Below, in pieces: positions 1 through 43,212 of a stretch of 43,212 nucleotides of DNA (position 1 is the stretch's first letter; the number at the start of each line of letters is the position of its first letter). The notes under the pieces are model-generated. The model did not search any database, was not told the origin of the DNA, and worked only from the letters and a program-made list of their open reading frames with translations. The DNA is taken from IMG/VR virus record IMGVR_UViG_3300048837_000811, positions 1 through 43,212 of that record; one strand, written 5' to 3'. The position numbers were made by a program, and so were the translations under genes. This DNA comes from a virus.

Positions 1-310
1 GCCGTAGCCGTAGCCGTCACCGTCGCCGTTGCCGTAGCCGTCGCCGGAGCCGTCGCCGGAGCCGTCGCCGGAGCCGTCGCCGTAGCCGTAGCCGGAGCCG
101 TCACCGTCGCCGTTGCCGTTGCCGTTGCCGTTGCCGTCGCCGTAGCCGTAGCCGTCACCGTCGCCGTTGCCGTAGCCGTCGCCGGAGCCGTCGCCGGAGC
201 CGTCGCCGGAGCCGTCGCCGTAGCCGTAGCCGGAGCCGTCACCGTCGCCGTTGCCGTTGCCGTTGCCGTTGCCGTCGCCGTAGCCGTAGCCGTAGCCGTA
301 GCCGTAGCCG
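1..310. repeat. GCCGNN hexanucleotide array, left end of contig
   Basis: Almost uninterrupted GCCGTA, GCCGTC, GCCGTT and GCCGGA hexamers. A higher-order unit of 138 bp (23 hexamers) occurs twice, at 1-138 and 139-276, followed by a run of GCCGTA. The array continues at the right end of the window, and 42948-43212 is identical to 1-265. The window is therefore a circle opened inside the array, or carries direct terminal repeats. Short-read assembly tends to collapse such arrays, so the true copy number is uncertain. On the minus strand the array encodes a Gly-X repeat protein. Confidence 0.95.
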
Positions 311-327
311 TCAATTACTTTGAGCAT
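1..327 (-). CDS. Gly-X repeat protein, 5' part (gene split by the contig ends)
   Basis: I do not recognise a family. The minus strand reads ATG at 325-327, giving MLKVID and then strict Gly-X dipeptides in which X is Tyr, Asp, Asn or Ser. The frame is open to base 1 and, once the circle is closed, continues from 42947 to a TGA at 42882-42884, giving about 130 aa. A GGGAG Shine-Dalgarno lies about 10 nt before the ATG. The gene overlaps the end of the upstream DUF6948-like gene by 17 nt. Codons are GGC plus NNC throughout, and hexamer changes alter only the X residue. The composition resembles flexible or Ca-binding glycine-rich surface proteins, but the function is unknown. The length depends on correct assembly of the array. 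Confidence 0.75.
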   Translation of the reverse strand, partial: MLKVIDGYGYGYGYGYGDGNGNGNGNGDGDGSGYGYGDGSGDGSGDGSGDGYGNGDGDGYGYGDGNGNGNGNGDGDGSGYGYGDGSGDGSGDGSGDGYGNGDGDGYGYG

Positions 328-706
328 GGTTGGGCCACTCCCGGATGGACCGCTCGGCTTGGGCCGTGCAGTACGTCACCGAGTAATCCTCCACAATGAT
401 TTTCGTGGGGACGGGCGGGGACAGCTTAGACCCGTCGCCCAGGCCGGACGCGGCGACCCCTTCGTACCAAGACATGCCGCTGTCGGCGGGGCGGTGGTAC
501 CAAATACGCCGGGCGTCTTTCAGGACAATGCCCGTTTCGTCGGCGGCCACGACCAGCCCGGCGTTAATGCCCTCGTTCCGGCTACGTACAATCACGTAGC
601 TGCCAATGCAGACAGCGGCGACGCTGGTCGGGGCGCTTGACGCCCCCGCTCCAAACATTGCGGTCAGTTGCCTCACTTGCCCTAGGGTCAGTTCTTCAAG
701 ATTCAC
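311..706 (-). CDS. DUF6948-like conserved phage protein, 131 aa
   Basis: The core runs from 'VCIGSYVIVRSRNEG' through 'VLKDARRIWYH' to 'IIVEDYSVTYCTAQAERSI'. This is the pattern of the small phage family I know as DUF6948: a beta-rich domain with a KDARR(I/L)WYW-type motif. Its biochemical role is unknown. The start is GTG at 704-706, preceded by AAGGAG with 7 nt spacing. The gene sits in the leftward early operon, and its end overlaps the start of the Gly-X gene by 17 nt. Family membership is from memory of the motif pattern. Confidence 0.8.
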   Translation of the reverse strand: MNLEELTLGQVRQLTAMFGAGASSAPTSVAAVCIGSYVIVRSRNEGINAGLVVAADETGIVLKDARRIWYHRPADSGMSWYEGVAASGLGDGSKLSPPVPTKIIVEDYSVTYCTAQAERSIREWPNHAQSN

Positions 707-752
707 GATGTTTCTCCTTGCCGGTTACAACGCCACCGGCGGGGCGGCTAAG

Positions 753-998
753 TTAACTTTCCAGCTCATGCTCCAATTGGAGCGCAACGTGCCCCCGCGG
801 GAGCCGGGTGCGGACCACGGGCAGAACGCACTCGCACGCGGGCGGCGGGGCGTCCTGATCCACTAGCAGCGCCGTCGGCTGGAATCCGGCGCGGGCCGCC
901 ATACTGCGCGTGAAGCTCTCGTGCATCGCCTGATACATAGCGGCGGTCAACGCGGCGTCGCCGGTGCTGTACAGCCACATGGATAGGCCGGTGGTCAT
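753..998 (-). CDS. hypothetical protein, 81 aa
   Basis: Not recognised. The start chosen is ATG at 996-998, overlapping the TGA of the upstream small membrane gene in an ATGA junction. An upstream in-frame start would overlap that gene almost entirely. The protein begins MTTGLSMWLYSTGDAAL and has a short amphipathic N-terminal half. The C-terminus (PACECVLPVV) has two closely spaced Cys and no obvious transmembrane helix. Between its stop and the DUF6948-like gene there are about 45 nt holding only the next ribosome binding site. Confidence 0.6.
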   Translation of the reverse strand: MTTGLSMWLYSTGDAALTAAMYQAMHESFTRSMAARAGFQPTALLVDQDAPPPACECVLPVVRTRLPRGHVALQLEHELES

Positions 999-1159
999 TG
1001 CGTCACCCCATGCCGGCGGCTGTAGGTCAGCGCCCACAACGCGCCGAGTTGCGCCAAGAAAAAGGCCGCCAGCGCCAGCAGCCAGTTCAGCGGCAGCGCG
1101 TCAAAGGCGATGGCGATGATGATCAAGGTCAGAAATGCAGAGGCGGTTAGCGGTTTCAT
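995..1159 (-). CDS. small membrane protein, 54 aa
   Basis: A short gene read directly from the minus strand, from ATG at 1157-1159 to TGA at 995-997. It starts MKPLTASAFLTLIIIAIAF and has two hydrophobic stretches: residues about 7-19, and about 24-45 (NWLLALAAFFLAQLGALWAL). They are separated by DALPL, so the protein is a likely two-helix hairpin. A GGAG lies 5 nt before the ATG. The stop overlaps the next ATG (ATGA), and the gene follows the upstream 347-aa gene after 2 nt. The function is unknown. A minor membrane or superinfection-type role is possible but unsupported. Confidence 0.65.
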   Translation of the reverse strand: MKPLTASAFLTLIIIAIAFDALPLNWLLALAAFFLAQLGALWALTYSRRHGVTQ

Positions 1160-1161
1160 CG

Positions 1162-2205
1162 TCACTCCGTGTACGCGCCCTGCCCCGCAGTCGCCGGGAA
1201 CAGCTCATCTTGCGCGGCGTCGGTGTCCGTGTCGCCGTCCGCGTCGGGGTCATCCTCAAACGAGGCCGCCCGCAGTTTGCGGTAGGCGTTCAGGCGATCC
1301 GGCAGCTTGCCGGGGATGGCCTCATAGCCCAGGTCGCGCAGTCGCGTCTTAATCGCGCCTTCATCGGTGCCCAGCAGCCCGGCGGCCGTCTGGACGAACG
1401 CCCGCGGGTGCGATTCCTTGATGACCAGTTCGTCATCGGTGAGCGGGCCGGTGTCGGGTTCGGGTTGCGGTTGCGGCTTCGCCGGTTGTGCCGGTTGCGG
1501 TTTGGTCTTCGCTGGCGGCGGCGTGGCCTTGCCGTTGGCCGGCCGAGCCGGTTCGGTCTCCGTCCATTCCGCGTCGATGATGTGCCCGAAGTCCATGTCT
1601 TCCACGTCCTGAGTGAAGAACTCAGAGGCGTTGACGGCGATAAGCGTGGCCGCAATCAGGGCGCGCTTCTGGGCCATCTTGTCGATGGTATTCACGATGT
1701 CGGCGGGGTCTGGATTGCGGACCACGTAGACCGTGTAGGGCCGCCCACCCTTGCCGGTGCGCTGCTCCAGCCGCCCGGCGGCCTTGTCCTGTTCGGTTGC
1801 CCGGTCAGAGTAAACTGTGCGGTAGCGGTACTTCTTTTCCCACGAGTTGCACGAGCCTACGCCTTCACCGGCCAAAATGTCGCCGTGCCACAGTTGGCAG
1901 CGGTACTGGAAGTAGAAGAACGGTTCGCCGCCGTGGTCTTCGCCGGTCCAGTCGGTGGTCCGCTCGATGGCCTCGAAGCGGGGCGACAGGCCGAATAGCG
2001 TAGTCAGCTTTTCCGCGCCCGGCTTCAGGAGCGTCGGCTTGCCGCCGGTGCCGGGCACGACGCCATAGTCGGTGCCGGACTTCATCATGTTTTGGGTGAA
2101 GTCAACCAGCGACTGGCGACGGATCGCCGCCGTTTGCAAAGACATGACCGGCATAAATGCCCCGGCCGGGCCTTCGGACACAACGGTCAATTGATTATTC
2201 GTCAC
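1162..2205 (-). CDS. conserved phage recombination-associated protein (possible ssDNA-annealing type), 347 aa
   Basis: The start is GTG at 2203-2205, with GGAGG upstream and a GTGA overlap with the previous stop. The N-terminal two thirds carry motifs shared by a widespread phage family: DYGVVPGTGGKPTLLKPGAE, FGLSPRFE, then 'GEGVGSCNSWEKKYRYR' and 'MAQKRALIAATLIAVNASEFF'. I recall members near phage recombination and replication genes. A Sak/Rad52-like single-strand annealing role is possible, but I cannot confirm it by eye. A Pro/Gln/Lys-rich linker (about residues 225-265) joins a small C-terminal helical domain of about 45 residues, followed by an acidic tail (DDPDADGDTDTD). The neighbouring early-operon genes fit a DNA-metabolism role. 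Confidence 0.6.
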   Translation of the reverse strand: MTNNQLTVVSEGPAGAFMPVMSLQTAAIRRQSLVDFTQNMMKSGTDYGVVPGTGGKPTLLKPGAEKLTTLFGLSPRFEAIERTTDWTGEDHGGEPFFYFQYRCQLWHGDILAGEGVGSCNSWEKKYRYRTVYSDRATEQDKAAGRLEQRTGKGGRPYTVYVVRNPDPADIVNTIDKMAQKRALIAATLIAVNASEFFTQDVEDMDFGHIIDAEWTETEPARPANGKATPPPAKTKPQPAQPAKPQPQPEPDTGPLTDDELVIKESHPRAFVQTAAGLLGTDEGAIKTRLRDLGYEAIPGKLPDRLNAYRKLRAASFEDDPDADGDTDTDAAQDELFPATAGQGAYTE

Positions 2206-2447
2206 AGTGTCACCTCCTCGGTGCGGTTCGCCGCGCTGAGGAACCAACACGGCACATGGGGAAACAGGGCCGGGCCAATCGTCCGGTCATAGTCGGCCGG
2301 GAACTTGCGCAATTCAGCGTCGGTGATGTCGCCGCGCTTGTGCGCTTGCCGCATGGCCTCGTACTCTTCGACCGCGGCGGTGATGTCGGCTTGTGCCAAC
2401 TCGCGGTCGATTTCGTCCAGATGGTTGTTGATCAAGTCTTCGGGCAT
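2202..2447 (-). CDS. hypothetical acidic helical protein, 81 aa
   Basis: Not recognised. The start chosen is ATG at 2445-2447, 1 nt after the upstream TGA, with GGAG 9 nt before it. An alternative ATG at 2469-2471 would add eight residues and lacks a comparable site. The sequence MPEDLINNHLDEIDRELAQA begins a charged helical N-terminus. The C-terminal part contains 'DRTIGPALFPHVPCWF'. It is coupled by a GTGA overlap to the 347-aa recombination-type gene and could be a partner of that protein, which is inference from position only. Confidence 0.6.
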   Translation of the reverse strand: MPEDLINNHLDEIDRELAQADITAAVEEYEAMRQAHKRGDITDAELRKFPADYDRTIGPALFPHVPCWFLSAANRTEEVTL

Positions 2448-2448
2448 C

Positions 2449-2733
2449 TCAGTATTCTCCGTAGCAGTCATCGGCGGGGTCTACGCCGTCATAGAATTCG
2501 TCTACCCAGCCGTCGCCGTCGCATGTGTCGCACTTGACGCGGCCCGAGCCGTGCGGCTTGCACTCCCAGCACTCTTCCCATTCGCCGTCATCGTTGGTGT
2601 ACTTGCCCAGCCCATCGCAATCGGGGCACTTTACCGTGCCTTCGCCGTCGCAATCGGGGCAGTCGCCCGCCCGCCATCCGTCGGCTTCCGGCGGGTTAAT
2701 CGCCCGGTCGGGTACAAAGTCGCCCCAGGTCAT
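2449..2733 (-). CDS. DnaJ-type cysteine-rich zinc-finger protein, 94 aa
   Basis: Four CxxCxGxG-type modules are visible in order: CPDCDGEG, CPDCDGLG, a degenerate CWECKPHGSG, and CDTCDGDG. This is the arrangement of the DnaJ/Hsp40 central zinc domain, which binds two zinc ions. No J-domain is present and the protein is only 94 aa, so it is a stand-alone zinc domain. The start is ATG at 2731-2733, overlapping the upstream TGA (ATGA). An in-frame extension to 2874 is rejected because it would lie inside the upstream gene. Phages often encode such small proteins. A chaperone-recruiting or protein-folding role is inference. Confidence 0.8.
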   Translation of the reverse strand: MTWGDFVPDRAINPPEADGWRAGDCPDCDGEGTVKCPDCDGLGKYTNDDGEWEECWECKPHGSGRVKCDTCDGDGWVDEFYDGVDPADDCYGEY

Positions 2734-3017
2734 GACGCCACCTCGATTTCGACCAGCCACGGGCGGTAGCCGGTCCAGACGCGGCCCTGTTCGTTGGCAT
2801 CGGCCCACTTGCGGTTGCACAAGCCAAACGATTCGAAGTAGCCGTGCAGCCCGATGACGCTGACGCCATCCCACTGCTCGACCAGTTCACCGTGGGCCGC
2901 CTCGCGGTACTCAGGCGCTTCATAGGCGTAGCACACGTCGTCAACCATGACGCCGACAACCTTGTACCGGCCAGATGTTCTATTGTCGCGGGGTAGGGAC
3001 TGAGTTAGATTAGACAT
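2730..3017 (-). CDS. hypothetical protein, first gene of the leftward early operon, 95 aa
   Basis: Not recognised. The start chosen is ATG at 3015-3017 (MSNLTQSLPRDNR) with GGAGG 8 nt upstream. A start three codons earlier is less well placed. The middle reads 'YKVVGVMVDDVCYAYEAPEY' and 'VIGLHGYFESFGLCNRKW', suggesting a small alpha/beta fold. It is the first gene after a near-consensus leftward promoter. Its Shine-Dalgarno lies in a small hairpin (3022-3037), so its translation may be structure-controlled. Confidence 0.65.
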   Translation of the reverse strand: MSNLTQSLPRDNRTSGRYKVVGVMVDDVCYAYEAPEYREAAHGELVEQWDGVSVIGLHGYFESFGLCNRKWADANEQGRVWTGYRPWLVEIEVAS

Positions 3018-3021
3018 GATC

Positions 3022-3085
3022 AACACCTCCGGGTGTTTGGTTCGGTGAGCACCCCGTCAAGTTGTCTAGGCTGGCCGGGGTGCTC
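3022..3085 (-). promoter_or_regulatory. structured leader of the early operon (two hairpins)
   Basis: Two inverted repeats lie between the promoter and the first ATG. GAGCACCCCG (3047-3056) pairs perfectly with CGGGGTGCTC (3076-3085) around a 19-nt loop. Nearer the gene, AACACC/GGTGTT (3032-3037 with 3022-3027) closes on a CGGA loop and holds half of the GGAGG Shine-Dalgarno. The structure could tune translation or protect the 5' end. Read on the plus strand, the larger hairpin is followed by a T-rich run and could also terminate rightward transcription. Confidence 0.5.
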
Positions 3086-3094
3086 TTTGTGTTT

Positions 3095-3168
3095 CTAGGT
3101 ACAGTATAGCAGGATGCTAGGTACATGTCAACTACCAATTTACTACCAATTGACATGCTGCTAGGTAC
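3095..3168. promoter_or_regulatory. three CTAGGTAC operator-like boxes
   Basis: The 8-mer CTAGGTAC occurs at 3095-3102, 3117-3124 and 3161-3168. The start-to-start spacings are 22 and 44 bp, about two and four helical turns, so all boxes face the same side of DNA. Two overlap the leftward promoter and one lies in the spacer of the rightward promoter. A related CTAGGT/ACCTAG pair sits at the Arc-like gene promoter (10654-10678). This layout is typical of a cooperative repressor switch. The binding protein is not shown by the sequence. Confidence 0.6.
3096..3131 (-). promoter_or_regulatory. leftward early promoter
   Basis: On the minus strand, TTGACA (3126-3131), a 17-nt spacer and TATACT (3103-3108), preceded by TGC as an extended -10. 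The predicted start is near 3096, leaving a leader of about 79 nt before the ATG at 3017. CTAGGTAC boxes lie in the spacer and just downstream of the -10, so the promoter is probably repressed by a protein that binds those boxes. Confidence 0.85.
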
Positions 3169-3179
3169 CGTGCTATCAT
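3150..3179 (+). promoter_or_regulatory. rightward promoter giving a probably leaderless transcript
   Basis: TTGACA (3150-3155), an 18-nt spacer and TATCAT (3174-3179), preceded by TGC. Only 6 nt separate the -10 from the ATG at 3186, so the start codon falls at the expected +1. No Shine-Dalgarno can be placed. The leftward and rightward -35 boxes face each other across CTACCAATTTACTACC. Confidence 0.75.
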
Positions 3180-3185
3180 GTTCCC

Positions 3186-3455
3186 ATGAGCAAACGACCG
3201 TATCGGTGGAAGTGGACGGCACAGATTCAACGTGAAACGTTAGTGGAGCTTCAGGACTTGGCCGACAGTCTCGGCTTTGTGGTGGAAGCACCGGGGCACT
3301 ACTTCGGCGCGCCGTCGCCGTCATCTCTTCTGGATTCCATTGCCACCGCCCACCGGCGCGACCCCGAAGCCGTGCGCGATGCACTGCGAGCGCTGGGCGT
3401 GTTCTGGCAGCCTGAGCCGCCGGAAGACAACGTGCCGGATACCCCGTCATCGTAG
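3186..3455 (+). CDS. small switch protein, candidate repressor, 89 aa
   Basis: The only rightward gene in the early region, transcribed from a promoter that shares its control region with the leftward early operon. The N-terminus reads 'YRWKWTAQIQRETLVELQDL', a basic strand followed by a helix. A second helix, 'SSLLDSIATAHRRDPEAV', follows an inserted loop. This is loosely like a ribbon-helix-helix (strand-helix-helix) fold, but I do not recognise a family. The leaderless start, the divergent position and the operator boxes make an autoregulated repressor the likeliest role, by inference. Its end overlaps the convergent gene at 3447-3866 by 9 bp. Confidence 0.65.
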   Translation: MSKRPYRWKWTAQIQRETLVELQDLADSLGFVVEAPGHYFGAPSPSSLLDSIATAHRRDPEAVRDALRALGVFWQPEPPEDNVPDTPSS

Positions 3456-3866
3456 CCCTATCTCCAGCGGCGTCCCGTGGGCGGCGGTCATCTTGGCCCA
3501 TAGCCGCCCGTCCAGTTCCGCGATAATCCCCAGGTCACTAAATCTATCCGGGTGCCCGTCATCCCCGGCGCAGTCGGCTATCAGCACTGAGTACGCCGCG
3601 CCGTCCGGCCCGTACAGCGTCGTCACCTGCCCGACGCGGGCGCAGTCCATTGCGGCTATGAACCCGTCCACGTCATGCGGATCGCGCGGCGGTTCATTGC
3701 GCCACATGTTCAGCCGGTAGCGGTCCATGACGACGCGCTCCATGACGTTGGGCGCATACGCGCTGGCGTAGCCGGTTTCGACCATGGGCGACGTGCGCGC
3801 CGTCTCCGGGGCCAGCAGCCCGGCCAGGACGATGAGCGCGGCGACGGCGGCTAGGCGGCTAGTCAT
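3447..3866 (-). CDS. secreted protein with signal peptide, 139 aa
   Basis: Residues 1-26 form a signal peptide (MTSRLAAVAALIVLAGLLAP, then ETARTSP), so the mature protein is exported. The mature part contains 'ARVGQVTTLYGPDGAAYSVL', 'IADCAG' and 'DRFSDLGIIAELDGRLWAKM'. Two Cys (DCAR and DCAG) could form a disulfide. The pattern is reminiscent of small double-psi beta-barrel (RlpA/3D-like) proteins acting on the cell wall, but this is weak. The start is ATG with GGAG about 9 nt upstream. It is the last gene of the leftward block that begins at 9022. Confidence 0.65.
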   Translation of the reverse strand: MTSRLAAVAALIVLAGLLAPETARTSPMVETGYASAYAPNVMERVVMDRYRLNMWRNEPPRDPHDVDGFIAAMDCARVGQVTTLYGPDGAAYSVLIADCAGDDGHPDRFSDLGIIAELDGRLWAKMTAAHGTPLEIGLR

Positions 3867-3871
3867 GTAAC

Positions 3872-4096
3872 CTAGCTCCTAGCTATCGCTCTGGCAAGCC
3901 ACGTTGCCCCTAGACTGCCCAGAAGCATAAGCGCCCATAGCGTGAATAGAATCGCCCAAGTCCACACTGCGTCACGGGCAACTATGACGGCAACAACGGC
4001 GGCAATTAGCGCTATCACCGACTGCACTCTTAACGTGATTGAAACGCCGATTAGCATCAGCGCGGCCAATTCCTTGTCTTTCTCGTGTTTAATCAT
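3872..4096 (-). CDS. membrane protein, 74 aa
   Basis: The start chosen is ATG at 4094-4096 (MIKHEKDKELAAL) after GGAGAGG. The longer frame with a GTG at 4114 would overlap the upstream stop. After a charged N-terminus come two to three hydrophobic segments: 'LAALMLIGVSITL', 'VIALIAAVVAVIVA' and 'WAILFTLWALMLLGSLGATW'. The C-terminus is basic (ARAIARS). It lies beside the exported 139-aa protein. The function is unknown. Confidence 0.6.
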   Translation of the reverse strand: MIKHEKDKELAALMLIGVSITLRVQSVIALIAAVVAVIVARDAVWTWAILFTLWALMLLGSLGATWLARAIARS

Positions 4097-4107
4097 GTTC
4101 ACCTCTC

Positions 4108-4728
4108 CTACCACGGCGGCTTATCATTGCTCAGTCCACACGCGGCCAGCACATCCTCGAAGCACTCAGCGCGTATCCAGTAGTCGCCCATGCGGTCCCT
4201 CATCTGGCGTTCGCTCTCGGTCAACTTCGCCCCCGGCCCGGCCATGCCGCCCGTGTCGATGACGGTCATGCCGGGCACTTTGCGTAGTGCGTCCCGGATG
4301 TCGCCGTGATTGGCGTCTCGCTTGCTGGCGTGGCGGGTCATTGGAGCACCCCCGTCGGCCGTCTCCTCCATCAACACCTTGGCATAGCCGAACACCGACT
4401 CCAGTGCGTCATCGGTCAGCACCGCCCGCGCCGCCTCGATGAAGTACTCACCGAACGGCCGGGTCGCCTTCGCCTGCTGCCGCCGCCGCGCCAGCTCCCG
4501 GTCCAGCAGTTGTATCTGGAAGCCGGTGATCTTCTTGGCGGCCGTGGCCCGGCGATACCAGTCGGGATCGGCGTACTCCCCCAGCACATGCACATCGGCT
4601 TTGGCCTTGTCCAGTTGGAGGCTGATGGACACCAACGACTCGCCCAGCCGATCCTTGAGTTCGACCAGCGAGTCGCGGTCCAGCAGCGACAGGTTGATGG
4701 TGTCTCCGCGTAGTTTGATCGTTGCCAT
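4108..4728 (-). CDS. hypothetical protein fused to a VRR-NUC-like nuclease lacking its catalytic core, 206 aa
   Basis: Residues 1-129 are a helical phage protein (MATIKLRGDTINLSLLDRDS ... 'FGEYFIEAARAVL'). From Met130 the sequence matches the ends of small VRR-NUC-type phage nucleases: 'KRDANHGDIRDALRK' at the start and 'KLTESERQMRDR', then 'FEDVLAACGL', at the end. The stretch expected between them, which normally carries PDLLVG and the ExK of the active site, is absent and replaced by GGMAGPG. The nuclease half should therefore be inactive. The Met130 codon has only a weak ribosome site, so a true fusion is plausible. RBS AAGGAG precedes the first ATG. Confidence 0.6.
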   Translation of the reverse strand: MATIKLRGDTINLSLLDRDSLVELKDRLGESLVSISLQLDKAKADVHVLGEYADPDWYRRATAAKKITGFQIQLLDRELARRRQQAKATRPFGEYFIEAARAVLTDDALESVFGYAKVLMEETADGGAPMTRHASKRDANHGDIRDALRKVPGMTVIDTGGMAGPGAKLTESERQMRDRMGDYWIRAECFEDVLAACGLSNDKPPW

Positions 4729-4746
4729 TGTTGTACTCCTTTCCTT

Positions 4747-5472
4747 CTATGACCGCTTTGGTCCGGCATCGGTCTCCGGCGTTTCCACCGGCTGTATGTG
4801 ATATCCTCCCGCCTTGATGCGGGCTTCGACGCGACGATACCATTCGGCCTCAACGCGACGATATTTCTCCGCATTCAAGACGTTAGGGGAGAAGATGACA
4901 CCTTCCGGGTCGTCGCGGCAGTCCATAATGCCGCCGAGTTCTACCGTGCCGTCCTCGTTCAAAACGACGGACAGGGCCATACCAAGCGGATGCAAGAATC
5001 GCCGGTTGACTTCCTGCAGGTAGCCGAAGTCGTAAAACTCCTTGATGTCGATGTAGGGAACTTTGTTCATGGGCTTGTCTCCTTTAACGACCGTCTTTGT
5101 ACAGGGCGTTAGCCCAGGCGTCCGTGGGGAAGAAGGTCTTGCGTGTTTGCGCGGTTCCGCTTCGAGTTCGTCTTGCGGACCACCGTCCGTCGGGGAACCG
5201 CTGTGGCTTGGTGAACATTGCGCGAACGCCCTGGCCATCGTGTCGTTAACAAACGTGTCCAACCGCCGTTGCATCGCGTCGCGGTCTACGTTGATGTTCA
5301 GGCCGACAAAGGGTGCCGTTGTCGGCCTCTCCCCTTCCCGGCCGTCAAACAGCGACGCCGGTCGCGGTATCACCGGGGGCACTTCCTCGGCCAAGAAGCG
5401 GCGCACCGATGCAAACACTGCCTCACCGACGACCGCCATCGTCCATTCGCGTTGTTTTTTCTTTGCTTTCAT
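4747..5472 (-). CDS. 241-aa ORF with an internal start for a conserved 107-aa phage protein
   Basis: The frame opens at ATG 5470-5472 (ATGA overlap with the upstream stop). Residues 1-134 are charged and poorly conserved-looking, with a disordered Ser/Pro-rich stretch around 85-125. From Met135 (ATG 5068-5070, GGAG 8 nt upstream) the sequence MNKVPYIDIKEFYDFGYLQE and 'RRFLHPLGMALSV' matches a small conserved phage protein that normally starts exactly here. Either the two are fused, or the conserved protein is also made separately from the internal start. The function is unknown. The neighbouring gene at 4108-4728 is likewise a two-part ORF. Confidence 0.6.
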   Translation of the reverse strand: MKAKKKQREWTMAVVGEAVFASVRRFLAEEVPPVIPRPASLFDGREGERPTTAPFVGLNINVDRDAMQRRLDTFVNDTMARAFAQCSPSHSGSPTDGGPQDELEAEPRKHARPSSPRTPGLTPCTKTVVKGDKPMNKVPYIDIKEFYDFGYLQEVNRRFLHPLGMALSVVLNEDGTVELGGIMDCRDDPEGVIFSPNVLNAEKYRRVEAEWYRRVEARIKAGGYHIQPVETPETDAGPKRS

Positions 5473-5792
5473 GGTTGTTCCCTCGTTACCATCGACGGCC
5501 GTTTGGCGTTATATTCAGTAGTCGGGCGGTAATACAGCATGACATCGCAGATATTTTGTGTTCCGCCAGGGAACCGGCTTTCCCCGGCGCGCACCTTCGT
5601 CATTGGCCGTCGCCACAACCGCAAACAGCGGCCGGACTTTGTATGCTCGGTTCCTTCGTCTATGAAGCCGTTCTTCTCGTACCAGGCGTTGGCCTCCAGT
5701 TCGGCCGGACACTTCGCAAACAGCGAGGAAGCGCCCGGCACAGCCAACAAGTAGGCCAACATCTGCCGGGCCGAACGGCCGGTTTCTGTCAT
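5469..5792 (-). CDS. GNAT-acetyltransferase C-terminal-like fragment, 107 aa
   Basis: Residues 1-63 resemble the C-terminal half of a GNAT acetyltransferase: 'FAKCPAELEANAWYEKNGF', then 'SGRCLRLWRRP'. The N-terminal half with the acetyl-CoA loop is missing, so this looks like a remnant. It could also be a trimmed protein that has kept only a binding role. The C-terminal part ends with 'GGTQNICDVMLYYRPTTEYN'. A related PGG...DVMLYY segment ends the small protein at 38049-38258. The start at 5790-5792 overlaps the stop of the pentapeptide-repeat gene (ATGA). Confidence 0.5.
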   Translation of the reverse strand: MTETGRSARQMLAYLLAVPGASSLFAKCPAELEANAWYEKNGFIDEGTEHTKSGRCLRLWRRPMTKVRAGESRFPGGTQNICDVMLYYRPTTEYNAKRPSMVTREQP

Positions 5793-6391
5793 GCCGCCAC
5801 CGCCTCAATGCGCCGCTGCCGAGCAACGGCCAGCTTGATCCACGCCACGTAGTCGGCTATTTCATCTGCCGTGTAGTAGTTAGCCGCGCCAATGGCGGCA
5901 GCCTCAACCAGCCACACATCGTACGTGTGTCGTTGACAGCCGATGGTAATGTAGCCACCGGCGGCGATGGCCGTGTGGAGACCAAACGCCCCCACAGTAA
6001 ATGGCCCAACCGCCCCGCTCAGGTGGGCTCCGCGCAGGTCGGCCCCGCTCAGGTCGGCCCTGCTCAGGTCGGCCCTGCGCAGGTCGGCCCCGCTCAGGTC
6101 GGCCCCGCTCAGGTCGGCCCTGCTCAGGTCGGCCCTGCTCAGGTCGGCCCCGCTCAGGTCGGCTCTGCGCAGGTCGGCCCAGCTCAGGTCGGCTCCGCGC
6201 AGGTCGGCCCAGCTCAGGTCGGCCCAGCTCAGGTCGGCTCTGCGCAGGTCGGCCCAGCTCAGGTCGGCTCCGCGCAGGTCGGCTCCGCTCAGGTCGGCTC
6301 CGCGCAGGTCGGCCCCGCTCAGGTCGGCTCCGCGCAGGTCGGTGGTGTCACACCCCGCGTCTCGCAATCGTTGTTCGGTTTTGTCGTTCAT
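5789..6391 (-). CDS. pentapeptide-repeat protein, 200 aa
   Basis: After a short N-terminus (MNDKTEQRLRDAGCDTTD), residues about 19-128 are consecutive A-D-L-x-x pentapeptides (ADLSG, ADLRG, ADLSW, ADLRR). These form a right-handed quadrilateral beta-helix. The C-terminal 75 residues ('GYITIGCQRHTYDVWL', 'YTADEIADYVAWIK') form a domain common to phage pentapeptide proteins. Some bacterial family members mimic DNA and bind gyrase, but nothing here shows that. The DNA is a 15/30-bp near-perfect tandem repeat (about 6010-6345), so copy number may vary. Confidence 0.9.
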   Translation of the reverse strand: MNDKTEQRLRDAGCDTTDLRGADLSGADLRGADLSGADLRGADLSWADLRRADLSWADLSWADLRGADLSWADLRRADLSGADLSRADLSRADLSGADLSGADLRRADLSRADLSGADLRGAHLSGAVGPFTVGAFGLHTAIAAGGYITIGCQRHTYDVWLVEAAAIGAANYYTADEIADYVAWIKLAVARQRRIEAVAA

Positions 6392-6606
6392 ATCGTTAGC
6401 TGCCCGTCGCGGCCCCCTGCCTGCCCCACCCGCTTGACCTCAAGCCCGAACGTCGTGCCGCCCGGCGTCTCAATGACGGCATCGACCACACGGCCGTCAA
6501 TGCGCGCCTCGCGTTCGACGTGGTACGTCGGGACGGCATCGACCAGCGCCACCACGGTGTTGGCGATCTCGTACTCGGTCTGGGTCTGCTTCGTGTTCTT
6601 GTCCAT
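6388..6606 (-). CDS. mini PD-(D/E)xK-like protein, 72 aa
   Basis: The central part 'ARIDGRVVDAVIETPGG' followed by 'TTFGLEVKRVG' looks like the core of a PD-(D/E)xK nuclease: an Asp in a strand, then E-x-K in the next strand (LEVK). The protein then ends within 12 residues (GGRDGQLTI), without the helices that complete the fold. It may be a minimal subunit or a truncated nuclease. The start ATG 6604-6606 has GGAG 10 nt upstream, and its stop overlaps the pentapeptide gene (ATGA). It lies directly downstream of the DNA methyltransferase, and a restriction-type pairing is conceivable but unproven. Confidence 0.5.
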   Translation of the reverse strand: MDKNTKQTQTEYEIANTVVALVDAVPTYHVEREARIDGRVVDAVIETPGGTTFGLEVKRVGQAGGRDGQLTI

Positions 6607-6613
6607 CTTCGCT

Positions 6614-7384
6614 TTACTCCTTGTCGATAACGACGAGCACCGTGTTGACCCCGGTGCCGCTTTCCTTGAACGATCCGACCGACAACGGCTCCATCCGGCC
6701 GCACTCGGTCACCAACTCGCGCAACGCGGCCGTCTTCTTGTCGCTTCGAAACGACACCCCGGCGCTGGCGACGGACACCAGACGGCCGCCGGGCTTCAAC
6801 ATCCCGAAAGCGTGCCAGATGTGGTCCACGTCCTGCCCACGCTCAAACGGCGGGTTCATGAGCACCAGGTCATACACCGGCCGCTGCGCCACCTTCATGA
6901 AGTCGGCGCAGTGGACGCTATGGCCCTTGGCCTCCAGCGCCGCACATCGGGCGTGGTTGCGCTCGACGCAGTCCAGCGTGGCCATCGGGAAATGTCGCCG
7001 CAGCACGTCGGCAATGGCCCCCAGTCCGGCCGACGGCTCCAGGATGTCCAACCCCCACCCGGCCGTGCGCTCCACGGCCACCAGGGCCAACATGCGGTCG
7101 ATGACGGCCGGTGGCGTCTCGAAGAAGCCGTCAACCTCCACCTCGACGTGGCCGTTGTCCACGGCGACGCCCAGCGCCTCGCGCACGTCCTGGGGGAAGA
7201 TGTGGGCCTTGGCCCGCTTATCCCACTTGCCGCCGACGGCCGCGAGAACCTTATTGACGGCTGTGTAGGTCGGCCGGTCCAGCTGGGCGACGATGACGGC
7301 CGATCGACCGTCGGGTGCCCACTGCAGGTGTCGAATGTGCTCGGCCACATCGGCCGTCATCTCGATCTTCTTGGTGATAACCAT
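6614..7384 (-). CDS. DNA adenine-type N6 methyltransferase, 256 aa
   Basis: Class I SAM-dependent methyltransferase. Motif I is 'ILEPSAGLG' at about residues 114-122, and catalytic motif IV is NPPF at about 177-180, which marks amino (N6-adenine/N4-cytosine) methyltransferases. FFETP at about 87-91 precedes the SAM domain, as in type I/II modification subunits. An N-terminal region of about 80 residues ('AVNKVLAAVGGKWDKRAKAH') may help recognise DNA. The start chosen is ATG at 7382-7384. AAGGAG is a little distant (13 nt). No cognate restriction enzyme is evident, so the likeliest role is self-protection or regulation. Confidence 0.85.
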   Translation of the reverse strand: MVITKKIEMTADVAEHIRHLQWAPDGRSAVIVAQLDRPTYTAVNKVLAAVGGKWDKRAKAHIFPQDVREALGVAVDNGHVEVEVDGFFETPPAVIDRMLALVAVERTAGWGLDILEPSAGLGAIADVLRRHFPMATLDCVERNHARCAALEAKGHSVHCADFMKVAQRPVYDLVLMNPPFERGQDVDHIWHAFGMLKPGGRLVSVASAGVSFRSDKKTAALRELVTECGRMEPLSVGSFKESGTGVNTVLVVIDKE

Positions 7385-7391
7385 AGGGGGT

Positions 7392-7517
7392 TCAGTGCTC
7401 CTTTGCTGCGTCGGTTTCATATCTGGCCGTCGTCACCCTGGCGTATCGCAGCATCGCCAGGAACAGCAGCGGGATACCGCCGCAGACGAGGATGACGGCC
7501 GCGTAGACGGTGGTCAC
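7392..7517 (-). CDS. small membrane protein, 41 aa
   Basis: A short gene starting with GTG at 7515-7517, overlapping the stop of the upstream gene (GTGA). The protein MTTVYAAVILVCGGIPLLFL then continues AMLRYARVTTARYETDAAKE. It is a single transmembrane helix (about residues 4-24) followed by a charged cytoplasmic tail. The stop lies 7 nt before the methyltransferase ATG, whose AAGGAG falls inside this gene's last codons. The function is unknown. Confidence 0.6.
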   Translation of the reverse strand: MTTVYAAVILVCGGIPLLFLAMLRYARVTTARYETDAAKEH

Positions 7518-7813
7518 ACCTGACCCCCGAAGACCTGCGTCACCCATCGCTCGTGTCCGGCCTGCGCCTCGGCGTAAGTGGCATAGCGCTCCATCGCCTG
7601 ATCGAACTCGCCGCCGAACACCATCGTCTCGAAGACTATTGGCGGGCCGCCACCCGTATAGCGATGATCGCTCCCGAGAAACACGGTCGAAACCAGCGCA
7701 TCGGCCGTTTCCGTTCGCCATAGTAACCGTTCCTCTGACTTTCCCATCCACTCGCCCCAGGCGCGGATATCGGGGCATGGGGCCACCTTCTCGCCTTCCA
7801 AGATGTAGAACAT
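7514..7813 (-). CDS. conserved phage hypothetical protein, 99 aa
   Basis: MFYILEGEKVAPCPDIRAWG, then 'VSTVFLGSDHRYTGGGPPIV' and 'FETMVFGGEFDQAMERYATY', match a small conserved phage protein whose members share the F(L/I)G.DH.....GPP..FETM.FGG pattern. The function is unknown. The start is ATG at 7811-7813, sharing one base with the upstream TGA (TGATG) and preceded by GGAGG and GGAG. The extra in-frame GTG codon upstream is unnecessary. The gene is part of the tightly coupled leftward block. Confidence 0.75.
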   Translation of the reverse strand: MFYILEGEKVAPCPDIRAWGEWMGKSEERLLWRTETADALVSTVFLGSDHRYTGGGPPIVFETMVFGGEFDQAMERYATYAEAQAGHERWVTQVFGGQV

Positions 7814-8100
7814 CACGCTCCACCCTCCTTCTCCAGGGTCGCCAACGCGTCCTTGAGAGAGCTTTCAAGCACAACAGCCTCGTTGAAGAAGTGGCGACGG
7901 CCGCGCAGCATCTTCCACGCGGCGGCGATCCGTTCGCGAAGCGGCGGCGCGACGCCGTAGACCGATCCCACCGAGATGCACAACTCGCGGACCGGTTTGA
8001 CGCGCCAGTAGTACAGGTGCAGGAAGTGCGCCACCTCGCCGCATTGGCAAGGGATGTAGTAGGCCGCCACTTGGTCGCCCGTCTCGGGTCCGTCGTTCAT
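7813..8100 (-). CDS. hypothetical protein, 95 aa
   Basis: The N-terminal part contains 'VAAYYIPCQCGEVAHFLHLY' with a CxC pair and nearby His, a possible metal site. The C-terminal half is helical ('LRERIAAAWKMLRGRRHFF', 'LESSLKDALATLEK'). I recall similar short phage proteins but no known function. The start is ATG at 8098-8100, overlapping the upstream TGA (ATGA), with AGGAAGGAG upstream. Confidence 0.65.
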   Translation of the reverse strand: MNDGPETGDQVAAYYIPCQCGEVAHFLHLYYWRVKPVRELCISVGSVYGVAPPLRERIAAAWKMLRGRRHFFNEAVVLESSLKDALATLEKEGGA

Positions 8101-8273
8101 GAGGTCGCTCCTTCCTGGGCAACGGCCGCGGCGTGCGGCCGTCGCAGTGATACATTGTGTCTACGCAGGTGCCGGTACAGCGGGCGCATGATCGTCACGT
8201 CGCCGCGCTGGATGACGGCGTACATGACGCCGCGAGTGTACTTCAGGTGGACGCGGGGTTTTAGTTTGGTCAT
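8097..8273 (-). CDS. small basic protein, 58 aa
   Basis: A short gene from ATG at 8271-8273 to TGA at 8097-8099. The sequence MTKLKPRVHLKYTRGVMYAV, followed by 'IQRGDVTIMRPLYRHLRRHN', is strongly basic and could bind nucleic acid. TAGGAGGA lies 3 nt before the ATG, a strong ribosome site. The stop overlaps the next start (ATGA). It lies directly after the replication-initiator gene. The function is unknown. Confidence 0.65.
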   Translation of the reverse strand: MTKLKPRVHLKYTRGVMYAVIQRGDVTIMRPLYRHLRRHNVSLRRPHAAAVAQEGATS

Positions 8274-8281
8274 GGTTCCTC

Positions 8282-9022
8282 CTATCGCTGAATGATGTCG
8301 GCAAGCTCGGCCGGTATTTGGCGCGTCAGGTCCGGGCTGGCCCGCTGGCCGGGGATGGGGTCGCCGTCTAGCATCCGCGTGATCGCCAGGCCGGGCTTGT
8401 CGCCGTGCTGCTGGGCATAGGCCACGTGGCCGCGGATGTAGTCTTCAGGCAGCCGCGCTATCGGCGCGGTCTTGGCGTTGTAAGACAAGCCGAACTGTCT
8501 GAGATAGGCAGCAGCAGCAGCGTCTTTGGCGCTTGCGCCGTTGCTACTTGCTACTGCATTGCTACTGCTTTTGCTTTTGCTTTTGCCTTTGCTTTGCATT
8601 GGCGCGGAGTTAGTCTGGACTAGCTCCGGAGTAGGTCCGGAGTAACTCTGGACTAACTCTGGACTAGCGCAGTCAATGGCGTCGCCCGGCGCCGGATAAG
8701 GTGATTCAGCTTCCTTGCGCGTGTCGCCTTGGTGCTTAGTCCAGTTGGTCATGTAGAAGTAGGCGCGCCCGTTGACGGTGTACCGGCGTATCATGTCCCG
8801 CCCGGCAAACCAGTCCAGCGCCGCGGCAACCATATCCGCGTCTACGTCGGTGCGGGCTGGGTATAGCTTGGACATGAGCCACTGCGGTAAGTCAAACGCC
8901 CGCCCTTCGCGGCAGACGACCAGCGGTAGGAGGAGCCACGTCAAGCGGGTAAAGTCATCGGGCATCTCGGCCACATCCAGACTGTCTATGACGGTTACGG
9001 GCAGCTTCCGGTACTTAGGCAT
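8282..9022 (-). CDS. replication initiator-like (DnaD/O-type) protein, 246 aa
   Basis: The start is ATG at 9020-9022 with GGGGAG upstream. The long in-frame extension to 9277 is low-complexity and rejected. The N-terminal domain (MPKYRKLPVTVIDSLDVAEM, 'PDDFTRLTWLLLPLV', 'DMIRRYTVNGRAYFYMTNW') matches phage replication proteins with a winged-helix-like fold. A Ser/Lys/Asn-rich linker (about 135-185) and a C-terminal helical domain follow. Within the linker DNA are six 11-bp iterons (8606-8671) beside a T-rich tract, as in lambda O, where the origin lies inside the initiator gene. It is the first gene of the leftward block. Confidence 0.7.
   Translation of the reverse strand: MPKYRKLPVTVIDSLDVAEMPDDFTRLTWLLLPLVVCREGRAFDLPQWLMSKLYPARTDVDADMVAAALDWFAGRDMIRRYTVNGRAYFYMTNWTKHQGDTRKEAESPYPAPGDAIDCASPELVQSYSGPTPELVQTNSAPMQSKGKSKSKSSSNAVASSNGASAKDAAAAAYLRQFGLSYNAKTAPIARLPEDYIRGHVAYAQQHGDKPGLAITRMLDGDPIPGQRASPDLTRQIPAELADIIQR
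8606..8671. repeat. six abutting 11-bp iterons, candidate replication origin
   Basis: Exactly contiguous 11-mers: GGAGTTAGTCT, GGACTAGCTCC, GGAGTAGGTCC, GGAGTAACTCT, GGACTAACTCT and GGACTAGCGCA (consensus GGASTARSTCY). Eleven is about one helical turn and is not a multiple of three, so the pattern is not set by codons, although it lies inside the initiator-like gene. A strand-asymmetric T-rich tract of GCTTTT units (8571-8598) adjoins it and could be the unwinding element. Confidence 0.7.
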
Positions 9023-9046
9023 TGTGATCTCCCCATGCAGAAATGA

Positions 9047-9108
9047 CCCGCCCGCGCGCGTTGCCCCCTGTGGGAAGGAATGGGAAGGTGGAGGTCGGCG
9101 CGGGCGGG
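9047..9108 (-). promoter_or_regulatory. long hairpin in the leader of the initiator gene
   Basis: CCCGCCCGCGC (9047-9057) pairs perfectly with GCGCGGGCGGG (9098-9108). On the minus strand the stem is followed by TCATTTCT and then GGGGAG and the ATG at 9022, so it could act as an attenuator or translation control. No convincing leftward promoter can be named in 9109-9279. A weak TTGCAG ... AGGATA pairing overlaps the integrase promoter. Confidence 0.4.
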
Positions 9109-9172
9109 GAACCCATAACGGCGGCGGAGGAGGACCGCCGGTGATGGCTGCTGCTGGTATACGGTTTCGATG

Positions 9173-9201
9173 TTGTGATCTCTCGCATGTTCTGCTATCC
9201 T
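9173..9201 (+). promoter_or_regulatory. integrase promoter
   Basis: TTGTGA (9173-9178), a 17-nt spacer and TATCCT (9196-9201), with TGC as an extended -10. The same TGCTAT core occurs at the other promoters of this phage (3103, 3174, 11272, 11370). A hairpin CGCCGTG/CACGGCG (9210-9230) lies in the 5' leader. Confidence 0.6.
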
Positions 9202-9253
9202 GTTTGTGTCGCCGTGACTGCAACACGGCGGCCGGTGCTAACGCCAGTTCGCA

Positions 9254-9272
9254 CCGAATAGTGAAGCGAGAG
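9254..9272 (+). repeat. left copy of inverted site flanking int-attP
   Basis: CCGAATAGTGAAGCGAGAG. The reverse complement of 10303-10321 matches it at 18 of 19 positions. It lies directly before the integrase ATG and contains the GAGAG ribosome-site region, so a protein bound here could block integrase expression. It is a candidate integrase arm-type or excisionase/regulator site. Confidence 0.6.
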
Positions 9273-9279
9273 AGCACAA

Positions 9280-10158
9280 ATGAATAAGCTACAAGCCGCC
9301 GTCGAGGGGTTCCTGGTGGGACAGGCGGGAGAGGTGTCTAAGGCTACACGCCAGTGGTATCACCGGCGCTTGCTTGACTTCGCCACGTTCGCCGGGCCGG
9401 TTGACCTGGATGACGTGACACCGGCGCTGCTACGGGCGTACCGTGCCCAGCTCGTTGACCGGGGCATGTCGCCCCACTCAGTCCACGGCTACCAGCGGGC
9501 TATCCGTCGCTTGTTCTCTTGGCTGCTCGATGAGGGGCTGGTAGATCGCAACGTCGCCCGTGACGTGCCGCTGGTCAAACTGCCGCATCAAGCGCCCAAG
9601 GCATTAACCGACGACGACCTGGACCGGCTGCTAGACCGTCTGCCGCATGAGAGCGTCAGGGACCGGGCCATCATCCTGCTACTGGCCGACACGGGCTGCC
9701 GGGTCGGTGGCTTGTGTAGCTTGACGCTGGATGCGGTGGACCTTGCTAACCGTTGCGCCACGGTCATCGAGAAAGGGCAGCGCGGGCGTCGGGTGTACTT
9801 CACCGACCTGACATCCGATACGCTGGGCCTCTATCTGGCCGTGCGGCCGGCGGGTTCGTGTCCGGCGCTGTTCCTGTCTCAGTCCGGCGCGGCGCTGACA
9901 ACCAACGGCGTGCGGCTGATGCTGGAGCGGGTCGGCAAGCGGGCCGGGGTCAAGGGACGGTGTAACGCCCACAGCTTCCGGCACGCGTTCGCCCGGTCAT
10001 TCCTTCGCAACGGCGGCAACCTTGCGGCGCTGGGCCGGATACTCGGTCATGCGCCGGGCAGCCCGGTCACGGCCAAGTATTACGCGGTGTGGGATGATCG
10101 GGAGTTACAGGAGTACCATGAACGATATAGCCCACTGGCGAACCAAACACAGAAGTGA
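9280..10158 (+). CDS. int: tyrosine recombinase integrase, 292 aa
   Basis: XerC/D-like tyrosine integrase. The N-terminal SAM-like core-binding domain spans about residues 5-90 ('ATRQWYHRRLLDFATF', 'SPHSVHGYQRAIRRLFSWL'). The catalytic domain shows the full set: Arg141 (TGCRVGGL), Lys165 (EKGQRGRR), His231 and Arg234 (HSFRHAF), His257 (LGH), and Tyr267 or Tyr268 (TAKYYAV). The 292-aa length fits the simple XerC/D type with no large arm-binding domain. The start is ATG after GAGAGAG. The gene is followed at once by the tRNA-like attP, the usual int-attP order in temperate phages. Confidence 0.95.
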   Translation: MNKLQAAVEGFLVGQAGEVSKATRQWYHRRLLDFATFAGPVDLDDVTPALLRAYRAQLVDRGMSPHSVHGYQRAIRRLFSWLLDEGLVDRNVARDVPLVKLPHQAPKALTDDDLDRLLDRLPHESVRDRAIILLLADTGCRVGGLCSLTLDAVDLANRCATVIEKGQRGRRVYFTDLTSDTLGLYLAVRPAGSCPALFLSQSGAALTTNGVRLMLERVGKRAGVKGRCNAHSFRHAFARSFLRNGGNLAALGRILGHAPGSPVTAKYYAVWDDRELQEYHERYSPLANQTQK

Positions 10159-10214
10159 AGCCGGGGACAGACAGTCCCACGCTCATGAGCGCCGGGGACG
10201 ATAGAACATGTGGT

Positions 10215-10271
10215 CTAGGGCGCGTAGGACTCATAAGCCCTAGGTCGATGGTTCAAATCCATCTGGCACCA
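10215..10271 (+). other. attP: attP core with 3' half of tRNA(CAU)
   Basis: From 10230 the sequence reads like a tRNA from the anticodon loop onward: CTCATAA (anticodon CAU), GCCCT stem strand, then GATGG-TTCAAAT-CCATC as a perfect T arm, and TGGCACCA as the acceptor end. The 5' half of a tRNA is missing, so this is not a gene. It is the identity segment that rebuilds a host tRNA-Met or tRNA-Ile2 upon integration. The phage side provides CTAGGGC (10215-10221), a 7-bp inverted match to GCCCTAG (10237-10243), like integrase core sites. The host tRNA is inferred. Confidence 0.75.
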
Positions 10272-10302
10272 CAGACAATCCGCGACGGTCGAAGTGTGTT
10301 AG

Positions 10303-10321
10303 CTCTCGCTTCGCTATTCGG
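10303..10321 (-). repeat. right copy of inverted site flanking int-attP
   Basis: On the minus strand it reads CCGAATAGCGAAGCGAGAG, 18/19 identical to 9254-9272 on the plus strand. It lies about 35 bp beyond the tRNA-like attP segment. A pair of oppositely oriented sites around int and attP fits arm-type binding sites or a regulatory loop. Confidence 0.6.
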
Positions 10322-10391
10322 CTGTTAAGGTGCGTCTTCGTTGGCGGGCGCGGTTACTTGCAGGTGAGCGCGTCCGCCGCTTTCTTTGCCG

Positions 10392-10634
10392 CTATCCTCG
10401 GCCAGCGGCTAGCCGGTCCAGATACTTCCTGACTTTGGTTTCAATGGCCCGCTCCACTTCATCCGATAGAACGGCGCCGCCATCCTGGTCTCCAAGTGAG
10501 CGTTCTAGTGCCATCTCCATCTCAGCTTGAATCGTTCTGCCGTTGACCTCTGCCGACGCTTTGAGCCGGTCGATCAGGTCTTGCGGCAGCCTAACGCCCA
10601 AAAGGACGCGCCCGCTGCCTGAGTTCTTTCCCAT
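10392..10634 (-). CDS. Arc-like ribbon-helix-helix regulator, 80 aa
   Basis: 'RVLLGVRLPQDLIDRLKASA' and 'NGRTIQAEMEMALERSL' give the strand-helix-helix layout of Arc/MetJ proteins, with a basic N-terminus (MGKNSGSGR). The C-terminal extension 'DEVERAIETKVRKYLDRLAA' is probably an oligomerisation helix. The start is ATG 10632-10634 after GGAGG. It has a strong promoter of its own and an inverted CTAGGT/ACCTAG operator at the transcription start, the classic sign of autoregulation. Placed beside int and attP, it is a candidate lysogeny repressor or excision regulator (inference). Confidence 0.8.
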   Translation of the reverse strand: MGKNSGSGRVLLGVRLPQDLIDRLKASAEVNGRTIQAEMEMALERSLGDQDGGAVLSDEVERAIETKVRKYLDRLAAGRG

Positions 10635-10653
10635 CCGCACCTCCACTTGCTTA

Positions 10654-10678
10654 CTAGGTTAGACAAATCCCTACCTAG
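10654..10678. promoter_or_regulatory. inverted CTAGGT/ACCTAG operator at the Arc-like gene
   Basis: CTAGGT (10654-10659) and ACCTAG (10673-10678) form an inverted pair 19 bp apart, placed between the -10 and about +19 of the Arc-like gene promoter. The half-site matches the CTAGGTAC boxes of the early switch at 3095-3168, so one repressor may control both regions. Confidence 0.55.
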
Positions 10679-10707
10679 ATTATAAGCTAACAGATGTCAG
10701 CAGTCAA
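10679..10707 (-). promoter_or_regulatory. promoter of the Arc-like regulator
   Basis: On the minus strand, TTGACT (10702-10707), a 17-nt spacer and TATAAT (10679-10684). The -10 is consensus and the -35 differs at one base. The predicted start is near 10672. Confidence 0.85.
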
Positions 10708-10812
10708 GCAAACGGGGCGAAGTCATGGGAGCAACATTGCACCGCAATTAGAACATGCTTTCTATGGTTTGACTAGGCATGTTGGGGGTAGGATAGGGGG
10801 TGGAGGTATACC

Positions 10813-11250
10813 ATGTCTGGACGGCGTTTAGTGGTGCTAGTGGTTGTGCTGTTGAGCCTGGCGGCGTGTTCTGCCCCGGCTGGGCCGGAGTTGTGCCGCG
10901 ACACGGCGGCAGACTACCTCGAAGCAGCCGACGCCCTGAACGAGCGCTGGCTTGATGCAGTGGCACTGGCCGGCAGCACGCCCCGGATCGCCCTGGGTCC
11001 GGTGATAGCCGAGATGCAGGCCATCCAGCGGGAAGCCGAAGCCATGGACGTTCCCGACTGCGCCGCCGAACTGCACAAGCGGCTGCTGGCGTCAATTGAG
11101 CCGGTGGTGTTGGGAGTGTTGAGCTTTCTGTCCGACGGCGATCCTGAATTGGTCAACGTCGCCCTGGAGCTGAGCGAATTCTACTCCCACAGCTTCAAGA
11201 CCGGCCGCGACGCAATTATGGCCGGTTTCGTGTTGACGCCAACCCCCTAG
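10813..11250 (+). CDS. lipoprotein, possible lysogenic-conversion or exclusion factor, 145 aa
   Basis: A lipoprotein signal peptide: MSGRR, hydrophobic LVVLVVVLLSLA, then the lipobox LAAC with Cys19 as the lipidated residue. The mature part is helical ('DTAADYLEAADALNERWLDA', 'EMQAIQREAEAMDVP', 'ELSEFYSHSFKTGRDAIM'), with Cys at C28 and DCAAEL as a possible disulfide pair. It is not a recognised enzyme. It stands between the lysogeny module and the late genes with flanking hairpins, a typical place for a moron gene expressed in lysogens. A role in superinfection exclusion is inference. A promoter near 10769 (TTGACT) is weak. Confidence 0.75.
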   Translation: MSGRRLVVLVVVLLSLAACSAPAGPELCRDTAADYLEAADALNERWLDAVALAGSTPRIALGPVIAEMQAIQREAEAMDVPDCAAELHKRLLASIEPVVLGVLSFLSDGDPELVNVALELSEFYSHSFKTGRDAIMAGFVLTPTP

Positions 11251-11268
11251 CCCGCCCTAGACCATCTG

Positions 11269-11277
11269 TGCTATACT
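11269..11277 (+). promoter_or_regulatory. extended -10 promoter TGCTATACT
   Basis: TGC followed by TATACT (11272-11277), the same extended -10 as at other promoters of this phage. No good -35 lies 17 nt upstream. A hairpin follows within 25 nt, so any transcript may be attenuated. Confidence 0.4.
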
Positions 11278-11297
11278 AGCTGCATCTCGCTTCTCAT

Positions 11298-11332
11298 GAC
11301 GGGGCAAGGGCGGTCGCCAGACCGCCCCCGTC
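11298..11332 (+). terminator. GC-rich hairpin after the lipoprotein gene
   Basis: GGGCGGTC (11308-11315) and GACCGCCC (11320-11327) form an 8-bp stem around GCCA. It is extended by GACGG (11298-11302) with CCGTC (11328-11332) after a five-base bulge. The following bases are C/T-rich but not a clean T run, so terminator strength is uncertain. Confidence 0.5.
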
Positions 11333-11345
11333 TAACCCGTTCCCC

Positions 11346-11375
11346 TTTACGTCAATCGAACGCCTGTGCTATAAT
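11346..11375 (+). promoter_or_regulatory. late (packaging/structural) promoter
   Basis: TTTACG (11346-11351), an 18-nt spacer and consensus TATAAT (11370-11375) with TGC before it. It is the last clear promoter before the terminase genes. The inverted repeat CGTTTCA-TTT-TGAAACG (11388-11404) sits at about +6 to +22 and could be an operator or 5' hairpin. Confidence 0.7.
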
Positions 11376-11466
11376 GGCGATTGTTGGCGTTTCATTTTGA
11401 AACGTCATTGGCGCGGGGCGACCGACACATTTGCCGCCGGTCTTGCCGGTTTTCCGGTCTATAAAA

Positions 11467-11823
11467 ATGGGGACTAAAGTCAATCCAGATCAGATTATCG
11501 CCGCCATTGAGAATGCCGGTCCGAAAGCAACCTACGCCCAGATCGCGACTGTGTTGGGGGTGCGGCCACGGACCCTTCGCAACTACAAGGCACGCTGGAA
11601 AACGGTAGCCGTCGCTCTGGAGGACTTGCGTGAGGACCGCCACGACTTCGTTGAGAGCAAACTCATGGACGCAATTGAAAACGGCAACATCGCGGCCATC
11701 ATCTTCTACGCCAAAACGCAGATGAAGGATAGGGGCTATGTCGAGCGCCAGGAGCTAACCGGGGCCGATGGGAACGATGTCACCATCCGCGTCATCTACG
11801 GGGACGATGGAACTGACGGTTAG
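11467..11823 (+). CDS. terS: terminase small subunit-like protein, 118 aa
   Basis: Residues about 6-45 form an HTH: 'QIIAAIENAGPKATYAQIAT', then 'VLGVRPRTLRNYKARW'. The C-terminal part 'AAIIFYAKTQMKDRGYVERQ', followed by 'ELTGADG', is typical of phage small terminases that bind the packaging site. The start chosen is ATG 11467. No Shine-Dalgarno is visible in CCGGTCTATAAAA just before it. It overlaps the large subunit start by 17 nt. The upstream TTG start (11431) is unlikely. Confidence 0.85.
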   Translation: MGTKVNPDQIIAAIENAGPKATYAQIATVLGVRPRTLRNYKARWKTVAVALEDLREDRHDFVESKLMDAIENGNIAAIIFYAKTQMKDRGYVERQELTGADGNDVTIRVIYGDDGTDG

Positions 11824-13075
11824 TCTGCCCAGGCCGCACGCCAAGCAAGCGGCCTTTATGCGCAGCCCGGCCAAGCGTAAGGTCATTGTTGCCGGGCGGC
11901 GCGGCGGCAAGACGACCGGCGCGGCCACGCTCGCAGTTGAAGCCATGCTCAACGGCCGCCGCGTGCTGGAGGCCGCGCCCACGGCCGACCAGACCGACGC
12001 CTTTTGGGAGACGTGTGCCAGGTCGATGGCGGCTCTTATTGCGACCAAGACGGTCTACAAGAACGAATCCCGCCGCATCCTCGAAATGGCCCACGGCGGC
12101 CGCATTAAGACCAAGACGGCCTGGGATGCGGACAGCTTGCGCGGCGACTATGCTGACCTGCTCATTCTCGACGAGTACAGCCTCATGGCCCCGGACGCCT
12201 GGAACGAGGTCGGTGTGCCGATGTTGCTGGACAACAACGGCGACGCGGTATTCATCTTTACACCCAAGCGCAAGAACCACGCTCATGCCCACTACGTCCG
12301 CGCGATGGGCGACACAACCGGCCGTTGGAGCGCGTGGCACTTTACCAGCCACGACAACCCTCATCTGAGCCAGGAGGCGTTGGACGAAATCACGGCCGAC
12401 ATGACCGAAGATGCCTACCGTCAGGAGATCATGGCTCAATTCCTCGACAACGAAGGCGCGGTCTTTAGGAACATTGCGGCGTGCGTCAATGCGCCGCTCG
12501 ACGCCACCCCGGCCGACCACGGTGCACACACCATTGTGGCGGGAACGGACTGGGGCAAGCATCAGGACTACCATGCCACATCGATTGGCTGCGCCACGTG
12601 CCGGGTGGAGCTGGAGCTATACCGCGAGAAGTTAGTTGATTACGTCTATCAGCGAGAGCGGACGGAGCAACTGTTCAGCCGGTGGGGGGTGTCATACGCG
12701 CTGGCTGAGACGAACGCGATGGGTGAGCCGAATCTGGAACTGCTACAGGCTGCCGCTCTACCGGTCCATGGATTCGCGACAACGGCTCAAAGCAAGCCAC
12801 CGCTGATCGAGAATCTAAAGCTCGCCCTGGAAGCAATCGAATGGCAGTTCCTTGACGTGCCTGTGGCAACAGGCGAACTGGAAGCATACGAGCAACGGGT
12901 TTCGCCGCACACAGGGCGAAGTACTTATAGCGCCCCGGCCGGGGTGAATGACGACACAGTGATGGCGCGGGCTATGATGATTCGCGCGGCAGGAGAGGCT
13001 GCCGGCCAAAAGCCGGTTTCAGTAAAGGGGTTCAATTATGCTCAACGCAATATCGCGGGTGCTTCCCGGCGCTAA
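11807..13075 (+). CDS. terL: terminase large subunit, 422 aa
   Basis: ATP-driven packaging motor and nuclease. Walker A is GRRGGKTT at residues about 30-37, and Walker B is LLILDEYS at about 118-125. The ATPase coupling region 'FIFTPKRKNHAHAHYVRAMG' follows. The RNase H-fold nuclease starts with 'AGTDWGKHQDYHATSIG' (first acidic residue Asp248), and the conserved end 'NDDTVMARAMMI' supplies a later Asp. The start is ATG 11807 (MELTVSLPRPHAKQAAF) after GGGG. The in-frame extension to 11768 would sit inside terS. The end overlaps portal by 38 nt in another frame. Confidence 0.95.
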   Translation: MELTVSLPRPHAKQAAFMRSPAKRKVIVAGRRGGKTTGAATLAVEAMLNGRRVLEAAPTADQTDAFWETCARSMAALIATKTVYKNESRRILEMAHGGRIKTKTAWDADSLRGDYADLLILDEYSLMAPDAWNEVGVPMLLDNNGDAVFIFTPKRKNHAHAHYVRAMGDTTGRWSAWHFTSHDNPHLSQEALDEITADMTEDAYRQEIMAQFLDNEGAVFRNIAACVNAPLDATPADHGAHTIVAGTDWGKHQDYHATSIGCATCRVELELYREKLVDYVYQRERTEQLFSRWGVSYALAETNAMGEPNLELLQAAALPVHGFATTAQSKPPLIENLKLALEAIEWQFLDVPVATGELEAYEQRVSPHTGRSTYSAPAGVNDDTVMARAMMIRAAGEAAGQKPVSVKGFNYAQRNIAGASRR

Positions 13076-14441
13076 CGGCCGCGGCGACGCCAACCCGGCC
13101 ACCATCGCATTTCTGCGCTGGCTGGCTATGGACTACGAGGCGCAACAGCGCCATTACGCCCGCTTGCGGGCCTGGTATAACGGGCAGCACCGCGTGCCGC
13201 TAACCGACCGGCAAGCGGAGTACCTGGAGACAGACGACTTCGACTGGGCAATCAACTATTTGCGCCTGCCCGTTGATCTCGCCGTTGAACGGCTGACGGT
13301 TGAGGCATTCGACGGGCCGGACGGTATCGGCGGCGACGCCGGGCTGATCGACGAGTGGTGGGCATCGGGCCGCATGGACAGTGTCCAGGGGCAGGTCCAC
13401 CGGGCCGCCGTGCGCGACGGCGACACCTACGTCCTGGTCGAGTGGGACGCCGAAGACGGCCGCCCGGTATTCAGCCACGAACCGGCGTTTGACGGCACGG
13501 AGGGCATGAAGGTCCACTACCTGAGCAACCTCAAGCGCGAGATGACCATGGCGTCCAAGGTCTGGGCCGAATCGTGGTTTGACGACGGCGGCCGCGTCCA
13601 GACGGTGCAGCGCCTGAATCTCTACTTGCCCGACCGCGTGGAAAAGTACATCAACAGCGGCCGCGGCTGGGCGCCGTATCGTGAGACGCCGGATGAAGCG
13701 TGGCCCATCCCGTGGCCTATCGGCATCATCCCAGTGGTGCATTTCCGCTGGCGCGACGACGGCGGCAACTGGGGCGAGAGCGAACTGGAGCCGCTGGTGC
13801 CGGTTCAGGAGATGATCAACAAGGCGGTGCTTGATGAGGCCGAAGCAGCCGACAGCGAGGCACTGCGCAAGATGGTCATCAACGGCATCACCCTGGACAT
13901 GAGCACCGACATTTCATTCCGTGTCAACAGCATTATGAACATCCCCGCCGGGCCGGGCGGGGCGCGGGCCGATGTCGTTGTCATTCCGCCGGGCGACCTG
14001 AGCCAACTCCGAGAGCGGATTAACGACTACATCATCCGTATCGCCCAACTGTCGCACATCCCGTTGCAATACTTCCAGGTGACGGGGGCCATCGCTTCCG
14101 CAGCGACACAGGCGGCCGATGACAGCCAGCTAGTCGCCAAAGTTGCCGCCGAAGCCGTGGCCCTGGGCAATGCCTGGGAGGATGTCATGTACATCGCCCT
14201 GAAGCTGAATCAGGAATACGGCGACGGCCGCGACCTGGCGCGCGGGCAGAACATCGAAACGGTCTGGGCCGACTTCGAGCGGGTGGACCGTATCGCCAAT
14301 GAGGGACGGCGCGCGGAGGTCGTGCAGACGCTGGTCGCGGCCGGGGCCAGCATCGAGGGCGCGGCCATGATCGCCGGGTACACCGAGGAAGAGGTGGCGG
14401 TGCTTATCCGGGGCGACCTGGTAGACGGGGTAACGCAGTGA
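13038..14441 (+). CDS. portal protein (SPP1 gp6-like), 467 aa
   Basis: A dodecameric head-vertex portal through which DNA enters. The N-terminal region 'YARLRAWYNGQHRVPLTDRQ', then 'NYLRLPVDLAVERLTVEAF', and the middle 'IPVVHFRWRDDGGNWGESEL' with 'EPLVPVQEMINKAVLDE' match Gp6-type portals. The long helical stretch 'LSQLRERINDYIIRIAQLS', followed by 'HIPLQYFQVTG', is the stem and wing region. The length is normal for the family. It begins inside the last 38 nt of terL and ends in a GTGA overlap with the next small gene. Confidence 0.93.
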   Translation: MLNAISRVLPGANGRGDANPATIAFLRWLAMDYEAQQRHYARLRAWYNGQHRVPLTDRQAEYLETDDFDWAINYLRLPVDLAVERLTVEAFDGPDGIGGDAGLIDEWWASGRMDSVQGQVHRAAVRDGDTYVLVEWDAEDGRPVFSHEPAFDGTEGMKVHYLSNLKREMTMASKVWAESWFDDGGRVQTVQRLNLYLPDRVEKYINSGRGWAPYRETPDEAWPIPWPIGIIPVVHFRWRDDGGNWGESELEPLVPVQEMINKAVLDEAEAADSEALRKMVINGITLDMSTDISFRVNSIMNIPAGPGGARADVVVIPPGDLSQLRERINDYIIRIAQLSHIPLQYFQVTGAIASAATQAADDSQLVAKVAAEAVALGNAWEDVMYIALKLNQEYGDGRDLARGQNIETVWADFERVDRIANEGRRAEVVQTLVAAGASIEGAAMIAGYTEEEVAVLIRGDLVDGVTQ

Positions 14442-14638
14442 CCAAGCGCAAGACGATCCCGCTAGGCCCGGCGCTGGATACGCCGGATGAGGAGCTGGAT
14501 CTTCTGGCGCTCATCACGCCGGAGGACATCGAACTAGCCAAGGCGGACGCGGCGGCGCGCATGACCCGGCGCGGCCGGGCGCTCATGACGGCCGAACGCG
14601 CCGAAGACCTGCCGCAACCGCCGGAGGAGGCCGCCTAA
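14438..14638 (+). CDS. small acidic protein between portal and MuF, 66 aa
   Basis: The GTG start overlaps the portal stop (GTGA). The protein (MTKRKTIPLGPALDTPDEEL, 'LITPEDIELAKADAAARM', 'AEDLPQPPEEAA') is charged and probably largely disordered. Short genes here are common between portal and minor-head genes and may act in portal or MuF assembly. There is no recognisable domain. Its stop overlaps the next ATG (TAATG). Confidence 0.65.
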   Translation: MTKRKTIPLGPALDTPDEELDLLALITPEDIELAKADAAARMTRRGRALMTAERAEDLPQPPEEAA

Positions 14639-15285
14639 TGCCCTACCGCTGGGAACCGCTCAGCGGGGTATCCGGGCGCTACCGGGACACGGCCACCGGG
14701 CGCTATGTGTCCGGCGCGTCAGTGCGGCGGGAGCTGGATCGCTATCTTGACGCCGACGACCCGGCCAAGGCGCTGGCCGACGCCCTGCGCGGCCGGTCTA
14801 TCTCCCTGGCAGATTGGGAGCTTGCCATGCGGCGGCACATCAAGAACGTGCACCTGAACGCCATCGCCCTTGAGCGCGGCGGCTGGGCCAACATGCGGCC
14901 GTCAGACTACGGCCGGGCCGGGCAGATCATCCGGCAGCAGTACGCCTACCTGAAGAACTTCGCCGCCGACATCGCCAGTGGCCGGCAACGGCTTGACGGC
15001 ACGTTTCCGCGCCGGGCGCAGCTCTACACCCAGGCGGCGCGTACCAGCTTCTACCAGTCCAAGCACGCCAACCGCGCCGCCGGGATCGATATGGTCCGCA
15101 GCCGGCGCAACGCCCGCGACAGTTGCAGCGAGTGTGTTGCGCTAGATGGGAAGTGGTTCCGTATCGGCGACCCGGCCTACAAGTTGCCGGGGCAGCGCAT
15201 CTGTCTGAGCAATTGCCGGTGCAGCGAGGAGCTGGGCCGCATGACGCCGGACGGCCGCGAGATTGAACCCGTGGAGATGATATGA
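14638..15285 (+). CDS. MuF-like minor head (head morphogenesis) protein, 215 aa
   Basis: The C-terminal half carries the MuF signature: 'YQSKHANRAAGIDMVRSRRN', then 'CSECVALDGKWFRIGDP', and 'ICLSNCRCSEEL'. The Cys pattern CxxC ... CxxxCxC probably binds zinc. The N-terminal region is helical ('DPAKALADALRGRSISLADW', 'MRRHIKNVHLNAIALERGG'). Such proteins attach to the portal inside the capsid and may be injected with DNA. It lies directly after portal, as in most siphoviruses. Confidence 0.85.
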   Translation: MPYRWEPLSGVSGRYRDTATGRYVSGASVRRELDRYLDADDPAKALADALRGRSISLADWELAMRRHIKNVHLNAIALERGGWANMRPSDYGRAGQIIRQQYAYLKNFAADIASGRQRLDGTFPRRAQLYTQAARTSFYQSKHANRAAGIDMVRSRRNARDSCSECVALDGKWFRIGDPAYKLPGQRICLSNCRCSEELGRMTPDGREIEPVEMI

Positions 15286-15482
15286 CCGAACCCGCGCCGG
15301 TGTACACTGTTCCTGCCATCGACATCCCTCGCCGGGCGCAGAATCTAGCGCGGCGGCTGTTGCAACTGGAAGCGGAGTGTCGCGGCCGTGGGCGCGTCGA
15401 GATACAGGTGATCATGCTCGATGGGGAGTGGCTGCTAACGGTATCCCAGCCCGGCCCGGTGGAGCGGTTGGGCAGCGGTTGA
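15282..15482 (+). CDS. hypothetical protein, 66 aa
   Basis: An ATGA overlap with the MuF-like gene indicates coupled translation. MTEPAPVYTVPAIDIPRRAQ, then 'NLARRLLQLEAECRGRGRVE' and 'IQVIMLDGEWLLTVSQPGP': one amphipathic helix followed by two beta strands. There is no family assignment. It is the last gene before the promoter-terminator region at 15486-15645. Confidence 0.6.
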   Translation: MTEPAPVYTVPAIDIPRRAQNLARRLLQLEAECRGRGRVEIQVIMLDGEWLLTVSQPGPVERLGSG

Positions 15483-15485
15483 TGC

Positions 15486-15515
15486 TTGCCATAGCACGCA
15501 TGTTCGGTGTACAAT
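15486..15515 (+). promoter_or_regulatory. candidate promoter before the scaffold/capsid genes
   Basis: TTGCCA (15486-15491), an 18-nt spacer and TACAAT (15510-15515). Two mismatches to consensus in the -35 and one in the -10. The predicted start is near 15522, about 70 nt before a strong terminator. Confidence 0.5.
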
Positions 15516-15521
15516 AGCGCC

Positions 15522-15645
15522 AATCGAATGAACCGGCCGGGCCATCACACCCGGCAACGGCGAGCGAAACGCAAGCGGGGCGAACCCGTGAAACGGCCCG
15601 CCGGTCAGGACCATAACCCTGACCGGCGGGCCGTTTTGATTTTCC
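15522..15645 (+). ncRNA. candidate structured leader or small RNA
   Basis: If the promoter at 15486-15515 is active, a transcript of about 120 nt would end at the strong terminator. It contains a first hairpin GCCGGG/CCCGGC (15536-15541 with 15550-15555), a purine-rich middle (AGCGAAACGCAAGCGGGGCG) and then the terminator stem. No open frame with a ribosome site lies inside. It could be a small RNA, an attenuator or a ligand-sensing leader for the capsid operon. I do not recognise a known RNA family. Confidence 0.35.
15592..15645 (+). terminator. very strong intrinsic terminator before the scaffold gene
   Basis: AACGGCCCGCCGGTCAGG (15592-15609) pairs perfectly over 18 bp with 15618-15635 around the 8-nt loop ACCATAAC, followed by TTGATTTT. 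It sits only 34 nt before the scaffold ATG, on the same strand, with no other clear promoter in between. Expression of the capsid genes thus seems to need readthrough, antitermination or RNA processing here. Confidence 0.85.
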
Positions 15646-15669
15646 GGCCAGGTGCCGATGGAGAATGCG

Positions 15670-16275
15670 ATGACAGACGATACGGGCCAGGTGCCCACCC
15701 CCGAACCCCAGGCGGGCGACGGTCAGCAAGAGCAGACAGTACCGGAACAACCACATACCCAGGAGCCACCGGCGACCACATGGACGCCGGAAGCGGCCGC
15801 GGCCGAGATCAAGGCGCTGCGGGCTGAGGCGGCCAAGTACCGCAAGGAACGGGCCGACGCGCTGAAGGCGCAAGAGAAGGCCGACGCCGAGCGGATGGCC
15901 GAGCAGGGCAAGTACAAGGAACTGTACGAGTCCACTCAGTCCCGGCTGGCCGAAGTGGAGCCGCTCAGGGAACGCTATGAGGCGGTGATCTCGCAGGTCC
16001 AGGCGACGAACGAGGCCCGCATTAAGGCGATCCCGGAGACGATGCGCTCACTGGTCCCTGAGTATGACGACCCGCTGAAAGTGGCGGCCTGGCTTGATGC
16101 CAATGCCGCTGTGTTTCAGAAGACCCCGCCGCCCAAGCTGGACGGCGCGGCCGGTGGGCATGGTGGTGGCACTGTCACCGTAACAGATGATGAGGTTCAG
16201 GCGTTCGCCACGCGGATGGGCGTTCCGGTCGAGTATGTTGACCGGGCCACGCTGGCGAAGGCGTACAAGAGGTAA
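15670..16275 (+). CDS. scaffolding protein, 201 aa
   Basis: The start chosen is ATG 15670 (MTDDTGQVPTPEPQ) with GGAG 6 nt before it. The earlier in-frame starts at 15652 and 15658 lack one. An acidic Pro/Gln-rich N-terminus is followed by a long coiled coil (about residues 40-105: 'AAAAEIKALRAEAAKYRKER', 'ADALKAQEKADAERM'). A C-terminal region with a Gly-rich linker ends 'YVDRATLAKAYKR'. These are hallmarks of phage capsid scaffolds, and the gene lies just before the decoration and major capsid genes. Confidence 0.85.
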   Translation: MTDDTGQVPTPEPQAGDGQQEQTVPEQPHTQEPPATTWTPEAAAAEIKALRAEAAKYRKERADALKAQEKADAERMAEQGKYKELYESTQSRLAEVEPLRERYEAVISQVQATNEARIKAIPETMRSLVPEYDDPLKVAAWLDANAAVFQKTPPPKLDGAAGGHGGGTVTVTDDEVQAFATRMGVPVEYVDRATLAKAYKR

Positions 16276-16281
16276 ACACAC

Positions 16282-16677
16282 ATGGCACTTGGGAGACCAA
16301 CTAATCTGGCCCTGATTCGCCCTTTGGGGAGTGGTGACAATAAGGCGTTCGTCCGCAAGGGCACGCTGGGCGCCACGACCGAGGCGGGCGAGGTCGTGGC
16401 CTTGCAGTCTGACGGGAAGTGGGACCCGGCGATTGCGACCGGCGTCGTGAAGACGGTCGGCATTGCCGTCCAGTCCGGCGGGGACGGGGACGCGATTGAC
16501 ATCGTGACCTATGGCCCGGTGGAGTGCATGACCGGGGCGACCATCGGCGGGCTGATCTACGTCAGCGACACCGCCGGGGAACCGGCCGAGACTGCGGGCA
16601 CGAAGACGACCATTATCGGCTATGCGGAGACGGCGACGATCCTGTTCGTCCGGCCGCAGGTAGTGTCGCTGAGCTAG
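16282..16677 (+). CDS. capsid decoration/stabilisation protein, 131 aa
   Basis: A beta-rich small protein between scaffold and major capsid, the usual place of lambda gpD-type or DUF2190-like head decoration proteins. Features are 'AGEVVALQSDGKWDPAIATG', then 'VVKTVGIAVQSGGDGDAIDI', 'VTYGPVECMTGATIGGLIYV', and the end 'IIGYAETATILFVRPQ'. These resemble the strands of DUF2190-like proteins (GVA...DGD.V.V...G.V). It binds the outside of the expanded capsid in known cases. ATG lies 4 nt after the scaffold stop with a weak ribosome site. Confidence 0.75.
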   Translation: MALGRPTNLALIRPLGSGDNKAFVRKGTLGATTEAGEVVALQSDGKWDPAIATGVVKTVGIAVQSGGDGDAIDIVTYGPVECMTGATIGGLIYVSDTAGEPAETAGTKTTIIGYAETATILFVRPQVVSLS

Positions 16678-16697
16678 CGCGATAGGAGCATGAGACA

Positions 16698-17813
16698 ATG
16701 GCAATCTTAGGCAATCGCGATACCCGCGACAACGTTGTTCTAACCGGCATTGACGCCGCGTTGCTGGACAAGTACCGCCTGGCTGACGGCACGACCTATG
16801 AGCAGGTCGTGGCCCTGGCCAACAGCGTACTGTCCGGCTTCAACGGCGGCTTGCTGAATGACCCCTTCTGGTCGAATCTGGTGTCCTACACCGACCGGCC
16901 GGAGATGACGTACACCGTCGGCAGCTCGGCCAGCATGGTCGCGCACACGGAGTACGGCCGGCCCGACCCGGTACGCGCCGAGCGCGCCGGGCACATGCTG
17001 CCCCTGAAGAAGTGGGACCACATGCTGGGCTGGACGGCCGACTATCTCGAAGAGGCGCGGATGCCCGACATCGAGGCCGACCTGGCGAACGCCATCGAGG
17101 CGGCCGCCAACCGCTGGCGCATGTCGCTGCTGGGCCGCCTGTTCAAGCGCGGCGATGACAGCGGCGCGGCCAACGGTCTGAGCACCACGGGCCTCTCGCC
17201 CGGCTTCGCCACGGCTGCGGCTTCGACCGGCGTGGACTTCGTGCCGCCCTCCTACGGCGGGACCACGTTCACCAGCGACCACGAGCACTACGTGGCCATC
17301 GCCGGTGGCGCGTTCACGGCGGCCGTCTTCACCGACGCCAAAGCGGAGTTGCAGGAGCACGGCCACGAGCCGCCGTTCGAGTTCATCATCGGCCCGTCCG
17401 ACGAATCGACGGTCAGCGGCTTGACCGGCTTTGTGCCCGTCAACGAGGCGCTCATCAACCAGGCGATCACCTCGGCCACGGCCACCTTCACGGGGCAGGC
17501 CATCATGGGCAAGCGGCCCATCGGCGCCATCGAAGGCTTCCGGGTCTGGGTCGTGCCGGGCGTGCCGCAGTACTACGGCTTCGGGTGGAAGAGCTACGGC
17601 CGCAACAGCATGCGCAATCCGCTGGTGGTTCGACTGCCGCAGGGCTTCACCGCCCCGCGCCTGATGATGTACCGCGACCACAACAATCCGGGCATCTACG
17701 CGATCCAGAACCTGATGACTCAGTTGAACTTTGGGGTGGGTGTGGGCGACCGGACGAACGGCACGCCTCGCTACGTCAACAATGCGAACTGGGCTGACGG
17801 GACGGCGGCTTAA
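16698..17813 (+). CDS. major capsid protein (HK97 fold), 371 aa
   Basis: A size and position typical for a major capsid protein without a fused protease. The N-arm runs through 'YEQVVALANSVLSGFNGG', then 'HMLPLKKWDHMLGWTADYLE' with the long spine helix 'IEADLANAIEAAANRWRMSL'. The A-domain region includes 'EFIIGPSDESTV' and 'AIEGFRVWVVPGVPQYYGFG'. The end 'PRLMMYRDHNNPGIYAIQNL' is also typical. RBS TAGGAG lies about 8 nt before the ATG. The fold class is inferred from pattern and context. Confidence 0.9.
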   Translation: MAILGNRDTRDNVVLTGIDAALLDKYRLADGTTYEQVVALANSVLSGFNGGLLNDPFWSNLVSYTDRPEMTYTVGSSASMVAHTEYGRPDPVRAERAGHMLPLKKWDHMLGWTADYLEEARMPDIEADLANAIEAAANRWRMSLLGRLFKRGDDSGAANGLSTTGLSPGFATAAASTGVDFVPPSYGGTTFTSDHEHYVAIAGGAFTAAVFTDAKAELQEHGHEPPFEFIIGPSDESTVSGLTGFVPVNEALINQAITSATATFTGQAIMGKRPIGAIEGFRVWVVPGVPQYYGFGWKSYGRNSMRNPLVVRLPQGFTAPRLMMYRDHNNPGIYAIQNLMTQLNFGVGVGDRTNGTPRYVNNANWADGTAA

Positions 17814-17817
17814 GGTT

Positions 17818-17991
17818 ATGGGCGAACCCATCACCGTCTATGGCACTGACGGCACGGCGCTCATTGTCCACGGCGCGGCGCACCTGGCCGAGCTTCTGGC
17901 GTCGGGCAAATGGTCTCTAGACCAGCCCGAAGCCGAGAAGCCGGTCACGAAAGCGAAGGCTGAGGACAAGAAGCCGACCGGCAAGAAGTAG
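17818..17991 (+). CDS. small head protein, 57 aa
   Basis: The start chosen is ATG 17818 (MGEPITVYGTDGTALIVHGA), 4 nt after the capsid stop. The in-frame extension to 17731 lies within the capsid gene. A short beta/helix part ends in a basic Lys-rich tail ('KPVTKAKAEDKKPTGKK'). Proteins of this size with such tails often sit between capsid and connector genes (lambda FI-like position). The role is unproven. Confidence 0.65.
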   Translation: MGEPITVYGTDGTALIVHGAAHLAELLASGKWSLDQPEAEKPVTKAKAEDKKPTGKK

Positions 17992-18006
17992 GCACAGGAG
18001 GCCGCC

Positions 18007-18420
18007 GTGGAATTCACATACGACGAAGGCCACGGCACAGACAGGGACCGTGTACGGTTTGCCATTGGCGATACCGTACACGGTCACGGGCCGCGACCTG
18101 ACAACGGCAACTTCAGCAATGAGGAGCTGGACGCGCTGCTGGCCGAGTACGGTAACTGGCCGTGCGCAACGGCGGCGGCGTTTCGGGCGCTTCACGCGGC
18201 CTGGGCCGTCCGGCCCGTCTTCGGCCCCGGCGAACTGTCAACCACCCATGCCAACGTAGCCGCCCAGCACGAACGGGCGGCGGCGTACTGGGCCGGCCGT
18301 TGTGCCGATGCTCAGCCGGCCGTTGTGCCCGTGGCCCGCTTCATTGCGGTCAAACGGGTTGACGGCTACACCGACAGCCGCACCGAGTACAGCACGGATG
18401 GGGTGTACATCCATGATTGA
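18007..18420 (+). CDS. head-tail connector (adaptor) protein, 137 aa
   Basis: The GTG start has AGGAGG 7 nt upstream. The N-terminus 'DRDRVRFAIGDTVHGHGPRP', then 'NFSNEELDALLAEYGNWPCA', is the pattern of gp6/gp15-type adaptors (D..RF.IGDT ... F.DEEI...L). A helical core follows, and 'YTDSRTEYSTDGVYIHD' ends the protein. It docks below the portal in related phages. It overlaps the next gene by 8 nt. Confidence 0.8.
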   Translation: MEFTYDEGHGTDRDRVRFAIGDTVHGHGPRPDNGNFSNEELDALLAEYGNWPCATAAAFRALHAAWAVRPVFGPGELSTTHANVAAQHERAAAYWAGRCADAQPAVVPVARFIAVKRVDGYTDSRTEYSTDGVYIHD

Positions 18421-18814
18421 GTTCACCGTCCACATCAACCGCGCGGAACCGGCTAAGCGGGCCATCCCGACGTTCGCCGTCATGGAACGGATCATCGACG
18501 ACGCCCTGACCGAGTGGGCCACCGAGACGCTCGACGGCGACTTGTACGGCACGCAGAACTACGCGCCGCCCCCGCCCAATAGCACATATGTTCGCACCGG
18601 ACGGCTAGGGGCCAACTGGGGGCTGCGGCGTGCCGGTAAGCTCAGTGTCGCGTTCACCAACGCGACGCCTTACGCCGGGTATGTGGTCGGCGGTAATGAC
18701 GGCGGTGGGCAGGCGGCCATCCACGCCGGGCGCTGGTGGATCGCCTACAAGCGCATCAGCGACCGGACGGACAAGCTGGTCGAGAAGATAGAGCGCAAGG
18801 TGGACGTGCTATGA
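18413..18814 (+). CDS. neck/tail-joining protein (HK97 gp10-like), 133 aa
   Basis: The start chosen is ATG 18413 inside the end of the adaptor gene. The longer frame from 18302 is a shadow. 'YVRTGRLGANWGLRRAGKL' and 'NATPYAGYVVGGNDGGGQAA' correspond to the Y.RTG.L ... N...YA..V pattern of gp10-like neck proteins. Its place between the adaptor and the tail terminator supports this. The last three bases overlap the next start (ATGA). Confidence 0.75.
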   Translation: MIEFTVHINRAEPAKRAIPTFAVMERIIDDALTEWATETLDGDLYGTQNYAPPPPNSTYVRTGRLGANWGLRRAGKLSVAFTNATPYAGYVVGGNDGGGQAAIHAGRWWIAYKRISDRTDKLVEKIERKVDVL

Positions 18815-19206
18815 GCATCCGCGACTTTGCCAACGACCTGGCGGCGGTGCAGCTTCCCGGCGTGAAGACGGTTTACCCGGATTTGCCGAAGGAGCTAACC
18901 GACCGCGAGTTGCCCGCCAGTTGGGTTGACATGCCGTCGGCAACGGTTAGGCCGGGCGACATCTACGGCACATTTGCCGAGTCGGGTGTTAGCTACAGCG
19001 CTCAGCTATTCGTGGCCGTCAGTCCGGTTACGGAAGGGCTGCCGGGCGACCAGCGGGCGGCCATGCTGACAATGGCCGCAGGGATAGAAGCATGGGCAAG
19101 AGAGACGATTTACGAAGTGACGATTCAGACCGCACCCCGGCTGCCCGTGGGAAGTCGGGAGTATCGCGGGGTAGTGGCGGCGGTAACGCTGGCCGATCTG
19201 ACATGA
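18811..19206 (+). CDS. tail terminator (tail completion)-like protein, 131 aa
   Basis: Starts with ATG in an ATGA overlap. The order of strands and helices ('LPGVKTVYPDLPKELTDREL', 'YGTFAESGVSYSAQLFVAVS', 'QRAAMLTMAAGIEAWARETI', then 'YRGVVAAVTLADLT') is like the lambda gpU/gp17 type, a ring that caps the tail tube. The assignment rests on position (adaptor, neck, terminator, tube) as much as on sequence. Confidence 0.7.
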   Translation: MSIRDFANDLAAVQLPGVKTVYPDLPKELTDRELPASWVDMPSATVRPGDIYGTFAESGVSYSAQLFVAVSPVTEGLPGDQRAAMLTMAAGIEAWARETIYEVTIQTAPRLPVGSREYRGVVAAVTLADLT

Positions 19207-19358
19207 GCTACACCGTGCTTATCGAGTGCCGGGATGACAAGACCGGCGCGGCGTTTGCCCCCGGTGATACCGTGACGGCTAAGGACTTTCCGCAGTCGGT
19301 CATTGACGCCTGGGTAAAAGCCGATCCGCCGGTACTGGAGGTGGACAATGGCCGCTAA
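19203..19358 (+). CDS. small tail-region protein, 51 aa
   Basis: ATGA overlap with the previous gene. MSYTVLIECRDDKTGAAFAP, then 'GDTVTAKDFPQSVIDAWVKA': a compact strand-helix protein with a G(D/T)TVT.KDFP..VI..W pattern, as in short phage proteins encoded next to tail-tube genes. The function is unknown. The end overlaps the first tail-tube gene by 11 nt. Confidence 0.65.
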   Translation: MSYTVLIECRDDKTGAAFAPGDTVTAKDFPQSVIDAWVKADPPVLEVDNGR

Positions 19359-20121
19359 CCCTAACACGGGCAAGACCACGAGCCGCTATCTCCGCTTGTT
19401 GGCCGGGGGCTACAACCTGTCCTGTGACATGCGGGCGGTGAGCGGGTTTGGCGTGGCTTATGACCAGACCGAAGTGACCGCCTGGTGCGACGAAGCCAAA
19501 CAATACCTCAGTGGTAGCGGCGGCGTCATGATCGACGGCTTTCAGGCGCTATTCAGCAATGAGCCGACGGGCAACGGACTGGACGCCGGTAGCCATGTCG
19601 CTTTGTCCGACCTGGGCAGCCAATACGTGAGCATCTTCCTTGGCGTGCGCGGTGCGCCGGGCGTGGGGGATGACACATTCAGCGCGGCCTTTGAGCAAGG
19701 GGGCTACACGACCAGCCCGTCCATTTCGGACGCGGTGGCCGTAGACGCCTCGTTTTACGGTAGCGCGGTGCTGCCTTTGTCAACCTACGTTTGGGGCAAG
19801 GCGTTGGCGACCGGCGCGACCTGGAGCAGCACGACCAACGGCGTCAGTGTGGACGGCGGCGCGGCCACGAGCAACGGTTACATCGCCTTTCTGCATGTGA
19901 CCCAGACGGCCGCGGCGCAAGCGTCCAACAACTGGTCATTCAAGATTGAACACAGCGCCAACGATAGCACCTGGAGCACGTTGGGGACATTCAGCGCCAA
20001 CGGTAGCGCCCTGGTTGCCGACCGCCTGAGCGGTAACGGCACGGTCAACCGATACACTCGACTTGTCGGCACGCGCACGGCAGGCACGGCCCGCGTATGG
20101 GCCACGATCATCAGGTTATAG
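19348..20121 (+). CDS. tail tube protein paralogue with C-terminal extension, 257 aa
   Basis: Residues about 8-130 match the neighbouring 154-aa protein: 'GKTTSRYLRLL' against 'GKTTSRYMTIT', 'AYDQTEVTAWCDEAKQYLSG' against 'AFDQVDVTTLADAVKQYLAG', and 'SIFLGVRGAPGVGDDTFSA' against 'TIAFGVRAAPTTGDPKFSG'. From about residue 135 it has an extra beta-rich domain ('SNNWSFKIEHSANDSTWSTL') of the type displayed on tail surfaces. Two tube-like genes in tandem suggest a duplication. This longer copy may be a minor or decorated tube subunit. Confidence 0.75.
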   Translation: MAANPNTGKTTSRYLRLLAGGYNLSCDMRAVSGFGVAYDQTEVTAWCDEAKQYLSGSGGVMIDGFQALFSNEPTGNGLDAGSHVALSDLGSQYVSIFLGVRGAPGVGDDTFSAAFEQGGYTTSPSISDAVAVDASFYGSAVLPLSTYVWGKALATGATWSSTTNGVSVDGGAATSNGYIAFLHVTQTAAAQASNNWSFKIEHSANDSTWSTLGTFSANGSALVADRLSGNGTVNRYTRLVGTRTAGTARVWATIIRL

Positions 20122-20132
20122 GAGAGTTAATC

Positions 20133-20597
20133 ATGGCGGTTGGAAAAACCACAAGTCGGTACATGACGATCACGCTGGACGATTCGGCGGGCACGCCGCG
20201 CAACATCACCAACAGCGTGACCAGCATCGGCGGCATTGGCCTGGCGTTTGACCAAGTGGACGTAACCACGCTGGCCGACGCGGTGAAGCAGTATCTGGCG
20301 GGCCGGGGCGACGCGGCCATTTCGCTATCGGGGCAGTTCAACAACACCCCGGTTGCGGCCGCGCCGAATGAGTCCGGCGCCCATCCGGTTCTGTCGAGCC
20401 TGAACGGGGCGAACACGGCGGCGACGCTGACGATTGCCTTTGGCGTGCGGGCGGCACCGACCACCGGCGATCCGAAGTTCAGCGGCGAGTTCACTTGTCT
20501 CAGCTACACGCTGAGCGGTGACTTGCAAAACCTGACCTGGACGGCCGAATTGAAGCCCGCTTTCGGCGCGGCGCAACCGGCCTGGGGCACCGTCTAA
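20133..20597 (+). CDS. major tail tube protein, 154 aa
   Basis: The start chosen is ATG 20133 after GGAG; the 12-codon extension lies within the upstream gene. The beta-sandwich pattern 'GGIGLAFDQVDVTTLADAV', then 'ISLSGQFNNTPVAAAP', 'AHPVLSSLNGANTAATLTIA' and 'FSGEFTCLSYTLSGDLQNL', ending 'WTAELKPAFG', is typical of small siphovirus tube subunits. It is the shorter copy of the tandem pair and sits directly before the tail chaperones, so it is the likelier main tube protein. Confidence 0.8.
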   Translation: MAVGKTTSRYMTITLDDSAGTPRNITNSVTSIGGIGLAFDQVDVTTLADAVKQYLAGRGDAAISLSGQFNNTPVAAAPNESGAHPVLSSLNGANTAATLTIAFGVRAAPTTGDPKFSGEFTCLSYTLSGDLQNLTWTAELKPAFGAAQPAWGTV

Positions 20598-20598
20598 T

Positions 20599-21000
20599 AT
20601 GCCGACTGTCACGCTATCGGCCAAGGCCATCGAACAGATAGCCGAGATAGGCGCGGGGTTCGGCTGGAAGGCACCGGGGCAAATTGTCGAGCGGCTGATT
20701 GCCACGTTCCACCAGTCGTACACCGCCGAGGGGTTGCCGGACGGCTGGGCGCTGAAAGACGACCTGACGCTGGGCGACCTTGAGAAGTATTTCAAGGTCT
20801 ACGAGGCCGAGGGCGACGGCGGGGCTTGGCACCAGCGCGGGCGGGCTATCCGGGCGGCGATTGCCGCCGGGTGGGTCACTGCGCCGGTGGGAGTCACGCC
20901 GGACGCGGTGGCAGAACTAAAGCCGCGTGAGGCCACGCTGCTCAAGAACGCCATCGACGCCTACTACACCCGGCAGACGGTGGCTGACCCAAACTCCTAA
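20599..21000 (+). CDS. tail assembly chaperone, short form (gpG-like), 133 aa
   Basis: Lies between the tube protein and the tape measure, the fixed position of tail assembly chaperones. The protein MPTVTLSAKAIEQIAEIGAG, then 'FKVYEAEGDGGAWHQRGRAI' and 'RAAIAAGWV', is not conserved by eye, as usual for this role. Near its end is the slippery heptamer C CCA AAC (20988-20994) in frame, followed 9 nt later by a hairpin. A -1 shift there joins this frame to the ORF at 21036-21299, giving a G-T fusion of about 233 aa. Confidence 0.85.
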   Translation: MPTVTLSAKAIEQIAEIGAGFGWKAPGQIVERLIATFHQSYTAEGLPDGWALKDDLTLGDLEKYFKVYEAEGDGGAWHQRGRAIRAAIAAGWVTAPVGVTPDAVAELKPREATLLKNAIDAYYTRQTVADPNS

Positions 21001-21031
21001 GGGCCGTCGCCCGGTACGTATCGGGTGACGG
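20988..21031 (+). other. programmed -1 ribosomal frameshift signal
   Basis: Slippery heptamer CCCAAAC at 20988-20994, in the correct phase (GAC CCA AAC). A 9-nt spacer (TCCTAAGGG) includes the zero-frame stop TAA at 20998-21000. The hairpin CCGTCGCCCG/CGGGTGACGG (21004-21013 with 21022-21031, one G-U pair) follows. After the shift the frame reads LLRAVARYVSGDGP and enters MPRSLTN of the next ORF without a stop. This matches the conserved frameshift in the tail chaperones of long-tailed phages. Confidence 0.88.
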
Positions 21032-21035
21032 TCCA

Positions 21036-21299
21036 ATGCCCCGGTCGCTGACGAATGCGATCCGGTTGCGGCGCTACGGGGCGCCGTGGGGAGGCGGGTG
21101 GATGTCCTGGCCGGTGCGGTGGCTGATTGACACCGAGACGGCCGAAGACGCCTACACCGCCTTGACGGAGGTCAACCGGGCCATGACCCGGCTGGAAGGC
21201 GAGCGGCTAGAGGAGTGGCAACGCGACAACGCCAAGATGGTCAAGCGGGCGCTGGAGATAGAGGCATTGCTAGACGAGGGCGACACCGACAATGGCTAA
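21036..21299 (+). CDS. tail assembly chaperone, frameshift extension (gpT-like), 87 aa
   Basis: This ORF is in the -1 frame relative to the upstream chaperone, with 14 open codons before its ATG back to the slippery site. It is therefore most likely made as the C-terminal part of the G-T fusion. 'RLRRYGAPWGGGWMSWPVRW', then 'EDAYTALTEVNRAMTRLEGE': the helical end probably binds the tape measure. Independent start at ATG 21036 is possible but only weakly supported by GGGTGACGG. Its stop overlaps the tape-measure start by 8 nt. Confidence 0.82.
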   Translation: MPRSLTNAIRLRRYGAPWGGGWMSWPVRWLIDTETAEDAYTALTEVNRAMTRLEGERLEEWQRDNAKMVKRALEIEALLDEGDTDNG

Positions 21300-23454
21300 G
21301 CTAATTGACATCATAGTCGCCGGGAAGTACACCGGGCAGGACCAGCTAGGCAAGGCCAAGCGGGACGTTGACGCCCTAGAGGGCGGGACCCAAAAGGCCG
21401 CCGGTGGGTTCCGCGCGGCCGGGGCGATGATGGGCGCGGCCCTTGTCGGTGTCGGTGTCGCCCTGGGCGCGGTCGCAGGCGCGGCAAAGTTGGCATGGGC
21501 CGAACTAGAGCGCGGCGCGCAACTGAGCCGCACGGCTGATCAATTCGACAACCTGGCCCGATCCATCGACAGCACCGCCGAGGCGATGCTGGGCAAGCTG
21601 CGCGAGGCGACGGGCGGCATGATGAGCGACGCCGCGCTGATGGAATCGGCGGCGGGCATTATGTCCCTGGGCCTGGCGAAGACCGAAGACGGCGTGGTCC
21701 GGCTGGCGACGGTTGTCGGTGAGCTGGGCTGGGACATGCAGCAGGTCATCCTGACGATGGCGAACAACTCCAAGATGCGCCTGGACGCGCTGGGGTTGTC
21801 GGTGGAAGACGTAACCGACCGGGCCAAGAAACTGCAAGAAGCCGGAATGAGCATGGATCAGGCGTTTGACCTGGCCGTCATCGAGGCCGGTGAAGCGAAG
21901 ATTAAGCTGGTAGGCAGCGCGGCTGATACCACCGCCGGGCAGATAAAGATGCTCATCACACAGTGGCAGAACGCGCGTGATGAGTTCAGCCGGTCGTTTG
22001 TTGAAGAGCTGGCCGACGACCTGGGGCTGGCGGCTGGCAATGCCGACGCGCTGGGCGAGGGGTTACAAGCGGCGGCGGGGGCGGCGGCTGAGTTTGCCGC
22101 CGGGCCGATTGGGGCAGCCCTTAACCAGATAGCGTCATTCGGCCAACAGTCGCAATTCAACAAGCTGGTTGACCAGTTCCTGGTGCTGGGCGGGTCGATG
22201 TCCGTTGCCAACGACCTGCAAGCCGATATGTTCAAAGCCAGTATGACAGGCTGGTTTGGCGACTTAGAGGCCGAGGCCGAGGTGATAGAGAGAGTAAGCG
22301 GCTACATTGACCACATCCTTGATCGTATAGCCCACGAAAACCCGGAACTCAAGTTCCTTGACATGTCGAAAGTCAAGGAACAGGCCGAATACGTAGCCGC
22401 AGCCTACACCCGCATTGGCGACGCCACGCGGGAAGTCACACAGCAGCTAGACGCCTATTACGTCATCGGCGACCGGGCGGCCAACGTCAACCGTCAGATA
22501 GCCGAGGAAACCGGCTACACGGTCTACGAACTGGCCCAGATGGGCGTAACCGCCGAAGAGGTCGCCAAGCAGCAAGAAGAAGCGGCTGAAAAGCAGCGGC
22601 AAGCGCTGGAAGAACTAACCCAACACTACCGCGACGCAGCCCTGGCGATGTCCGGCGCATTTAGCGCGGCGCTCCAGGACGGCGGTATGCCCGACTTCGG
22701 CAACGCCGACGCGATGAGGGACGCGGCGTTCGGTATGGCTGAGGCGTTCGGCTTGACTGCGCCGGTGCTGGCCGACATCGGCGTCCAGATGGGCGTTATC
22801 GACGAAAAGACGGCCGAAGCTGCGGGCAAGGCGGCGCTATTCCAGGGCGCCATGCAGGTGCTACTGGGCCAGTTGGCAAGCGGCGCGATTGACCCGACGC
22901 AGTTCACGACGGCGGTCGATGAGCTAATCACCAATCTGGAAAATAACACGGTTGTCGAGCTGCAAGTGGACCTGAAAGCACGGCAAGAGAGCATCGACGA
23001 CATCCGCAATATGGACTGGCTGCCTGACGCGGCGCAAGAGGGGCTGATCAAAAACGCCGGTCTGGAGATCACCGTAGCCGATGAGGCGCTACGGGAAGCC
23101 CTGGACCTGATTGACGGCGTGCCCGACAACGACGAGAAGATCGTCACCTTCACCCCGGAAGCCGAAGAGGTGTTTGATGTCATCGACGAGATCACCGTAG
23201 CTATCCCGGAGATACCGGGCACGGTGACGTTCGTGCCGGAAGCCTATCAGGTAGACCAGAAGATCAATGACCTGAACCGCACCCGCGTGACCATCTATGT
23301 GGACTACGTGCCGACCGGCGCGCCAACCGGGGCACCAGCGGGAGGCGGCGGTGGTGGCGCGCCGACATCGACACCGCGCGGCGGCGGCGGCAAGGGCACG
23401 TCATCGGTGGCCGAACTCATCCGCGAGATTCAGCGGGAAGGGGTGGCGTGGTAA
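21292..23454 (+). CDS. tail tape measure protein, 720 aa
   Basis: It opens MAKLIDIIVAGKYTGQDQLG, then 'KAKRDVDALEGGTQKAAGG', with a hydrophobic segment at about 40-65 (GAMMGAALVGVGVALGAVAG). Long Ala-rich helical stretches follow ('QAAAGAAAEFAAGPIGAAL'), a coiled coil ('AEEVAKQQEEAAEKQRQALE'), and a Gly/Pro-rich tail ('PTGAPAGGGGGGAPTSTPRG'). Length and position are standard for a tape measure. At about 0.15 nm per residue it predicts a tail near 110 nm. The end overlaps no gene; the next ATG follows at once. Confidence 0.93.
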   Translation: MAKLIDIIVAGKYTGQDQLGKAKRDVDALEGGTQKAAGGFRAAGAMMGAALVGVGVALGAVAGAAKLAWAELERGAQLSRTADQFDNLARSIDSTAEAMLGKLREATGGMMSDAALMESAAGIMSLGLAKTEDGVVRLATVVGELGWDMQQVILTMANNSKMRLDALGLSVEDVTDRAKKLQEAGMSMDQAFDLAVIEAGEAKIKLVGSAADTTAGQIKMLITQWQNARDEFSRSFVEELADDLGLAAGNADALGEGLQAAAGAAAEFAAGPIGAALNQIASFGQQSQFNKLVDQFLVLGGSMSVANDLQADMFKASMTGWFGDLEAEAEVIERVSGYIDHILDRIAHENPELKFLDMSKVKEQAEYVAAAYTRIGDATREVTQQLDAYYVIGDRAANVNRQIAEETGYTVYELAQMGVTAEEVAKQQEEAAEKQRQALEELTQHYRDAALAMSGAFSAALQDGGMPDFGNADAMRDAAFGMAEAFGLTAPVLADIGVQMGVIDEKTAEAAGKAALFQGAMQVLLGQLASGAIDPTQFTTAVDELITNLENNTVVELQVDLKARQESIDDIRNMDWLPDAAQEGLIKNAGLEITVADEALREALDLIDGVPDNDEKIVTFTPEAEEVFDVIDEITVAIPEIPGTVTFVPEAYQVDQKINDLNRTRVTIYVDYVPTGAPTGAPAGGGGGGAPTSTPRGGGGKGTSSVAELIREIQREGVAW

Positions 23455-23895
23455 ATGGCCTACTATGACATCACCGCATTTGCCGGGACGACCATCGTCT
23501 CGGAGACGGTCAAGCAGGTGGCGATGACCGACACGAAGGAGGCCATCTCGCGCATTGTGCGGCTGGAGAACGGCGCCAAGTTTGACGCGGACGGCACAGC
23601 CGACGCCGATCTGGTGCTGGGGCAAGTCACGGCCCGCTATCAGATTGTGCCCGCCGGGAACGGCATGATTCTACTCGATACCGCCGTGGCGTCGTTGGCC
23701 GGGCTGCTGGGCAAGCGCGGCACGTTGACCGGCAAGCAGTACGGGCCGAGCAGCACAACCACGCGCACATGCACGGCGCGGTGTCTTTCGGCCATTAGTG
23801 AAGAGGTCATGCTCACCGACCCGCCGCTATCAGGCAGCCGCCGCCAACGGGTGATGTTTACGATGGTCTGGGAAAAGCTAACGGAGTGGGCATAG
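23455..23895 (+). CDS. minor tail protein (distal-tail position), 146 aa
   Basis: The first gene after the tape measure, where distal tail (Dit-like) or similar proteins are encoded. The N-terminus 'YYDITAFAGTTIVSETVKQV' and 'SRIVRLENGAKFDADGTADA' are followed by 'VLGQVTARYQIVPAGNGM'. The C-terminus 'RQRVMFTMVWEKLTEWA' looks like a beta-sandwich end. It is short for a full Dit and could be the core ring alone. There is no firm family match. Confidence 0.65.
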   Translation: MAYYDITAFAGTTIVSETVKQVAMTDTKEAISRIVRLENGAKFDADGTADADLVLGQVTARYQIVPAGNGMILLDTAVASLAGLLGKRGTLTGKQYGPSSTTTRTCTARCLSAISEEVMLTDPPLSGSRRQRVMFTMVWEKLTEWA

Positions 23896-23896
23896 C

Positions 23897-26800
23897 ATGG
23901 GACGCTTTGGGCCGGTCACTTACAAATTCTACGCGCCGGGCAACCTGAGCACACCGCTCAATGTCGGCGGGGTGACGACCAAGACGCCGGTGGACGGGGC
24001 CGCGTCAGAGTTCTACTCGGCCGAGGGGCGCGGCTCGGTGACGTTCGTCAACGACACGGCGCTCAACACCCTGGCCGCCGTGGGCAATATCGCCTATGCC
24101 ACCTACACCGATGCCGTGCGGGATGACTTGCCCAGCGGCATGGTCTTTGCCGAGCCGTTCGTCATCCGTTCGCGCCGGACCATCCCCGGCACGGATCTCA
24201 TTGTCATCGAAGGGCCGGACCTGTTGACCGACCTGAAGCGGTTCACCATCTACCGGCCGCTGGGGTTGGAGACCGTCGTCAACACGACGCTCACGGCCGC
24301 CGTGCGGGCGCCGTTCAATACCACCCTGCTCTATGGCGCGCCGCGCAATAACAAGAGCATGTCGCCCACGGCCAGCGACGTAGAAGACGCCGGGCGGGAA
24401 GTGCGCGTAACACTGGACAACGGCAACACGTTTGTCAGCACCATCCTGGAGCGGCTGTACTGGAATAGCCGTTGGTACTATGACTTGCGCGACCGCTACC
24501 CATCCAACGCGGCGGCGGGCAACGCGGTGCAGGTACGCGACCGGCGCATTCAGGTGGCGCAATCGGCGTCATTTGCCGAGGGCGTGGAAGTGCATCTAAC
24601 CACGACCAACGGCACGTTCATCACCCTGGTCGATGAGGCGCCGGACGGCGACATTGTGACGTTGCGCGACGGCATACCCTACAGCGCCGTCAACGGGGCG
24701 GCGGTCACAAGCAAGGACTACTCGCAGAAGGCGACTAACGACGTGACCCAGGTCATGGGCTACGCCGCCGGATGGTCTACGGAATTCGAGACCGGCAACG
24801 GCACGGCGGCGGGCACGCGCTACGGTGGCGGCGGCGATACGGTCTATGACATCTTGCGGACGATCAGCGACGAAACGGGCGAGTACTTCCGCATCAAGTC
24901 GGCTGAGGCGTCACCCGCCGGGCCGAAGCGGACGGTGCGCTGGAATCGGTCATACGTTGGCGCGGGCGTGGGCGTGGCCGGGATCGTGCGGCTGGTGGAA
25001 CCGGCGCAAGGGGCGATGGCGACAGATTCAGCGGCCAAGAACCGGGCTATTTTGCTAAGCCGCCCGGAACACGAGGGCCAGTATGACCCGGTAACGCAGG
25101 TTATCCCGGTTCCGTCTGACCCGCGCATCACCCTGTTCGGATGCAGTGCGACGGCACTCGCGGCGGCAACGGCGGCGGGCTTCTCGGTCGTCACGACCGG
25201 GCTGGGGCTGTACGCGCCGCCCTACGTGGTCAACAACAGCTTGCAAGCATCGCTGGGCACCAGCCAGCGGCGGGTGACGTTCTCCGAGGTGACGGTAGAG
25301 GGCGATAACGCGGTTAGTTTGACCGAGGCCGCCGACAAGATGCTGAAACTGAGCATTGACTACCTAAAGTCGCACGTCACCACGGCCAAGAGCATCCGCG
25401 TTAGTTGTGTATCGCCCATCGGTATCCGGCCCGGCGACTTGGTAGAGCTGTACTACGTGCCGCCGACAGGGGAGTACACGCTGGACTACACCGGCGGCAA
25501 CGCCCTGGTCGTTATGGAAGTCACGCGCCGGGTTAGCAACAACGGCGAACTGGCGGGCGTGGTCATCACCGACTTGGTGCTGTCGCCGTCGCCGCAACCG
25601 CACGCGACGGGCGGGCAGGAGATCGGGCGACGGCTGAAAGCGGTCGAGCGGGCCATGGTCCAGATCGGCACGCCGCGTCCGGCCATGACTGCCGTTTCGG
25701 TCGGCACCGGAGGCGGCACCGGCGGGGGCACCCCGCCCCCGGCGGGAACCTACCTACCCCTCACCGGCGGCACCATGACCGGCAACATCGGCATGGGGGC
25801 GGGCCTAACGGTGGACGGGGTAGACGTGAGCGCCCATGCCGCTGACCCGGCGGCCCACCACGCGCCGGTGACGGTGACGGCGCCGGTTTCGCTGACGGGC
25901 CAGCTTGTCGGGTTGAATTTGCACAGTGACGCGGGGCTGGCGGTGGTGTCTAACACATTGCGCGTCAATCTGGACCCGGCCAACAGCGGGCTGACGCTGG
26001 GCAGCAACACGCTGAAGCTGGGGACGCCGACAAGCGTTAGCCAGACATCTACTAACAGCGTGGCGGGTAACGGGCACAGCCACGCGGTGACGTGGACGGA
26101 TGAGGCGGTGGTCAATTACAACCAGCTTATCGGCGTGGGGGCGGCGGGGCAGTTGTCGGTGAGGAAGCTGGCGGTGGGTGACGCCAAGGCCAGTTTGAGC
26201 AACACGACGCTGAAGACGCTGAATCAGGCGGCGACGGATGTCGGGTTGAAGGTGCAAGCGCATAGCAGCCAGAGCGCGAATCTGGTGGAGTTCAGCAGCT
26301 ACGGCGGGTCGCCTTATCTGAAGGTGACGGCGGTCGGCAATATCGAGTCCGGGGCGGTGGGGTTTGTATCGGGGCTGACCGGCTGGCAGATCGCCAAGAA
26401 CGGCGACGCCGAGTTCAACAACATCACGGCGCGGGGGGAGTTCCATGCGTCGGTGTTTGTGGCTGATGAGATGCACGCCACGGGGGGCACGCTGGCGCTA
26501 CACACGGCGACCAAAGTCGTCGCGCCGGTGGGGGCCAACGATAACAAGCTACCGGCGACGACGAACAGCACCTTCACGCTGAACGTTCAGGCGGCTGAGG
26601 TTGACCCCGGCTTGAACTACTTTGCGGTGAACGATGTCATCCGTTGCAAGTTTCTGCGGGTGAACATCGGCGGGGCTGTGATCGGGCTACGCAACATCTT
26701 TTTGCAAGTGACCAACGCGGGCACGCTGACCGAGCGCAATATCCCGGCGGGGCAGTACGGCTACTATGCCCTGACTGTGCGCTGGCTGGGCGGGGGCGAG

Positions 26801-28603
26801 GCGACGACGGTCATCCCGACCGGCACGGCGGTCGTGAAGTGGGCGCGGGCAAATGACGCCGGATTTACGGGTGGGATGCGCCTGACAGCCGACCTGCCCA
26901 ACTCGCCGTATATTGACATCTACACGATTGACGCCACGCGAACGCAGGCGCAGTGGATTGCGGCGTCACCGAGCGACAGCACGTTCCTGACGCCCCGCGT
27001 GCGGGTTGGCAATCTGGCGGGGGTGCTGGGGCTGAGCACGCAGTGGGGCATTGCGGCGGGGACGGACCTGAGCGATACGTCCACGGCGGCGCGGTATTTT
27101 GTGGCGAGTGACCAGCAGATACGGCTACACAACATCGACCTGGACATCTATAACGGCGCGTCGCAGACGGTGGACCTGAACAGCAACGGCAACCTCAAGC
27201 TGGGGACGAACGTCAGCAGCGGGGCGACGACGACGCTGGAATTTGTATCGTCCACGGGCACGTTGCGGGTGGGGCCGAGCAGCGGGCCGAGCGTGTACTG
27301 GAGCGGCTCCAATCTGACGGTGCGGAACAGTAGCAACAGCCCGGTGATCACGCTGGACAGCAGCGGCAACGCGCAGTTCACCGGCGTGCTGGGCATCGGC
27401 AGCGGCGGGGAGTTGCGGCTGGGCACAGGGAACTTCATCCCGTCGCCGCCTTTCACCGGGGTCAGGATTTGGGAGGACAGCGGCATTGGGCGGTTTGCCA
27501 CGTACAACAGCGGCACGGCGCAGGTGTATACGGACACGACGGGGCGGCTGTTGGCGGGTGGGGGCAACTTCCAGCTTGACGCGAACGGGGCGCGCATTCT
27601 GACGGCTTCGGCCTTTTCCAGCTCATCGCAGGAAATACGCTTTGTCAACGCATCGGGCTACAACGTAGCCAGTATCGACGCGAAGTACTCGGCCAGCACG
27701 CCGGAGTACGCGCACCTGAAATTGTCGCTTAACGAGGCATGGGTGAGCACGACCGAACGGGCCACGCTGGAAATGCAGACTTACCGCTATGCAGGCAACA
27801 CGGAAAAGCGTCTGCTATTGCAGAATGGCAGCACCTATGTTCGGCTAAATGACTCGATAGCCTATGGCACAAATATCCGGCTGGGCGGCGGCGATGTATG
27901 GGTAGAAAACGGCGATCTGCGCGTAAATGACGGTATCAGTGCCGGCGCATACTTTGCACCAGACCAGGGGCAGTTTGTCTCCGACCTGAACGGCAATGAC
28001 TGGAACGCCATCGTTTTGCTGTCAACCCTAGACGTGGCCCATGGCATGACCAGCATCGTCAACACGGCTACCTACGGCACGCTGGGCAAGGCCATCGACG
28101 TGAACGGCGGCGTGGACCTGAGCGGATTCACCGAGGACAACATTGGCATGTTGTTGCGGGGCCACGTGACCAACGGCGACACGACAACGGCAAACACATC
28201 GCGGGCGGCGGTCATGGTGGTGGCCGCCAAGAAGTCCGGCACGGGTGTAGGAGATATGGCGGCGGGCGACAACCTGTTCGCCATCCGCAACAACGGCACG
28301 ACGCGGTTTATCGTCAAGGGCAACGGCAACTTCCACTACGACGGGACCGGCGCGGCCTACGACGACTACGACGACATCAAGCTGCTGCGGGCCGCGGACC
28401 TGAGTTTGGCGGGGCGGCTGGACCGGCAGTGGGAGCAGTGGCTGGGCTACAACCGGGCCGCCGTGGAGGGCGCGGGGATTGTGACTTATGACGATGATGG
28501 CGGCCACATGGTCAACGGGGCGCGGCTGGACCGGCTGCTGGCAGGCACCCTGTGGCAGTTACACGAGAGATTAGCACGACTAGAGGAGCAAGTAGCATCA
28601 TGA
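23897..28603 (+). CDS. tail hub/fibre protein, 1568 aa
   Basis: The N-terminal 500 or so residues (start MGRFGPVTYKFYAPGNLSTP; 'MVFAEPFVIRSRRTIPGTDL') look like the siphovirus hub family that includes Gp37-type minor structural proteins. After a Gly-rich hinge ('GTGGGTGGGTPPPAGTYLPL') come fibre modules: 'TGGTMTGNIGMGAGLTVDGV', 'AADPAAHHAPVTV', 'LGSNTLKLGTP'. Many beta-helical fibre segments follow. The C-terminus 'DDIKLLRAADLSLAGRLDRQ' and 'LHERLARLEEQVAS' form a coiled-coil trimerisation end. It attaches to the tail tip and probably recognises the host. Confidence 0.85.
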   Translation: MGRFGPVTYKFYAPGNLSTPLNVGGVTTKTPVDGAASEFYSAEGRGSVTFVNDTALNTLAAVGNIAYATYTDAVRDDLPSGMVFAEPFVIRSRRTIPGTDLIVIEGPDLLTDLKRFTIYRPLGLETVVNTTLTAAVRAPFNTTLLYGAPRNNKSMSPTASDVEDAGREVRVTLDNGNTFVSTILERLYWNSRWYYDLRDRYPSNAAAGNAVQVRDRRIQVAQSASFAEGVEVHLTTTNGTFITLVDEAPDGDIVTLRDGIPYSAVNGAAVTSKDYSQKATNDVTQVMGYAAGWSTEFETGNGTAAGTRYGGGGDTVYDILRTISDETGEYFRIKSAEASPAGPKRTVRWNRSYVGAGVGVAGIVRLVEPAQGAMATDSAAKNRAILLSRPEHEGQYDPVTQVIPVPSDPRITLFGCSATALAAATAAGFSVVTTGLGLYAPPYVVNNSLQASLGTSQRRVTFSEVTVEGDNAVSLTEAADKMLKLSIDYLKSHVTTAKSIRVSCVSPIGIRPGDLVELYYVPPTGEYTLDYTGGNALVVMEVTRRVSNNGELAGVVITDLVLSPSPQPHATGGQEIGRRLKAVERAMVQIGTPRPAMTAVSVGTGGGTGGGTPPPAGTYLPLTGGTMTGNIGMGAGLTVDGVDVSAHAADPAAHHAPVTVTAPVSLTGQLVGLNLHSDAGLAVVSNTLRVNLDPANSGLTLGSNTLKLGTPTSVSQTSTNSVAGNGHSHAVTWTDEAVVNYNQLIGVGAAGQLSVRKLAVGDAKASLSNTTLKTLNQAATDVGLKVQAHSSQSANLVEFSSYGGSPYLKVTAVGNIESGAVGFVSGLTGWQIAKNGDAEFNNITARGEFHASVFVADEMHATGGTLALHTATKVVAPVGANDNKLPATTNSTFTLNVQAAEVDPGLNYFAVNDVIRCKFLRVNIGGAVIGLRNIFLQVTNAGTLTERNIPAGQYGYYALTVRWLGGGEATTVIPTGTAVVKWARANDAGFTGGMRLTADLPNSPYIDIYTIDATRTQAQWIAASPSDSTFLTPRVRVGNLAGVLGLSTQWGIAAGTDLSDTSTAARYFVASDQQIRLHNIDLDIYNGASQTVDLNSNGNLKLGTNVSSGATTTLEFVSSTGTLRVGPSSGPSVYWSGSNLTVRNSSNSPVITLDSSGNAQFTGVLGIGSGGELRLGTGNFIPSPPFTGVRIWEDSGIGRFATYNSGTAQVYTDTTGRLLAGGGNFQLDANGARILTASAFSSSSQEIRFVNASGYNVASIDAKYSASTPEYAHLKLSLNEAWVSTTERATLEMQTYRYAGNTEKRLLLQNGSTYVRLNDSIAYGTNIRLGGGDVWVENGDLRVNDGISAGAYFAPDQGQFVSDLNGNDWNAIVLLSTLDVAHGMTSIVNTATYGTLGKAIDVNGGVDLSGFTEDNIGMLLRGHVTNGDTTTANTSRAAVMVVAAKKSGTGVGDMAAGDNLFAIRNNGTTRFIVKGNGNFHYDGTGAAYDDYDDIKLLRAADLSLAGRLDRQWEQWLGYNRAAVEGAGIVTYDDDGGHMVNGARLDRLLAGTLWQLHERLARLEEQVAS

Positions 28604-28764
28604 CGATTGACCAGTTAAAGGACAAGTTGGCTGAGGCCATTCGCAACCGTGACGCGTTTGTGGAGCAGGTCAACCGGCAGTTAGCGGCGGAAAACGGCGC
28701 GATTGCCATGCTGGAGCAGTTGATTGCCGACATGGAGGCAACTGACGAAGGGGACGGGGAATGA
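28600..28764 (+). CDS. small coiled-coil protein, 54 aa
   Basis: The start is ATG 28600, overlapping the stop of the tail fibre (ATGA). MTIDQLKDKLAEAIRNRDAF, then 'VEQVNRQLAAENGAIAMLEQ': an almost complete amphipathic helix with an acidic end (DEGDGE). Similar tiny genes lie between fibre genes and may assist trimerisation. No domain is recognised. Confidence 0.65.
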   Translation: MTIDQLKDKLAEAIRNRDAFVEQVNRQLAAENGAIAMLEQLIADMEATDEGDGE

Positions 28765-30407
28765 CGGTCTACTACGTCAACGGGGCCGGGAACAACGGCA
28801 ATGTGGGCAGCGCGGCTGAGCCGTGGAAGACCATCGGCAAGGCGGCTTCTACGGTGCGACCGGGGGACACGGTGCGGGTTGCGCCGGGGGTCTATTCGGA
28901 GGTGGTGGTCATCGACACGCCGGACACAACGTGGATGGTGGACGGCGACGGCAGTGAGCCGGTGGTCATTGACCTGCTGTACAAGCCGAGCATTGTGTTC
29001 GAGAACCTGACGCACGCCAAGGACTGGACCATGCCGGGGCCGTGGGATGCGGTGATGGCGCGCAAGCAGCGCGGGCCGTACACGGCGGCGTTGACCATCC
29101 GCGCCGACCGGGTGACGCTGGACGGCGTGTCGGGCTACGGCTGGCAGATACGCAACAGTTGGGGACGGCTGCTGGTGCTGCTGGGCGATGACATCACAGT
29201 CAGGGATGTCATGTGCCAGTTCAGCTATCAGGGTGCCATACGGGGCGAAGGGCGGCACATCGTCATGGAGAGCTGCGCCAACATCCGCAGCGGCGTGCAG
29301 TTCTTCGACCCGGATCGGAAGAAGACGTATGTGGCCGACGGGTATGCCGCCAACGCCGCGCAGGGCGTACCAACCGCGTGGACGTTGCGCGGGGACGACC
29401 ATGCGATCATCAACTGCTACTGCTCGCTGTCGGGCGGCGAAGGATTCACGACCGGCGGCACGCGCAACATGCGCATCATCGGCTGCGAGTCCACGACGCA
29501 CAACCATGTGCAGCTTTACAACATCTGCGGCGACGGGGCGGTGATCGACGGCAATGTGATGTGGTACGACACGGTGAACGGCAAGGACTTCATGACCAAC
29601 GGCATCCCGCCGGACAACATCGTGATCGGGGATGAGGAGGGCATCGTCAAGCGCTACGGTATCCGCACGCGAAAGGCGACCGTGGTCAACAACGTGATCA
29701 TCGGCGGGGATGTGGGCATCGCCACGCGGACGAACGCCCACAACTACCGGACCACGATCAAGGATTTGTGCATCGCGTTCAACACGATCATCGGGGATGG
29801 GTTCACCCGCAAGGCGATCCAGATAACCCAGCCGGGCGCGGATGGGCCGCACGGCGGCGTCATTGAGAACAATGTAATCATGACACAGCCGGGCGTCAAC
29901 CCGCCCGCGGATTACGTCCAGGACCCGACGGGCAGCGACGCTATCTGGCGGGCCAACAGCTACAGCCACGCGCCCCACCCGACGGCGCGGGGGGTCAAGG
30001 ATACGGTAGGGGGGCCACTGGTGGCCGGCGTGCGGCTGCCGGGTATCCCGTATCACCGGCGGGCCGATGATGTGCCGGTGGTCAGCATCAAGGATAGCCC
30101 GGATTGGCCCGCGATTGTGGCCCTGGCTGAGGGGTCTCCGGCGCGGGATAGCGCGGTTTGGGGCAAGTCCCCCCCCGCCGCAGAGAGCGACATCGTGGGC
30201 ACGCGGCGCGGCGCGACTGCCGACCGGGGCGCGGTGCAGACGGTTAAGGAGCCGTCGCCGCCGACTGAGCCTGGCCCGCCTACGGACCCGGACCCGGAGC
30301 CGGATTATGTGGTCAGCGTCACGGGGCCGTTTCGGGCGGGTGAGCGGGTAGCGCTGGTGCTGCTTCGCGAGGGCGAGGTGATAGCGGCGCTGGAGGCCAC
30401 GGTCTAG
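28761..30407 (+). CDS. right-handed beta-helix tail spike, possible depolymerase, 548 aa
   Basis: The start 'YYVNGAGNNGNVGSAAEPWK', followed by 'TIGKAASTVRPGDTVRVAPG', is the canonical N-terminus of parallel beta-helix polysaccharide-binding or -lyase proteins (pectate-lyase fold, G...PW.TI..A......GDTV.V..G.Y). Repeating 'NNVIIGGDVGIATR' and 'IENNVIMTQPG' turns follow. A Pro-rich linker ('PSPPTEPGPPTDPDPEPDY') leads to a small C-terminal beta domain. It is likely a surface-polysaccharide-degrading or -binding spike. The catalytic residues cannot be assigned by eye. Confidence 0.82.
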   Translation: MTVYYVNGAGNNGNVGSAAEPWKTIGKAASTVRPGDTVRVAPGVYSEVVVIDTPDTTWMVDGDGSEPVVIDLLYKPSIVFENLTHAKDWTMPGPWDAVMARKQRGPYTAALTIRADRVTLDGVSGYGWQIRNSWGRLLVLLGDDITVRDVMCQFSYQGAIRGEGRHIVMESCANIRSGVQFFDPDRKKTYVADGYAANAAQGVPTAWTLRGDDHAIINCYCSLSGGEGFTTGGTRNMRIIGCESTTHNHVQLYNICGDGAVIDGNVMWYDTVNGKDFMTNGIPPDNIVIGDEEGIVKRYGIRTRKATVVNNVIIGGDVGIATRTNAHNYRTTIKDLCIAFNTIIGDGFTRKAIQITQPGADGPHGGVIENNVIMTQPGVNPPADYVQDPTGSDAIWRANSYSHAPHPTARGVKDTVGGPLVAGVRLPGIPYHRRADDVPVVSIKDSPDWPAIVALAEGSPARDSAVWGKSPPAAESDIVGTRRGATADRGAVQTVKEPSPPTEPGPPTDPDPEPDYVVSVTGPFRAGERVALVLLREGEVIAALEATV

Positions 30408-30416
30408 GAGCACGGG

Positions 30417-31994
30417 ATGACGACGTTTAACGGACAGGTCACGGCGAACAGCGACGATGCACAGCAGTCCAGCGGCACCATCGATATTGCCGGATTTTCC
30501 AACAACGCCAACAGCGCCACCCAGTACATCGGGTTGCGGTTCACCAACGTCACCATCCCGCAGGGGGCCACGGTCTCGTCGGTCATCCTCCAGCCCTACA
30601 TGGTGTCGGCGGCTTATGACGACCCAGACGTGACGATCTGGGCGCAGGCAGCCGATGACGCGAGCACGTTCTCGAATACGACCAACGACATTAGCGGGCG
30701 CACGGCGACGAGCAACACGGTCACGTGGACGGCGACGGGAATCGGCACGGGATTTGCTAACTCGCCCAACCTGGCCTCGGCCGTTCAGGAGGTGATTAAC
30801 CGAGGCGGCTGGGCGTCGGGCAATGCGCTAGTCATTGTCATTAAAGGCAACAGCAGCAGCAGCGCCTTCCGCATCCGCGAGTACAACAACACGCCCAGCG
30901 AAGCGCCGAAGATTGAGATCACGTATACGGCGGGCACGTCACACGCGCTAGGGGGGTCGTCAACGGCCACCGCAAGCGTCACGGGCGCACTGAGCATCAC
31001 GCGGGGGCTGGCGGGGTCGTCAAGCAGTAGCACCAGTGTCAGCGGCGCGTTGACGGTTGCACGCGGGCTGAGTGGCACCAGCGCGGCCACGGCTACGGCT
31101 ACGGGGGCGCTGGGCGTTACACGCGCCTTGTCCGGCACGGCGGCGGCGACAGCTACGGCTACCGGCACCTTGCGACTGGCGGCGGCGCTAACCGGCACAT
31201 CGGCGGCGTCAGCATCGGCCACGGGCGCACTCGCCGTAGCGCGGCCACTATCCGGCAGCACCGCGGCCACATCGAACGCCACCGGCGCGGCGCGGCTGGC
31301 CGTGGCCCTGAGCGGCACGGCGGCGGCGACATCGAGCGCAAGCGGTGAGCTGTTCACCGAGGGGCAGGTCAGTCTGTCCGGCACGGTTGCGGCGACATCC
31401 GGGGCAAGTGGCGCGGCGAGACTGGCGGCGGCGCTATCGGGCAGCACGGCAGCGGCAACCGGCGCAAGCGGCACGGTGGCCGTGGGGCGGGCGCTGGCCG
31501 GTGTTGCGGCGGCTATCAGTTCGGCCACCGGCGCGCTGGCCGTGGCCGGGCAGATCGCGCTGGAAGGCACCAGCGCGGCGGCGAGTGGCGCAAGCGGCGC
31601 ACTGCGACTGGCGGCGGGGCTGGCCGGGCAAACGCCGGTCATCTCCGGCGCAGGTGGAGCCGTGGCCGTCAATCGCGCTCTGGTTGCCACCAGCGCGGCG
31701 GTCAGCGGGGCCACGGGCACGCTAGAGACGGCGGTCGTCCTGGTCGAGCTATCCGGCACGATCACGGCCACGAGCGGCGCTAACGCCGGGTTGACCGTGG
31801 CCTGGTATCTGAGCGCTGAGGCGACGGCGGCAACGGCGGCCTCGGCGCGGCTATCGCTCATGACGGCGCTGCTGTTTGTGGGCGCGGTGCAATCGTATGC
31901 CGCACGCGGGGCTGTGGAAAGCCCGTCGGGTAGCGGCGCAATTCATGGACCGGGGCGAACGGGCAGCGTTCGCACGTCCGGCGACATCACATAG
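30417..31994 (+). CDS. repeat-rich adhesin-like structural protein, 525 aa
   Basis: The N-terminal domain (about 1-170: 'QYIGLRFTNVTIPQGATVSS', 'WASGNALVIVIKG', 'APKIEITYTAG') resembles DNRLRE-type carbohydrate-binding jelly rolls. It is followed by about 15 near-20-residue repeats of the form LSGTSAATATATGALxVxRA up to about residue 480. The repeats are rich in Ala, Ser, Thr and Gly and should form beta-strands in a long stalk. The matching DNA (30950-31850) is a diverged 60-bp tandem repeat. It is probably a virion fibre or surface adhesin. The long reverse-strand ORF here is a shadow. Confidence 0.75.
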   Translation: MTTFNGQVTANSDDAQQSSGTIDIAGFSNNANSATQYIGLRFTNVTIPQGATVSSVILQPYMVSAAYDDPDVTIWAQAADDASTFSNTTNDISGRTATSNTVTWTATGIGTGFANSPNLASAVQEVINRGGWASGNALVIVIKGNSSSSAFRIREYNNTPSEAPKIEITYTAGTSHALGGSSTATASVTGALSITRGLAGSSSSSTSVSGALTVARGLSGTSAATATATGALGVTRALSGTAAATATATGTLRLAAALTGTSAASASATGALAVARPLSGSTAATSNATGAARLAVALSGTAAATSSASGELFTEGQVSLSGTVAATSGASGAARLAAALSGSTAAATGASGTVAVGRALAGVAAAISSATGALAVAGQIALEGTSAAASGASGALRLAAGLAGQTPVISGAGGAVAVNRALVATSAAVSGATGTLETAVVLVELSGTITATSGANAGLTVAWYLSAEATAATAASARLSLMTALLFVGAVQSYAARGAVESPSGSGAIHGPGRTGSVRTSGDIT

Positions 31995-32005
31995 GAGAGT
32001 TTAAG

Positions 32006-32395
32006 ATGGCAGGTTTCAGCACGTATTTGCAACAGAAGGTTCTGGATCATATCGGCGGCAACAGCAGCTACACCGCGCCGACGCCCTATGTCGGGCTGTA
32101 CACGGCGGCGCCGACCGACGCCGGTGGCGGCACTGAGGTCAGCGGCGGCAGCTACGCCCGCGTCAACGCCAACGCGCTGTTCGGTTCGGCGTCGGGCACG
32201 AGCATGGCGAACGATGGGGCGGTGACGTTCCCGGCGGCGACGGCCTCGTGGGGCACGGTGACGCACTTCGGCGTGTTTGACGCATCGTCAGCGGGCAATC
32301 TGCTCTATTGGGGCGCGTTGACTACCAGCAAGACCATCGGCAGCGGCGACACGGCCAGCTTTGCCGTGGGCACTCTGACGGTCAGCCTGGACTAA
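32006..32395 (+). CDS. phage tail fibre-associated protein, 129 aa
   Basis: MAGFSTYLQQKVLDHIGGNS, then 'YVGLYTAAPTDAGGGTEVSG', 'VTFPAATASWGTVTHFGVFD' and 'LLYWGALTTSKTIGSGDTAS' form a highly conserved small protein of tail and fibre regions in many phages. The function is structural but undefined. GGAG lies 8 nt before the ATG. Conservation is much stronger here than in the neighbouring repeat adhesin. Confidence 0.85.
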   Translation: MAGFSTYLQQKVLDHIGGNSSYTAPTPYVGLYTAAPTDAGGGTEVSGGSYARVNANALFGSASGTSMANDGAVTFPAATASWGTVTHFGVFDASSAGNLLYWGALTTSKTIGSGDTASFAVGTLTVSLD

Positions 32396-32406
32396 GGGGG
32401 CGCAGC

Positions 32407-32724
32407 ATGGCGCTGGCAAACGCAGTACAGGGGGCGACCCACACGCCGCAGCGCATCACGTGGTCTGATACGGACGGCGACCCGGTGAACCTCACCGGGG
32501 CCGTCCTGTCCGGGCGCATCCGGGCGATTAACGGCGGGGGCGTCGTGGACATCGCCGGGGAGCTGGACATCGTGAGTGCGCTGGACGGTGTGTTCGACTG
32601 GACATACGGCGCGGCGGACGTGGCTGAGGCGGGCGAGTACATCGTCCAGTTCACGGCCACGTTTGGCGACATGACGAAGGACCGCACGCTGAAAGAGGCG
32701 TGGACGGTCGTGGCGGCATTGTAG
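32407..32724 (+). CDS. BppU-like N-domain baseplate/fibre protein, 105 aa
   Basis: The start is ATG 32407 after GGGGGCG. The longer frame is a shadow. 'QRITWSDTDGDPVNLTGAVL', then 'IVSALDGVFDWTYGAADVAE' and 'AGEYIVQFTATFGDM', give the immunoglobulin-like pattern (D.DG.P.DLTGA....R...G......GE...... G.F......D.....G.Y...) of BppU N-terminal domains in baseplate proteins. Here the domain stands alone. Confidence 0.75.
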   Translation: MALANAVQGATHTPQRITWSDTDGDPVNLTGAVLSGRIRAINGGGVVDIAGELDIVSALDGVFDWTYGAADVAEAGEYIVQFTATFGDMTKDRTLKEAWTVVAAL

Positions 32725-32741
32725 GGGTAAGGTATTCACTC

Positions 32742-33251
32742 ATGGCTGTATCACAGACGACCATCATCCTATCCGGGTTCTTGTTATTCATGCTGGCCGC
32801 CGGGCCGGGATTGATCGGGCTGTGGTACTACCAGCGCGGGCTATCGGAGCGCATCGACGATCTGGAATCGTTGCGCCTGTTAGACGCGGCTGAGATAAGC
32901 CGGATGCACAACGAGGTCAACGAACTGCGGCGCGGCGTCTCTATCCTGTCAGCGCAAGTGCGACGGGCGGGGATGCAGCCTGAGTGGACGCCGGAAGCCG
33001 TGCCGATCATCGGGCCGTTACGCGGACAGGCCGCCGAGACGGATCGGCTTGTCACCCTGTGGCAAAACATCGCCGAGCGATTTAACAGCGAAGAGATAGA
33101 TGACCTGGCGTTTCAACTTGGCTTGCCGGAATCGCACGCGGAGACCGACGGCGCACGGGCGCGCGATCTGGTTAGTGCCGCCAAGCGCCGCGACAAGCTA
33201 GACGCGCTGACATCGTTGTGCCGCAAGCTCAGGCCGGGAGGTGGCTTTTAG
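32742..33251 (+). CDS. membrane-anchored protein with effector-associated (Death-like) domain, 169 aa
   Basis: Residues 8-29 form a transmembrane helix (ILSGFLLFMLAAGPGLIGLW). Residues 33-72 form a coiled coil ('RIDDLESLRLLDAAEISRMH'). Residues about 103-165 read LVTLWQNIAERFNSEEIDDL, 'AFQLGLPE', 'GARARDLVSAAKRRDKLDAL' and 'CRKLRP'. That is the six-helix pattern of bacterial effector-associated domains (EADs), the Death-like adaptors of STAND/TIR/caspase-type conflict systems: L...L...F...EL..L...LG ... ARDLV....R...L..L. Phage proteins with this layout are not known to me. It could be a decoy, a hijacker, or a lysogen-expressed immune adaptor. The start is ATG 32742. Confidence 0.7.
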   Translation: MAVSQTTIILSGFLLFMLAAGPGLIGLWYYQRGLSERIDDLESLRLLDAAEISRMHNEVNELRRGVSILSAQVRRAGMQPEWTPEAVPIIGPLRGQAAETDRLVTLWQNIAERFNSEEIDDLAFQLGLPESHAETDGARARDLVSAAKRRDKLDALTSLCRKLRPGGGF

Positions 33252-36115
33252 TGGCCTACAACAAAGTCTGGTATCACGCGGGCGCGCCGTGTAACGGCTG
33301 CCCCGGCATTGGCGACATGTGGCGACAGTTAGACGCGGCGGGCGTGCCGTTCGGCGTGTACAGCGTCGAGGGCGCCGGGCTGCTGGTGGAAGCGGCGCGT
33401 TATCGCAAGGCCGAAACGCTCATCTACCGGATGCTGGCGACGGATGTGGCCGAGTACCATCTGTCCCCGGCTGAGGCGGCGGCGCGGGCCTGGGCGACAA
33501 CCATCGCCAGAATGCCGCCGGAACTCGTGGCGCTGAAAGACCGGCTATGGATCGAGATCGGCAACGAGCAGGACAAACAGCGGGCTGACTGGCTGGGCTG
33601 GTACTATGTCGAGCTGGCCGGGCAAGCGGCGGCAAGCGGGTGGCGTATCTGCGGGCCGGGCTGGGCCACGGGCGAACCGGAGCCGGAGCACTGGCAGACG
33701 CCGGGCTGGCTGGCCTATCTGCGGCTATGCGCGGCGCGTCCCGACCGGCTGGCCGTGACGGTGCATGAGTACAGCCTCAGCGCCGATGAGATCATGGAAA
33801 CGTCGCCCTGGCTTGTCGACCGCGTGCGGTTTCTCTTCGAGGCGTGCGACGCCCACGGGATAGGCCATCCCACGGTGTTTGTGACTGAGGCGGGCTGGAC
33901 GCATAACGACTTGCCCACGACCAACAAGGCGAAGGCCGACATTGCGGAACTGGCGACACTGTATGCCCACTACCCCACCGTCAAAGCGGCGTTTCTCTGG
34001 TCGATCATCGGCGGCGGGGACAAGAAGACGCTGGCCGCCGAACTAAACGCGCTCATGCCCTGGTTGACTGAGTACAGCATCACGACGCGGTTCCCCGATG
34101 TGGATCCGCCGCCCGTGGTTGTGCCGCCGCCTGACCCGGATAAACCTATACCTATGAGTAACAACTTACTGAAAAACGGCAGCTTTGAAGACGGCTGGAC
34201 CGATAGCACCGGCTACAGCACGACGCAGAACCCGCGCCACTGGACCGTGGAATGGAATAACGGCGCGGCGTTCGTCAATCCGTATGGCGGGCAGCCCTAC
34301 GAGCTGGGCGAATGCGTCCACAAGAGCAAGGCGCTATTGCCCGCCGCCGAACGCGATGTGTTCATCTGGGATGGCAACTGGACCCTGAAGGTATTCGCCG
34401 GGGGCCGGTCGTTTTGGGCGCGGCTCAAACAGACATTGGAGCTACCCGCCGGACGCTACCGGCTGAGTACGCCGGTCTGGGTTGACACATACAAATGGGA
34501 TGGCGGCAAGGATTATGACGTTGACCCGCGCCAGACCGAGTGGCAGGTGAAGGTCAACGGCGCGGCCCTGGCCGAGTGGGTGCCGCTGGTCGCCGGGCGA
34601 AAGAACACTCCGGGCATTGACTTCGACCACGCGGGCGGGGCGGCCGATATTGCCGTTCACTTTCGCTGCAACTGGGCGATCTCAAACAACCTGTGGCTTG
34701 ACGGCTGGGCACTGGAGCGGGTGGCGGTCGCGCCGCCGCCTGAGCCGCCGAAGCCGCCCACACCTGAGCCGGGCAAGCATAAGGCAATCATCCTGAAAGT
34801 TCCCCAGGACGTGGCCCTGAGCGAATGGCTGGCGGCCGCGGCCTACGCCTTCCGGTTCCGGCACACGATGACGGCCAGTCATGATGATATGGCTACGCTG
34901 CTACAGGGCGGCAACGCCGACAGCTACGTGAAGCTGGCCTGGGCCGGGCGGCAGGAGGAGAGCGGGCAACTGGTCGACGATCTCGGCTACCGCTGGGAGC
35001 ATGTGCCGGAGTTGGACGCAGGACCGCTGGACGGCTTGCGGTTGGGGCGGCCGTTTGCCTGGCGCTACGTGCTGACCAGCGCCTTCGACGCGGGCCGCAG
35101 CTACGGCAAGCACGAGGGCGCGGACTACGACGTTGTGGGCGGCGCGGCCGATAACGCGGCCGACGTGCTGTGCCTCTATGACGGCACGGTTGACCGGTCG
35201 CTGGACACGACCGGCGGCTATGGCTCCTACGTCCGCGTCAAGCATGATCGCAACGGCCACGTGTTCTATACCCGCTATGCCCATTTGGACAAACGCTATG
35301 TAGAAGCCGGACAGTGGGTGAAGCAGGGGGACGCGCTGGGCGAGGTGGGGACCACCGGCAACGTCACGGGCGAACACGTGCATATCAACCTCGAAGTGCC
35401 CGGCTACGGGCTGGGCGGCTACGTCGTGGCCGACGTGGTGGACCCGGCGCCGTACATCCCCAGCGGGGCGGCGCTGCCGTTGTATCCGGTGGCGGCGACA
35501 ACCACCATCGACTTGCTGCCATACCTTAAGGGTGATCACAAGCGACAGTTTGATATGGGCCACAACGTCAAAGGCGGCGGCACGCAAACGGTCCAGGTAT
35601 GGCACTTGGATGCAGCCAACTGGCTTTACATCAAGGGCGAAGGCGGCGAATACGAGCGGCTGGGGTTACGGCCGTTTCAGGGTAAGGAGTGGATCTTTCG
35701 CTTCGATGACACGAGCGAATCCCCGACGCGGTTCTATGCCCACTACCTGCCAAACGGCGGGCCAATCGGAGCGCCCTGGTTGCCGCGTTATGCGACCGTT
35801 GGCGAGTGGTACACGACATCTAAGTTTGTTCAGCATTACCTGAAAGCCGGTTGTGCCAAGCAGGACGGCGGGGATGTGGTAGACAAACTGCGGGTGATGG
35901 CCGGTCCTCGATCGGTCACCTATCCTCAAAGCGGTGTGACATTACAGGATGTCATCACTATCGAGTGGTCAGGCGGCGAGCAATATGACTTCGCGGTCGG
36001 CCGCGGCTGCGTTGCGTTTCGTGATGCAGACCGCACGTTCTGGTTTATCGGTGACCTGGAGGGGCGACCCGACAAGGCTTACAAGAAGCCGGGTTGCATC
36101 CCTTTGGGGTGGTAA
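33251..36115 (+). CDS. giant lysin: GH-like glycosidase plus M23 endopeptidase, 954 aa
   Basis: The start chosen is GTG 33251 (TAGTG overlap; GGGAGG 9 nt upstream). Residues about 1-280 form a TIM-barrel glycoside hydrolase: 'IWIEIGNEQD' places Glu106 as acid/base, and 'VFVTEAGW' places Glu213 as nucleophile. After a Pro-rich linker, residues 305-495 are a carbohydrate-binding jelly roll (NLLKNGSFEDGW). Residues about 600-735 are a LytM/M23 peptidase with HEGADYD (His621, Asp625), YAHLD and HVH (His709, His711), the zinc ligands and catalytic His. A further module (750-954) ends the protein. It probably cuts glycan and peptide bonds of the host wall. The holin follows. Confidence 0.88.
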   Translation: MAYNKVWYHAGAPCNGCPGIGDMWRQLDAAGVPFGVYSVEGAGLLVEAARYRKAETLIYRMLATDVAEYHLSPAEAAARAWATTIARMPPELVALKDRLWIEIGNEQDKQRADWLGWYYVELAGQAAASGWRICGPGWATGEPEPEHWQTPGWLAYLRLCAARPDRLAVTVHEYSLSADEIMETSPWLVDRVRFLFEACDAHGIGHPTVFVTEAGWTHNDLPTTNKAKADIAELATLYAHYPTVKAAFLWSIIGGGDKKTLAAELNALMPWLTEYSITTRFPDVDPPPVVVPPPDPDKPIPMSNNLLKNGSFEDGWTDSTGYSTTQNPRHWTVEWNNGAAFVNPYGGQPYELGECVHKSKALLPAAERDVFIWDGNWTLKVFAGGRSFWARLKQTLELPAGRYRLSTPVWVDTYKWDGGKDYDVDPRQTEWQVKVNGAALAEWVPLVAGRKNTPGIDFDHAGGAADIAVHFRCNWAISNNLWLDGWALERVAVAPPPEPPKPPTPEPGKHKAIILKVPQDVALSEWLAAAAYAFRFRHTMTASHDDMATLLQGGNADSYVKLAWAGRQEESGQLVDDLGYRWEHVPELDAGPLDGLRLGRPFAWRYVLTSAFDAGRSYGKHEGADYDVVGGAADNAADVLCLYDGTVDRSLDTTGGYGSYVRVKHDRNGHVFYTRYAHLDKRYVEAGQWVKQGDALGEVGTTGNVTGEHVHINLEVPGYGLGGYVVADVVDPAPYIPSGAALPLYPVAATTTIDLLPYLKGDHKRQFDMGHNVKGGGTQTVQVWHLDAANWLYIKGEGGEYERLGLRPFQGKEWIFRFDDTSESPTRFYAHYLPNGGPIGAPWLPRYATVGEWYTTSKFVQHYLKAGCAKQDGGDVVDKLRVMAGPRSVTYPQSGVTLQDVITIEWSGGEQYDFAVGRGCVAFRDADRTFWFIGDLEGRPDKAYKKPGCIPLGW

Positions 36116-36153
36116 TAGGAAGTGTTTTTAACGCACTAGGAGGTGCACGAACG

Positions 36154-36411
36154 ATGGAAGGCAAATCAACTCTGGTAACGGTGATCTCGGTGCTGAGCGC
36201 GGTGATCGCGCCGATTGCGGCGCTGCTGGTGGCCTACGGGCTGCTGTCGCAGGAAGAGAGCGAGCTATGGGTGGCCCTGGCCGTGGCCCTGCTGGGCGCG
36301 CTGGGTTCGGTCGCACCGGCGCTCATCGGCCGCAACTACAATGACAACAGGGCGGCCGTCGTCACTGAGGCGATGAGGACCGGCAACATAGAATCCATTC
36401 AGAGGTTCTAG
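36154..36411 (+). CDS. holin, 85 aa
   Basis: The start is ATG 36154 with GGAGGT 9 nt upstream. Two hydrophobic helices: about residues 7-31 (LVTVISVLSAVIAPIAALLV) and 39-60 (LWVALAVALLGALGSVAPAL). A charged C-terminus ('NDNRAAVVTEAMRTGNIE') follows. The position directly after the lysin and before a terminator, and the two-helix layout, indicate a class II-type holin that lets the lysin reach the wall. Confidence 0.85.
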   Translation: MEGKSTLVTVISVLSAVIAPIAALLVAYGLLSQEESELWVALAVALLGALGSVAPALIGRNYNDNRAAVVTEAMRTGNIESIQRF

Positions 36412-36417
36412 ATACGA

Positions 36418-36453
36418 GGGGCGGGGTGGTGGTGGCTGCCCCGCCCCGATTTG
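36418..36453 (+). terminator. intrinsic terminator after the holin gene
   Basis: GGGGCGGGG (36418-36426) pairs perfectly with CCCCGCCCC (36439-36447) around a 12-nt loop, then GATTTGCTT. It probably ends the main late transcript. Confidence 0.8.
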
Positions 36454-36490
36454 CTTATCCCATCGAATTCGACGGGATTGGGGGTGACAA

Positions 36491-37378
36491 TTGTCCACAT
36501 GGACGGCAGAGCCGTTAGCGCGCAACGTGCTGCGGATTACGTTCGATGACGTGCGGTCGGGCTGGGAGGGGTGGGTGTTGCTTAGAAGCGACGCTCATCA
36601 CGATAGCCCGGCCAACAATGAGGCCAAGGAACGCGCCCACTTGGAGGCAGCCAAAGAGCGCGGCGCGCCGGTGCTGGACTTTGGCGATTTGTTCGATGTC
36701 ATGGGCGGCAAGTTCGACCCGCGCAAGATGGAGAGCGGCGTCAAGGCGCGGCACAAGGTGGACCACTACTTCGACGCGGTGCTGGATGACGCGGCCGAGT
36801 TCTATAGCCCGTATGCCGATCACATCGCGCTGCTAGGCGCGGGCAACCATGAGACAAGCGTCCTGAAGCATCACCAGATGAACCTAACGCACAGCCTGAG
36901 CCGGTCGCTGAAACGGGCGGCCACGCGTGAAGACATAGCGCAGGTGGGCGGCTATGGCGGCTATGTGTTCCTTCAGTTCGCTATTCAGAGCACGGTCAAG
37001 TACACGGTCAAGGTGAAGTACCACCACGGGCACGGCGGCAGCTCCCCCGTGACGAAAGGTGTGATCGGTGCCCAACGCCGGGCGGTGATGTATCCCGACG
37101 CAGACATTGTGGTTACGGGCCACATTCACAACGGTTGGGTAACGGCGCACCCGCGAGAGCACGTCAACAAGCTGGGCGTCATTACCAGTATGCCGCAGAT
37201 TCACATTAGCTTGCCGGGTTACAAGGATGATTGGGCCGACGGCAGCGCGGGCTGGGCGGTGGAAAAGGGCTTCGGGCCGAACATGACCGGCGCGTGCTGG
37301 TTGCATCTGGAGTACCAGCACTATCAAGACGGCGTGCCGCCGATAGCGGTGACGCCGATCCCTCTGGGGTGGACATGA
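36491..37378 (+). CDS. calcineurin-like metallophosphoesterase, 295 aa
   Basis: Metal-binding motifs in order: SDAHHD (residues 33-38, D-x-H), DFGDLFD (63-69), GAGNHE (116-121), HHGHGG (178-183) and TGHIHNG (209-215). This is the full set of the dimetal phosphoesterase fold. Phage homologues act on nucleotides or nucleic acids. The substrate here is unknown. The start is TTG at 36491, because no in-frame ATG lies near and GGGGGTG stands 5 nt before. It lies beyond the holin terminator, with no clear promoter, so it depends on readthrough or a weak promoter. Confidence 0.88.
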   Translation: MSTWTAEPLARNVLRITFDDVRSGWEGWVLLRSDAHHDSPANNEAKERAHLEAAKERGAPVLDFGDLFDVMGGKFDPRKMESGVKARHKVDHYFDAVLDDAAEFYSPYADHIALLGAGNHETSVLKHHQMNLTHSLSRSLKRAATREDIAQVGGYGGYVFLQFAIQSTVKYTVKVKYHHGHGGSSPVTKGVIGAQRRAVMYPDADIVVTGHIHNGWVTAHPREHVNKLGVITSMPQIHISLPGYKDDWADGSAGWAVEKGFGPNMTGACWLHLEYQHYQDGVPPIAVTPIPLGWT

Positions 37379-37596
37379 ACCTAACACCTGAGACAACGGC
37401 GCTCATGCAAAAGCGCTACAGCGAAGTACGAACGAATATCATCTTCGATATGCACGGCATACTGGACGGCTTTCAAGCGCGGTTCCCGCTGGAGATGCAG
37501 ACGCCTCGCGACATCCAGTCGATGACCGAGCTACACCGGGCGCTCATGGCGCTGAGCTACGGGTTGCCCATGCCGGATGATGGGGAAGGCGCGTGA
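37375..37596 (+). CDS. hypothetical protein, 73 aa
   Basis: ATGA overlap with the metallophosphoesterase gene, so probably co-translated. MNLTPETTALMQKRYSEVRT, then 'NIIFDMHGILDGFQARFPLE' and 'MTELHRALMALSYGLPMP': helical, with no recognised domain. It may be an accessory subunit of the phosphoesterase by position only. Confidence 0.6.
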   Translation: MNLTPETTALMQKRYSEVRTNIIFDMHGILDGFQARFPLEMQTPRDIQSMTELHRALMALSYGLPMPDDGEGA

Positions 37597-37826
37597 CCTG
37601 GGCCGTGCGCCTCTGGCCGCGTGACGTGTGGCCCTATCTGCCCGATGGTATCGCCCCACGATATGACGGGGCGCTGGACCTGTGCGCCGGGCCGCGGCAC
37701 TTGGCCGAGGCGTACCTGGCGCTGGTGCCGGTGCTGGCGATGGTCCAGCCGTGGGGCGTGGAGGCGGCCGCGGGCCGGGCGAAGCTGGTCATGGTGGAGC
37801 CGCCGATTGTAGTGGATTACAACTGA
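37593..37826 (+). CDS. hypothetical protein, last late gene, 77 aa
   Basis: GTGA overlap with the preceding gene. MTWAVRLWPRDVWPYLPDGI, then 'YDGALDLCAGPRHLAEAYLA' and 'AAAGRAKLVMVEPPIVVDYN': a small alpha/beta protein of unknown role. Its stop lies 9 nt before an inverted repeat, and it is the last rightward gene before the convergent early operon. Confidence 0.6.
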   Translation: MTWAVRLWPRDVWPYLPDGIAPRYDGALDLCAGPRHLAEAYLALVPVLAMVQPWGVEAAAGRAKLVMVEPPIVVDYN

Positions 37827-37834
37827 GGCGCGGC

Positions 37835-37864
37835 GAGTGTAATTTTTCGTGGTATATTACACTC
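37835..37864. terminator. inverted repeat at the end of the late operon
   Basis: GAGTGTAAT (37835-37843) and ATTACACTC (37856-37864) form a perfect 9-bp stem with a 12-nt loop. It is AT-rich compared with its surroundings and has no T run after it, so it may be a protein site as well as a stop. Confidence 0.45.
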
Positions 37865-37942
37865 ACGACTGGCGGTGATGACGGGCAGGCCACCCGTGCG
37901 GAGTCGGTCGTTGCTCCCCCTGAGGCTTCGGTCGATGGGTGC

Positions 37943-37975
37943 GGGGCGGGCTTATCACCCGCCCCTGTTGTGTTA
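37943..37975 (+). terminator. GC hairpin terminator between convergent operons
   Basis: GGGGCGGG (37943-37950), loop CTTATCA, CCCGCCCC (37958-37965), then TGTTGTGTT. A good rightward terminator. On the minus strand it is not followed by T residues. Confidence 0.7.
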
Positions 37976-38048
37976 CGCCCCTGGCGGCTTCGGCAACTCG
38001 CACCAGTGGGTTATGTGTTCGACATCGGCCATTCTCCTTCGGGGTCAG

Positions 38049-38258
38049 TCACCATAGCGGTTCGTAGTACAGCATGACATCATATTCGTTGTAACCGCCC
38101 GGCGACTTGGCAAACGCGTAATACCTAAAATCGTCCGGCGTCTTTAGGCGGCTTTGCTCAAAAATCCAGCGTGACGGGGAGCCGCGTTCCGGCTTGATGT
38201 GCCATTCACCACGAAGGCGCGCCCACTGCCAGACGTACTTAATCGTCGTTTCAATCAT
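38049..38258 (-). CDS. hypothetical protein, 69 aa
   Basis: Not recognised. It starts in an overlap of 8 nt with the upstream zinc/HTH gene. 'ETTIKYVWQWARLRGEWHIK', then 'FEQSRLKTPDDFRYYAFAKS' and the end PGGYNEYDVMLYYEPLW. The last segment resembles the end of the GNAT-like fragment at 5469-5792 (FPGG..N..DVMLYY.P), and the DNA there is also nearly identical over 17 bp. It is the last gene of the long leftward operon. Confidence 0.6.
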   Translation of the reverse strand: MIETTIKYVWQWARLRGEWHIKPERGSPSRWIFEQSRLKTPDDFRYYAFAKSPGGYNEYDVMLYYEPLW

Positions 38259-38676
38259 CGTTAGTCTCCTTCGTTAGCAACGTCCACAAACACCAATCGC
38301 GCTGCGCCCCGCCTGAAGCATCCTGCCGCGTGTGGCGGGCTGCTGCGGCGCGTCTCTCGGCCGCACACCAGCAGCACATGGGCCGGTCGTCTACCACTAT
38401 CTGCGCGCCGTATCGATAGCGCAGGCCGCACCGGGGGCACTGGTCGGGCGTGGCGATGAACTCGGCGCCGGGCCTGCGGCCGCGTGTGGACCGGCCGTAG
38501 ATACTCTGTAGATACTTGCGTTCGGCGGCCAGCATGGGCGTGTAGCGGATGCGCTTGGTCAGGTTGCTAACGTCTACGCCGAGGGCTTCGGCCGCGCGGT
38601 AGGTCACGCCTTCGGCGGCCTGCAGCGCGGCGACGATCTCGCCGTTGGGAATTTGGCTGAGGGGGCGCGGGGTCAT
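38251..38676 (-). CDS. HTH plus zinc-ribbon regulator-like protein, 141 aa
   Basis: Residues about 10-42 form an HTH ('NGEIVAALQAAEGVTYRAAE', 'ALGVDVSNLTKRIRY'). Residues about 78-105 contain CPRCG and CCWC, a Cys4 zinc ribbon. The combination suggests a DNA-binding protein. It is encoded close to the TGTAGTGGCA repeat array (39086-39239), so it is one candidate to bind it, along with the tandem HTH protein at 40242-40814. The start overlaps the upstream stop (ATGA). Confidence 0.7.
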   Translation of the reverse strand: MTPRPLSQIPNGEIVAALQAAEGVTYRAAEALGVDVSNLTKRIRYTPMLAAERKYLQSIYGRSTRGRRPGAEFIATPDQCPRCGLRYRYGAQIVVDDRPMCCWCAAERRAAAARHTRQDASGGAQRDWCLWTLLTKETNDD

Positions 38677-38897
38677 GCGGCCACCACTGCCACAAGCGCG
38701 GCCAGCCGTTCGTTGACGCGCGGGTCGGCGCTGGTGATACCATGCAGCACAATCACCAGCGCGGGCTGCCCCTCATCGTCTGTGATGTCGGCCACGGTCA
38801 CGGGCTGACCGGCGGCGGCCCAGCGCCCCAGCCCATCGGTGGCGGTCATGAGCCACACTTCCGGCGGCATGTCGGGTTTCGTTTTCGCTGCCATCAT
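38673..38897 (-). CDS. hypothetical protein, 74 aa
   Basis: It starts ATGATG, overlapping the upstream TGA. MMAAKTKPDMPPEVWLMTAT, then 'GRWAAAGQPVTVADITDDEG' and 'QPALVIVLHGITSADPRVNE'. The pattern suggests a small beta-rich fold with a C-terminal helix. No function is recognised. GGAGG stands just before the start codons. Confidence 0.55.
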   Translation of the reverse strand: MMAAKTKPDMPPEVWLMTATDGLGRWAAAGQPVTVADITDDEGQPALVIVLHGITSADPRVNERLAALVAVVAA

Positions 38898-39259
38898 TCC
38901 TCCGAGTTGTTTACATAACTATCCCAACGTGTGGGGTTCAGTTCGATCAGGCTGTCCACTGTGCCACCATAGACGGCGCGGCGGTCCTTGCCTGAGCCGA
39001 ACCTGTACAGCCAATGGTAACTGTAGCCACCACCGGCGCGCTTGCGGCGGTTGATCTCGATGCGCCACACCAGCCCGGCGCGGTCTGTAGTGGCACGTGT
39101 AGTGGCATGGTCGGTTGTAGTGGCACGGTCTGTAGTGGCATGAGTGGCGCGTGCCACTACAGATGCCACTACAGACGGCAGCGCGCGCCCCGTCTGTGCC
39201 ACTACAGATGCCACTACAGGTTCAGGCGGTGCCACTACACGTTCCGGCGATGGTGGCAC
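38894..39259 (-). CDS. protein with VVA/ATT-rich N-terminus and basic C-terminal domain, 121 aa
   Basis: GTG start at 39257-39259. The N-terminal 65 residues are dominated by VVA and ATT triplets, produced by nine TGTAGTGGCA sites in the DNA, and are probably disordered. The C-terminal part 'WRIEINRRKRAGGGYSYHWL', then 'YRFGSGKDRRAVYGGTVDSL', is a compact basic domain of the kind seen in small DNA-binding phage proteins. The gene may mainly carry a cis-acting array, as lambda O carries its iterons, with the repeats tolerated in a linker. Confidence 0.6.
   Translation of the reverse strand: MPPSPERVVAPPEPVVASVVAQTGRALPSVVASVVARATHATTDRATTTDHATTRATTDRAGLVWRIEINRRKRAGGGYSYHWLYRFGSGKDRRAVYGGTVDSLIELNPTRWDSYVNNSEE
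39086..39239. repeat. nine TGTAGTGGCA sites in two opposed blocks
   Basis: Plus-orientation copies start at 39086, 39098, 39116 and 39131. Reverse copies (TGCCACTACA) start at 39152, 39164, 39197, 39209 and 39230. All nine are perfect 10-mers. A near-palindromic centre AGTGGCGCGTGCCACT (39143-39158) joins the blocks. The spacings 12, 18, 15, 12, 33, 12 and 21 are multiples of three, so the protein frame is kept. It is probably a multi-site protein-binding array (origin, partition or operator). It is not a CRISPR, because the spacers are only 2-23 nt. Confidence 0.8.
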
Positions 39260-39291
39260 ATCCTCGCGTATCTCCGGCGGCCCTTCAGCCG

Positions 39292-40008
39292 CTAACGAAA
39301 ATTTGTGTCACCTCGCCCGTGCCCGTTGGCGCTGGGCTGCTGCCCCTGCCCCGCCGGTTCGCGTGGCGGCGCGGGTGTTTCTTGACGCGGTGCGTCATTG
39401 GCGCTGCGTTGTCGCCCGCGCTGAAGGATGTCGGGCGTGCCGTCGCGATCGGCGTCGGCGCGGACTTCGCGCACAAGGTCATCGAGCATGGCGCTGCCCA
39501 ACTCGCGGGCAAGCTGCTCTTGAATCGTGGTGCGCTGTTGGCTGAGGTTCTTTAGCGCTGCCTCAAACACGGCGTCGCGTTCGGATTGCATCGCCATTTC
39601 CTTGCGGGCCGCGGGGTCGCCCAGGTGAAACACCAGCACGCCCAGCACGTTCATGATTGTCCATGCGCCAATGCCCCAGATGGCGACCTCGCCCAGCATG
39701 GCGGGGGCTTCGACGAGCTGCTGCCCGTCGAGCAGGATGTCGGCAATCGCCATCAGGCCGACGCCCACGAAGTTGATCATGGTCAGGCTGATAGCGACGG
39801 CGCGCTGGATGTTGCCCGTGGCGTGGCCGAGAAAGACCATGAGCCAGGCGATCATGCCCACGTCGAAGATGACCAGGCCGAGCAGGGGCACGGCCCAGAA
39901 TGAGTTGGGCAGGGCCATACTGAGGAACGAATAGGTGAGGCTGCTGGTCCAGATGAACAGGACGGTAGCCACGAAATAGAACACACCTTTAGCGATAGTA
40001 CGGTTCAC
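39292..40008 (-). CDS. four-helix membrane protein with Ca-binding-like motif, 238 aa
   Basis: Hydrophobic helices lie at about residues 7-28, 38-60, 70-92 and 104-128 ('GVFYFVATVLFIWTSSLTYS', 'WAVPLLGLVIFDVGMIAWLM', 'AVAISLTMINFVGVGLMAIA', 'VAIWGIGAWTIMNVLGVLVF'). A cytoplasmic coiled-coil tail ('ERDAVFEAALKNLSQQRTTI') ends in DADRDGTPD, an EF-hand/thrombospondin-3-like D.D.DG.PD loop, then a disordered Pro/Gln-rich end. The function is unknown. It is encoded with a second membrane protein (40018-40245), possibly as a complex. Confidence 0.65.
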   Translation of the reverse strand: MNRTIAKGVFYFVATVLFIWTSSLTYSFLSMALPNSFWAVPLLGLVIFDVGMIAWLMVFLGHATGNIQRAVAISLTMINFVGVGLMAIADILLDGQQLVEAPAMLGEVAIWGIGAWTIMNVLGVLVFHLGDPAARKEMAMQSERDAVFEAALKNLSQQRTTIQEQLARELGSAMLDDLVREVRADADRDGTPDILQRGRQRSANDAPRQETPAPPREPAGQGQQPSANGHGRGDTNFR

Positions 40009-40017
40009 AGTATCTCC

Positions 40018-40245
40018 TTAAATCAGATCGAGCGTATAAGCGGCGGCGACAAGCACGCCGGTGATCACGGTGGCGACGAAGGCGCTTATGACAGTCAGCC
40101 GCCGCAGGAACACGCCATAAGACATCGGCGGCAGGCCGTAACGACCGAGGCCGAGGTTGAGCGGGAACCCGGCCAAGAACATCATGAGCCACACGCGGCC
40201 GATGATGGCCGCGTTGTCGACGAGGTAGGGGATGATGTTGCTCAT
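40018..40245 (-). CDS. membrane protein, 75 aa
   Basis: The start chosen is ATG 40243-40245 (MSNIIPYLVDNAAIIGRVWL), overlapping the upstream stop (ATGA). The longer frame is a shadow. Two hydrophobic helices: about 10-32 ('AAIIGRVWLMMFLAGFPLNL') and 49-71 ('LTVISAFVATVITGVLVAAA'). The function is unknown. It lies 9 nt before the four-helix membrane gene. Confidence 0.6.
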   Translation of the reverse strand: MSNIIPYLVDNAAIIGRVWLMMFLAGFPLNLGLGRYGLPPMSYGVFLRRLTVISAFVATVITGVLVAAAYTLDLI

Positions 40246-40814
40246 GCCGCCTCCAGCCGCACGCCTTTCGGCAGCAGGGTGGGCGGCAGATCCAGCGCAG
40301 TCAGGATGTGGCGGTACCAGCGCGACCCGAAGAACTCCAGCGCATCGTCGCGGTGCTGCCGGTCGCACGCGTCTTCGGCCGCGACTTTGAGAATGTTGAT
40401 CGCCAGTCGCCGGACATCGGCCGGGGCGATCTCATGCGGGGGAAGGGGATCAGGCCACTTGATTCGCTTTGCCGGCCGGCGTGCCTTGCTGCCGGCCACT
40501 TTCGGCTTTCGGCGCGGCACGCCCTGAGCATCAATGCACTTGTAAATGGTATTGTACGCGTATCCGGTTTTCTCGCGGATTGCGGCTATCGATGCGCCTT
40601 GACTGTACATCTCGACGATGGCACGGCGGTCTTTGTCAGTCATGGCCTGCCGCCGCTTAGGGGCGTGGAGACCGGCGTCAATCAGGTATTGCCGGACGCT
40701 CGACTCGTTGCGGCCGAGTTCGCGGGCAATGTCTTTTAGCATGTGGCCGTCTTCGTACATCCGGCGCATGACCGCGGCTTCGGCGTCGGTTATCGGGCGG
40801 CGTTCTCTAGGCAC
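40242..40814 (-). CDS. tandem HTH DNA-binding protein, 190 aa
   Basis: Two resolvase-type HTH units. Residues about 7-45 carry 'TDAEAAVMRRMYEDGHMLKD' and 'IARELGRNESSVRQYL'. Residues about 57-95 carry 'MTDKDRRAIVEMYSQGASIA' and 'AIREKTGYAYNTIYKCI'. A basic linker ('RRKPKVAGSKARRPAKRIKW') and a C-terminal helical domain follow. GTG start 40812-40814 with GGAGGT 6 nt before. It is a likely sequence-specific regulator or repeat-binding protein for this operon, perhaps of the nearby array (inference). It overlaps the upstream gene by 25 nt. Confidence 0.75.
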   Translation of the reverse strand: MPRERRPITDAEAAVMRRMYEDGHMLKDIARELGRNESSVRQYLIDAGLHAPKRRQAMTDKDRRAIVEMYSQGASIAAIREKTGYAYNTIYKCIDAQGVPRRKPKVAGSKARRPAKRIKWPDPLPPHEIAPADVRRLAINILKVAAEDACDRQHRDDALEFFGSRWYRHILTALDLPPTLLPKGVRLEAA

Positions 40815-41473
40815 GGTATCACCTCCCTAACGTTGTCCGGCCGTGCGCCGGGCTGATGCAGCTCGACCGGCACGGCGTAGTGCCCGCGGCTGGCCCAGCC
40901 GACTAAGCCCCAGCCGCGGGCGTACCAGTACGTCTCTTCGGATTGCTTATCATCGGGGGAGAGCAGCCAGTCCAGTTGGATCACGTCTTCGATGTCGCCC
41001 AACGGTGTGGGCCAGGACGGGAACTGGTAGGTGAAGCTGAGCCAGGTGTGATGTTTGACGCTGCGTAACGGGTAGCAGTCAGACTTGCGGAAGAACGTCA
41101 TGCGCGGGTTGCGTTCGTAGATGTCGCCCGGCGCCCAGAAGCGCGGGCACCAGCGGCTATAGATTTCGCGGTCGTCATCCCTCAGGTCGTAGTATTCGCC
41201 GTTGCCGGGGGACGTATCGATGCCGCGATAGATGAACTCGCCATCGGCGGCCAGCTCTTCCCACTCGTGGTTTTTGGTTTGGTACCACTCCGACCAACGC
41301 GGCAGGTTATAATCGACTAACGTCTGGTGGCGCGCCTGATGCTGGTTGCCGTCTTTGTCGAACAGCACGACCTCGTAGATTCGCCCGTCGCCGCGCATAT
41401 AGGGCAGCATGTCCCACGGGGTGATGGCGGGGCGGCCGGAGCCGATGTAGGGTAGGTAGATTTTGTGGTTCAT
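40790..41473 (-). CDS. hypothetical protein, 227 aa
   Basis: Not recognised. The start chosen is ATG 41471-41473 (MNHKIYLPYIGSGRPAITPW), overlapping the upstream stop (ATGA). The sequence is aromatic-rich ('RWSEWYQTKNHEWEELAADG', 'HHTWLSFTYQFPSWPTPLGD', 'EETYWYARGWGLVGWASRGH'), suggesting a beta-rich globular protein, with Cys at two separated sites. No catalytic motif can be named. It is encoded between a conserved phage protein and the tandem HTH regulator. Confidence 0.6.
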   Translation of the reverse strand: MNHKIYLPYIGSGRPAITPWDMLPYMRGDGRIYEVVLFDKDGNQHQARHQTLVDYNLPRWSEWYQTKNHEWEELAADGEFIYRGIDTSPGNGEYYDLRDDDREIYSRWCPRFWAPGDIYERNPRMTFFRKSDCYPLRSVKHHTWLSFTYQFPSWPTPLGDIEDVIQLDWLLSPDDKQSEETYWYARGWGLVGWASRGHYAVPVELHQPGARPDNVREVIPCLENAAR

Positions 41474-41895
41474 GACTCGCCTCCCGCCCCTTTGTTCTTG
41501 GCGATCAGATCGACGATAGGCACATTGAAATCGGGGTTGTTCAATAGGGCGGATTCGCGCCACGATTCTCGTACCTTGCCGGTGTCAACCTGCTTGGCCA
41601 GCCCCGCCGCGATGTCGCCTCCTTTCTTGGCAGCAAACGACAGAACGTCGGCTATTGTTTCGCCCGTCTGAACATTGCACCACGACCAACAATCCCAGCC
41701 GGTGTAATCGCATGCGCCGTTTATGTAGGCGAACACATCGGGCCGATCAAGCTGGACAATCCAGTGATATTCGGCCCCATCACGTTCTCCCTCAATGAAA
41801 GCAAGCACGGCCACAACTCGCGCAAGTTCGTCATCGAGATAATTGTAGGTTAGCGCGGCGTACAGATCGTAATGGTCGTTCTCCAAATTGCTCAT
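41470..41895 (-). CDS. conserved phage hypothetical protein, 141 aa
   Basis: The N-terminus 'HYDLYAALTYNYLDDELARV' is acidic. The middle 'AYINGACDYTGWDCWSWCNV' matches a motif of small conserved phage proteins (Y.I.G.CDYTGWDC.S). The three Cys and nearby Trp may form a metal or disulfide site. The function is unknown. ATG follows GGAG by 6 nt, within the repeated leader TATTTCTTGGAGAT also used before the gene at 42160-42765. Confidence 0.65.
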   Translation of the reverse strand: MSNLENDHYDLYAALTYNYLDDELARVVAVLAFIEGERDGAEYHWIVQLDRPDVFAYINGACDYTGWDCWSWCNVQTGETIADVLSFAAKKGGDIAAGLAKQVDTGKVRESWRESALLNNPDFNVPIVDLIAKNKGAGGES

Positions 41896-41929
41896 TGTAT
41901 CTCCAAGAAATATAGGTAGATTTGGTCGG

Positions 41930-42163
41930 TCATCGGTGCGCCCCTCTCTTCTTTATTCGTCGCCCGCCCCCCTCCCTTATCTCTGTCGTGTTTGGTTTCG
42001 GCGGCGTGGGCACGCCCGGCGCTGGTTCATATCGCGCGCGGCCGTCCTCATCGGCGGTTCTGGCCGCCTCCATAATGGCCGCCCACAGGGCCAGGACGGC
42101 CAGGGCGACTATGCCGCCGCAGATGGCGACGGCGATAGCGGCGATAGATGCTAGTGTCGTCAT
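41930..42163 (-). CDS. small membrane protein with basic tail, 77 aa
   Basis: The start chosen is ATG 42161-42163, overlapping the upstream TGA (ATGA). The long Arg-rich frame reaching 42460 is an off-frame shadow of the Ala/Trp repeats. MTTLASIAAIAVAICGGIVA, then LAVLALWAAIMEAARTADED: one or two membrane helices (about 5-32), then a Pro-rich and basic cytoplasmic tail ('GRRIKKRGAHR'). The function is unknown. Confidence 0.55.
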   Translation of the reverse strand: MTTLASIAAIAVAICGGIVALAVLALWAAIMEAARTADEDGRARYEPAPGVPTPPKPNTTEIREGGGRRIKKRGAHR

Positions 42164-42765
42164 GATTGCATCTCCCTCTCGGCCATCACCATTTCCTCTA
42201 GCCATGTGTTGTATTTTTCCCATGCGGCGGCCCCTGCGGCGGCTGCGGCGGCCCCTGCGGCGGCCCATGCGGCGGCCCCTGCGGCGGCCCCTGCGGCCCC
42301 TGCGGCGGCCCATGCGGCGGCCCATGCGGCGGCCCCTGCGGCGGCCCCTGCGGCGGCCCATGCGGCGGCCCCTGCGGCGGCTGCGGCGGCCCATGCGGCG
42401 TCCCGTTTTGACTCGTCGCCCGTTTCCAGGTACTCGCGCACCACATCGGGTATACACCACAGGTGCGCCACGTCCAACGCCACGCGCCGGGCAAACGCCT
42501 GTAAAACTTCCTCGCCGTCAACGCGCCACACGATGCGGCGGCGCCGGGCGACAACCTTGTCGGTGCCCCTTTTAATTTCTGCGCCGAGTTCTACCCGGCA
42601 GATGGTGGTGCCCGGCGCGTATTTCAACGCGTCGATGATGCGTTCGCTGGCGTGCAAGCCGGACTCGCACAACACCAGCGGCCCGTCATGCTCCAGCCAC
42701 TCGCCATCGGGTGGCACGGGTCGCCCGTCTCTCAGTGTTTCGCCCACAAAATGCCAAGCTATCAT
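42160..42765 (-). CDS. DUF7666-like phage protein with Ala/Trp-rich repeats, 201 aa
   Basis: The N-terminal 115 residues ('WHFVGETLRDGRPVPPDGEW', 'HDGPLVLCESGLHASERIID', 'APGTTICRVELG', 'VVARRRRIVWRVD') match a widespread phage family that I recall as DUF7666. Residues about 122-185 are AAWAAA-type repeats (Ala with regular Trp and Gly), a feature also seen in other members, forming a long helix. The function is unknown. The repeat DNA (GGCGGCCCCTGC units, 42225-42410) may vary in length. ATG follows GGAG by 8 nt. Confidence 0.78.
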   Translation of the reverse strand: MIAWHFVGETLRDGRPVPPDGEWLEHDGPLVLCESGLHASERIIDALKYAPGTTICRVELGAEIKRGTDKVVARRRRIVWRVDGEEVLQAFARRVALDVAHLWCIPDVVREYLETGDESKRDAAWAAAAAAGAAAWAAAGAAAGAAAWAAAWAAAGAAGAAAGAAAWAAAGAAAAAAGAAAWEKYNTWLEEMVMAEREMQS

Positions 42766-42881
42766 GATTGCATCTCCAAGAAATAGCGGGGGCGGGCCGC
42801 ACCCCCCGCCCCCTGTGTGATTTGCGTCGCTTGTTTTGTTTCGGGGATGTCCGGTCCCCTTATCGATCGCAACAACTTTGC
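42766..42881. other. leader region between the Gly-X gene and the DUF7666-like gene
   Basis: No gene. It holds the GGAG ribosome site, the strong hairpin at 42788-42813 and about 70 nt without visible structure before the Gly-X stop codon at 42882. Confidence 0.5.
42779..42813 (-). terminator. intrinsic terminator/attenuator after the Gly-X gene
   Basis: GGGGGCGGG (42788-42796) pairs perfectly with CCCGCCCCC (42805-42813). On the minus strand it is followed by GCTATTTCTTGG. It lies between the Gly-X gene and the ribosome site of the DUF7666-like gene, so it could reduce downstream transcription of the leftward operon. Confidence 0.65.
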
Positions 42882-43212
42882 TCAGGAGCCGTAGCCGTCG
42901 CCGGAGCCGTCGCCGTTGCCGTAGCCGTTGCCGTTGCCGTCGCCGTAGCCGTAGCCGTAGCCGTCACCGTCGCCGTTGCCGTAGCCGTCGCCGGAGCCGT
43001 CGCCGGAGCCGTCGCCGGAGCCGTCGCCGTAGCCGTAGCCGGAGCCGTCACCGTCGCCGTTGCCGTTGCCGTTGCCGTTGCCGTCGCCGTAGCCGTAGCC
43101 GTCACCGTCGCCGTTGCCGTAGCCGTCGCCGGAGCCGTCGCCGGAGCCGTCGCCGGAGCCGTCGCCGTAGCCGTAGCCGGAGCCGTCACCGTCGCCGTTG
43201 CCGTTGCCGTTG
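42882..43212 (-). CDS. Gly-X repeat protein, 3' part (gene split by the contig ends)
   Basis: This is the C-terminal end of the gene that starts at 327. The minus-strand frame reads Gly-Asn, Gly-Asp, Gly-Ser and Gly-Tyr dipeptides and ends in GDGYGS followed by TGA at 42882-42884. Positions 42948-43212 repeat the left-end coding sequence. The circular join keeps the reading frame (327 + 66 nt = 131 codons), which supports both circularity and a real gene. An overlapping Ala-Thr-Pro frame with a GTG start (42860-43189) is a shadow of the same hexamers. A strong hairpin follows at 42788-42813. Confidence 0.72.
   Translation of the reverse strand, partial: NGNGNGDGDGSGYGYGDGSGDGSGDGSGDGYGNGDGDGYGYGDGNGNGNGNGDGDGSGYGYGDGSGDGSGDGSGDGYGNGDGDGYGYGYGDGNGNGYGNGDGSGDGYGS
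42885..43212. repeat. GCCGNN hexanucleotide array, right end of contig
   Basis: Continuation of the left-end hexamer array. Positions 42948-43212 duplicate 1-265 exactly, so only 42885-42947 is unique. The 138-bp higher-order period seen at the left end is visible here as well. The array stops at 42884, where the minus-strand Gly-X reading frame meets its TGA stop codon. Confidence 0.95.

Follow-up and report, generated by a model that had tools for sequence, protein, structure and literature searches.

Introduction

Effector-associated domains (EADs) were predicted by comparative genomics to wire up apoptosis-like immunity in bacteria through homotypic contacts, under a coupling rule by which copies of one EAD occur on a core protein and on effectors (PMC7159879). 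EAD7 is among the EADs said to recruit effectors (Kaur et al. 2020, PMC7159879) and is also carried by STAND NTPases (Kaur et al. 2021, PMC8195603). The available portions of these two papers mention no phage member among the EAD7 proteins of described conflict systems, and the available text of papers on effector-associated domains, which also include PMC10910872, reports no phage EAD. A CARD-NLR-like system, LypABC, is reported to be required for lysis and gene transfer agent release in Caulobacter (PMC13236601). Adaptor-only death-fold proteins include vFLIP of herpesviruses and the pyrin- and CARD-only proteins (available parts of PMC3775265 and PMC9371342).

Here we describe an EAD7 protein encoded by a phage (IMG/VR record IMGVR_UViG_3300048837_000811, positions 1-43,212; this whole stretch of 43,212 nucleotides is called the window). 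Its domain resembles Pfam EAD7 (PF19960) in scoring over the curated cut-off, in being small and predicted all-helical, and in having no enzyme match. Unlike Pfam EAD7 as described, the phage form stands alone in a lysis neighbourhood, is partly membrane-anchored, and has no second EAD7 in its record. LypABC, in the text available, is likewise a death-fold adaptor system tied to the lytic release of phage-like particles, but it is a host-encoded peptidase/ATPase system, whereas here a bare adaptor lies in a phage lysis cassette. With Rz-type i-spanins the phage protein shares an N-terminal membrane helix, a coiled coil and a place next to a lysin; it differs from them in its C-terminal EAD and in a placement of lysine and arginine (K/R) that suggests the opposite topology. 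The EAD family is already known, and the phage-encoded, membrane-anchored, lysis-cassette form was not found in the literature searched: no phage EAD appeared among the matches listed, in a search that covered titles and the beginnings of abstracts, with preprints and most subscription journals outside it.

A phage membrane protein ends in an EAD7 domain

The gene and its parts are as follows.

32742..33251, + strand: gene of the EAD7 protein, 169 aa (N-terminal transmembrane helix, coiled-coil helix, C-terminal EAD7); the start is backed by that of the homologue in phage contig L005
32763..32819, + strand: predicted transmembrane helix, residues 8-26 (hydropathy and charge count only)
32883..32966, + strand: best coiled-coil heptad window, residues 48-75, a strong pattern (heptad analysis, AlphaFold2 helix)
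33057..33236, + strand: EAD7 domain PF19960, residues 106-165 (profile match, predicted structure)

Against a gathering cut-off of 32 bits, the C-terminal 71 residues matched the Pfam EAD7 profile at 42.5 bits (E 5.6e-11) and the whole 169-aa protein at 39.8 bits, with residues 106-165 aligned end to end to profile positions 1-62 of 62; a translated search of the record recovered the domain at 41.6 bits. None of ten controls (one reversed and nine shuffled versions of the C-terminal piece) matched EAD7. The original prediction, made from the sequence, had called the C-terminal part an EAD or Death-like domain; the family call is borne out, and the profile searches returned EAD7 and no confident spanin- or holin-associated match. 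Other profiles gave little: the Death effector domain reached E 0.061, under its own cut-off, NCBIfam yielded weak matches only, PADLOC gave none, and the best weak PHROGs matches fall on the coil (phrog_10452, E 0.031; phrog_2658 'hol-like chemotaxis', E 0.038). Profile searches found no significant enzyme family on the protein. The domain is accordingly a small one of EAD7 kind, C-terminal and all-alpha, with four helices in the model and no enzyme family match.

EAD7 occurs at one place only in the record, 33057-33236 (whole-record search, E up to 1). As far as tested, this agrees with the further proposal that the phage carries only the adaptor, since the record has one EAD7 and no EAD1, and the 169-aa protein has no effector domain. 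At 21931-22071, within an ORF of 720 codons, a second and weak hit was discarded because the whole-record profile search did not identify it as EAD7.

That the frame truly codes for protein is shown by a homologue of 62.7% identity at the equivalent place in L005, and a twin contig, 99.95% identical, has the gene intact. Between the window and L005 the EAD gene has a pN of 0.27 and a pS of 0.75, the latter saturated, and pS is 0.41 for the upstream 105-aa gene, 0.49 for the lysin and 0.29 for the holin. Because its pS lies above those of all three measured neighbours, we read the EAD gene as an exchanged allele.

The single N-terminal membrane helix and the coiled coil of the original prediction were both recovered, the former by hydropathy (residues 8-26, predicted) and the latter as a strong heptad pattern at 48-75 within a predicted helix spanning 5-75. 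The hydrophobic stretch from residue 8 has a mean KD19 of 2.08 in the window protein and 2.43 in its L005 relative. K/R residues number 0 before the helix and 2 in the 15 residues after it in the window protein, and 0 before and 3 after in the L005 protein; in the protein of a further contig, L027, the EAD side of the helix has three within 15 residues, and the six residues past the helix have one. Under the positive-inside rule, this placement would put the EAD in the cytosol in all three, the reverse of an Rz-type spanin. The 15 residues that follow the helix carry a net charge of -1 in both the window and the L005 protein, so the topology call draws solely on the K/R counts, and we take it as an indication that the EAD is on the cytosolic side.

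The EAD7 gene belongs to the lysis cassette

The window record is that of a temperate tailed phage, with an integrase, a terminase, an SPP1-type portal, and major head and tail proteins. An identical hexamer array, (GCCGTA)n, occupies both ends of the record (1-311 and 42887-43210), as though a circular or near-complete genome had been split, in assembly, at a single repeat array. After the integrase, at about 10209-10271, we noticed by eye a stretch resembling the 3' end of a tRNA, from a CAT-type anticodon arm through GGTTCAAATCC..CACCA, which is likely the attP core. Two further repeat regions were seen: 22 copies of a 15-bp repeat at 6012-6342, giving an AQVGP repeat in an ORF of 522 codons that may not be genuine, and, at 30417-31994, a tail-region protein of 'SGTAAATATATGAL'-type repeats (by eye), whose L005 analogue has different repeats. 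The features that place the EAD gene are listed below.

9280..10158, + strand: tyrosine integrase, the mark of a temperate phage
32006..32395, + strand: Gp80-like fibre/head protein (PF23140, E 1.2e-45)
32407..32724, + strand: 105-aa tail-region gene upstream of the EAD gene, kept in L005 and, more distantly and by eye, in contig L007
33249..33253, + strand: TAGTG, the EAD stop and the lysin GTG start with one base in common
33251..36115, + strand: lysin with a Peptidase_M23 domain, its start overlapping the EAD stop
36094..36411, + strand: holin (phrog_565, E 3.1e-7), true start probably internal
36418..36447, + strand: terminator-like hairpin of 13 pairs directly after the holin, weak

The EAD gene is part of the lysis cassette; neither this nor the recurrence of EAD7 in such neighbourhoods of other phages figured in the earlier account, which had correctly placed the gene between baseplate/fibre genes and the lysin. 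The neighbours found are fibre- or tail-type genes (PF23140) before it and an M23-peptidase lysin after it. In L005 the junction at the equivalent place reads TGATG. A Shine-Dalgarno-like GGGAGG lies within the end of the EAD frame, and we read it, by eye, as a ribosome-binding site. A consensus scan found no promoter-like site on the EAD strand in 31800-36600, and the four terminator-like sites in the region are near chance (2.8, sd 1.7, in shuffles). The tail, EAD, lysin and holin genes can be read from the sequence as one putative late operon. Serine-peptidase or ATPase partners of the LypABC type are absent beside the EAD gene, whose neighbours are the fibre/tail genes, the M23 lysin and the holin.

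EAD7 recurs beside phage lysis genes in several architectures

Exactly one EAD7 was found in eight of nine phage records examined (E up to 1), each time in a lysis-gene neighbourhood, and EAD1 in none of the nine. Proteins over the EAD7 cut-off come from the window, L005, L007, L008, L009, L012/L015 and L027, with a maximum of 83.7 bits; the window (39.8 bits) and L005 (38.6 bits) have the lowest scores of the set. One record with a related lysin, L006 (IMGVR 3300048057_000049), has no EAD7 match in its 52.6 kb.

Three architectures are represented: transmembrane helix-coil-EAD, with an N-terminal anchor, in the window and L005; EAD with no transmembrane helix; and EAD followed by a C-terminal anchor in L027, where the domain reaches the 83.7-bit maximum. 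The EAD7 proteins of L007, L009, L012/L015 and L008 lack a clear membrane helix (the three for which KD19 was computed reach 1.12 at most, and the L009 protein is identical to that of L007), so tethering is not general.

Gene order in L007, L009, L012/L015 and L008 runs from a holin-like membrane ORF through two coiled-coil-type ORFs and EAD7 to the lysin. In L007 and L009 the EAD start overlaps, as ATGA, with the stop of the ORF before it, and in L012/L015 the intact lysin begins 1.8 kb after the EAD. In L027 a holin-like membrane ORF ends 14 bases before the EAD start, and after the EAD come a short ORF and a C39-like peptidase; the cluster sits between the terminase and an ORF that looks, by eye, like an integrase, not after tail genes. 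Coiled-coil genes near EAD7 include L007 3860-4177 and L027 8392-8643. The lysins carry M23 domains in the window, L005 and L015, Amidase_2 in L007 and a C39-like domain in L027; those of L008 and L009 have no Pfam domain and were identified as lysins by alignment to the window lysin. The holin-like ORFs of L007-L009, L015 and L027 were called from membrane pattern, those scanned having no significant family match. At L015:7181-10325, an L007-type lysin beginning runs into unrelated sequence and a second, M23-type lysin follows, an apparent lysin replacement beside the EAD cassette (by eye). At L008:4594-4968, ATA stands in the EAD frame where L007 and L009 have their ATG start, and the first listed start, GTG at 4744, falls inside the domain.

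How the contigs were reached bears on these counts. L005, L007, L008 and L009 were first reached via the lysin, which favours EAD-lysin adjacency and leaves a small bias-free count: in the window, L012 and L027, which are free of this bias, the EAD is in a lysis neighbourhood in three of three. EAD-led scans, with queries from L007 and its kin, returned five contigs, of which three had already been reached by lysin and two, L012 and L027, were first reached in this way; P0001-led scans added only the twin contig and L005, itself a query row. The EAD genes of L007 and L009 are identical to each other and that of L012 is 81% identical to them, which reduces the set to about four separate lineages (window/L005; L007/L009/L012; L008; L027). 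Because the viral scans used short peptide patterns, members will have been missed.

The predicted fold aligns best with death-like domains

AlphaFold2, run on a shallow alignment of six phage sequences, modelled the full-length protein with a single helix at 5-75 (pLDDT about 65) and with residues 101-169 well predicted (pLDDT 80-94); folded alone, the EAD domain reached pLDDT 89.5 and pTM 0.79. DSSP assigned four helices of at least 4 residues to the domain model, vs six in the death-fold bundle; in this detail the model differs from the original expectation of six helices.

Foldseek gave no significant match for the EAD model (best E 1.9; best viral E 0.33). On re-alignment of its candidates, the leaders were 8ss1 (Z 7.4, rmsd 1.9, 67 of 76 residues) and 9cs7 (Z 7.3), both solved bacterial death-like/CARD chains from Azospirillum, ahead of the NOD1 CARD (Z 6.6), the Ankyrin-G death domain (Z 6.2) and vFLIP (Z 5.3). 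The full-length model gave the same leaders together with a Lysobacter death-like domain, 8srz (Z 6.6). These bacterial domains are the closest solved folds to the phage EAD model; the phage EAD differs from them in its roughly 10-16% sequence identity and its four predicted helices. Nine of the 15 rows listed at Z of at least 5 are death-fold and six are not, with 8jol chain C taken as a CARD by reading, and every neighbour scored below Z 8, a range where common arrangements can score. Given these Z values and the non-significant Foldseek result, the family assignment is founded on the sequence profile; the modelled fold agrees with EAD7 and lends it moderate structural support. A SAP-like fold was set aside: 2rno (Z 5.4) and 1h1j (Z 3.4) stand further down the list, and Pfam gave EAD7 and no SAP match. 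A sequence search of the PDB returned no match for the window protein.

The top-ranked viral structural neighbour of the EAD model was the BFVD model A0A2H4P853 (Pseudomonas phage ventosus, 63 aa), with TM scores of 0.68 (query) and 0.81 (target), rmsd 1.5 and a non-significant E of 0.33; judged from the models, this named phage may encode a small death-like protein.

Searches for hosts and further relatives

Three protein queries found no significant relative among 50,697 cultured phage records (best E 2, 3 and 0.2), and positions 20000-43212 of the window had no near DNA match among cultured phages. On plasmids, the L007 query returned nothing at E 1, and the L027 query nothing better than places in 14 Agrobacterium records with E of 0.04-0.1. 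Genome contigs were scanned twice, and neither a prophage nor a host EAD came to light. The lysin-motif scan found no relative; the sole locus from the EAD scan, L023, was rejected as a chance 14-residue hit, with a long ORF on the other strand; its genome, an Opitutia MAG, has no EAD7 at E 0.001. Across 387 genomes of that phylum EAD7 was found in none (E 1e-4), which, with the controls silent, indicates rarity at most; the phylum has no known link to the window phage, and the survey says nothing on its host. Relatives of the terminase are scattered over many hosts.

Discussion

The EAD7 identity, the anchor, the cassette position and the recurrence are computed results. Our preferred reading, held tentatively, is that the phage makes a late, membrane-tethered, adaptor-only protein that would bind host EAD7 homotypically, probably as a decoy. 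Under this model, a death-fold-like EAD7-family adaptor would be made among the late genes with the lysin and holin, its EAD would face the cytosol, and EAD-to-EAD contacts would join it to host EAD7 carriers, whether effectors or core proteins such as STAND or VMAP types, which would lie in conflict systems of multicellular bacteria. Since each phage record has a single EAD7, the coupling rule implies that any hetero-partner would be the host's, and an adaptor held at the membrane without an effector would most simply act by capping or sequestering host EAD7 assemblies. The host death programme would then be held off until virions are finished and the phage holin and lysin act.

Such a protein would be the counterpart, in a bacterial virus and in the lysis window, of adaptor-only viral inhibitors such as vFLIP. 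The likeness would be one of working: vFLIP is virus-made, as the phage adaptor is, and the phage protein too is an adaptor without an effector. Unlike vFLIP, it has a membrane anchor and is not a family member by sequence; inhibition is suggested by analogy.

Several observations favour the decoy. There are two distinct anchoring modes, N-terminal and C-terminal, and K/R is richer on the EAD side in all three anchored proteins; the protein is under constraint, with a pS above its neighbours; and the closest folds to the model are bacterial death-like/CARD domains. Against it, the host EAD7 partner is an assumption (the genome scans gave no host EAD), tethering is not general, topology was called from K/R alone, and the window and L005 have the lowest EAD7 scores. 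Co-expression with lysis genes, moreover, would be late for counter-defence and fits the lysis-linked alternatives at least equally.

That linkage lends weight to two of the alternatives. One, which we regard as doubtful though serious, is that the protein draws on host EAD7 signalling, or senses it, so as to aid or time lysis, either by recruiting host EAD7 peptidases or pore formers to the membrane or by letting a defence alarm trigger early lysis via the holin and lysin. EAD7 does accompany lysins of different kinds (M23, Amidase_2, C39-like), the L027 cassette lies between integrase and terminase yet has EAD7, and EAD stop and lysin start overlap in the window and L005; the lysis of Caulobacter in gene transfer agent release offers a precedent in LypABC, on the available text of PMC13236601. 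However, a phage with a holin and a lysin of its own, as the window phage is, needs no host lytic effector, and LypABC is host-owned, with its CARD on the peptidase, whereas the phage adaptor is bare. Rather unlikely, in our view, is a purely phage-internal role with no host partner, the EAD serving as homotypic oligomeriser of an XhlA- or antiholin-like membrane lysis accessory protein. One EAD per phage suffices for self-assembly, and such a role would suit the association with lysins and coiled-coil genes (L007, L027) and the sub-significant match of the window coil to phrog_2658 'hol-like chemotaxis' (E 0.038). The coil and membrane part of the L027 protein, which we take to resemble XhlA, had no match in Pfam. 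But the non-EAD parts tested gave no significant lysis-accessory family, and an internal use leaves unexplained why an immune-adaptor domain that is rare (absent from all 387 genomes surveyed in one phylum) is used in three architectures.

Two other readings fare worse. Lysogenic conversion or superinfection exclusion, in which the prophage would express the protein, plug it into the host EAD7 network and arm that network against other phages, we consider improbable. The integrase and the place of the gene would suit it, the region between tail and lysis genes being a usual site of morons, but the late-operon position makes expression only in lysogeny less likely: the strand carries no promoter-like site in 31800-36600 (consensus scan only), the lysin start overlaps the EAD stop, and the L027 EAD lies among lysis genes. 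It is very improbable that the protein is an Rz-like inner-membrane spanin or an ordinary structural protein that scores as EAD by chance. Spanins do combine a single N-terminal helix with a coiled coil and lie next to the lysin, and the net charge of -1 after the helix would suit one; yet K/R lies after, not before, the membrane helix, EAD7 scores over its cut-off in several phages and in none of the ten controls, and profile searches found no spanin family. Spanin, holin-accessory and structural readings alike were set aside with no significant family, the nearest being phrog_2658 on the coil (E 0.038).

That a virus keeps a bare adaptor next to its lysis genes gives independent evidence for the importance of EAD wiring during infection, and the phage EAD offers a natural minimal EAD ligand for finding host partners and testing the adaptor model. 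It also links death-fold immunity with phage lysis, two fields for whose connection no precedent other than LypABC was found. If the decoy reading holds more widely, and we extend it no less tentatively, phages of bacteria with EAD-based suicide may recurrently carry a death-fold adaptor in the lysis cassette, on varying anchors, that would plug into the host EAD network and block or redirect host death at the membrane, so that the phage times that death; it would be a prokaryotic parallel to viral FLIP and pyrin-only proteins. With EAD7 found near the lysis genes of other viruses that are only distantly related, the finding suggests viral interference with the signalling of bacterial cell death at about the time of lysis.
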